Source: Candidatus Dojkabacteria bacterium (GTDB taxonomy: Bacteria; Patescibacteriota; Dojkabacteria; SC72; WJKH01). Taken from it: DNA of 33,178 nucleotides. Shown one piece after another: positions 1 through 33,178 of the stretch. Location: positions 1 through 33,178 of the forward strand of contig WJKH01000014.1 in the NCBI GenBank assembly GCA_014729235.1, in the 5' to 3' direction. The notes below the pieces were generated by a model that worked only from the letters and a program-made list of their open reading frames with translations, was not told the origin of the DNA and ran no database searches. Every line of letters begins with the position of its first letter. The stretch's first letter is position 1. The position numbers were made by a program, and so were the translations under genes.

Positions 1-459
1 ATCAATTCGTGAATTTTCCAGCTTCAAATAGTCAAATAAAACCTGATCAAAATTTCCGCTTACTAGATTCCTGGCTGCAGATTCAGCATACGAAGCCAAG
101 CCCTCATCATCACTTGCTTCTGCCGCTTCTTCAAGTAACTCCGCGATATCATTTAATTCCTTTTTACAAGCTTCTTCGTACGGAATAGCATATAATTTGC
201 CATCATCATCCCGTCGGATATAAGTGAAATCAGAAGCCATATCATCATCTTGAGAGATTGCAGCCTGAAGCTCCTCTTTTGTTGCATCAGCCGGATAAAA
301 ATGAGAATTACCGTCTTTTCCCAGTTCATGTTTTTCATATATTTGCCCCACAAGATCCCCAACCTTCTGCAAAATACCAATTACTTTTTTCTCTGATTCA
401 GATAGTTTTGCAAGTGAGACTTCAAATTTTTTGGTGTACTTCATTCTTCGTGCCTTCAT
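1..459 (-). CDS. DPP III-like (M49-type) metallopeptidase, N-terminal part
   Basis: Open reading frame that runs off the left edge, so only about 153 N-terminal residues are visible. Translation begins at the ATG at 459; an in-frame ATG at 444 is an alternative start. The segments HFYPADATKEELQAA, YIRRDDDGKLYAIPYEEA and a following helix rich in Glu and Ala resemble the N-terminal part of the bacterial zinc-dependent hydrolases related to dipeptidyl peptidase III. In that family a phrase like FYP-x-TKEE is followed by a 'RRD-G-L-AIPY' strand. The zinc motif (HExxGH type) would lie outside the window and cannot be checked. No signal peptide is visible, so it is probably cytoplasmic. It starts only 4 bp downstream of the neighbouring GreA-like gene and is probably cotranscribed with it. 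Confidence 0.55.
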   Translation of the reverse strand, partial: MKARRMKYTKKFEVSLAKLSESEKKVIGILQKVGDLVGQIYEKHELGKDGNSHFYPADATKEELQAAISQDDDMASDFTYIRRDDDGKLYAIPYEEACKKELNDIAELLEEAAEASDDEGLASYAESAARNLVSGNFDQVLFDYLKLENSRID

Positions 460-463
460 GAAT

Positions 464-925
464 TTATTTAATATTAATGACACGATACGTTTTTCGTATC
501 GTGCCCAGATCCACCTCAACTTCATCGCCTACTCTTGCCCCAAGCAAAGCCTTTCCCACAGGCGACTCAGTAGAAATTTTCCCTCTGATGGGGTTAGCCT
601 CCAGATGATCCACTATCATAAACTCTTTTGAGAAGCTCTCAAATCCTATCTCCACATGAGAGCCAACGCCAATAACAGGAACATGTTTCTCATGAATAAC
701 TCTGGTATTGGCAATTATATCCTCTAACTCTGAGATCCTTTTCTCCAGGAAAAATTTTGCTTCGGAAATTTCACTAAAAGGGTTTTCAAATTCACCCAGA
801 TTATCGTTTCTTGATTCAACAAGGGCTTTGTCCAACTTTTTTCTTTGTACACTTTTCAGCTCTTGGAGTTCCTTCTTGAACTCCCTTAATTTTTCTGCTG
901 TGAGCAAATACTCTCGCTTACTCAA
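464..925 (-). CDS. GreA/GreB-family transcription factor with atypical tip
   Basis: 153-residue Gre-family protein. It has an N-terminal antiparallel coiled coil (residues about 8-78) and a C-terminal FKBP-like domain with the conserved stretch ESPVGKALLGARVGDEVEV (about 120-138). Gre factors enter the RNA polymerase secondary channel and stimulate cleavage of backtracked RNA with two acidic residues at the coiled-coil tip. Here the usual GDLxEN tip reads DNLGEF (41-46): the first acid is Asn42, the second is Glu45, and the following Asn is Phe. Cleavage activity may therefore be altered, or the protein may be a competitor of the canonical GreA at 2001-2474. The start appears to be TTG at 925, with AGGG about 8 bases upstream. 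An extended -10 promoter lies upstream. Confidence 0.85.
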   Translation of the reverse strand: MSKREYLLTAEKLREFKKELQELKSVQRKKLDKALVESRNDNLGEFENPFSEISEAKFFLEKRISELEDIIANTRVIHEKHVPVIGVGSHVEIGFESFSKEFMIVDHLEANPIRGKISTESPVGKALLGARVGDEVEVDLGTIRKTYRVINIK

Positions 926-954
926 AAATCCAACCCTAAGAGGTTATATACCCC

Positions 955-982
955 ATCATATCACAAAATAACAGCACAACAA
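955..982 (-). promoter_or_regulatory. sigma70-type promoter of the GreA-like gene
   Basis: Read on the minus strand: TTGTTG (-35, 982-977), a 16-bp spacer, then TATGAT (-10, 960-955) preceded by the extended TGA. The predicted transcription start is near 948, about 23 bases before the TTG start codon. Assigned by inspection only. Confidence 0.5.
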
Positions 983-1033
983 GCAACTAATCCCGTTCCC
1001 GCAAGCTTTGTTGATACTAACAAACAACACTTC

Positions 1034-1696
1034 CTAACTTCGACGTGTATTATTTTTCCTCCAGGCATCAATCTTTTGATGATTACCACTCAGCAGCACA
1101 TCAGGAACCTCCATCCCAGTATAGTTTTCAGGACGTGTATATTGAGGATAATCCAAATCATCCCCTTTCTGAAATGATTCAGCAGATGCTGAATCTTCAT
1201 TTCCCAACACTCCCGGAATCAGCCGGATTATGCCATCCATCAAAACCAGTGCCGGAAGTTCACCACCGGATAAGACATATTTACCAATCGATATTTCGAT
1301 ATCAACTATATTCTCGCGAATTCTCTCATCAAACCCCTCATAATGACCACACAAGAGGATATAATCAGTATCAAATTCAGCTTCATCAGCAAACTTCTGA
1401 AGTAAATTCTGAGATAAAACCTGTCCTTGTGGACTTAACATAACCACTTTTGCCTCAGGATAACTTTCTTTAATCGAATTAACTGCGTTAAAGATTGGTT
1501 CACACATAAGTACCATACCGGGACCTCCACCAAAAGGGCGGTCATCCACTTTTTTATGTTTACCAATCCCCCACTTTCTTAAATCATACGTCTTGATCTG
1601 CGCATGACCGCTTTCAACTGCAATACGAAAAATACCTTCCTCAAGAAAGCTTTTTATCTGATCAGGAAAAATTGTAACCACATGAAATCGTATCAT
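1034..1696 (-). CDS. trmD: tRNA (guanine-N1-)-methyltransferase TrmD
   Basis: TrmD methylates N1 of G37 next to the anticodon, using S-adenosylmethionine, and prevents +1 frameshifting. The ATG at 1696 gives a 220-residue protein beginning MIRFHVVTIFPD, the family's usual N-terminus. An upstream extension to 1792 would run through the tRNA gene and is rejected. The SPOUT trefoil-knot signatures are present: VVMLSPQGQ, LLCGHYEGFDERI, and SIGKYVLSGGELPALVLMDG followed by LIPGVLG. The C-terminus stops just after the LLSGNHQKIDAWR motif, about 35 residues earlier than E. coli TrmD (255 aa), so most of the C-terminal helical domain is reduced. The gene lies directly downstream of tRNA-Glu on the same strand, separated by 38 bp. 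Confidence 0.95.
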   Translation of the reverse strand: MIRFHVVTIFPDQIKSFLEEGIFRIAVESGHAQIKTYDLRKWGIGKHKKVDDRPFGGGPGMVLMCEPIFNAVNSIKESYPEAKVVMLSPQGQVLSQNLLQKFADEAEFDTDYILLCGHYEGFDERIRENIVDIEISIGKYVLSGGELPALVLMDGIIRLIPGVLGNEDSASAESFQKGDDLDYPQYTRPENYTGMEVPDVLLSGNHQKIDAWRKNNTRRS

Positions 1697-1734
1697 TGTG
1701 AAAATCGCATTATATAACGTGAGACGTAAATTTC

Positions 1735-1806
1735 TACCGCCACTGGGAATCGAACCCAGGTTATATGATTGAGAATCATATGTCCTAACCACTAGACGAT
1801 GGCGGC
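1735..1806 (-). tRNA. tRNA-Glu (anticodon CTC)
   Basis: A complete cloverleaf can be folded by eye. The acceptor stem GCCGCCA pairs with TGGCGGT and ends in a G1-U72 wobble. The D arm is GTC/GAC. The anticodon stem TATGA/TCATA holds the loop TTCTCAA, giving anticodon CTC (codon GAG). The T arm is CTGGG-TTCGATT-CCCAG. The discriminator base is A, and the 3' CCA is not encoded. Anticodon and D-loop fit tRNA-Glu. The G1-U72 end pair is unusual for glutamate tRNAs, which mostly have G1-C72. Confidence 0.93.
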
Positions 1807-1832
1807 AAAATATGTTATTGTTTTCTGCTGTA

Positions 1833-1972
1833 TATTATCATAAATATTCAAAAGATGCTATATCTTCGACTTAAAATTAAAAGCCAACCGATTACGAGTC
1901 GAAATCTCCTATTGATGACAAAGGAGATTATTTAGGAGCATCTTAACTTCTCCAATTTTCACGAGAATTAAG
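1833..1972 (+). promoter_or_regulatory. candidate structured leader RNA upstream of greA
   Basis: The 194-bp gap before greA contains nested inverted repeats. P1 is AAGATGCT (1852-1859) with AGCATCTT (1937-1944). Inside it P2 is TTCGACT (1865-1871) with AGTCGAA (1897-1903), and P3 is AATCTCCT (1903-1910) with AGGAGATT (1922-1929). Together they make a three-way junction. A rival hairpin, CTTAA-C-TTCTC (1942-1952) with GAGAATTAAG (1963-1972), uses the 3' arm of P1, so the two folds exclude each other. A possible -10 (TATTAT, 1833-1838) would start the RNA just before P1. A six-codon ORF (1915-1935) lies across the loop and 3' arm of P3. Function is inferred from structure only. Confidence 0.45.
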
Positions 1973-2000
1973 TAGATTAAATTATTATTGAACTGTATTT

Positions 2001-2474
2001 ATGCCTAACAAAACAAATCCAAGAATCACTCAAGATGGCCTTAAAGCCCTACAAGACGAGCTTGTGCAAAGAAAAGAGGTCAAAAGGGAAGAGTTGAAAG
2101 CAACTCTTGAAGAGATGCGAGAAGCCGGGGATCTAAGCGAAAATGAAGGCTATCATCTCGCTATTGAAGAAAACCAAGCAAATGAGACACGGATTAACGA
2201 GCTTGAGACTCTTATTAAAGAAGCAAAAGTTGTAACCTCATGCAAACAAAACGTCGTGTGTGTTGGTTCTGAAGTAACAGTTAAATGCGACGACAAAAAA
2301 GAGTATACCTACAAAATAGTCGGTCAGGAAGAAGCTGATCCTATGGAAAACAAAGTCTCATACGAATCCCCTATTGGAAAAGCTCTCATTGACAAGAAGA
2401 AGGGGGCAAAAGTTGTATTTGATATCCCTGCAGGTAAGAAAAAGTGTAAAATCACGAAGATCAAACGGGCTTGA
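2001..2474 (+). CDS. greA: transcription elongation factor GreA
   Basis: 157-residue GreA with a complete canonical layout. The N-terminal coiled coil (about 8-80) has the catalytic tip GDLSENEGY at 43-51; Asp44 and Glu47 match the two acidic residues that position Mg2+ in the polymerase active site. The C-terminal FKBP-like domain contains YESPIGKALIDKKKGAKVVF. It rescues backtracked RNA polymerase by stimulating transcript cleavage. The gene stands alone on the plus strand and ends with TGA, which argues for the standard bacterial code. No Shine-Dalgarno is visible before the ATG. The structured element at 1852-1972 ends about 28 bases upstream. Confidence 0.95.
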   Translation: MPNKTNPRITQDGLKALQDELVQRKEVKREELKATLEEMREAGDLSENEGYHLAIEENQANETRINELETLIKEAKVVTSCKQNVVCVGSEVTVKCDDKKEYTYKIVGQEEADPMENKVSYESPIGKALIDKKKGAKVVFDIPAGKKKCKITKIKRA

Positions 2475-2665
2475 CACCTCAAGGTAAACCCTGGACCTTT
2501 TCCAACCATAAATTGCGGCGTTTTTAACCATTCGTTATCTGCTCTCGCTCGATACCTCAAGCCCACGGGCTTGGGTACGCTCACTCGTTTGATAACCAGA
2601 CTAGTTACTGAAGCTATTCGCGATCTAGAGATTGCTGTCCTATTCAAGTATTTGATTTCTGACCT
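2475..2665. other. convergent intergenic region with hairpins
   Basis: Gap between greA (plus) and the UMP kinase gene (minus). The clearest structure is CTCAAGCC (2556-2563), tetraloop CACG, GGCTTGGG (2568-2575), extended past a C bulge by TA/TA. Around it GTTATC (2534-2539) pairs with GATAAC (2591-2596). There is no adjacent T tract, so it is not a textbook intrinsic terminator, though a bidirectional terminator role is plausible. No convincing gene is seen here. Confidence 0.35.
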
Positions 2666-3394
2666 TTAGGACTTGGCCGTTATATAAGTACCCTCTTCAA
2701 AAACAGCTCCAAGAACCTCATTATCGTCAATCAAAGTCCCGCCTGAAACAAAGAAGGAAATTTCCTTCCGAAAACAAAATTGAGCGGCAAGCACATCAAT
2801 AGGGATATTTACATTTGGCTTGTGCTCGGAAAAATCAACAACTATCCCAAATTGATCAAAATACTCCTTCCAGGTCATGTTCTTAATTAATCTTGCCGAC
2901 TTATTTTTATCAGGGTCGTCACTGTAAATCCCCTCAACATCGGATAATTTATAGACTCGATCAACACCGGCAGCATCAGCTAACACAGCAGCATCCATAT
3001 CAGTACTCCAGCCTTTTTTTAGACCACCGGTAATTATTGCCTTTACACTGTCATCCCAGACAAGTTCAAATGCTTCTCCAAGGCTTTTTGGCACAACTAT
3101 TTCTTCATCCGCATTATCCAGGATTTCTTTTATCAGCTGGGCATTTACCATTGTGGACTGCATAGCCACACCATGCAAATCATCTTTATTTCCAACCATT
3201 GGGCGGACCAAATCCCCCATATAACGAGAAAGCTGACCACCTCCGACCACGATAATGATCTTGTCATACTTGGACTGAGACTCATTAAACCAGCTCATCA
3301 CTTTGGAAATGATGCTCATATTGAGCTTTAGTTTATTGTGGTATAAAAGGGATCCTCCGATTTTGATAACAATTTTACGAGCAGATTTTTGCAT
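2666..3394 (-). CDS. pyrH: amino acid kinase family protein, probable UMP kinase
   Basis: 242-residue member of the amino acid kinase fold. The N-terminal phosphate loop is KIVIKIGGSLL (7-17), the second glycine loop is VVGGGQLSRY (49-58), and the nucleotide-site segment is GGLKKGWSTDMDAAVLADAAG (123-143). The phrase KLSDVEGIYSDDP (149-161) is typical of UMP kinases, particularly the archaeal type often found in CPR. The reaction would be UMP + ATP to UDP + ADP. Aspartokinase or isopentenyl phosphate kinase is less likely, since neither an ACT domain nor the catalytic His is apparent. It is the last gene of a minus-strand run with surface and membrane proteins, 28 bp after the preceding stop. 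Confidence 0.75.
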   Translation of the reverse strand: MQKSARKIVIKIGGSLLYHNKLKLNMSIISKVMSWFNESQSKYDKIIIVVGGGQLSRYMGDLVRPMVGNKDDLHGVAMQSTMVNAQLIKEILDNADEEIVVPKSLGEAFELVWDDSVKAIITGGLKKGWSTDMDAAVLADAAGVDRVYKLSDVEGIYSDDPDKNKSARLIKNMTWKEYFDQFGIVVDFSEHKPNVNIPIDVLAAQFCFRKEISFFVSGGTLIDDNEVLGAVFEEGTYITAKS

Positions 3395-3422
3395 TTAGGC
3401 AGTTATTAAATTTAAAAGCTAG

Positions 3423-4193
3423 TCATCCCATAACAAGAATTATAGCCATTATTAAAAATAGCAGAGGAGGAATGTACTGGTCAAGTTTTTTAACCCCGGA
3501 CAGGCGAATGTGCCAGAAAGATAAAATTGCATAAAAGGTTAACGTTGCTATAAAGGGAAAAGTGTAAATGTTTAAATCACGAGTCAAGTACCCTACAACG
3601 GCTATAGTAATTCCACCAAGAATGCTGAGAAATATCCCCAAATTACTGAGTTTATGCGCTATACCAAGACTTGAAACCAAAATCATAACAGAAAGCAGAG
3701 ATAAAATTCCAATTATTAAGTAAATACTTATATAACCGCTGACCTGAAGAGTCATAGCGACTAAATAAAAAAGCATAATGTTAACCAAATCAAACACAAC
3801 CCTTGAAATTCGTGATACGGTATAGATTTTTTGATATGTGCTGCGAACGTGTACCATTAGCAAAAATAGGCAAAGGCATCCCAACAGTATCACAAACTGT
3901 TGCAGAAAAACGCTATTTACAAAGAAAATAAAACCACAAATTGCAGTGTAGAATATTACCGGGACAAAAATATACTGATACCAACGAGCTTTAAGTTGCA
4001 TTTTAATTATCACCTCCGAAAACCTGGAAACTTTTTTCCCCGAATAAGTAATGAATGAAATTAAAATCCACGTCAGCAGTAAAAGCAGCCCTATCCACGA
4101 TACGGCAACAAAGTATGGCAAAGGCATTACCAAAGTCAATAATTGAAGCAAGGCAAAGATTAAAATTGTATACAGCAATTCTCGTCGAAACAT
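3423..4193 (-). CDS. polytopic membrane protein of unknown function
   Basis: 256 residues with about eight or nine hydrophobic segments (roughly 8-28, 31-50, 73-93, 97-115, 133-151, 155-176, 182-202, 208-227 and 239-255), almost nothing else, and short basic loops such as KKVSR and RSTYQK. I recognise no family motif. It starts 6 bp after the stop of the CAP-domain gene, so the two are almost certainly cotranscribed. This suggests a role at the same membrane, possibly in anchoring or exporting the surface proteins, but that is context only. Confidence 0.7.
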   Translation of the reverse strand: MFRRELLYTILIFALLQLLTLVMPLPYFVAVSWIGLLLLLTWILISFITYSGKKVSRFSEVIIKMQLKARWYQYIFVPVIFYTAICGFIFFVNSVFLQQFVILLGCLCLFLLMVHVRSTYQKIYTVSRISRVVFDLVNIMLFYLVAMTLQVSGYISIYLIIGILSLLSVMILVSSLGIAHKLSNLGIFLSILGGITIAVVGYLTRDLNIYTFPFIATLTFYAILSFWHIRLSGVKKLDQYIPPLLFLIMAIILVMG

Positions 4194-4199
4194 AGGTTT

Positions 4200-5702
4200 T
4201 TAAGGTAATGAGTTAATTTGAGCAACAGATTCAATGACACCAGTCTGCAAAGTATCTCCATCAAATCCCACCACAATGCTAAAAACAATTAGCAGCCACC
4301 AAATTCCAATAAAAAACAAAAACATTGAATTATCCGCCAACTTACCAATTTTATTGTAAAAATAAACTTCAAATATCAGGAGAGCTAAAATAAAGATTGC
4401 CAGACCTATATTTATCCAGCTGCGAACAGTAACAGACCTAAACGCTTTTGTTACAAAACTTGCTGCCTTCATAAAAACCCCCGCATCATCGCGAACATGA
4501 TCACTAAGGAATTTTTCTGTTACATCAATCTCAGCAATATTCCCGACAGAATCAGATACCATTAGAACAGCACTTTCGACGAGATTTCCGTTTTCGCCCG
4601 AAATCTCAATTTGTGATTGGAATTGATTGTCATCTATCTGCTTAAGAGTGAATATCTCATCGTTAACAACAATGCTGATATCTTCAACTTCCTCATAGAC
4701 TCTAACACTGACATCCCAGAGGTACGGCGCTCCTCCTTCTTTTCTTTTGAGGTCAGCAGACAATTGCCTTACAAAAATATCATGATCATAAACAAGCGGA
4801 GGATAAGTATCAACCGTAAATTTCACTGATCTACTGATATCTGAATTTCCTAGAATACTTGCACTCACCTCATGCTCACCTTCGCTCCAGTCATACTCCG
4901 CCTCTGCCTCCCAATTTACATTATCAGATTTGACTGTACCAACTGCCTTATCATCAGAGTAAACTTCAACTTCATATTCAGGTAGCCGCCCCTCGAAATC
5001 AACTACACCTTGAACACGAGCTTTCGGATCAGTCAAAACATCACCTTCAGCAGGATAATCTATACTTATGCTCTTAATTTGACCATTTTCGATTGATTGA
5101 TACTCATCAAAATTCTCTTCTGTCACCGATTTAACCGAAGCTTGCTGTATCTCGCTTGTCTGATTTCCAAACATTTGCACAACCAGAACCACCTCTTCAT
5201 CCATCAAATTCCCGCTTACGACAGCTATCCCAATTTCATTAAATTTCCCGCTAATGATATTTTTCCTATGAGATTGACTTGCCATCCAGGCGAGATGAAC
5301 ACCTTCAGCACTGCTAAATCCTTTCGCAAGATTCTCACCTGCATAAATGTATTTATAATCCGCACCCTCAATAAATTGCCAGGGAGTTTCTCCCGATGGG
5401 CCGAAGTGATCCCAATACTGTTTCAACAGCATATCATTCGCTTTCGCTTTTGCTGCGCTGGATAAGCGGGAGTTCACAGTTAACTCCTTTAATCCATACT
5501 TTCTCCGCTCAACATTTGTCAACTCAACGAGTTTTTCAGACGTTATCGAGCTAGCCGAAGCAGCAGGGATAGAATCAAACAAAAAATCAGGAGCAAAGTT
5601 CACAAAAGCAAAAATCAAGGTATAAACAAAGACGGCAAATTTCCTTATCAAATACGGTTTAAATCTGTTCTTTTTATTTGGAATCAGGAGCAGATTCAGC
5701 AT
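4200..5702 (-). CDS. membrane-anchored CAP/SCP-domain surface protein
   Basis: 500-residue exported protein. The N-terminus is a basic stretch and hydrophobic signal (about 20-48) ending in an Ala/Ser-rich, signal-peptidase-like AASASS. Residues 55-180 form a CAP (SCP/PR-1-like) domain: LTNVERRKYGLKEL, then His99 in WDHFG, Glu123 in AGENLAKGF and SQSHRKNI with His145. These residues fit the family's His/Glu cavity. Residues about 205-305 look like an Ig-like beta domain (IDYPAEGDVLTDP to VKFTVDTYPP), and a second beta domain reaches about 400. Two membrane helices lie near the C-terminus (VRSWINIGLAIFILALLIFE and FFIGIWWLLIVFSIVVG). It sits between the large surface protein (17 bp upstream) and the polytopic protein. 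The exact substrate of bacterial CAP proteins is not established. Confidence 0.85.
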   Translation of the reverse strand: MLNLLLIPNKKNRFKPYLIRKFAVFVYTLIFAFVNFAPDFLFDSIPAASASSITSEKLVELTNVERRKYGLKELTVNSRLSSAAKAKANDMLLKQYWDHFGPSGETPWQFIEGADYKYIYAGENLAKGFSSAEGVHLAWMASQSHRKNIISGKFNEIGIAVVSGNLMDEEVVLVVQMFGNQTSEIQQASVKSVTEENFDEYQSIENGQIKSISIDYPAEGDVLTDPKARVQGVVDFEGRLPEYEVEVYSDDKAVGTVKSDNVNWEAEAEYDWSEGEHEVSASILGNSDISRSVKFTVDTYPPLVYDHDIFVRQLSADLKRKEGGAPYLWDVSVRVYEEVEDISIVVNDEIFTLKQIDDNQFQSQIEISGENGNLVESAVLMVSDSVGNIAEIDVTEKFLSDHVRDDAGVFMKAASFVTKAFRSVTVRSWINIGLAIFILALLIFEVYFYNKIGKLADNSMFLFFIGIWWLLIVFSIVVGFDGDTLQTGVIESVAQINSLP

Positions 5703-5719
5703 GAAGCATAAAACTAATA

Positions 5720-8173
5720 TTAATCAGATTTTGGTTTTTTTCTTTTCCGTTTGGGCTTTTGTGCTAATTTTCTTGCTCTCTTCGAAATTTTGCTCTCAAA
5801 ATATTCCCTGAAGTATTGCCCGGGCGAATTAAATCTCAGCCCGGCCTTTCGAATTCCCTCCGAAGCCCGAATAATACCCTCCCCCCAAGGATTACCAGTC
5901 AGATCAACTTTCAAATTCTTTTCAAGCGCCACTATGTAGAAGACTATCCCAAAAATAATCGTTATAAGTGCAAGACCAATCCTGGATGCAACATCATCAA
6001 ACAGACCGGTATCAGGCGATGTACAACTCTGCTTAACTTCAAATGCGTAATCATCTCTCAGTGAGTCATCCGAAGGATCATCAGCTGGTGTCACAAAAAC
6101 TTCATTTCTATTGGTTCCGGTCAATGCCTGCGAGCCGGCAATTACATTAAAGCCAACAACGATTTTACCACCGGGGCTGATATCCCAGCCACCTGATTTT
6201 TCCCAACGCAACTCTTGAGTATTTCCTACATTGTCAACACTCGGATTTTGCGATCCATCCCCCACTACACCTGAATTTAATGTCATTGATATACCATGAT
6301 TATACTGAAATCCCAGCGGAAGCTTATCTACTATCGAAGTGATCTTTTCTGTGGAAGACCCATTATTTGTTATTGAAATCGTGAATTTACCTGAACTCTG
6401 TGATGCACTCCTGCCAAAACACCCGGTACCTGTTGTTTCAACGACAATATTATAATCACCTGCCTGCGTTTGATTAGTGGGCGACTGAGTATCTGTAGTC
6501 GTTGCCTCACCCTGCTGCTGATCTTGTGGCTGTGCATCATCAGTTTCTGAAGAAGTATCCCCTGAAGTTTGATTGTCTTCTCCGGCATTATCCAACGAAA
6601 TTGCAGAAGTCGCCCCACCAAGAAGCACAGGAAGAGCCCCGCAACTATAATCTGATCCATCTATTGTCATTGTCAGATCGACACTAACAGCCCCCTGCGT
6701 TGCGCCGGAATCCAGGGCAACTATTAGCGGTGAAGAATTAACTGAATCATCACTCAAGTCAAGCTTGACAATCTTTGTCCCGGCCTTTAATTGAAAAGCT
6801 TCTGTTTGCTGCTCACTCTGATCTGCAACATCGATTTTAAAACTCATTTCAGTATCTTCAGTTATTCCATTCACTGAAAGCTCAAGTTCATTAATCTGTA
6901 CTGATGTTTCATCAGACTTGTCGGGAGTAATCTCTGTAAAAACGCATGATAAAGCACCTTCCGGAATCTGCTTTAAATCGAAATTCTGACTGCCAAGATT
7001 ATAAGTCTGATCTCCATAAGCCATAGTTGCAGAAACTTTTACAGCGTAAGACTGCTGCGACCAATCATCAGGCACTGAAACACCCGGATACTGAAGCTCC
7101 GTCGACGAAATTGTAATCATGTCTTTCCCTGCAACTCTCGTCGTAGCGATACTTACTGTTACCGGGGAAATCTCCTGTCCCTGAGCCTCAGTCTCGAGCT
7201 CGAAAGTCAAACTTTCGGCCTCGCCAGGAACAAAATTGCCAACAGGAATCTCAACCCCGGAAATACTTAGATTGCCATCAAGCACATCTGAATCCATTTT
7301 AATTTGCCCAAAAGTAGAAACCTCGGGAGCCATAATTGAGTAAATTCTCTTACAAGCCTGCATATCAAGATCCACAACCTCACCCTCACTATCTGTATAG
7401 GTCGCAAATCCTGTAACTACCAAACTTCCTGCATCTCCAATTAAGTCTCCAAGTGACATTTGCCCATCTGGATTCAAATTCAAAACATACGTATCCTTCC
7501 CCGATCCATCACACATAGAATTTCCTTCATCAACGCACGAAATAAGATCATCCAGAGTAATTTTTAGCTTTTCTTCATCATTGATTTTTATCCCCAACTC
7601 CTGATAATCCAGATCAGCATCAAAAGCAACGCTTATCCGGACAGGCAAATCGGGATCAAGCTCCGATGATATTAAATTTCCACTGACACCATAACCATAA
7701 TCATTAGAAGACAAGTCCTGCACCATCACATTGGCACATGATCTGACAGAAGTTCCAATCCTGCACATATTCAATTCCTCATACTCAACGGATTTACAGC
7801 ATTGGCACACATTTTTGGCGGTTAATAATTCCGAAAACTCCGAATCAGTACACTCGCTGCACTGTGAATTCTCCGAAGCTCCGTTATATCTACACTCGTA
7901 CAACGGCGGAGCGCCGATCAAATCTTCGGAAACATTATTGCAATTGTTATCGAAAAACTGATAATATTGTGCCGCTGGGATATCTGAAACGGAGCATTCT
8001 TCACTGTCTTCTTTGTAAAACACAGAGCAGTAAGGCTGATCCGCAAATGTGGTTGTCGGGGCAACTTCACCTATCGTTGAATAATAGTATGCTACACCAA
8101 TCCCTCCTAATCCAAGGATCACGGCTACAACTAATATTAGAGTAACTAGTGTTTTAGTAGTTTTATCTTTCAT
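5720..8173 (-). CDS. large Cys-rich surface protein with DUF11-like domain
   Basis: 817 residues. A membrane segment (about 7-31) is followed outside by a block with 11 cysteines in about 100 residues (49-150, including CQCC), which suggests disulfides. Several beta-rich segments follow, then a Ser/Thr/Gln-rich linker (about 530-572). A DUF11-like beta domain (about 574-715) contains FTISITNNGSSTEKITSIVD, the usual 'N-GpstA..v.v.D.lP' pattern. Next comes SPDTG, resembling a sortase-type PxTG, a second hydrophobic helix (IGLALITIIFGIVFYIVAL) and a long basic C-terminal tail ending in KRKRKKPKSD. That tail is much longer than in true LPxTG proteins, so simple bitopic anchoring is more likely. 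First gene of the surface-protein operon. No family assigned beyond DUF11-like. Confidence 0.7.
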   Translation of the reverse strand: MKDKTTKTLVTLILVVAVILGLGGIGVAYYYSTIGEVAPTTTFADQPYCSVFYKEDSEECSVSDIPAAQYYQFFDNNCNNVSEDLIGAPPLYECRYNGASENSQCSECTDSEFSELLTAKNVCQCCKSVEYEELNMCRIGTSVRSCANVMVQDLSSNDYGYGVSGNLISSELDPDLPVRISVAFDADLDYQELGIKINDEEKLKITLDDLISCVDEGNSMCDGSGKDTYVLNLNPDGQMSLGDLIGDAGSLVVTGFATYTDSEGEVVDLDMQACKRIYSIMAPEVSTFGQIKMDSDVLDGNLSISGVEIPVGNFVPGEAESLTFELETEAQGQEISPVTVSIATTRVAGKDMITISSTELQYPGVSVPDDWSQQSYAVKVSATMAYGDQTYNLGSQNFDLKQIPEGALSCVFTEITPDKSDETSVQINELELSVNGITEDTEMSFKIDVADQSEQQTEAFQLKAGTKIVKLDLSDDSVNSSPLIVALDSGATQGAVSVDLTMTIDGSDYSCGALPVLLGGATSAISLDNAGEDNQTSGDTSSETDDAQPQDQQQGEATTTDTQSPTNQTQAGDYNIVVETTGTGCFGRSASQSSGKFTISITNNGSSTEKITSIVDKLPLGFQYNHGISMTLNSGVVGDGSQNPSVDNVGNTQELRWEKSGGWDISPGGKIVVGFNVIAGSQALTGTNRNEVFVTPADDPSDDSLRDDYAFEVKQSCTSPDTGLFDDVASRIGLALITIIFGIVFYIVALEKNLKVDLTGNPWGEGIIRASEGIRKAGLRFNSPGQYFREYFESKISKRARKLAQKPKRKRKKPKSD

Positions 8174-8442
8174 TCGTTATCAGAAGTTTTTTTGAAATGT
8201 TAAGGCCTTCATGCCAAGCTTCTGCAGCACAGTATCTATCTCTATATAATGACATTATTTGGTGATAATTGCAACCCCGCTAACTTATAGTAAACCTTGC
8301 GTTTTGCCATATCACTAGATTAATGTGAGTTAAGAAAGAAGATCGCAATTGAAAAGCGCACATCCAGCAGATATAAGCTATGTTGGATTACGGGGAAGAA
8401 TGACCCAATACTAATTTGAACACAGCATTTAGAAAACAAAGA
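8174..8442. other. intergenic region upstream of the surface-protein operon
   Basis: The 315-bp gap between the surface-protein start and hup (8174-8488) holds the hup terminator (listed separately) and a candidate promoter for the surface-protein operon. I see no ORF, tRNA or repeat in the remainder. Confidence 0.5.
8246..8274 (-). promoter_or_regulatory. candidate promoter of the surface-protein operon
   Basis: On the minus strand TTGCAA (8274-8269), a 17-bp spacer and CATTAT (8251-8246) preceded by an extended TGT. The predicted start near 8239 gives a leader of about 65 bases without an obvious Shine-Dalgarno sequence. Confidence 0.38.
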
Positions 8443-8463
8443 TCCCCTCATCTATGGAGGGGA
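8430..8463 (-). terminator. intrinsic terminator of hup
   Basis: Minus-strand stem TCCCCTC (8463-8457) with GAGGGGA (8449-8443), a 7-base loop, then the T-rich run TCTTTGTTTTCT. It lies about 25 bp after the hup stop codon. Confidence 0.8.
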
Positions 8464-8488
8464 CCTTATATACAAAGCATTGATTCAA

Positions 8489-8761
8489 TTATTTAACTGC
8501 TTCTTTCAAAGCCTTACCTGCTTTAAATCGTGGAACGTTTGTTGCAGGAAGTTGAATCTTCTCAAGAGTCTTAGGATTAATACCTGCTCTTGCAGCTCTG
8601 TGACCAACGTCAAACTTACCAAAGTTTGTAATTAGCACAGCTTCTCCTTTTGAGAGAGATTCTCTTATCGTATCGAGTAATGACTCGATAGCGGCTGTAG
8701 CATCCTTCTTAGTCAGACCTGTTTTGTCTGCTACTGCCTGTACAAGATCTTTCTTTAGCAT
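8489..8761 (-). CDS. hup: HU-family DNA-binding protein
   Basis: 90-residue HU/IHF-family protein of standard length. The N-terminal helical dimerisation part begins MLKKDLVQAVADKTGLTKKD. The signature GKFDVGHRAARAGINPKT (about 47-64) covers the beta arm with the family's conserved R-x-G-x-NP. The C-terminal helix is VPRFKAGKALKEAV. It bends and compacts DNA as a dimer. It is single-gene transcribed: a consensus promoter, a strong AAAGGAGG ribosome binding site (rare among its neighbours) and an intrinsic terminator all flank it, implying high expression. Confidence 0.97.
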   Translation of the reverse strand: MLKKDLVQAVADKTGLTKKDATAAIESLLDTIRESLSKGEAVLITNFGKFDVGHRAARAGINPKTLEKIQLPATNVPRFKAGKALKEAVK

Positions 8762-8770
8762 TTTTGCTTT

Positions 8771-8780
8771 TCCCTCCTTT
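8771..8780 (-). promoter_or_regulatory. strong Shine-Dalgarno site of hup
   Basis: AAAGGAGGGA on the minus strand, 9 bases from the ATG at 8761. Most genes in this window lack such a site, so it marks hup as strongly translated. Confidence 0.8.
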
Positions 8781-8790
8781 CTTTTAAGAT

Positions 8791-8810
8791 AGTATCAAAA
8801 AGCTGATACT
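8791..8810 (-). promoter_or_regulatory. operator-like inverted repeat at the hup transcription start
   Basis: AGTATCA and TGATACT (7 bp each) separated by 6 bases, placed exactly at the predicted +1 region of hup (near 8811). It could be a protein binding site or a stabilising 5' hairpin. The sequence alone does not decide. Confidence 0.45.
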
Positions 8811-8817
8811 AATACAT

Positions 8818-8846
8818 AAAATAGATCAATTATTGAGAAATGTCAA
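8818..8846 (-). promoter_or_regulatory. hup promoter
   Basis: Minus strand TTGACA (8846-8841, perfect -35), 17-bp spacer, TATTTT (8823-8818). The predicted start is near 8811, which gives a leader of about 50 bases. Confidence 0.7.
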
Positions 8847-8861
8847 TATTTAAAGGGATTT

Positions 8862-8947
8862 TCACACTATAAGATGATTTTTATTGATTTAACAGGGGAA
8901 TTCCGCAACGTCTTATAGTGTGCAAACGTGCGATAATTCCCCTGTTA
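8862..8947. repeat. two interleaved inverted repeats with pseudoknot topology
   Basis: Arm A CACACTATAAGA (8863-8874) is the exact reverse complement of A' (8911-8922). Arm B TAACAGGGGAATT (8890-8902) is the exact reverse complement of B' (8935-8947). The order is A-B-A'-B', so the stems interlock instead of nesting. An extra CGCA (8904-8907)/TGCG (8929-8932) lies inside B-B'. The element sits between the rny stop codon and the hup promoter, and neither stem is followed by a T tract. As RNA it could fold as an H-type pseudoknot or as two mutually exclusive hairpins; as DNA it could be a complex binding site. Confidence 0.7.
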
Positions 8948-8967
8948 CAAATGCATTGATATAAATT

Positions 8968-10482
8968 TTAGCCGGCAACCTCCTGAGCTCGAAGCTCTCT
9001 AATAACATTAACAGTCACAGTTCCCGGATAAGTCTGGGTGCGCTTAATTTCGTCAGCAATTTGTTTCGCAAGAAGTGTAATCTCATCATCATCAGTTATA
9101 TCTGGCTTAACCAGGACTCGTACCTCTCTCCCAGCGTGGATAGCATAAACGTCATCTACTTTATCACCGCCTATCTTTTTAGCAGTATCTTCAAGAGCCT
9201 CAACACGCTTGATATATTGATCATAACTATCTTTACGGGCTCCTGGTCTTGCACCTGATATCGCATCAGCAACATGAATAATCCATGCTTCAATGGAACT
9301 TGGCTCAATATCCAGGTGATGCCCTTCAATTGCATTAATCATCCTGTCAGGTAAACTGTATTTCCGTGCTATTTCGCCTGAAATATGATGATGAGGCTGC
9401 TCAACCTTATGAGTAAGCAATTTACCTACGTCATGAAGTGCTGCGGCTTTTCTAACAAGCTCAACATCAGCGCCTAACTCAGAAGCTAAAGCCGCTGATA
9501 AACGGATAACTTCAATTGTATGGGTCATCAGGCTCTGTCCATAGCTGGTTCTGTATTTCATCTTTCCCAGCAGCTTGAGCAAATCTGAATCAATCCCCGG
9601 CCAACCGGCTTCTTCAGCTATAATTTGCCCGTTTTTGCGAATCTCGGCAGCAATTTCACGTTTGGCTTTTCGGATTTCATCTTCAATAGTACCGGGATGA
9701 ATTCTGCCATCAGATATCAGTTTTTTAAGTGCTACACGTGCAATTTCACGTCTAAGCGGATCAAAGCATGAGATCCCGATTTCTGTCGGAGATTCATCAA
9801 TTATTAAATCGACGCCTGTAGCCTTCTCAAAAGCCCTTATGTTACGGCCATCTTTACCAATAACGCGTCCCTTGATTTTCTCATCTTCAATTTTAATAAC
9901 TGTAGTTGTAGTCTCAGAAACGTAGTCAGTCTCTATTTTGTGCATAGCATCAACCAAGATCTCTTTTGCTCGTTCATCAGCAATCTCCTCAGTTTTCTTT
10001 TCTACCTCTCGAATTTTTCGAGCCTTAAAGTCCTTGAGATCTTCCTCAAGCTCTTCAAGGAGCTGCTTCTTGGCTTCATCTTCCGTCATTTGAGATATCT
10101 TTTCAAGCTCGGTCTTGAGTTTTCCGCGCCCTTTATCCAAAATTTTCTTGGCATTGCGGACTTTATTCTTATCAACTTCTACTTGTTCCGCTTGCTTTTC
10201 AATAAGCTTAGCCCTCTTATTGAGTGTTTTCTCACGTTCAACAAGTAAATTTTCCTGCTCAGTCACTTCGCGCCTTATTGATCTAGCGGTTTCTTCGGCT
10301 TTCTCTTTGATTTTTTCCGCTGTATCTTCTGCTTCTTCAATAGCTTTCTTGGCTTTCTCACTAGCCTTTGCTATAGCATCTTCCTCAGAAATTTCAACCT
10401 TTTCTACTTTCTTACTCTGGGAATAAAAATAGTATGCAGCTGCTCCAGCAGCGAGAGTTGTTATTATTAAAATAACTTCCAT
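8968..10482 (-). CDS. rny: ribonuclease Y
   Basis: 504 residues, the usual length for this membrane-tethered endoribonuclease that starts mRNA decay. Order of parts: an N-terminal membrane helix (about 3-20); a long Lys/Glu-rich coiled coil (about 25-190); a KH RNA-binding domain with the GxxG loop VIGKDGRNIR (about 207-216); and an HD phosphohydrolase domain with HTIEVIRLS and the metal-binding ALHDVGKLL (about 348-356), followed by EGHHLDIEP and HVADAISGARPGAR. All catalytic HD elements are present. It is transcribed apart from tgt, with 271 bp upstream. Its mRNA would run into the interleaved repeats at 8862-8947. Confidence 0.97.
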   Translation of the reverse strand: MEVILIITTLAAGAAAYYFYSQSKKVEKVEISEEDAIAKASEKAKKAIEEAEDTAEKIKEKAEETARSIRREVTEQENLLVEREKTLNKRAKLIEKQAEQVEVDKNKVRNAKKILDKGRGKLKTELEKISQMTEDEAKKQLLEELEEDLKDFKARKIREVEKKTEEIADERAKEILVDAMHKIETDYVSETTTTVIKIEDEKIKGRVIGKDGRNIRAFEKATGVDLIIDESPTEIGISCFDPLRREIARVALKKLISDGRIHPGTIEDEIRKAKREIAAEIRKNGQIIAEEAGWPGIDSDLLKLLGKMKYRTSYGQSLMTHTIEVIRLSAALASELGADVELVRKAAALHDVGKLLTHKVEQPHHHISGEIARKYSLPDRMINAIEGHHLDIEPSSIEAWIIHVADAISGARPGARKDSYDQYIKRVEALEDTAKKIGGDKVDDVYAIHAGREVRVLVKPDITDDDEITLLAKQIADEIKRTQTYPGTVTVNVIRELRAQEVAG

Positions 10483-10753
10483 AGTGTATATGTTTAAAAA
10501 CTTAATTCATAAGAAAAAAGGTGAAATTGGGGGTCTGTGAAAAACACTGAAGATGGATACACATCAAAAAATGCCTACCCAAAGAGAAATACATACTTCA
10601 AACCAAAAAATTCTGCTTTTCTATTCAATTAGTATCAATTTTATAGTCATTTTTTCAGTTTTACGTTTCTTTTTCGTAACAAAACCAAGTTTTTCGTTAT
10701 CAGAGCCCTATCTTTCTGACCTAATTTTCTAACTTAACTCTAATAAAATGATA
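10483..10753. other. intergenic region upstream of rny
   Basis: AT-rich 271-bp gap between rny and tgt, both on the minus strand. It presumably carries the rny promoter, but I could not single out a convincing -35/-10 pair. No ORF, tRNA or strong hairpin is seen. Confidence 0.4.
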
Positions 10754-11878
10754 TCACTTATTCTGTTCTTTTTCAATCAAATCACTGAAATCACACTCCT
10801 TGACGTCTTCCATATTCTTATTCAAAATATCCACTAACCGCTGATAAAATCGTAAATTATGCTGAGATAAAAGCGAGTATGCAACGCCTTCCTTCGCTTT
10901 CAGCAAATTATGAAAATACGCACGAGAATGATTTTGGCAAGCTTCGCAATCACATGTTGAATCTATTGGATCCAAATCTTCCCCGTAAGCAGCATTTTTT
11001 ATGTGCAGCAAACCTTCTGTATCCAATTCATCAAAAGAGTAAACAGAACCGTGTCTGGCATTTCTTGTAACAAGAACAGTATCGAAAACCTTATAGCCGA
11101 TTTTCGCTGCAGTCAAAATATCCTGAGGCTTACCTACACCCATAGCGTATTTAAATTTATCTTCCGGTGTATTTTCTATTACTGCCCGCATAGGCTCAAC
11201 TGCCAATTCACCATTGGCATCAACGACATAGCCACCGAAGTTGTATCCATCAAAACCGATTTTAACCAATTCTTTTGCGCATTTTTCCCGTAAATCAACG
11301 AAACTCGCTCCTTGCACAACACAGCTTAGCTTCTTACCTGATTTTTTAGAGCCACCATATTTTGTTTCAAAATGTTTTTTTGCCCTGCCAGCCCAATTAA
11401 TAGTGTTCTGAACAGACTCTTCAGCTTCTTCGCGAGTAATATCTGCTGCACGGCAGTCATCTAAAACGACTAAAATATCGCTGTCAATCGCCATTTGAAT
11501 ATCAATAGAAGACTCAGGCGTCAACTGGTACTCAGTTCCATCCCTGGGCGATTTAAATACAGCTCCATTATCGGTAATCTCCCCCTTCCACTTACCTGAG
11601 TGAATTAGTGAAAATACCTGAAAGCCACCTGAATCACTCAGCAACCAGCGATCCCAATTCATAAATTTATGCATCCCTCCAAGATTCCTCATACGATCTA
11701 TTCCAAGTAAAATCAGCAAATGAAGTGTATTTGTAACAACTCCTTTAATGCCAATCTTTTCTAACGTTGCGGTTGAAATATAGCGAACCGCACCATTAGT
11801 AGCGTCCGGTAAAAAGATGTACTCTGCCCCGAATTCACGGGGCGTGGTATAGTTATCGGGATTTGAGTTACTCTGCAT
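10754..11878 (-). CDS. tgt: tRNA-guanine transglycosylase
   Basis: 374 residues. Tgt exchanges G34 of GUN-anticodon tRNAs for the queuosine precursor preQ1. Seen in the sequence: SDSGGFQVFSL with Asp82 (the general acid/base region), YAMGVGKPQDI (245-255), and FDTVLVTRNARHG with Asp266 as the nucleophile. The zinc site is CDCEAC (Cys309, Cys311, Cys314) with His323. Two positions differ from common bacterial forms: FDT for FDC, and GGYVVD where GGxxVGE is usual, so base specificity may be shifted. Its ATG overlaps the end of the small membrane-protein gene by 11 bp, and queA lies one gene further upstream in the same operon. Confidence 0.93.
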   Translation of the reverse strand: MQSNSNPDNYTTPREFGAEYIFLPDATNGAVRYISTATLEKIGIKGVVTNTLHLLILLGIDRMRNLGGMHKFMNWDRWLLSDSGGFQVFSLIHSGKWKGEITDNGAVFKSPRDGTEYQLTPESSIDIQMAIDSDILVVLDDCRAADITREEAEESVQNTINWAGRAKKHFETKYGGSKKSGKKLSCVVQGASFVDLREKCAKELVKIGFDGYNFGGYVVDANGELAVEPMRAVIENTPEDKFKYAMGVGKPQDILTAAKIGYKVFDTVLVTRNARHGSVYSFDELDTEGLLHIKNAAYGEDLDPIDSTCDCEACQNHSRAYFHNLLKAKEGVAYSLLSQHNLRFYQRLVDILNKNMEDVKECDFSDLIEKEQNK

Positions 11879-12275
11879 CTTGACTTACTTCATCCATTTG
11901 AAATGTGGGTTTTCTGAACAGAGCCAGCAGGAGAGTAACTTTGGAGGCAGTAAAAAGCATAAATTCAATAAATGACCCGATAGCAACGATTGAGATATAC
12001 GCACTCGCAGACGTATCCACTGGGTCACCACTTACAACTTCCGGAGGATAAAGGCCGCCGGGACCTTCGTAGGCAAATTGGAATGAAAGCAAAATCGGTA
12101 CCAAAAAAGTCAAAAACGATATAATCACGGATAAACCTGACAGGATAAAGTATAAAAATGTCAATGCTCGATTCTTTATCCGATTTTTAAATATCCCCGT
12201 CAGCACAATTCCAACAATATCCAACGCTATAAAAACAATCGCCCGCCCGGCACTCGCAATTAAATAATAATCCAT
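11868..12275 (-). CDS. small four-helix membrane protein between queA and tgt
   Basis: 135 residues with about four membrane segments (roughly 5-28, 36-60, 62-72 continuing into a loop, and 92-118). An extracytoplasmic-looking Gly/Pro loop (YEGPGGLYPPEVVSGDP) lies between the second and third regions, and the tail is acidic. I recognise no family. It starts 22 bp after queA and overlaps tgt by 11 bp, so it is translationally coupled with two queuosine-pathway enzymes. A role in supplying a queuosine precursor is a context guess only; the known transporter families YhhQ and QueT are larger. Confidence 0.65.
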   Translation of the reverse strand: MDYYLIASAGRAIVFIALDIVGIVLTGIFKNRIKNRALTFLYFILSGLSVIISFLTFLVPILLSFQFAYEGPGGLYPPEVVSGDPVDTSASAYISIVAIGSFIEFMLFTASKVTLLLALFRKPTFQMDEVSQDAE

Positions 12276-12296
12276 AGAAAACTTTTCAAGTTAAAC

Positions 12297-13373
12297 TTAA
12301 ATAATCATGGTCGAATCACCATAACTTAAAAAATTATACCTCATTTCAATAGCTTTTGCATAAGCTTTTTTAATTAATTCAGTCCCTGCAAATGAGCTCA
12401 CCAGCATAATCAGGCTTGACTTTGGAGCATGAAAATTAGTTATTAGATGATCGACAATTTTCCAATCATATCCGGGATAAATATAGAGATTGGTACTCTT
12501 TTTACCAGGACTGACGGTATAATTGTTGGTTTCATCTGATTTTACTGCTGAACTTTCCAGAGCACGTGTAACAGTAGTTCCAAAGGCCCAAACATCACTA
12601 CCTGCCTTGATTGCATTGTTGATTTTCCCTGCTGCTTCGGATGTTATTTCAAAATACTCACTGTGAATGTCAAAGTCCTCAACGTTTTCTGTTTTCACAG
12701 GGGCAAATGTCCCCCAACCAATTTTCAGATTAACATAAGCTATCTGTGCACCTTTCTCTTTAATCCTGTCCAAAATTTCGTTTGTTAGGTTCAGACTTGC
12801 TGTTGGTGCTGCAACTGAGCCTTTTTTCTTCGCAAAGACAGTATTATATCGGACCTCATCTTCCGGCCCAGCATTTCTACGCATATAAGGCGGAAGCGGG
12901 ACGTGACCGTACTTTTGGAAAATTGATTCTGTAGGATTTGACTTACGATCGCCGGGCACTTTAATTACAAAGCCCGTCTCCCCTTCATTTCTATGATCTA
13001 TCTCAATTATCTCCCCATCAGGATATTCCAATTTGTCTCCAATTTTTACATGCCTTGCACGTCCGACAAGTCCGTACCAGTACTCTGCATCAGTTTCATT
13101 TTGTTTGTACTGTATATTATTTAAAAACAGGACTTCTACTTGACTGCCTGTTCTCTGAACTTTAGGAAACGTCCGCACATTTATTACTTTTGTCTGGTTT
13201 AATACAACCACATCACCTTCTTTAATATATTCTGGGATGTCTGTGTATTTTTTATGATACAATTTTTTCTCAGTTCGGTCTATCACTAGCAATCGTGTAC
13301 CGCCGCGATTTTCGGGGGGATATTGTGCAATGAGTTCTTCAGGGAGTTTGTAGTCAAATTGATTTGTTTTCAT
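12297..13373 (-). CDS. queA: S-adenosylmethionine:tRNA ribosyltransferase-isomerase
   Basis: 358 residues. QueA transfers and isomerises the ribose of S-adenosylmethionine onto preQ1-tRNA, making epoxyqueuosine. The start is ATG 13373, giving MKTNQFDYKLPEELIAQYP; a longer frame to 13436 would overlap the upstream gene and does not match the family. Typical segments are RLLVIDR near the N-terminus, YIKEGDVVVLNQTKVINVR, GHVPLPPYMRR, a VAAPTASLNLT stretch, LKIGWGTFAPV, WAFGTTVTRALES and LITNFHAPKSSLIMLVSSFAG. All of these match the family. It is preceded by the FtsX-like gene (14 bp) and followed by the small membrane protein and tgt. Confidence 0.96.
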   Translation of the reverse strand: MKTNQFDYKLPEELIAQYPPENRGGTRLLVIDRTEKKLYHKKYTDIPEYIKEGDVVVLNQTKVINVRTFPKVQRTGSQVEVLFLNNIQYKQNETDAEYWYGLVGRARHVKIGDKLEYPDGEIIEIDHRNEGETGFVIKVPGDRKSNPTESIFQKYGHVPLPPYMRRNAGPEDEVRYNTVFAKKKGSVAAPTASLNLTNEILDRIKEKGAQIAYVNLKIGWGTFAPVKTENVEDFDIHSEYFEITSEAAGKINNAIKAGSDVWAFGTTVTRALESSAVKSDETNNYTVSPGKKSTNLYIYPGYDWKIVDHLITNFHAPKSSLIMLVSSFAGTELIKKAYAKAIEMRYNFLSYGDSTMII

Positions 13374-13387
13374 AATTTTTAGACATA

Positions 13388-13819
13388 TCACATAATTGAA
13401 GTAATTGAGTATTTTTCTTCCAGTTTCCAAAGCCATTCGCGTAAAAATTCACGATCTTCTGGATCTTTGAGGTATACCTCCAAACTTGCGGGAAGCTCAA
13501 CGTCAGAGATTTCCACCGGTGTATCACCGCCGAGATTATTCACTAGCCATTCATTAGCCTCGTCCTGCGAAGTGTACTCGATCCTCTTTACCTCAAATTC
13601 CTGTTCAACTTTTCTTTTTAGGTTAAAGATTGTATCTTCATCCACACCAGGTTCAAAGAATACCGAGATTCGAGACTGAGCATTGGCCCTTTCTCTTCGC
13701 AACAATAATTCACAAGCCTTGCTGTCACCTGTTACAAATAGTTTTACAGCAAAAACTATATTGATCAGGCAGCTAATAACAAGTAGCAATGAGAGAACTA
13801 TTATCATTACCTTTTTCAT
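13388..13819 (-). CDS. single-helix protein with an FtsX extracellular-like domain
   Basis: 143 residues: a membrane helix (about 4-27) and one extracytoplasmic domain. ISVFFEPGVDEDTIFNLKRK (51-70), IEYTSQDEANEWL (80-92) and LPASLEVYLKDPED (109-122) follow the pattern of the extracellular loop of FtsX, the permease-like part of the FtsEX division complex (beta strand 'isVyl', 'v.yvskeeA', 'lPasf.v.l.dp'). Real FtsX has about 300 residues and four membrane helices. Here the other three are missing, and no FtsE is nearby. It could be a soluble-domain regulator of a peptidoglycan hydrolase or a remnant. First gene of the queA-tgt operon. Confidence 0.6.
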   Translation of the reverse strand: MKKVMIIVLSLLLVISCLINIVFAVKLFVTGDSKACELLLRRERANAQSRISVFFEPGVDEDTIFNLKRKVEQEFEVKRIEYTSQDEANEWLVNNLGGDTPVEISDVELPASLEVYLKDPEDREFLREWLWKLEEKYSITSIM

Positions 13820-13849
13820 ATGATTTTCATCAAAACTTAATAATAGTGA

Positions 13850-13880
13850 ATTTTACCACAAAGAAGTTTTCACATATAAT
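13850..13880. promoter_or_regulatory. overlapping divergent promoters (fmt and queA operon)
   Basis: Plus strand: TTTACC (13852-13857), 17-bp spacer, TATAAT (13875-13880), only 7 bases before the fmt ATG, so transcription should start at or next to the start codon. Minus strand: an extended -10, TGG-TAAAAT (TAAAAT 13855-13850), for the FtsX-like gene. It overlaps the fmt -35, so the two promoters probably compete. Confidence 0.55.
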
Positions 13881-13887
13881 TACAGAT

Positions 13888-14826
13888 ATGAGACAAATTA
13901 AAACACTATTCCTGGGATCAAATTGGGAGGCACTGGAAACCTTGAAAGTTCTCCACAATGACAAGCGATTTGACATAATCGGCACAATTACACAACCCGA
14001 CAAACCGGTTGGGCGCAACCAGGAAATTAAGCCGACAATGATAAAAGAATATTGCCTTGATCAAGAAATCCAAGTCTTTCACACTCTAGCTAAAAAATCC
14101 CTCTACCGAGAGGCTCTCGAAAAATTTAACCCGGAACTGGCCGTCTGTAAATCATTTGGAGAGATTCTTCCAAAATTCTTTATAGAAGCACCCAAATTTG
14201 GAGTTATTAATGTACATTACTCCCTTTTGCCAAAATATCGTGGAGCTGTCCCTATACAAAAAGCTATTCTAGAAGGAGATTCGCAAACAGGTATAAGTAT
14301 AGTCAAGATGGTCCGCAAACTAGATGCCGGGCCTATAATTTCACAATTTCCTGAAAAAATTCAGCCCGACGATACCAATATCTCATTACGCAAGCGTCTG
14401 GTACAAATGACAGGCAATGTGCTGCCCGATATTCTTGAAAAATGGTGCGCTGGAAAAATCGAAGCCACAAAACAAAATTACGCCCAAGCCACTTATTGCT
14501 GGGAAAAAGATATTGCCAAGAGCCAGGCTCTGATTGACTTCAAAACCATGCCCGCCAATCAAATCGATCGTATGGTAAGAGCTTTTGTCCCCTGGCCTGT
14601 AGCGTGGTGCCTGCTGCCGGACAACCGCAGAATGAAAATTTTCAAAGTTGCTATTGTCAATGATCCTTCCCCAAAGCTCGATCCCGGAGTTTTTAAGGTG
14701 ATTGACAACGATTTCATGGTCGGAGCTCCCGGGGGTGTAGTGATTGATTTACTTGATGTTCAAATTGAAGGGAAGCGCCATATGGATATGGCTGCTCTAA
14801 TTAATGGGCTGAAAAACGAATTCTAG
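13888..14826 (+). CDS. fmt: methionyl-tRNA formyltransferase
   Basis: 312 residues. Fmt formylates initiator Met-tRNA with 10-formyl-tetrahydrofolate. The N-terminal Rossmann domain contains TQPDKPVGRNQEIKPT and the catalytic segment GVINVHYSLLPKYRGAVPIQ, with Asn108 and His110. KLDAGPII supplies Asp146, completing the Asn-His-Asp triad. The C-terminal OB-like domain has QIDRMVRAFVPWPVAW. ATG 13888 is chosen because the protein then begins at the first family strand (MRQIKTLFLGS); the frame extends to 13789, but that would span the divergent promoter. No Shine-Dalgarno is visible, and the -10 lies 7 bases upstream, so the mRNA is probably leaderless. Confidence 0.95.
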   Translation: MRQIKTLFLGSNWEALETLKVLHNDKRFDIIGTITQPDKPVGRNQEIKPTMIKEYCLDQEIQVFHTLAKKSLYREALEKFNPELAVCKSFGEILPKFFIEAPKFGVINVHYSLLPKYRGAVPIQKAILEGDSQTGISIVKMVRKLDAGPIISQFPEKIQPDDTNISLRKRLVQMTGNVLPDILEKWCAGKIEATKQNYAQATYCWEKDIAKSQALIDFKTMPANQIDRMVRAFVPWPVAWCLLPDNRRMKIFKVAIVNDPSPKLDPGVFKVIDNDFMVGAPGGVVIDLLDVQIEGKRHMDMAALINGLKNEF

Positions 14827-15162
14827 TTTGATTTCGAGTGGATGTCTAAGGACTATCTTGGACGAAAACTTCTTTTAGTCGCTTCCCTGCCTTGCGGTAG
14901 CTGTCATAAATCATTTGCTTGCCCAGTTCATTCCCGAGAAGTTGTGCTTGAGCGAAAGCTGGGTTCCAATCACCAGCTAAAGTTGACATATACATATTCG
15001 CTATATGATTCCCTCCACCGTGACCTTTCAATTCATTGATGATCCATTGCAGACGGATCTTTACCGCCTCAGGATGAAACCACCTCTCAAGTTCCGGAAT
15101 TGACCGTGAAATTGCAAAAGCGGCAGGGAGATCATAGCCTGCCAAAATATCCAGATTTAATA

Positions 15163-15170
15163 GAAAATTC
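15163..15170. repeat. target-site duplication, left copy
   Basis: GAAAATTC, identical to the copy at 16221-16228 directly outside the other end of the element. An 8-bp duplication is in the range known for IS256 relatives. Confidence 0.88.
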
Positions 15171-15196
15171 GGGTTAAAGGACAAAATGCGTTGCTA
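15171..15196 (+). repeat. left terminal inverted repeat of the insertion sequence
   Basis: 26 bases, an exact reverse complement of 16195-16220. Confidence 0.92.
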
Positions 15197-15249
15197 AAAG
15201 TTGCAGTTTAGTGTATTACAGCGATATAAATGAACACTAAATTATTTAG

Positions 15250-16197
15250 AAAAATAAAAATCGTGAAAAAAAGAGTAAACATTGCAATGCAAAAACTACT
15301 AAAAAATACGGCCGGAATCGAAATGGAACTCAAAGATATAAGTGCCTAAGCTGCGGAAAAACATTTTCTAATAAAAAACGAACTAACCCCGATAAACTAA
15401 TAAAGAAGTACTTCGAAGATAGGAAAGTATATCGAGACCTAAAAGAAGATCAAATACCCCATAAGAAAGTCCAAAAGGCAATAGACTCATTAGACTATGA
15501 ATATCCAGATCTGATTCCCAGAGCCTGTGTAATAGGAATTGACGTCACATATTTTGGAAAAGATCTTGGCGTTGCCATCTTCAAAGATCTAACTAACGAT
15601 GTAATTTTACACTGGGCTTTTGTTCGACACGAGAATATTTCTTCGGCTGTCAGAGGGATTAAGTATTTAAAGAATAAGGGAATAATACCACTAGGATATG
15701 TAGTAGATGGAACTTGGAGTTTTTTTGTTCGTTACGGTTCTTACGGAAATATACAAATGTGTTTAAAACATATGAAAGATGTTGTCAGACGGTACATAAC
15801 CAGGAACCCAAAACTTCAGGCCGGAAAAGATTTAAAAAAGATTGTAAGTAAGCTAATTCACATAGAGAAGAAAGATTTTGACCGAGAGTATAATTTATGG
15901 TTGGGAAAGTACAAAGATTTTCTAAAGGAGCGCACATATAACGAAGAGGGAAAATGGGTTTACACACATCAACGCCTTAGAAGTGCTGTAAATAGTATTA
16001 ATAGGTACAGACAATACTTATTCACTTATCAAAGTAATAGATGGCTCAAGCCAACAAATAATTCTCTTGAAGGTACTAATGCTGGCCTGAAGGGATATTT
16101 TTCTGTTCATAGTGGCTTAAGACCGGATAGAAAGTTAAAATTGGTTCATCACTACCTAAAAGAGAGGTCGAAGTTTGAATGGGGGTCTCAAAAATAG
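15250..16197 (+). CDS. IS256-variant transposase lacking an in-frame start codon
   Basis: The frame is open from just after a TAG (15247) to TAG 16195: 315 codons. The DDE residues are visible: Asp in GIDVTYFG (codon 15541), Asp in VVDGTW (15706) and Glu in NNSLEGTN. RNPKLQAGKDLKKI, YTHQRLRSAVNSI and NSLEGTNAGLK match IS256-variant transposases. The N-terminal ribbon reads SKHC...YKCLSCGKTF, so the first knuckle has Ser where Cys is usual. No ATG, GTG or TTG occurs in frame before 15757, which lies past the first catalytic Asp. An ATG at 15230 opens another frame that would join this one by a -1 shift on seven A residues (15266-15272). So either slippage makes the protein or it is a decaying copy. 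Confidence 0.8.
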   Translation, partial: KNKNREKKSKHCNAKTTKKYGRNRNGTQRYKCLSCGKTFSNKKRTNPDKLIKKYFEDRKVYRDLKEDQIPHKKVQKAIDSLDYEYPDLIPRACVIGIDVTYFGKDLGVAIFKDLTNDVILHWAFVRHENISSAVRGIKYLKNKGIIPLGYVVDGTWSFFVRYGSYGNIQMCLKHMKDVVRRYITRNPKLQAGKDLKKIVSKLIHIEKKDFDREYNLWLGKYKDFLKERTYNEEGKWVYTHQRLRSAVNSINRYRQYLFTYQSNRWLKPTNNSLEGTNAGLKGYFSVHSGLRPDRKLKLVHHYLKERSKFEWGSQK

Positions 16198-16220
16198 CAA
16201 CGCATTTTGTCCTTTAACCC
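16195..16220 (-). repeat. right terminal inverted repeat of the insertion sequence
   Basis: 26 bases matching the left repeat exactly in inverted orientation. It contains the transposase stop codon. Confidence 0.92.
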
Positions 16221-16228
16221 GAAAATTC
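16221..16228. repeat. target-site duplication, right copy
   Basis: GAAAATTC, duplicate of 15163-15170. Confidence 0.88.
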
Positions 16229-16619
16229 GTCCAATCACCCCTAATCAAATGCAGATATCCCTCTAGCGAACCTTGAGACTGATTAATACAATAAATTGCG
16301 CTGATTCTTCCGCTCTCAGTCCTATGCAGGACAACGCAACTTTCAGCGTCCCCATTGACAAAAGCCTGATCAGCTTCTAAAGCTGAAATGTTAGTACAAG
16401 TCTCCTTGTGCGCAAAATGATCGCTTGTTAAATCCCTTGAATAAAAGCCAGATTGCCCGAGAAAGCACCCAAGCATACTTGGCAAATCTCCTGGATCAAC
16501 AGAAAGACCTTCTGGTAAACTGCACACAGTCAAATTACCCTCATCACTATTGAAAACCACCTCCATAATCCTCTCCAATCAAATTCAAAAACCACCACGA
16601 ACATATACGAAAAGAAAAA

Positions 16620-16995
16620 CCAAGCACCCAATAAGCCGAATTCTGTTTATGCAGTTATCTATCTAATCCTCCTCTAACAAAGCACAAAGCTCTGCTGAGT
16701 AAACTATCAGTTCTGACATGAGCCAGAGCTGATTGCGGCTTAATAACCTTGCTTCAAGTGGGGGTTACCACGCCACTTGCCATTGCTGACAAGTGCGGTA
16801 GTCTCTTACACTGCCTTTTCACCCTTACCAATTAAAAATTGGCGGTTTGCTTTCTGTTGCCCTTTTCTCCGTAAGCTTTCACCTACCCTGCTCACACAGG
16901 CACTTACTTCGATTTTATAATGTTCGAAGCCGACTTGAAGTCCGGACTTTCCTCTTATTGACACTCGCCAATAAGCAACTGCTTTGGGTGCTTGG
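16620..16995 (-). ncRNA. rnpB: RNase P RNA
   Basis: Catalytic RNA of RNase P, which matures tRNA 5' ends. The ends are defined by a 10-bp P1 helix (GGTTCGTGGG-type pairing: 16986-16995 with 16620-16629, CCAAGCACCC/GGGTGCTTGG). Conserved core segments on the minus strand are GAGGAAAGTCCGGACT (16954-16939), ACAGAAA (about 16857-16851), a GGTAAGGGTGAAAAGG stretch, AGAGACTACCGC, and near the 3' end ACAGAATTCGGCTTAT (16646-16631). The length of about 376 nt fits the bacterial ancestral type. The true 5' end may differ by a few bases. Confidence 0.95.
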
Positions 16996-17035
16996 TCTAC
17001 TAACTTATAATTAGGATCTATAAGCCAGCATCTTT

Positions 17036-17041
17036 ATTATA
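17036..17041 (-). promoter_or_regulatory. -10 element of rnpB
   Basis: Perfect TATAAT on the minus strand with an extended TGG just before it. No good -35 is present at 17 bp. Transcription would begin about 35 bases before the P1 helix, implying a short 5' leader that is trimmed, or an alternative start closer in. Confidence 0.55.
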
Positions 17042-17168
17042 CCACGAAAATGCCTGTTAAAACCACTTAGAGAACAACTTTTGTGTACATCAGACCGTCT
17101 TATAGTAAATTAAGCCGATTTCATAATGTTTTAAGGACTTTTTAATAATTGATCTGTAAAATTAGACC

Positions 17169-18782
17169 ATGAATTCAAAAATATACAGTTCAACAATACT
17201 TGGAGTAAAGGGCCTCAGGGTCCAGGTCGAGACAAAAACAGGAAACGGGTTGCCGACAATAAAAATTGTAGGAAGAACGGATAAAACTATACAAGAATCC
17301 AAGGAAAGAGTTGTTGCGGCAATTAAAAGTCTCGACCTGAACCTTCGGCCTCGAAAAACACGAATAAATCTAGCTCCGACTGAGATACCAAAAGTCGGAT
17401 CCGGAACCGATCTTGCTATTGCACTAGGCATAATTCTTGCACAAAAACCGGAAGTCTCAGCTTATGAACTCACAAAAACTAATATTTTCGCATTTGGTGA
17501 ATTGGGCCTCGACGGAAAAGTCTGTCAGGCAAGAGGCATTATCCAATTTATTGAGACTCTGATGGATTTCTCAAAAACATCAAAATTCAGAAAAAACACA
17601 AATCTAGTTTTTATTCCTGACAATCATTTGGCTAAGCAAGCAATAACCAATCTAACAAAGATTCCCGATCTCTACAAAATATATTTTATTTCGTCAATTC
17701 AAGAGGCTGTCGAGATACTGAAAGCTAAAAGCAAGTATCACAAGATTGATCAAGTTCCGATGGGATTTTGGAAAAGGACGCCGGCTCATGAAGTAAGTAT
17801 CGATGAAATATGCGGGCAACACAATGCAAAAAGAGCATTGCTTATAGCGACCGCGGGAAGGCATCACTTGATGCTTGCCGGGCCAATTGGGATCGGGAAA
17901 ACACTCTTGGCGAGGTCAATTTTAAGTATATATCCCAAGCCTGAGAAACATGAGGTTTTTGAGATATTAAAGGTTAAAAGCAGCTTTAACTCTGATTTAA
18001 ACCCAGAAATTCCTTTCGAAGAAATCAGTAAAACCGCTACAAAATCGATCTTACTGGGGAATCAAGCTTCCATGACAATCGGGAAAGTAACTCAAGCACA
18101 CTGCGGAATTATTCTTGCTGATGAGCTGGCAGAATTTAAAAGCTCAATAATCAATATTTTCAGAAAACCACTGGAAGAGAATAGTATTCATCTGCAATTC
18201 AGAGGTGTTCCAGTAGAGCTGCCATGCAGATTTCAGCTGCTGGCAACAACAAATTTATGCCCATGCGGGCGGTCAGGGCTGGAACTCTTGGATTCTACTG
18301 CAGACAATGAATGTACCTGCACGGCATATGAAAAAATCAGATATACCAAGAAGATCCCTGCAGCAATTCTAAATAGAATTGATTTAGTAGTGTTTCTCAC
18401 CAATCAGGTTTCAGAATTTGAGTATCAGCAAGGCACTGAGAATAGTCAAAGTCATGAACTTTTTCTTGAGCAGTACCAAAAGAAGGCAGCAGCAGCCAGA
18501 CAAATTCAGAGAAAGCGATTTCACAAAGCCGCAGAGTACCAATATAACAGTGAAATTAGTTATCAGGATATCCCAAAGTTCTGCAAGATGGATAAAAAAG
18601 CTGGCATTATGCTTGAAACAGCTATGCAAAGACTTAATTTAAATGGGAGAGACTATGTAAAAACAAATAGAATAGCGAGGACAATCGCAGATCTTGATAA
18701 AAGGGAAATAATTCTGGTAAAAGATATTGCAGAAGCACTTTCGTATAGAGCTACCTCTTGGAGAACTGAGGCTTCTTTCTAG
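17169..18782 (+). CDS. comM: YifB/ComM-family Mg-chelatase-like AAA+ ATPase
   Basis: 537 residues. ComM is a hexameric helicase that promotes branch migration when transformed DNA is integrated, and it is common in CPR. The N-terminal Lon-protease-like fold (about 1-190) includes NLAPTEIPKVGSGTDLAIAL. The AAA+ core has Walker A GPIGIGKT (238-245) and Walker B IILADEL (314-320). A Cys cluster CPCG...CTC (364-384) follows, and the arginine element LNRIDLVV (401-408) reads LNRID where LLDRID is usual. The C-terminal Mg-chelatase helical domain ends near LSYRATSW. It converges on rpsI and overlaps its 3' end by 32 bp. Confidence 0.93.
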   Translation: MNSKIYSSTILGVKGLRVQVETKTGNGLPTIKIVGRTDKTIQESKERVVAAIKSLDLNLRPRKTRINLAPTEIPKVGSGTDLAIALGIILAQKPEVSAYELTKTNIFAFGELGLDGKVCQARGIIQFIETLMDFSKTSKFRKNTNLVFIPDNHLAKQAITNLTKIPDLYKIYFISSIQEAVEILKAKSKYHKIDQVPMGFWKRTPAHEVSIDEICGQHNAKRALLIATAGRHHLMLAGPIGIGKTLLARSILSIYPKPEKHEVFEILKVKSSFNSDLNPEIPFEEISKTATKSILLGNQASMTIGKVTQAHCGIILADELAEFKSSIINIFRKPLEENSIHLQFRGVPVELPCRFQLLATTNLCPCGRSGLELLDSTADNECTCTAYEKIRYTKKIPAAILNRIDLVVFLTNQVSEFEYQQGTENSQSHELFLEQYQKKAAAARQIQRKRFHKAAEYQYNSEISYQDIPKFCKMDKKAGIMLETAMQRLNLNGRDYVKTNRIARTIADLDKREIILVKDIAEALSYRATSWRTEASF

Positions 18783-19158
18783 CCTTTCTATGATGGTACT
18801 TCTTCCTCTGAACCATTCGTGGATCACGAGTAAGCAGTCCTTCTTTCTTCAGAGCCGGCTTAAGGGTCTCATCCATTTCAACAAGTGCACGAGCAAGCCC
18901 TAAACACACAGCATCTGCCTGACCTGTGACGCCGCCGCCACTAGTTTTGGCTGTAAAATGATATTCGTCAAGAAGACCTGAAACTACCAGAGGTCTCTGA
19001 GCCTTTGCCATTCGCTTATCTACAACGAAGTACTCGTTTATTAGATTATTGTTTACTATATTAGGATTTTTACCCTTAAAAAGACGCACCCTGGCGCTCG
19101 AAACTTTTCTTCGGCCAATTCCTTCATAATATTTTCCTTTTCCGGTGTTTGCTGCCAC
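18751..19158 (-). CDS. rpsI: 30S ribosomal protein S9
   Basis: 135 residues, starting with GTG (19158). YYEGIGRRKVSSARVRLF near the N-terminus and the C-terminal tail RKARKKPQFSKR are diagnostic; the tail's last Arg contacts P-site tRNA. TSGGGVTGQADAVCLGLARAL forms the core. Its last 32 bp are also the end of the convergent comM gene, so the two transcripts are complementary there and no terminator fits between them. Last gene of the cluster, 37 bp after L13. Confidence 0.97.
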   Translation of the reverse strand: MAANTGKGKYYEGIGRRKVSSARVRLFKGKNPNIVNNNLINEYFVVDKRMAKAQRPLVVSGLLDEYHFTAKTSGGGVTGQADAVCLGLARALVEMDETLKPALKKEGLLTRDPRMVQRKKYHHRKARKKPQFSKR

Positions 19159-19195
19159 TGTTATTTCAATTATAATTTAAAGTGAGTTACGAAAT

Positions 19196-19630
19196 TCAAA
19201 TTAATTTATACTCTTTCGGTTTCTGAGCCTCATGTTTATGTTCAGAGCCCTTATATACAAAGAGCCTGTCAAACATAGATTTTCTTAATTTTGTATCTGG
19301 TAACATTCGCCTCACAGCAAGTTCAACAACTTTTCTGGAATCACGGTTCATCATTTCATCGAATCTAATTTCTTTTAGATGCCCAACGTAACCGCTGTGT
19401 TTATAATATATTTTCTTTTTCTCTTTGCCTCGAGTAACCTTTATATCATCGCTATTGATTACAACTACATAATCACCGCAGTCCAAATTAGGGACCTGTT
19501 TTACTTTTCCTTTACCGATTAACAAAGATGCAATCTGAGTAGCGGCTCTGCCGAGAACCTGCCCTTTTACATCAATTAAGTGCCACTCACGTTCAATATC
19601 ATTTTTCTTTATCCAGTCTGTTTTTTTCAT
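19196..19630 (-). CDS. rplM: 50S ribosomal protein L13
   Basis: 144 residues, an early 23S rRNA assembly protein. WHLIDVKGQVLGRAATQIAS near the N-terminus, YVVVINSDDIKVT, KKIYYKHSGYVGHLK and VRRMLPDTKLRKSMFDRLFV are the family's conserved strands. Placed in the usual L13-S9 pair after L17, with a 30-bp gap from L17. Confidence 0.97.
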   Translation of the reverse strand: MKKTDWIKKNDIEREWHLIDVKGQVLGRAATQIASLLIGKGKVKQVPNLDCGDYVVVINSDDIKVTRGKEKKKIYYKHSGYVGHLKEIRFDEMMNRDSRKVVELAVRRMLPDTKLRKSMFDRLFVYKGSEHKHEAQKPKEYKLI

Positions 19631-19660
19631 TCGAATATTAAAGTATTTGAATTAATAATT

Positions 19661-20098
19661 TTATTTCTCCTTCTTTTCCTTGCTATCAGATTTCTTAGAT
19701 TTGCTCGATTTTGATGACTTTTTAGAAGCTGACTTCTTTTCAAAAATTTTGTCAAAATCAACAAGCTCAAGTTCGGACAATTCAGCATTATCCCCTGCTC
19801 TGTAACTAACTCTAGCAATTGTTACCTTTGCAGCCCCATCAACTATATACTTAATTCCATTCTTTATAGCATTTGTATTATTGAGCTTCTTATCTGCAAA
19901 CCTAATTTTCTCCACTTCACTATCAAGCTTTTTTATCTTGTTAATAAAAGATTCAGCGTGTCCCTTAACAACCTTGGCTTTTGGGGTTGTAGTTTTTAAT
20001 TTCCCAAACTCAAAAAGTGTAGTCAATTGAGTAGAGATCAAACTCTTTCTATGACTTGCCTTTTTACCAATTTTACGTACTTTATTTCCCTTATTCAT
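19661..20098 (-). CDS. rplQ: 50S ribosomal protein L17
   Basis: 145 residues from ATG 20098, whose bases overlap the rpoA stop (ATGAATAA, 8 bp shared), indicating translational coupling. The frame continues 12 codons upstream, but the family begins at KVRKIGKKASHRKSL. The core includes LTTLFEFGKLKTTTPKAK. The C-terminus carries a Lys/Ser-rich tail of about 25 residues beyond the conserved domain. L17 lies near the peptide exit tunnel of the 50S subunit. Confidence 0.95.
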   Translation of the reverse strand: MNKGNKVRKIGKKASHRKSLISTQLTTLFEFGKLKTTTPKAKVVKGHAESFINKIKKLDSEVEKIRFADKKLNNTNAIKNGIKYIVDGAAKVTIARVSYRAGDNAELSELELVDFDKIFEKKSASKKSSKSSKSKKSDSKEKKEK

Positions 20099-21071
20099 CT
20101 GAGTCTTTTGGCAATTTAATGCCGTATTCTTCAAGTAACATAACTACTTCGCTGAGTGATTTCGCTCCGAAGCCTGAAAGCTTTTTAAGCTCTTTTTCAG
20201 ACAACTCTACTAATTCACCAAGTGTTTCATAACCTGCGTTTAACAAAGCTGTTTTTGCGCGCTTCGAAATAGCTTGATCCTCAATCTTCCAATCAAGCAC
20301 TTCCTCTTCTTCATCGGTATCCTCTTCTTCCGACACCTCTTCAATAATCTCTGACGACTCATCAGCCAATTCTTCTACTTCAAGTTTCGACATCCCTAGA
20401 GCCACCATTACTTTTCCTGAATACTCTTGTAAAATCTTAGCACTCTCAAGCAAAGCGTCTTTTGGAGAAATGCTACCATCAGTTGTAATTTCCATAGTCA
20501 CAGAATCAAGCTCAGTTTCTTGTCCTTTACGAGCTTTACCTACTTCAAACTTTACCTTTTCAACAGGTGAGAAGTCAGCATCCAGAGGAATTCTACCGAC
20601 TTCGCTTCTCTGATTTTCATCAGAATCTCGATAGCCAACTCCTTTTTCAATTACTATTTCCATTTTGAGCTCAGAAGATTTATCAGTTAGATTTGCAATA
20701 GGTGCGTCCTTGTCTACTAGTTGAACTGACTGAGTTATCTTTATGTCTCCGGCTGCTACTTCAGTCTTCCCTTTAGCTTCAATGTAACATACCTGAGGTT
20801 CATCAGATGTACATTTGAATTTGAGGGCTTTAAGATTTAGAAGAATTTCAAGCACGTCCTCCCGTACTCCTTCAATTGTAGAATATTCATGCTTAATTCC
20901 GTCGATTTTTACGCTTGTTATACCGCTTCCTTCCAAGCTTGAAAGCAAAACCCTCCTGAGAGGATTAACTAAAGTGTGTCCGTATCCACGAGGAAGAGGT
21001 GCAACCACATAAACACCGTGATTTTCAGTTTCTTCTTTTGTTTCAACTTTTATATCATTAAGATCAATCAT
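20091..21071 (-). CDS. rpoA: RNA polymerase subunit alpha
   Basis: 326 residues. The N-terminal assembly domain has PLPRGYGHTLVNPLRRVLLS (about 26-45) and GVREDVLEILLNLK. An acidic linker (about 238-258) is followed by the C-terminal helix-hairpin-helix domain, ALLNAGYETLGELVELSEKE and LSGFGAKSLSEV. That domain binds UP-element DNA and regulators. It sits in the alpha operon between S4 and L17. Confidence 0.98.
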   Translation of the reverse strand: MIDLNDIKVETKEETENHGVYVVAPLPRGYGHTLVNPLRRVLLSSLEGSGITSVKIDGIKHEYSTIEGVREDVLEILLNLKALKFKCTSDEPQVCYIEAKGKTEVAAGDIKITQSVQLVDKDAPIANLTDKSSELKMEIVIEKGVGYRDSDENQRSEVGRIPLDADFSPVEKVKFEVGKARKGQETELDSVTMEITTDGSISPKDALLESAKILQEYSGKVMVALGMSKLEVEELADESSEIIEEVSEEEDTDEEEEVLDWKIEDQAISKRAKTALLNAGYETLGELVELSEKELKKLSGFGAKSLSEVVMLLEEYGIKLPKDSDE

Positions 21072-21095
21072 TTTGCATTAAGATTATAAAATTAT

Positions 21096-21707
21096 TTATC
21101 GTGAATAGAACTCAATTATTAGGCTCTCTGTAATTCCTTCATCTATCATCTCCCGGTCAGGGAATTTCTCTACTTTAGCACCATTTTTTCCTTTGGAAAT
21201 CCACAGAGGAGTCTTAAAAAACATCTCTCCAGGTGCAAGCTTATTTTCTTTCAATGAAATCGTGTCCCCAATTTTTACCGGATATGAAGGTATGTTTATC
21301 ACCTTCCCATTAACCAGAACATGTTTGTGAGTAACGTATTGTCTTGCTTGACTTCTCGATGCAGCCAATCCCGAGAGATAAACTACATTATCAAGCCTTC
21401 TTTCAAGCAATTTCAAAAGCTCATACCCTTTATCTGAATTATTAACTTTTGAAAGTCTAACAGCCTCTTCATAGAGGTTTTTGAATTGTCTTTCGCGCAA
21501 GCCGTAAATTCTCTTTACCTTTTGTTTTTCGCGAAGTTGCATACCGTACTCGGATAATCTCACTCTTCTCTTATTTCCGTGTTGACCGGGTTCATATGGT
21601 TTTCGTTTGATTGCAGATTTTTCAGAAAACGAACGAGCACCTTTTAGGTGAAGCTCTACGCCTTCTCGCCTGCTTAGTTTCCCTTTTGGTCCTGTGTATC
21701 TACCCAC
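21096..21707 (-). CDS. rpsD: 30S ribosomal protein S4
   Basis: 203 residues. It nucleates 30S assembly on 16S rRNA and in many bacteria autoregulates the alpha operon. The N-terminal GRYTGPKGKLSRREG lacks the zinc-binding Cys set, so this is the zinc-independent type. The S4 RNA-binding domain is LERRLDNVVYLSGLAASRSQ with VLVNGKVINIPSY. The end LIIEFYSR is standard. Confidence 0.97.
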   Translation of the reverse strand: MGRYTGPKGKLSRREGVELHLKGARSFSEKSAIKRKPYEPGQHGNKRRVRLSEYGMQLREKQKVKRIYGLRERQFKNLYEEAVRLSKVNNSDKGYELLKLLERRLDNVVYLSGLAASRSQARQYVTHKHVLVNGKVINIPSYPVKIGDTISLKENKLAPGEMFFKTPLWISKGKNGAKVEKFPDREMIDEGITESLIIEFYSR

Positions 21708-21728
21708 TTCAATAAGTTATTAATTAAA

Positions 21729-22160
21729 CTATTTTCTAGGCTTTTTCCTAGGTCGACAGCCATTATGAGGAATTGAGGTTCTATCCACTAAAGCTGTTAT
21801 TCTTAATCCCGACGAATCCAACCCTTTTACTGCTGCATTTCTGCCGGATCCCGGGCCCACTATAAAGACCTTGACTTCATTAACTCCATATTTTTTATTT
21901 GCAATTTCACCTGCTGCTATTGCTGCCTTGGTTGCTGCAAATGCTGTGCTTTTCTTGGATCCTTTAAATCCAACGTGTGCAGGGCTCTTCTGTACGAGCG
22001 TAGCGCCATTTTGATCTGCAATTGTAATTATCGTGTTGTTAAAAGTAGCTTTAATATAAGCATTCCCAGATTTCACGGTCCTTCTGCGTGATTTTTTCTT
22101 GGTACCTTTGACCTTTTTCTTATCGGTCATCTTTTTCTTTGATTCTTTCTTTGCAGCCAC
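21729..22160 (-). CDS. rpsK: 30S ribosomal protein S11
   Basis: 143 residues. The core YIKATFNNTIITIADQNG, VFIVGPGSGRNAAVKGLDSS and the end SIPHNGCRPRKKPRK are typical of this platform protein. About 28 Lys/Arg-rich residues precede the usual start of the conserved domain. Confidence 0.97.
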   Translation of the reverse strand: MAAKKESKKKMTDKKKVKGTKKKSRRRTVKSGNAYIKATFNNTIITIADQNGATLVQKSPAHVGFKGSKKSTAFAATKAAIAAGEIANKKYGVNEVKVFIVGPGSGRNAAVKGLDSSGLRITALVDRTSIPHNGCRPRKKPRK

Positions 22161-22198
22161 TTTCTTAACTATTAATAAAATAAGCTAAACAATAAATA

Positions 22199-22582
22199 TC
22201 AAGTCTTTTCGAGTTTATGTTTTAAACCTCCGACAGGCATTGATTTACCTTTTCTCGTATGTGCATTGTGCCGGGTTCTCTGTCCTCGTACAGGGAGACC
22301 AAGCTTGTGTCTGATCCCTCTATAACAGGCAATATCCTTCAGGCGCTTTATGTTTCTCTTCACAACTTGCTTAAGCTCACCTTCAACTTGATATTGGGTC
22401 TCAATTATGTTTCTTAATTTAGTCAATTCGTCTGATGACAAATTTTTCACTTCTACATCGCCGTCAACTCCAGCCTTTTCAGCCACTTCAAGAGCTAAAG
22501 CCCGACCAATCCCATAAACATATGTCAGGGCTATTTTTACTTTTTTGTTATCAGGTATCTCTGTCCCAGCTATTCTTGCCAT
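22199..22582 (-). CDS. rpsM: 30S ribosomal protein S13
   Basis: 127 residues. MARIAGTEIPDNKKVKIALT with VYGIGRALA gives the N-terminal domain with its helix-turn-helix-like fold. The C-terminus RGIRHKLGLPVRGQRTR is the basic tail that reaches tRNA in the head of the 30S subunit. Confidence 0.97.
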   Translation of the reverse strand: MARIAGTEIPDNKKVKIALTYVYGIGRALALEVAEKAGVDGDVEVKNLSSDELTKLRNIIETQYQVEGELKQVVKRNIKRLKDIACYRGIRHKLGLPVRGQRTRHNAHTRKGKSMPVGGLKHKLEKT

Positions 22583-22607
22583 TTTTCTACGTATTTATCA
22601 ACTAAAC

Positions 22608-22724
22608 TTATCCTTGTCTCTGCTTGTGAGACGGATTTTTTCTACAGTAAACATAAATTCTACCCTTCCGGCGAACAATGTAGCAATGCTCACAAATTTT
22701 CTTAACGGATGCTCTTACTTTCAT
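22608..22724 (-). CDS. rpmJ: 50S ribosomal protein L36
   Basis: Too short for most ORF filters: 38 residues beginning [20 protein letters not shown]. The zinc site is complete with Cys11, Cys14, Cys27 and His33, so this is the zinc-containing form. It lies between IF-1 (11 bp) and S13 (25 bp), the classic position. Confidence 0.96.
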
Positions 22725-22735
22725 TTTACTAAGTG

Positions 22736-22972
22736 TTATTTTTTAAGTCTATAAACGATCCTTCCTCGCTTTGGATCATAAGGAGTTAACTCCATTCTGA
22801 CCATATCTCCCTCAAGGATCTTAATATAATTCATTCTCATCCTGCCAGCAAGATATCCCTCTACTTCATGTTTCGCACCATTCACCTCAATCTCAACTAT
22901 AAATTTGGTGTTCGGGAGACACTCTTTTACCACTCCTTCCACTTCCTTTACTTCATTTTTCTCCGTCGGCAT
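22736..22972 (-). CDS. infA: translation initiation factor IF-1
   Basis: 78-residue S1-type OB-fold protein. [39 protein letters not shown] and [14 protein letters not shown] are diagnostic. It binds the 30S A site during initiation. It follows adk directly, without the methionine aminopeptidase gene (map) that many bacteria keep between them. Confidence 0.97.
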
Positions 22973-23050
22973 AGACTTTTTGTTTAAATATTACTTTTGT
23001 CTAAAGTCTTAGGTATTTTATCAGATATCTGCTTATTTTGCAATGTAATC

Positions 23051-23713
23051 TCAATCCTTACCCAGATCCATTACCTCTATAAACTCCTCATGAATTGCTT
23101 CAATACTCTGATCAGCATCAATTTCTTTCAAAACTCCTCTGCTTTGATATTCAGCTAAGATCGGCTCAATAGTTCTATTGTACTCCTGAATTCTTACTTT
23201 TACTATTTCCGGTTTATCGTCCTCTCGAGGAAACAATTTCCCATCATCATTATCACAAAATCCTTCTTTTTTCTCGGGCTTGTACTTCGAATGATAGATC
23301 GCACCGCAGACAGGACAAATCTTTCTCAAAGACATCCTCTCCACAGCCTTTTCTTCAGATAGTTTCAGGTGAATGAATAAATCCAGCTCACGCCCATACT
23401 TTTGCAAAAGGCTATCAAACAACGGAATCTGAGAAGGAGCTCTAACAGCGGATACAAAAATCCAGTCCTCTTTTTCACTAAATAATTGAATCCATTTTGC
23501 CAGCATTTTATAAACCAAATCTGCAGGTACCCATTTTCCTTCTCCCCAGTACTTATGAGCCTCAAGACCATCAGCAGTTCTTTGCTGAAAATTGGTCCGA
23601 AACATATCACCCGTAGCAATTCGTTCAAATTTATTTGGAAATTTTTCAACGAGCTTATTGATCTGAGTATCTTTCCCTGATCCTGACGGGCCATGGATCA
23701 TAAAAGTTTTCAT
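23051..23713 (-). CDS. adk: adenylate kinase, divergent, zinc-lid type
   Basis: 220 residues; interconverts ATP + AMP and 2 ADP. The P-loop is GPSGSGKDT (8-16), the AMP-site segment is RIATGDMFRT, and the lid has a zinc-type pattern, CPVCGAIY...GFCDNDD, with Cys-x2-Cys and Cys-x2-Asp. The usual GFPR motif is replaced by a VSAVRAPSQIPLF stretch that keeps the Arg, so the AMP pocket is unusual. Its place between secY and infA supports adk over another nucleoside monophosphate kinase. Confidence 0.85.
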   Translation of the reverse strand: MKTFMIHGPSGSGKDTQINKLVEKFPNKFERIATGDMFRTNFQQRTADGLEAHKYWGEGKWVPADLVYKMLAKWIQLFSEKEDWIFVSAVRAPSQIPLFDSLLQKYGRELDLFIHLKLSEEKAVERMSLRKICPVCGAIYHSKYKPEKKEGFCDNDDGKLFPREDDKPEIVKVRIQEYNRTIEPILAEYQSRGVLKEIDADQSIEAIHEEFIEVMDLGKD

Positions 23714-23730
23714 ACCAAAACAACGTTTAA

Positions 23731-25029
23731 TTAAAGATACTTATCATAACCTCTAACCACCACCATCGATTCAACCTGCCTCTTCATCTCAAGCACCGCA
23801 CCAATTGCAATTAGTAATCCCGTTCCGGACACCAGACTTACTTTGATAAAATCAACATTAGTTAGCAGATTAGGCAAGATAGCAAGAAACGCCAGAAATA
23901 CTGAACCCACTGCTGTCAGCCTATAAACTGCCCTTCTCAAGTAATCAGCAGTGGCTTTTCCAGGTCTAACCCCCGGAATAAATGCGCCTGATTTTTGTAA
24001 ATTTTCAGCGTACTCTTCCGTATTAAAAACGACTGTTACATAAAAGAACGCAAATAGTATTATCAAGACAAAAAGGCCAATATTCTGAATCCACGGGTCA
24101 GTAGATTTTTGAGTTATCCACAAAGCAATTTCATTAGCTTTATCAGAGAAATTTTGCCCCCTGATAAAATCCGCTATAAGTCTCGGAAAATAGAAAAGCG
24201 AAGTAGCGAAAATGACAGGCATCACACCAAATTGAGTTAACTTTAATGGAATATAACTTTCATAAACTGACCCCGTCCGTACACGCTTGGAGTACATAAC
24301 TTTAATCTTTCGCTCAGCTTCTGATAGATATATTACCATTGCAATCAGGAAAATATAGATAGCAACAATCATTACAATTTCCCAAAAATCATTGTACTGG
24401 GTTCCCCGGATGAATAAATAAGGGATGTTTGAAACAATTCCGTAGAAAATCAATAAAGTTGAGCCCCCACCCAAAGCACTTTCGGAAACCAGCTCACTTA
24501 ACCACATCATAAAAATTGAGCCTGCAGTAAGAGTTGAAAACATAGTAATAAGCTGCAAAGTAGACAAGTCCCCAATCAATGGCTGTCCTGTTGCATCAGG
24601 GATTCCCCGCAAAGCCGAATAAATCATAAATGACTGCAAAATAGCCAGTGGAACTGTCAAATACCTTGTATACATGCTAATTACCCGCCGTCCCTGCATA
24701 CCCTCTTTACGTAATTGCTCTAGCTTAGGAATAATTGTACTTAGAAGTTGAAGAATAACAGAAGCATTGATATAAGGACCTAATCCAATGACTATCACTG
24801 AAGCCTGCTCCAAAGCCGATGAAGAGCCCATAGCTGCAACTTCAGTAAAGCTGCTTCCTTCAAATAATTTCTTAATTGCATCACCCTTGATGCCTACCAC
24901 CGGAATTGATGACAGGATTCTAAAAACCACTAAAATCCCTATTGAATAGAGAATCTTCGACATAATCTCCTTGGATTTAAGGATTTTATTGAAAGTTTTT
25001 AGTAATTTTTGAGCCGGATTATCTTTCAT
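23731..25029 (-). CDS. secY: protein translocase subunit SecY
   Basis: 432 residues with about ten membrane helices forming the Sec channel. Landmarks are SIPVVGIKGDAIK near the N-terminus, the plug and second-helix region ALEQASVIVIGLGPYINASV, RKEGMQGRRVISMYTRYLT, PLKLTQFGVMPVIFA and PGVRPGKATADYLRRAVYRL, followed by the C-terminal cytoplasmic helix. It moves the surface proteins encoded elsewhere in this window. In the spc operon between L15 and adk. Confidence 0.98.
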   Translation of the reverse strand: MKDNPAQKLLKTFNKILKSKEIMSKILYSIGILVVFRILSSIPVVGIKGDAIKKLFEGSSFTEVAAMGSSSALEQASVIVIGLGPYINASVILQLLSTIIPKLEQLRKEGMQGRRVISMYTRYLTVPLAILQSFMIYSALRGIPDATGQPLIGDLSTLQLITMFSTLTAGSIFMMWLSELVSESALGGGSTLLIFYGIVSNIPYLFIRGTQYNDFWEIVMIVAIYIFLIAMVIYLSEAERKIKVMYSKRVRTGSVYESYIPLKLTQFGVMPVIFATSLFYFPRLIADFIRGQNFSDKANEIALWITQKSTDPWIQNIGLFVLIILFAFFYVTVVFNTEEYAENLQKSGAFIPGVRPGKATADYLRRAVYRLTAVGSVFLAFLAILPNLLTNVDFIKVSLVSGTGLLIAIGAVLEMKRQVESMVVVRGYDKYL

Positions 25030-25047
25030 AAATTGCCTGTCTTGGGG

Positions 25048-25488
25048 CTATTTGATAGTTCCCTTACTTGCCAGTATCTTTTCCCTGGCTGTCTCAGATA
25101 CAGGAATACCTTCGATAGTTAGCTTTTTGGTAAGATCTCCATAGCCCAGTATCTTAGTTGATTTCACATCTTTGTGTACCAAAGTTTTTTCTTTCAGTAT
25201 TTTAAGAGTAACTTTGTCCCCATCCTTAAAAACCTGCTCCAGGTCAGAGACATTTACAGCCTTGTGCTTATCTTTTCCAACTCGCTTGAAACCCCTGAAC
25301 TTTGGGAGTCTTTTATACAGAGGGACATTTCCACCTTCAAAAAAGATCATTGACTTATGACCGGATCTAGAAAGCTGGCCTTTTTGACCTCGTCCGACTG
25401 TGTGTCCTCCGGAATTACTACCATAGCCTCGTCCCAGTCTCTTCTTGGGCATTTTTCGATTTTTTCTTCTTTTCAATTTGTGTAACAT
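25048..25488 (-). CDS. rplO: 50S ribosomal protein L15
   Basis: 146 residues. The Gly-rich N-terminus KRLGRGYGSNSGGHTVGRGQ with KGQLSRSGHK and FFEGGNVPLYKRLPKFRGF is diagnostic. Only 30 bp separate it from S5, so no rpmD (L30) gene lies between them, as in CPR bacteria generally. Confidence 0.97.
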   Translation of the reverse strand: MLHKLKRRKNRKMPKKRLGRGYGSNSGGHTVGRGQKGQLSRSGHKSMIFFEGGNVPLYKRLPKFRGFKRVGKDKHKAVNVSDLEQVFKDGDKVTLKILKEKTLVHKDVKSTKILGYGDLTKKLTIEGIPVSETAREKILASKGTIK

Positions 25489-25518
25489 TGACTTTTGAAT
25501 TTCTTAGCTCAAACTAAA

Positions 25519-26331
25519 TTACTTATTTTTTGTTTCTTTCTTAGACTTACTTTTGCTTTTTTCAGATTTTCCAGCTTTCTCTGCTGCGTTTTTCTCAGCT
25601 TTCGCTGGCTGCTTTTTGCTTGAATTCTTGTCCTCTTTATTTGCCTTCGCTACAGACTTTTTACTATCTTTCTTGTTTTTTGTGTTCTTAGCTTTATGTG
25701 AAGACTTTTTCCCTCCACTATAAGAACCGGATCTACGCTTCGATCTTCCATTATTTCTCTTGTTTCGGCGCTTTTTGCGCTCCTCTTCATCAGCTTCCCG
25801 CTTGGCCTGGATTCGATCCTTCATTTTGTTCATGTTTTCAATAACTCTTTTTGATCGAAGCTTTTGCAAAGCTTCAAAGACACAATAAGTATTGGATATC
25901 AAGTCATCAGATCCTAATTGCTTTACATAAACATTTTCAATTCCAGCCAACTCTGTCAATGCACGCCCTGCTGGTCCAGCAATAACGCCTGTTCCGGGTT
26001 TTGCCGGGCGCATAATTATCCTGGCTGCCTTGTGTTTATGGTTTACCGCATGAGGAATTGTATCCCCAACAACTTGAATTTTAACCATGTTCTTTTCCGC
26101 CTTTCGAGTCGCCTTTTGGATAGCACTTCTAGGATCCGAACCCTTACCTAAAGCTACTCCCACAGAGCCTTTTTTATTACCACAAACTACCATAGCGCTG
26201 AAGTTCAACCGTCTTCCACCGGAGTAGACCTTTGCTACACGACGGATTGAGATTGTCTTCGAAGGAGTCCTGGATTCTCTCCTCTGCCTTCTATTCCCTC
26301 TCCTTCCTTTGTTTCCTTGATTAAATGCCAT
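25519..26331 (-). CDS. rpsE: 30S ribosomal protein S5 with long basic tail
   Basis: 270 residues. The S5 core (about 20-165) has ISIRRVAKVYSGGRRLNFSA and VVCGNKKGSVGVALGKGSD in the dsRNA-binding-like domain, then IIMRPAKPGTGVIAGPAGRA. After about residue 170 comes a tail of roughly 100 residues, almost entirely Lys, Ser, Asn and Glu, which no usual S5 (about 165 aa) has. The tail lies at the mRNA-entry side of the ribosome, where S3, S4 and S5 form the helicase site. Confidence 0.96.
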   Translation of the reverse strand: MAFNQGNKGRRGNRRQRRESRTPSKTISIRRVAKVYSGGRRLNFSAMVVCGNKKGSVGVALGKGSDPRSAIQKATRKAEKNMVKIQVVGDTIPHAVNHKHKAARIIMRPAKPGTGVIAGPAGRALTELAGIENVYVKQLGSDDLISNTYCVFEALQKLRSKRVIENMNKMKDRIQAKREADEEERKKRRNKRNNGRSKRRSGSYSGGKKSSHKAKNTKNKKDSKKSVAKANKEDKNSSKKQPAKAEKNAAEKAGKSEKSKSKSKKETKNK

Positions 26332-26346
26332 TTTCAGAAATTATAA

Positions 26347-26673
26347 TTAAATTGAAATACCTGTTTTTGTAAGCCCTTCTGCAACAGCTTTCACAACCCC
26401 ATGAAATTTGTAGCCACTCCGATCAAAAACAGCTGTTTTAATTTTCTTTTTATTAAGCTCTTTCCCAAGCTTCTCCCCGAGCTTTTCCGCTTCATTAATT
26501 TTCCGCTCACCAACAAAAGACTTTATTACAACATTATTATCATCATCAGCCGCACCAACATATATCTTGCGGTTACTTTTAAAGACAAAAACCCTTGGCC
26601 GATCAGAAGTCCCGTTAACCGTCTGTCTGATGTGCCTTTTTCTTCTTTCTCGTGACTCTTTTCTAGATTTCAT
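26347..26673 (-). CDS. rplR: 50S ribosomal protein L18
   Basis: 108 residues, a 5S rRNA-binding protein. RKRHIRQTVNGTSDRPRVFV and SNRKIYVGAADDD give the N-terminal part, and the end FDRSGYKFHGVVKAVAEGLT is the most conserved stretch. Spaced 15 bp before S5. Confidence 0.96.
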   Translation of the reverse strand: MKSRKESRERRKRHIRQTVNGTSDRPRVFVFKSNRKIYVGAADDDNNVVIKSFVGERKINEAEKLGEKLGKELNKKKIKTAVFDRSGYKFHGVVKAVAEGLTKTGISI

Positions 26674-26709
26674 ATACTTATCAAATAGAATTAATATTTA
26701 CTTACTCAA

Positions 26710-27258
26710 CTACTCAGCTCCAATAACCGCTGACTTCGAACTCTTGCGCCGAACAACCTCATCAGAATACTTAATTCCTTTTCCTTTGTATGGCTCAGGT
26801 TTTCGAAGACTCCGAATCTTTGCTGCATATTCACCAACTAATTGTTTATCAACACCATTAATAGTTATTGTCGTCTCATCGGGCATATCAACTTCAAGCC
26901 CTTCGGGAACTTCCATCAAAATTGGATGAGTAAACCCAAGAGAAAGGTTCAATTTACCTGCTTCCATTTTGCCTCTATAACCCACACCTACTATTTCAAG
27001 CTTTTTCTCATAGCCATTTTTCACACCATAAACTGCATTTTCAACAAGCATTCGATATGTTCCGTGAAGTGATTTGGAAAGCTTTTCTTCATCAGACCTC
27101 TCCACGATAACTTCATCTCCTTCAACTTTAGCATTAATTTGCCAAGGCAGCTCAACCAGCATCTCGCCTTTTGGCCCTTTGATCTTAACCTCTTTCTTGA
27201 CGATTTCAACTTCAACTCCTTCTTCAATTGTGACAGGCTGATTTCCAATTCTTGACAC
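26710..27258 (-). CDS. rplF: 50S ribosomal protein L6
   Basis: 182 residues in two related domains. Conserved are MSRIGNQPVTIEEGVEVEIV at the start, KGPKGEMLVELP, GVGYRGKMEAGKLNLSLGFTHP in the middle and RKPEPYKGKGIKY in the second domain. L6 lies near the sarcin-ricin loop and the factor-binding site. Confidence 0.97.
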   Translation of the reverse strand: MSRIGNQPVTIEEGVEVEIVKKEVKIKGPKGEMLVELPWQINAKVEGDEVIVERSDEEKLSKSLHGTYRMLVENAVYGVKNGYEKKLEIVGVGYRGKMEAGKLNLSLGFTHPILMEVPEGLEVDMPDETTITINGVDKQLVGEYAAKIRSLRKPEPYKGKGIKYSDEVVRRKSSKSAVIGAE

Positions 27259-27279
27259 GATTCTACAAATAAAAATTAA

Positions 27280-27660
27280 TTACCAGACTTTACACAAATA
27301 TTCACCACCCAATCCCATAGACTTAGCTACAGGAGATGCCATAACACCTTTCGAAGTACTGATTATGCCGATACCACGGCCATTTAGCACAGGTGTTATA
27401 TCCCTTGCTTTCACATAAATTCTCTGCCCCGGAGAGCTTACCCTCTCAATGTGGGTGAGAAAACTGCTCTCATCTTCAAGATATTTCAAAGTGACAGTAA
27501 TTTCACCTTCTTGAACTTCAAATTCATTTATCATTTCCTCTTGTTTCAAAACGTTCAGAGCCTCCTCAATCATATTTGAGTGCTTCAACACGACCTCTTT
27601 TTTACCTACAGCCAAAGCGTTTTTTATTCTTGCTAAAGCATCTGCAAAAGTATCTACCAT
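27280..27660 (-). CDS. rpsH: 30S ribosomal protein S8
   Basis: 126 residues, a primary 16S rRNA binder; in E. coli it represses the spc operon by binding the L5 mRNA. DTFADALARIKNALAVGKKE at the start and the C-terminal STSKGVMASPVAKSMGLGGE with YLCKVW are diagnostic. Confidence 0.97.
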   Translation of the reverse strand: MVDTFADALARIKNALAVGKKEVVLKHSNMIEEALNVLKQEEMINEFEVQEGEITVTLKYLEDESSFLTHIERVSSPGQRIYVKARDITPVLNGRGIGIISTSKGVMASPVAKSMGLGGEYLCKVW

Positions 27661-27664
27661 ATTT

Positions 27665-27859
27665 TTACCAACTTGATTTAATTACTCCGGGAATTTTGCC
27701 TTCATGAGCTAATTTCCGGAAACAAATTCTACAAAGACTAAATTTTCGCATGTATCCCCGTGCACGTCCACACAATTTGCACCTGTTGAAGCTCTTTGTG
27801 CTATGCTTAGCCTTTTTCTTTAATTTTCTAGCTTTATGCTCCTGTGCCGCTGTTGACAT
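27665..27859 (-). CDS. rpsN: 30S ribosomal protein S14, zinc type
   Basis: 64 residues. The zinc ribbon is Cys27-x2-Cys30 and Cys43-x2-Cys46 in [20 protein letters not shown]. The end is IPGVIKSSW. This is the short zinc-binding (C+) form, not the long 100-residue type. Placed between L5 and S8 as in the spc operon, only 4 bp before S8. Confidence 0.97.
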
Positions 27860-27878
27860 TTAAAATTTGATATATAAA

Positions 27879-28556
27879 TTACTTATTTTCACCTGCTTCT
27901 TCATTAGTTTTCTCGTCTTTATCTCCGGCCTTCTCCTCAGAAGATTCAGATTCATCTTCAGACTGAGGTTTGGGCTCTTCAACTTCAGCTTCTTTCTTCT
28001 GCACAATCTGTGCAAAAGGAAATCCAAACTTTTCAAGAAACTTTTTGCTATCTTCATCACTTAATGACTTAATCACCAAGATAACCTGTAAACTTCGGAC
28101 TTTCTGGACTTTATTGGTATCAATCTCCGGAAACACCGTATGCTCTTCAATCCCAACTGAGTAATTCCCGCTTCCATCAAATGCTTTCGGAGGCAGTCCT
28201 CGAAAGTCCTTGACTCTCGGAAATACAATATTCACCAATTTATCAAAGAAATACCACATACGGTCACCTCTAAGCGTAACCTTTGCTCCGATTTCCTGTC
28301 CCTTTCGGATCTTAAATGTTGAAATCGCCTTCTTAGCCTTTGTAATAATCGGCTTCTGGCCAGAAATTTTTGTAAGAATCTCAACAACTTCTTCCAGAGC
28401 AACTTTATTGTCTACAGCCTCACCGACTCCTGAATTTATAACAATCTTCTTGAGGTGCGGAACTGCCATAATTGAAGCATACTCAAGCTCCTTCTGAAGT
28501 TCTTTAGCTATTTTTTTGTTAAATTCCTCTTTTAACCGAGGTTTAGTTTTTTCCAT
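27879..28556 (-). CDS. rplE: 50S ribosomal protein L5 with acidic tail
   Basis: 225 residues. Core: VPHLKKIVINSGVGEAVDNK, GQKPIITKAKKAISTFKIRK, IGAKVTLRGDRMWYFFDKLV and DFRGLPPKAFDGSGNYSVGI. It binds 5S rRNA and touches the P-site tRNA. About 37 residues after position 188 form a Glu/Asp/Ser/Lys-rich tail not found in standard L5 (about 180 aa). Confidence 0.96.
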   Translation of the reverse strand: MEKTKPRLKEEFNKKIAKELQKELEYASIMAVPHLKKIVINSGVGEAVDNKVALEEVVEILTKISGQKPIITKAKKAISTFKIRKGQEIGAKVTLRGDRMWYFFDKLVNIVFPRVKDFRGLPPKAFDGSGNYSVGIEEHTVFPEIDTNKVQKVRSLQVILVIKSLSDEDSKKFLEKFGFPFAQIVQKKEAEVEEPKPQSEDESESSEEKAGDKDEKTNEEAGENK

Positions 28557-28571
28557 TTGTTTAATATTACT

Positions 28572-29066
28572 TTACATATCTCCCTGTTTACGATAACTCT
28601 GAGCCTTCTCAACTTTTACAGGCCCCTTAACTTTCTTGGTCCCTTTCTTCAAATCATCGACTTGCTTCTCGTCTCCCTTATCAATATCTCCGGCAACCTT
28701 AACCTTAGGCGCTTTCTTGGATTTTTTGTCCGATTTCTCGCTCTTCACCTCTGCACCTGACTCAATCTCCTTATTACACTTTTTACAAATTCGTACTTTT
28801 CCATCTTTATCAGCCTTGAACCCTATTCTTGTAGGTTTTTCACAATTTGGACAGATAACCATTACTTTCGAAACAGCTACGGGCTTGATTATCTCTGCAA
28901 TTTGTGACTCAACGTCTCGATTATTTCCTTTAATGTGCTTTTTGTAAACATTAACATCTTCAACAACTACCATCCCCTTGGACTTTAGGACTCGAAGGAC
29001 ATTTCCTGTCTTTCCTCGATTCTTTCCGTATAAAACTTTTACTTTATCTCCGACTCTTACCTTCAT
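28572..29066 (-). CDS. rplX: 50S ribosomal protein L24 with zinc motif and long tail
   Basis: 164 residues. The N-terminal KOW domain is VRVGDKVKVLYGKNRGKTGN (3-22). A zinc-ribbon-like ICPNCEKPTRIGF with VRICKKCNKE (Cys72, Cys75, Cys94, Cys97) follows, as in several bacterial L24 proteins. After residue 103 a tail of about 60 residues, rich in Lys, Asp and Ser, extends the protein well past the usual 105. L24 stands at the exit of the peptide tunnel, close to where the missing L29 would sit. Confidence 0.95.
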   Translation of the reverse strand: MKVRVGDKVKVLYGKNRGKTGNVLRVLKSKGMVVVEDVNVYKKHIKGNNRDVESQIAEIIKPVAVSKVMVICPNCEKPTRIGFKADKDGKVRICKKCNKEIESGAEVKSEKSDKKSKKAPKVKVAGDIDKGDEKQVDDLKKGTKKVKGPVKVEKAQSYRKQGDM

Positions 29067-29068
29067 GT

Positions 29069-29461
29069 TTATAATACTTCCGGTGCTAATGAAATTATCT
29101 TATCAAAACCCTTTTCTTTCAACTCTCGAGCTACCGGTCCAAAAATTCGAGTACCTCTTGGCATTTTTTTGGCTCCATCACTCTCTAAAATTATCACTGC
29201 ATTATCATCAAATCTAATATAAGACCCATCTTTCCTCTTCAATTCTTTATTAGTTCGGGCCACAACAGCTTTACAGATCTCATGCTTCTTTACATTTGAG
29301 CGAGGCAAAGCGTCTTGAACCGATACAACAACCGCATCTCCAATTCCTGCCCATCTCTTTCTTGAATAACCTCGTATACCAATCACCTTCGCAAGTCTGG
29401 CTCCCGAGTTATCCGCTACTTTTACTTTACTTCCTATCTTAACCACAGTTTCAAAATACAA
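29069..29461 (-). CDS. rplN: 50S ribosomal protein L14
   Basis: 130 residues. [32 protein letters not shown]-type wording ([18 protein letters not shown]) and [20 protein letters not shown] with [10 protein letters not shown] are diagnostic. The N-terminus is some 6 residues longer than usual. It ends 2 bp before L24, so the two are tightly coupled. L14 binds 16S rRNA across the subunit interface. Confidence 0.97.
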
Positions 29462-29467
29462 AACTAA

Positions 29468-29728
29468 TTATTTACCTTCAACTACTCTGCATTTAACGTT
29501 TTTACTTATAGGTCTGCACTCCTCAATTGTTACTTCACTTCCGATTTTGTGATCTTTCTCAGTATGAGCAAAATATATCTTGGTTTCTTTCATGACCTTT
29601 TTATATCTCGGATGACGAACAAGTCTTGTTACCTCAACCTTGACCGTCTTCTGCATTTTATTGCCTACAACAGTTCCTGTCATTCGATTTTTATTACTTT
29701 TCCCTGCCGTTTCAGTATCTTTAGCCAT
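29468..29728 (-). CDS. rpsQ: 30S ribosomal protein S17
   Basis: 86 residues. An OB-fold 16S-binding protein: RMTGTVVGNKMQKTVKVEVT, HPRYKKVMKETKIYFAHTE and IGSEVTIEECRPISKNVKCR are diagnostic. It is normally preceded by L29; here 82 bp with a promoter come instead. The first 14 residues form a polar extension. Confidence 0.97.
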   Translation of the reverse strand: MAKDTETAGKSNKNRMTGTVVGNKMQKTVKVEVTRLVRHPRYKKVMKETKIYFAHTEKDHKIGSEVTIEECRPISKNVKCRVVEGK

Positions 29729-29762
29729 TTTTCACAATATTTAACTTATAGACTGATCTACG

Positions 29763-29791
29763 ATTGTACCATTATTCCAAGCTTTTTACAA
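29763..29791 (-). promoter_or_regulatory. internal promoter between L16 and S17
   Basis: Minus strand TTGTAA (29791-29786), a 17-bp spacer and TACAAT (29768-29763) preceded by the extended TGG. The predicted start is near 29756, about 28 bases before rpsQ. The 82-bp gap 29729-29810 has no room for the L29 gene. Confidence 0.6.
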
Positions 29792-29810
29792 TTTTTAAGA
29801 TGCAATTTAA

Positions 29811-30224
29811 CTAAATTGCGTCTTTGCTTACAATTTTCGCTTTAATTGATATCTTATGTAACGCCAACCGCAAGGCTTCTCGTGCGATTTCAGATTTTAC
29901 GCCGCCAATTTCAAACATAACAGTTCCGGGTTTTACTACAGCAACATAACCTTCAACGTCTCCCTTTCCTCCAAGCATCTTTGAGTTAGTAGGTTTCTTG
30001 GTAAAAGGCTTATCAGGAAATATATTAACCCAAATTTTCCCTCTTCTCTTGATGTGTCCTGTCATAGCACGCCTTGCAGCCTCAATTTGCCTGGCATCTA
30101 TCCAGCCTCTATCAATCGCCTTCAGTCCGAAATCGCCATGAGCAACAGTATTATTTGCACTGGCCACTCCTTTCATGTTTCCTCTGAACTGCTTTCTGAA
30201 TTTTTGCTTTTTCGGCTGCAACAT
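29811..30224 (-). CDS. rplP: 50S ribosomal protein L16
   Basis: 137 residues from ATG 30224 ([16 protein letters not shown], the family start; an ATG two codons earlier is less likely). [20 protein letters not shown] and the C-terminal [20 protein letters not shown] are diagnostic. It helps form the tRNA-binding sites of the 50S subunit. Next downstream is S17, with L29 absent. Confidence 0.97.
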
Positions 30225-30246
30225 AATCAATTTTACTCAAATAATT

Positions 30247-30894
30247 CTAATTGTCTTCATTATCTTCATCATCTCTTTCATCATAGATCCAAACTTTTAC
30301 TCCAAATGTACAAAGGTTGGGAACTCTGGCACGCTCTTCAGCATAATCAATATCCGCCCGAAGTGTGTGAAGTGGAACCCGACCCTCAGAAACTTTTATA
30401 GTCCGTGCCTGTTTCGCTCCTCCAATTCGCCCGCTGATATTTATTTTGAGGCCGGTAGCACCTGCCTGTAAGACCTTTTCCTTGAAACTTGACATCATAA
30501 CTTTGGAAGGAACCCTCCTCTCAATACCGTCTGCTATTGAGCGGGCAACAATTCTAGCTGATAAATCGGCTCTCTTAACCTCATTGATCCTGACGCTAGT
30601 ATTAAGTCCTGTCAATTTCTCAATCGCTTCTTTCAATTCATCAATTCCACTGCCGCCGCGACCAATTGCTACACCCGGTTTAGCCACAAAAATGCTTACA
30701 TCAATTTTATTCTCAGATCTCCGGATAATAGCCCGACCAACCCCGGCATCACTTACTTTTTTACGAATGAGCTTGCGGATTTTAATGTCATCAATCAAGT
30801 TATCTGAATAATCAGATCCCTCGGCATACCATAAAGAATCCCATTTCTTTGTTACTCCAAGCCTCAATCCATGTGGAGAAATTTTCTGACCCAT
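30247..30894 (-). CDS. rpsC: 30S ribosomal protein S3
   Basis: 215 residues. Opens GQKISPHGLRLGVTKKWDS. The KH domain has the KPGVAIGRGGSGIDEL loop (the GxxG motif), and the C-terminal domain has VMMSSFKEKVLQAGATGLKI and SGRIGGAKQARTIKVSEGRV with PLHTLRADIDY. It forms part of the mRNA-entry helicase. The acidic end DERDDEDNEDN is short. Separated by 2 bp from L22. Confidence 0.97.
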   Translation of the reverse strand: MGQKISPHGLRLGVTKKWDSLWYAEGSDYSDNLIDDIKIRKLIRKKVSDAGVGRAIIRRSENKIDVSIFVAKPGVAIGRGGSGIDELKEAIEKLTGLNTSVRINEVKRADLSARIVARSIADGIERRVPSKVMMSSFKEKVLQAGATGLKINISGRIGGAKQARTIKVSEGRVPLHTLRADIDYAEERARVPNLCTFGVKVWIYDERDDEDNEDN

Positions 30895-30896
30895 AG

Positions 30897-31268
30897 TTAT
30901 TTTTCGCTAAGAACCAAATTAATTATTGACCGTCTCTTAATAATTCTCGCAACTCTACCTCTCGAAACAAACTTATATCTTTTCATAAACTTATTGGTAG
31001 CTTCATCAATATAAATTTCTTCAATAAAAAGATCTTCCGGCAAAATACCCTGTTCATTTTCAGCATTGGCGAGACCAGATTTAACTGCTTTCAGGATAAA
31101 ATCAGAGCCCTTCTTATTCAAAAACTTCAATTCATTGACTGCCTGTACAACTTCTTTCCCACGAACTAAATCTGCAACCAACCGAAGTTTAAAAGGCGAA
31201 ATCGGCAAATTCTTTGATATTACCTTAAACTTCATCTTATTCTCTTGTTTCTTTTCTTTTTTTGCCAT
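30897..31268 (-). CDS. rplV: 50S ribosomal protein L22
   Basis: 123 residues. SPFKLRLVADLVRGKEVVQA (about 24-43) and the C-terminal loop and hairpin KFMKRYKFVSRGRVARIIKR, which lines the exit tunnel, identify it. A Lys/Glu-rich N-terminal leader of about 15 residues precedes the core. Confidence 0.96.
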   Translation of the reverse strand: MAKKEKKQENKMKFKVISKNLPISPFKLRLVADLVRGKEVVQAVNELKFLNKKGSDFILKAVKSGLANAENEQGILPEDLFIEEIYIDEATNKFMKRYKFVSRGRVARIIKRRSIINLVLSEK

Positions 31269-31297
31269 ACCCGCAATGTAAAGTATTAACTATTAAA

Positions 31298-31606
31298 CTA
31301 TTCTTCTTCAAATCTACCGCTGCCGCCATAGACCTTTGAAATCTTACCCTTCTTAGCGTGTCCTTTAAATGTTCTGGTTTTTACAAATTCTCCAAGTTTA
31401 TGGCCGACCATACTCTCGCTTACCAATACATCAATATGTTTTTTCCCATTATGGATAGCGAAAGTTAACCCAACCATCTCAGGAGTAATAGTAGATCTCC
31501 TGGACCAAGTCTTGATAGGTTTCCTGTCACCAGAGTCAATAGCCTGCTTAACTTTTTTCTTTAATTTTTCATCTACAAAAGGTCCCTTTTTTAGCGAGCG
31601 AGCCAT
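31298..31606 (-). CDS. rpsS: 30S ribosomal protein S19
   Basis: 102 residues. [20 protein letters not shown] at the start and [20 protein letters not shown] with [20 protein letters not shown] are unmistakable; [15 protein letters not shown] closes the core. It binds the 16S head near S13. Confidence 0.98.
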
Positions 31607-31644
31607 ACTTTTTGTTAATTATCTTAATTTTTGCTAATCAAATA

Positions 31645-32502
31645 CTACCAACTATCTTTCTTTCGTTTTACTCTTCTCCTTTTAATGATAAATTTGTCAG
31701 TTCTCTTGTTTTTTCTCGTCTTGGTACCCGTGCGATTTCCCCAAATATCCTTTGAACCTGAGTACCCGCCACCGATAACACCTTTACCTTCACCACCTCC
31801 ATGAGGATGCTGAACTGCATGCATAGCCATACCGCGTACAGCTGGTCTCCATCCAAGATTCCTTTTTCTCCCGGCTTTCCCAAGCTTTACATTAATACTC
31901 TCCTCATTACCGACTTGTCCAACGGTTGCCATACAATTTCCATGGATCAACCGAATCTCACTGGAAGGCATTTTTACCTGCATATACTTTCCACTAGGAT
32001 CCGGACCTTGAACAAGCATCCCCTGCCCTGCTGATCTGCAATATTTAGCACCACTACCGGGAGTATTCTCGACACAGTGAACTGTTGTGCCTGATGGAAC
32101 GTTTTTAATCTTCATTGCATTACCAACGATTACATCTTCAGTCTCACCTGAGACAACCTTATCTCCCTTTTTAATCCCTTTAGGAGCTAAAATATAACGC
32201 TTTTCTCCATCTGAATACTGCAAAAGAACTAGATTTGCTGATCTATTCGGGTCAAAATAAAAGTCAACTACCTCGGCTGGCACATCAAACTTATCTCGCT
32301 TAAAATCAATTTTTCGAATTCGTCTCTTGTAACCACCTCCACGATGTCGAACCGTTATCCGACCCTGGTTATTGCGGCCCGCCTTCTTTCGCTTTGCAAC
32401 ACTTAGACTTCGAGGGCCTGATCCTTTGTTGAGCTTGGATCGGTCTTCAAGCTTTGTATGCCTTAGCGTACTGGTTTTTGCTTTATATTTTTTTACAGGC
32501 AC
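31645..32502 (-). CDS. rplB: 50S ribosomal protein L2
   Basis: 285 residues. Landmarks: RNNQGRITVRHRGGGYKRRI in the N-terminal part, the OB/SH3-like core, RSAGQGMLVQ, and the conserved peptidyl-transferase-proximal loop AVRGMAMHAVQHPHGGGEGK. This loop contains the His matching E. coli His229. The basic C-terminal tail ends near FIIKRRRVKRK. It links 23S and 16S rRNA at the subunit interface. Confidence 0.98.
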   Translation of the reverse strand: MPVKKYKAKTSTLRHTKLEDRSKLNKGSGPRSLSVAKRKKAGRNNQGRITVRHRGGGYKRRIRKIDFKRDKFDVPAEVVDFYFDPNRSANLVLLQYSDGEKRYILAPKGIKKGDKVVSGETEDVIVGNAMKIKNVPSGTTVHCVENTPGSGAKYCRSAGQGMLVQGPDPSGKYMQVKMPSSEIRLIHGNCMATVGQVGNEESINVKLGKAGRKRNLGWRPAVRGMAMHAVQHPHGGGEGKGVIGGGYSGSKDIWGNRTGTKTRKNKRTDKFIIKRRRVKRKKDSW

Positions 32503-32522
32503 GAATTCAACAGATATACAAT

Positions 32523-32825
32523 TTAAACTTTACTAAAATCCTTAATCTTACTACCTTTCTTCAAAGTTACAACCGCTTTTTTCTTGTCAGAATGTCTCTT
32601 AATACCCCTCGTCTTCCAATCTTTTCTGAGTTTACCAGGGATCGTTACCGTTCGAACCTTATCAACTTCAACACTATACTCATCTTCCACCGCTCGAGCC
32701 ACTTCAATCTTATTTGAAGAGGTCGGCACATAAAACGTGTATTTCCCAAGAGAATCTGCAACAGCAAAACTCTTTTCAGATACTACTTTTTTTAATTCGA
32801 TTTTCGATTTCTCTTTATCTGCCAT
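32523..32825 (-). CDS. rplW: 50S ribosomal protein L23
   Basis: 100 residues. VSEKSFAVADSLGKYTFYVP is the usual start of the fold, followed by NKIEVARAVEDEYSVEVDKV and the loop VRTVTIPGKLRKDWKTRGIK. L23 is the docking site for trigger factor and SRP at the tunnel exit. It is usually paired with L29, which is not present here. Confidence 0.96.
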   Translation of the reverse strand: MADKEKSKIELKKVVSEKSFAVADSLGKYTFYVPTSSNKIEVARAVEDEYSVEVDKVRTVTIPGKLRKDWKTRGIKRHSDKKKAVVTLKKGSKIKDFSKV

Positions 32826-32838
32826 GGCCTGAATATAA

Positions 32839-33178
32839 CTAGTCTTTAATTAAAATTTCATTTAGCTTCTCAATAGCATTCTCCGAAACTACAAGAATCT
32901 CATTTCTAGCAAGATCATAAACATTAATATTCTGTGGGTTCAAAACATCGATGTCTTTGACATTGCGAAAAGCCAGCTTCTCCTTCTCATCATCAGTAAT
33001 GAATAAATAACTTTTTCCCCCTTCAAAGTACTTCAAATTTTTGTTACGAATAGTCTTGATCTCCTTTGAAGAAGGAAACTTTACAATTACAAGTGAATCG
33101 TTTCTCCGAATTTCACTCAAGAGCCCACAAATAGCCTTGGTGTTCATTTTTTTATTTAAAGAGCGCTTCCAGTTTGAC
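32839..33178 (-). CDS. rplD: 50S ribosomal protein L4, C-terminal part (cut by window edge)
   Basis: The frame stays open to base 33178 without a stop, and the segment SLNKKMNTKAICGLLSEIRR aligns with the middle of L4. The ATG at 33147 is therefore internal and the gene begins outside the window. The visible 112 residues include VIVKFPSSKEIKTIRNKN, YLFITDDEKEKLAFRN and the end INVYDLARNEILVVSENAIE, all typical of the L4 C-terminal half. L4 reaches into the exit tunnel; in E. coli it represses the S10 operon. Confidence 0.93.
   Translation of the reverse strand, partial: SNWKRSLNKKMNTKAICGLLSEIRRNDSLVIVKFPSSKEIKTIRNKNLKYFEGGKSYLFITDDEKEKLAFRNVKDIDVLNPQNINVYDLARNEILVVSENAIEKLNEILIKD

Follow-up and report, generated by a model that had tools for sequence, protein, structure and literature searches.

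What are two interlocking perfect inverted repeats doing between rny, which encodes RNase Y, and hup, which encodes an HU-type DNA-binding protein: do they form a working RNA pseudoknot, some other structure or a site on the DNA, or were they left behind by the way in which the DNA was copied? The repeats lie in a stretch of 33,178 nt from Candidatus Dojkabacteria bacterium (GTDB lineage Bacteria; Patescibacteriota; Dojkabacteria; SC72; WJKH01), positions 1–33,178 of the forward strand of contig WJKH01000014.1 (assembly GCA_014729235.1), the whole of which we refer to as the window.

The repeats and their setting

Both genes are encoded on the minus strand, a point missed in the original prediction, and are separated by a gap of 206 nt in which the repeats lie past the rny stop codon and short of the hup −35 box, that is 3′ of rny and upstream of the hup promoter, where they had been placed (Table 1). 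Forward-strand Repeat A pairs CACACTATAAGA (8863–8874) with TCTTATAGTGTG (8911–8922) at 12 of 12 positions, and can be extended to 15 of 16 over 8859–8874/8911–8926; Repeat B pairs TAACAGGGGAATT (8890–8902) with AATTCCCCTGTTA (8935–8947) at 13 of 13. Two perfect inverted repeats of 12 and 13 bp in the order A-B-A′-B′ are therefore present as described, with the first arm starting at 8863 and not 8862. Reading along the minus strand, the rny stop codon is followed by 20 nt, the B 5′ arm, the 32-nt spacer (containing an inner stem and the A 5′ arm), the B 3′ arm, 15 nt, the A 3′ arm and ~16 nt, after which come the −35 box and the rest of the hup promoter, the hup leader hairpin, a Shine-Dalgarno sequence and hup itself.

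Table 1 Features of the rny-hup locus and locations of the other elements described in the text
Feature	Position	Strand	Remarks
rny (RNase Y)	8968..10482	-	Pfam RNase_Y_N, HD and KH_1 above cut-off; 3′ end bears the repeats
hup (HU-type DNA-binding protein)	8489..8761	-	Pfam Bac_DNA_binding, 1e-33
B 5′ arm, UAACAGGGGAAUU (rny strand)	8935..8947	-	begins 20 nt past the rny stop codon
B spacer, 32 nt	8903..8934	-	inner stem of 10 pairs plus bulges, extends B to a 23-bp hairpin
A 5′ arm, CACACUAUAAGA (rny strand)	8911..8922	-	CACACUAUA part forms the apical loop once B is extended
B 3′ arm, AAUUCCCCUGUUA (rny strand)	8890..8902	-	followed by AAUCAAUAAAAAUCA, without a U tract
A 3′ arm, UCUUAUAGUGUG (rny strand)	8863..8874	-	ymdB C-terminal codons at the same place in relatives
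hup promoter, TTGACA-N17-TATTTT	8818..8846	-	conserved in most relatives
hup leader hairpin, UAGUAUCA...UGAUACUA	8790..8811	-	hairpin at the same place in every relative examined
Motif of family f2	L009-L012, L014-L020, L024-L031		directly after the rny stop
~150-bp repeat copies	L037:693-846, L045:12652-12801, L051:4479-4628, L108:14384-14535, L112:9535-9680, and further copies

Since most relatives retain the hup promoter, hup mRNA should normally start downstream of the repeats, and any structure they form would be carried by the 3′ region of rny or by read-through RNA rather than by the hup leader. That leader (8762–8817 in the window, and the same place in L003–L031) has its own hairpin just upstream of the Shine-Dalgarno, in widely different sequences, and leader control of hup is possible.

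A and B are the two longest perfect inverted repeats in the 33-kb window (span under 150). None of 2000 Markov shuffles of the gap produced an interleaved pair with both arms of at least 12, and one produced a pair whose shorter arm was 11; 40 shuffles of the whole window gave zero interleaved pairs with both arms of at least 10, and 685 kb of the same genome held one other interleaved pair (11/10) and none of at least 12, all of which bears out the original view that a chance origin is unlikely. In simulations with a 32-nt loop and flanking sequence of 120 nt, inverted matches of 12 nt turned up at a rate of ~0.09%. The repeats are too rare for chance, hence they were made either by selection or by a copying mechanism.

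Rfam returned no credible match at gathering or relaxed thresholds, and a copy of a dispersed repeat or MITE was ruled out, as the feature is single-copy in the genome. Searches for the same gap in plasmids (distant blastn) gave only chance matches at 16–17% coverage; RNase Y relatives were found in no viral contigs, and those in genome contigs came from a Mesoplasma and from a single relative at order level (Candidatus Dojkabacteria). An integron attC site was rejected, there being no integron integrase above cut-off (TIGR02249 best 123.7 bits vs. 265, and 14 of 14 controls match too), and the domains of the strongest hit are generic phage-integrase ones. One locus (G000:C71:8923-9714; L118, L119) encodes a tyrosine recombinase with phage-integrase domains, whose partial matches to the integron-integrase model are well below cut-off.

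The same genome carries other repeats. A dispersed, MITE-like family of ~150 bp has terminal inverted repeats TTAATTTGAATTA and inner GAAAAGGCGACTAG...GCGCGCTTTTCA(A/G)CTGCAGT, is found whole or in part at some 20 sites across ~650 kb, sometimes in tandem, and matched nothing in Rfam for the two contigs scanned. Another sequence, GGAGTGATTGGGTGGA, makes a perfect inverted repeat of 16 bp with an 11-nt loop and occurs in two copies (L081:1064-1106 and L085:182-224).

Folding of the rny 3′ region

The original prediction had overlooked a further, bulged stem (UCGCACGUUU/AGACGUUGCGG) inside the B spacer. On RNA, B and this inner stem are predicted to form one 23-bp hairpin over 8890–8947 (−30.1 kcal/mol) with a 10-nt loop GCACACUAUA, the B pairs having a probability of about 0.8–1.0, and the region 8840–8970 folds better than all 200 shuffles (z-score −4.07). 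A scan of 8857–8967 found no intrinsic (L-shaped) terminator and the tail past B reads AAUCAAUAAAAAUC, in agreement with the earlier statement that this is not a normal terminator and has no T tract. The hairpin is stable, U-less and 3′ of the stop codon, as I-shaped 3′ hairpins are.

We tentatively favour, at somewhat short of an even chance, a U-less (I-shaped) 3′ hairpin specific to this lineage, with A probably derived from template switching or loop inversion. The structure would lie in the 3′ region of the rny mRNA, in the place formerly filled by ymdB, where B and the inner stem are predicted to fold into a single, very stable hairpin. The most likely role of this U-less hairpin is to mark, form or protect the end of the rny mRNA, and it would also separate rny from the independently promoted hup. 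Repeat A renders the hairpin loop complementary to the downstream tail, so that loop-tail pseudoknot pairing may follow, though the function of the hairpin would not need it. In a cyanobacterium, U-less hairpins were associated with shorter half-lives than those with a U tract (PMC7406221), so a strong stabilising effect of the rny hairpin should not be assumed.

The overlapping topology of the arms means that A and B cannot both form as simple nested hairpins, and a switch between the two had accordingly been proposed. Our folding does not sustain this: the A hairpin alone reaches −12 kcal/mol (−15.8 with other pairs) against −30.1 for the extended B hairpin, which forms first in transcription and excludes A, whose probability in the nested ensemble is 0. 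Such a switch is the least credible reading that we considered.

A functional H-type (loop-tail) pseudoknot, in which the apical B loop pairs with the tail and the knotted 3′ end withstands exonucleases, or is recognised by RNase Y, which thereby sets its own level, ranks second among the functional readings, after the U-less 3′ hairpin, and is on balance unlikely. Two interleaved helices can be written, with arms of 12 and 13 bp that were never reached in 2000 shuffles, and A nearly exactly coincides with the apical loop of the longer B hairpin, a coincidence that had gone unnoticed. With 18 B pairs kept, the B part reaches −23.1, and the A helix as a duplex contributes −15.2; under a generic knot penalty of our own rough estimate the pseudoknot would be about as stable as the extended hairpin alone, within error, although the folding tools used are not pseudoknot-capable and these energies do not decide between the two. 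Against it, both stems exceed one helical turn and would be hard to thread, no relative carries the interleaved repeats, and arm A′ seems to derive from the coding part of ymdB. Bacillus subtilis RNase Y controls its own mRNA, yet the autoregulation known there works through the 5′ UTR and the beginning of the ORF and not through the 3′ end (PMC10303841). The more specific proposal, that a loop-tail pseudoknot evolved after ymdB was lost and sets the lifetime of RNase Y's own mRNA, is more doubtful still.

Relatives and the loss of ymdB

The interleaved repeats are absent from all 28 rny-hup gaps of relatives at family-to-order distance, and the B hairpin, sought in 42 order-level genomes, is present only in that of the window. 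Of the conserved pseudoknot that had been considered, the topology stands, and conservation found no support at this distance (0 of 28 gaps, the nearest from a relative of the same family only, with rny about 65% identical). As that family holds two genomes, a family-to-order comparison leaves room for an element conserved at genus level. A role for the repeats as a DNA site, such as a cruciform or overlapping operators for HU autoregulation, is very improbable on the same comparison, the hup promoter being kept in relatives from which the repeats are missing. The A′ arm does end about 16 bp upstream of the hup −35 box, and a Porphyromonas gingivalis HU homologue encoded next to a 77-bp inverted repeat has been studied, but that protein had no obvious preference among DNA architectures (PMC3969353).

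The order rny-ymdB-hup occurs in the other genome of the window's family (f1), in families f3, f4 and f5 and in part of f2 (in L003, ymdB matches Pfam YmdB at 2e-86), and ymdB is absent from the whole window genome, whose assembly is about 95% complete. Judged from gene order, rny-ymdB-hup is the ancestral arrangement and ymdB was lost from the window genome. In many relatives rny is followed by a canonical terminator with a T tract, and the window gap has none. The A 3′ arm and its flanks read INKNHLIV-stop, compared with RINLIV-stop in L003 and RINKIL-stop elsewhere, and a local DNA alignment of this region with the end of the L003 ymdB gave a modest match (shuffle p = 0.025); arm A′ may, from these similarities, be a relic of the ymdB end.

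The other f2 genomes have no ymdB between rny and hup, and a non-coding gap of 350–460 nt instead. These gaps (L009, L011, L012, L014, L016 and others) are AT-rich, mostly without an open frame from the rny end to the hup promoter, and could hold an undescribed small RNA. Here a 23-nt motif, CTTCTAGTA-N5-TRCTAYRRG, lies 4–18 nt past the rny stop, usually in one copy per genome and mostly upstream of a terminator-like hairpin (Table 1). It can form an 8-pair hairpin with 97% of cells paired, its variation is one-sided (G-U/A-U only) without compensatory changes, and a DNA or protein site is thus equally possible. Three f2 genomes that do bear ymdB (G018, G021 and G022) have a one-mismatch copy inside that gene. 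The motif is absent from the window genome, is well conserved and apparently undescribed, and matched no Rfam family at the six loci scanned that bear it. Stem A resembles it at 7 of 9 and 8 of 9 positions (CTTCTAGTA/TRCTAYRRG), a level jointly reached in 4% of shuffles, and we do not claim a relationship.

Origin of the repeats

With the 32-nt B spacer in the opposite orientation, A and A′ would form a direct repeat, C.TCTTATAGTGTG.AAA, matching at 16 of 18 positions and 52 nt apart. Loops flanked by inverted repeats are known to flip-flop in the stem-loops of plastids (PMC6342102), and a spacer becomes inverted when the template switches from one inverted repeat to the other (PMC8604942), so a single inversion would turn an ordinary repeat into the pseudoknot-like order. 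For the hairpin reading that we favour, this makes replication template switching or hairpin-loop inversion the most likely birth of A. Three points run against this: neither orientation of the loop is seen in a close relative, the flipped form folds worse (−24.5 vs. −30.1), unexpected if orientation were neutral, and the 12-bp loop-tail match, improbable by chance, could equally reflect selection for pairing. The flipped spacer also resembles the start of the L019 gap (CAACGTCTT), a likeness that we judged to be chance.

The same events might have left nothing of use, the interleaved repeats being a by-product of two template-switch or loop-inversion events in the ymdB deletion scar. The repeats are lineage-specific and single-copy, they are located in that scar, and the mismatches between the two A copies (similar over 16/18) are isolated. 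The hairpin is however exceptionally stable, 3′ hairpins past stop codons are usually useful, and B is still perfect across 13 bp; we regard a functionless origin as a serious but somewhat unlikely alternative to a U-less hairpin with a role at the rny 3′ end.

Implications and comparison with known systems

The repeats are real and not a product of chance, and a working pseudoknot is possible. If a hairpin or pseudoknot controls the rny mRNA, a reduced CPR bacterium would regulate its principal enzyme of RNA decay through the 3′ end. If a pseudoknot sets the lifetime of that mRNA, this would parallel the different, conserved hairpin after rny in other ymdB-less Dojkabacteria, and rny 3′ ends would be a repeated site of RNA-based control in reduced genomes. 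If the repeats are only a template-switch scar, they are a warning that interleaved perfect repeats can mimic a designed pseudoknot. The f2 motif after rny is a more testable lead than the window repeats.

Among known systems, the I-shaped terminator-like 3′ hairpins (PMC7406221) share with the rny hairpin a strong, GC-containing, U-less stem just past the stop codon with an independently promoted gene next, whereas the rny stem is much longer (23 bp) and its loop is complementary to the tail. H-type (loop-tail) RNA pseudoknots share the A-B-A′-B′ arrangement and two complementary stems, but the stems at rny are of 12 and 13 bp or more, each longer than one helical turn, and come without a ligand family, an Rfam match or conservation. 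RNase Y autoregulation in B. subtilis would share its setting, in that the enzyme's own mRNA is the target, but the sites known there lie in the 5′ UTR and within ~100 nt of the start of the ORF (PMC10303841). In plastid flip-flop inversions, as here, inverted repeats flank a short loop able to take either orientation (PMC6342102), whereas our case is bacterial and has a 32-nt loop seen in one orientation only, so that the flip is a proposal.
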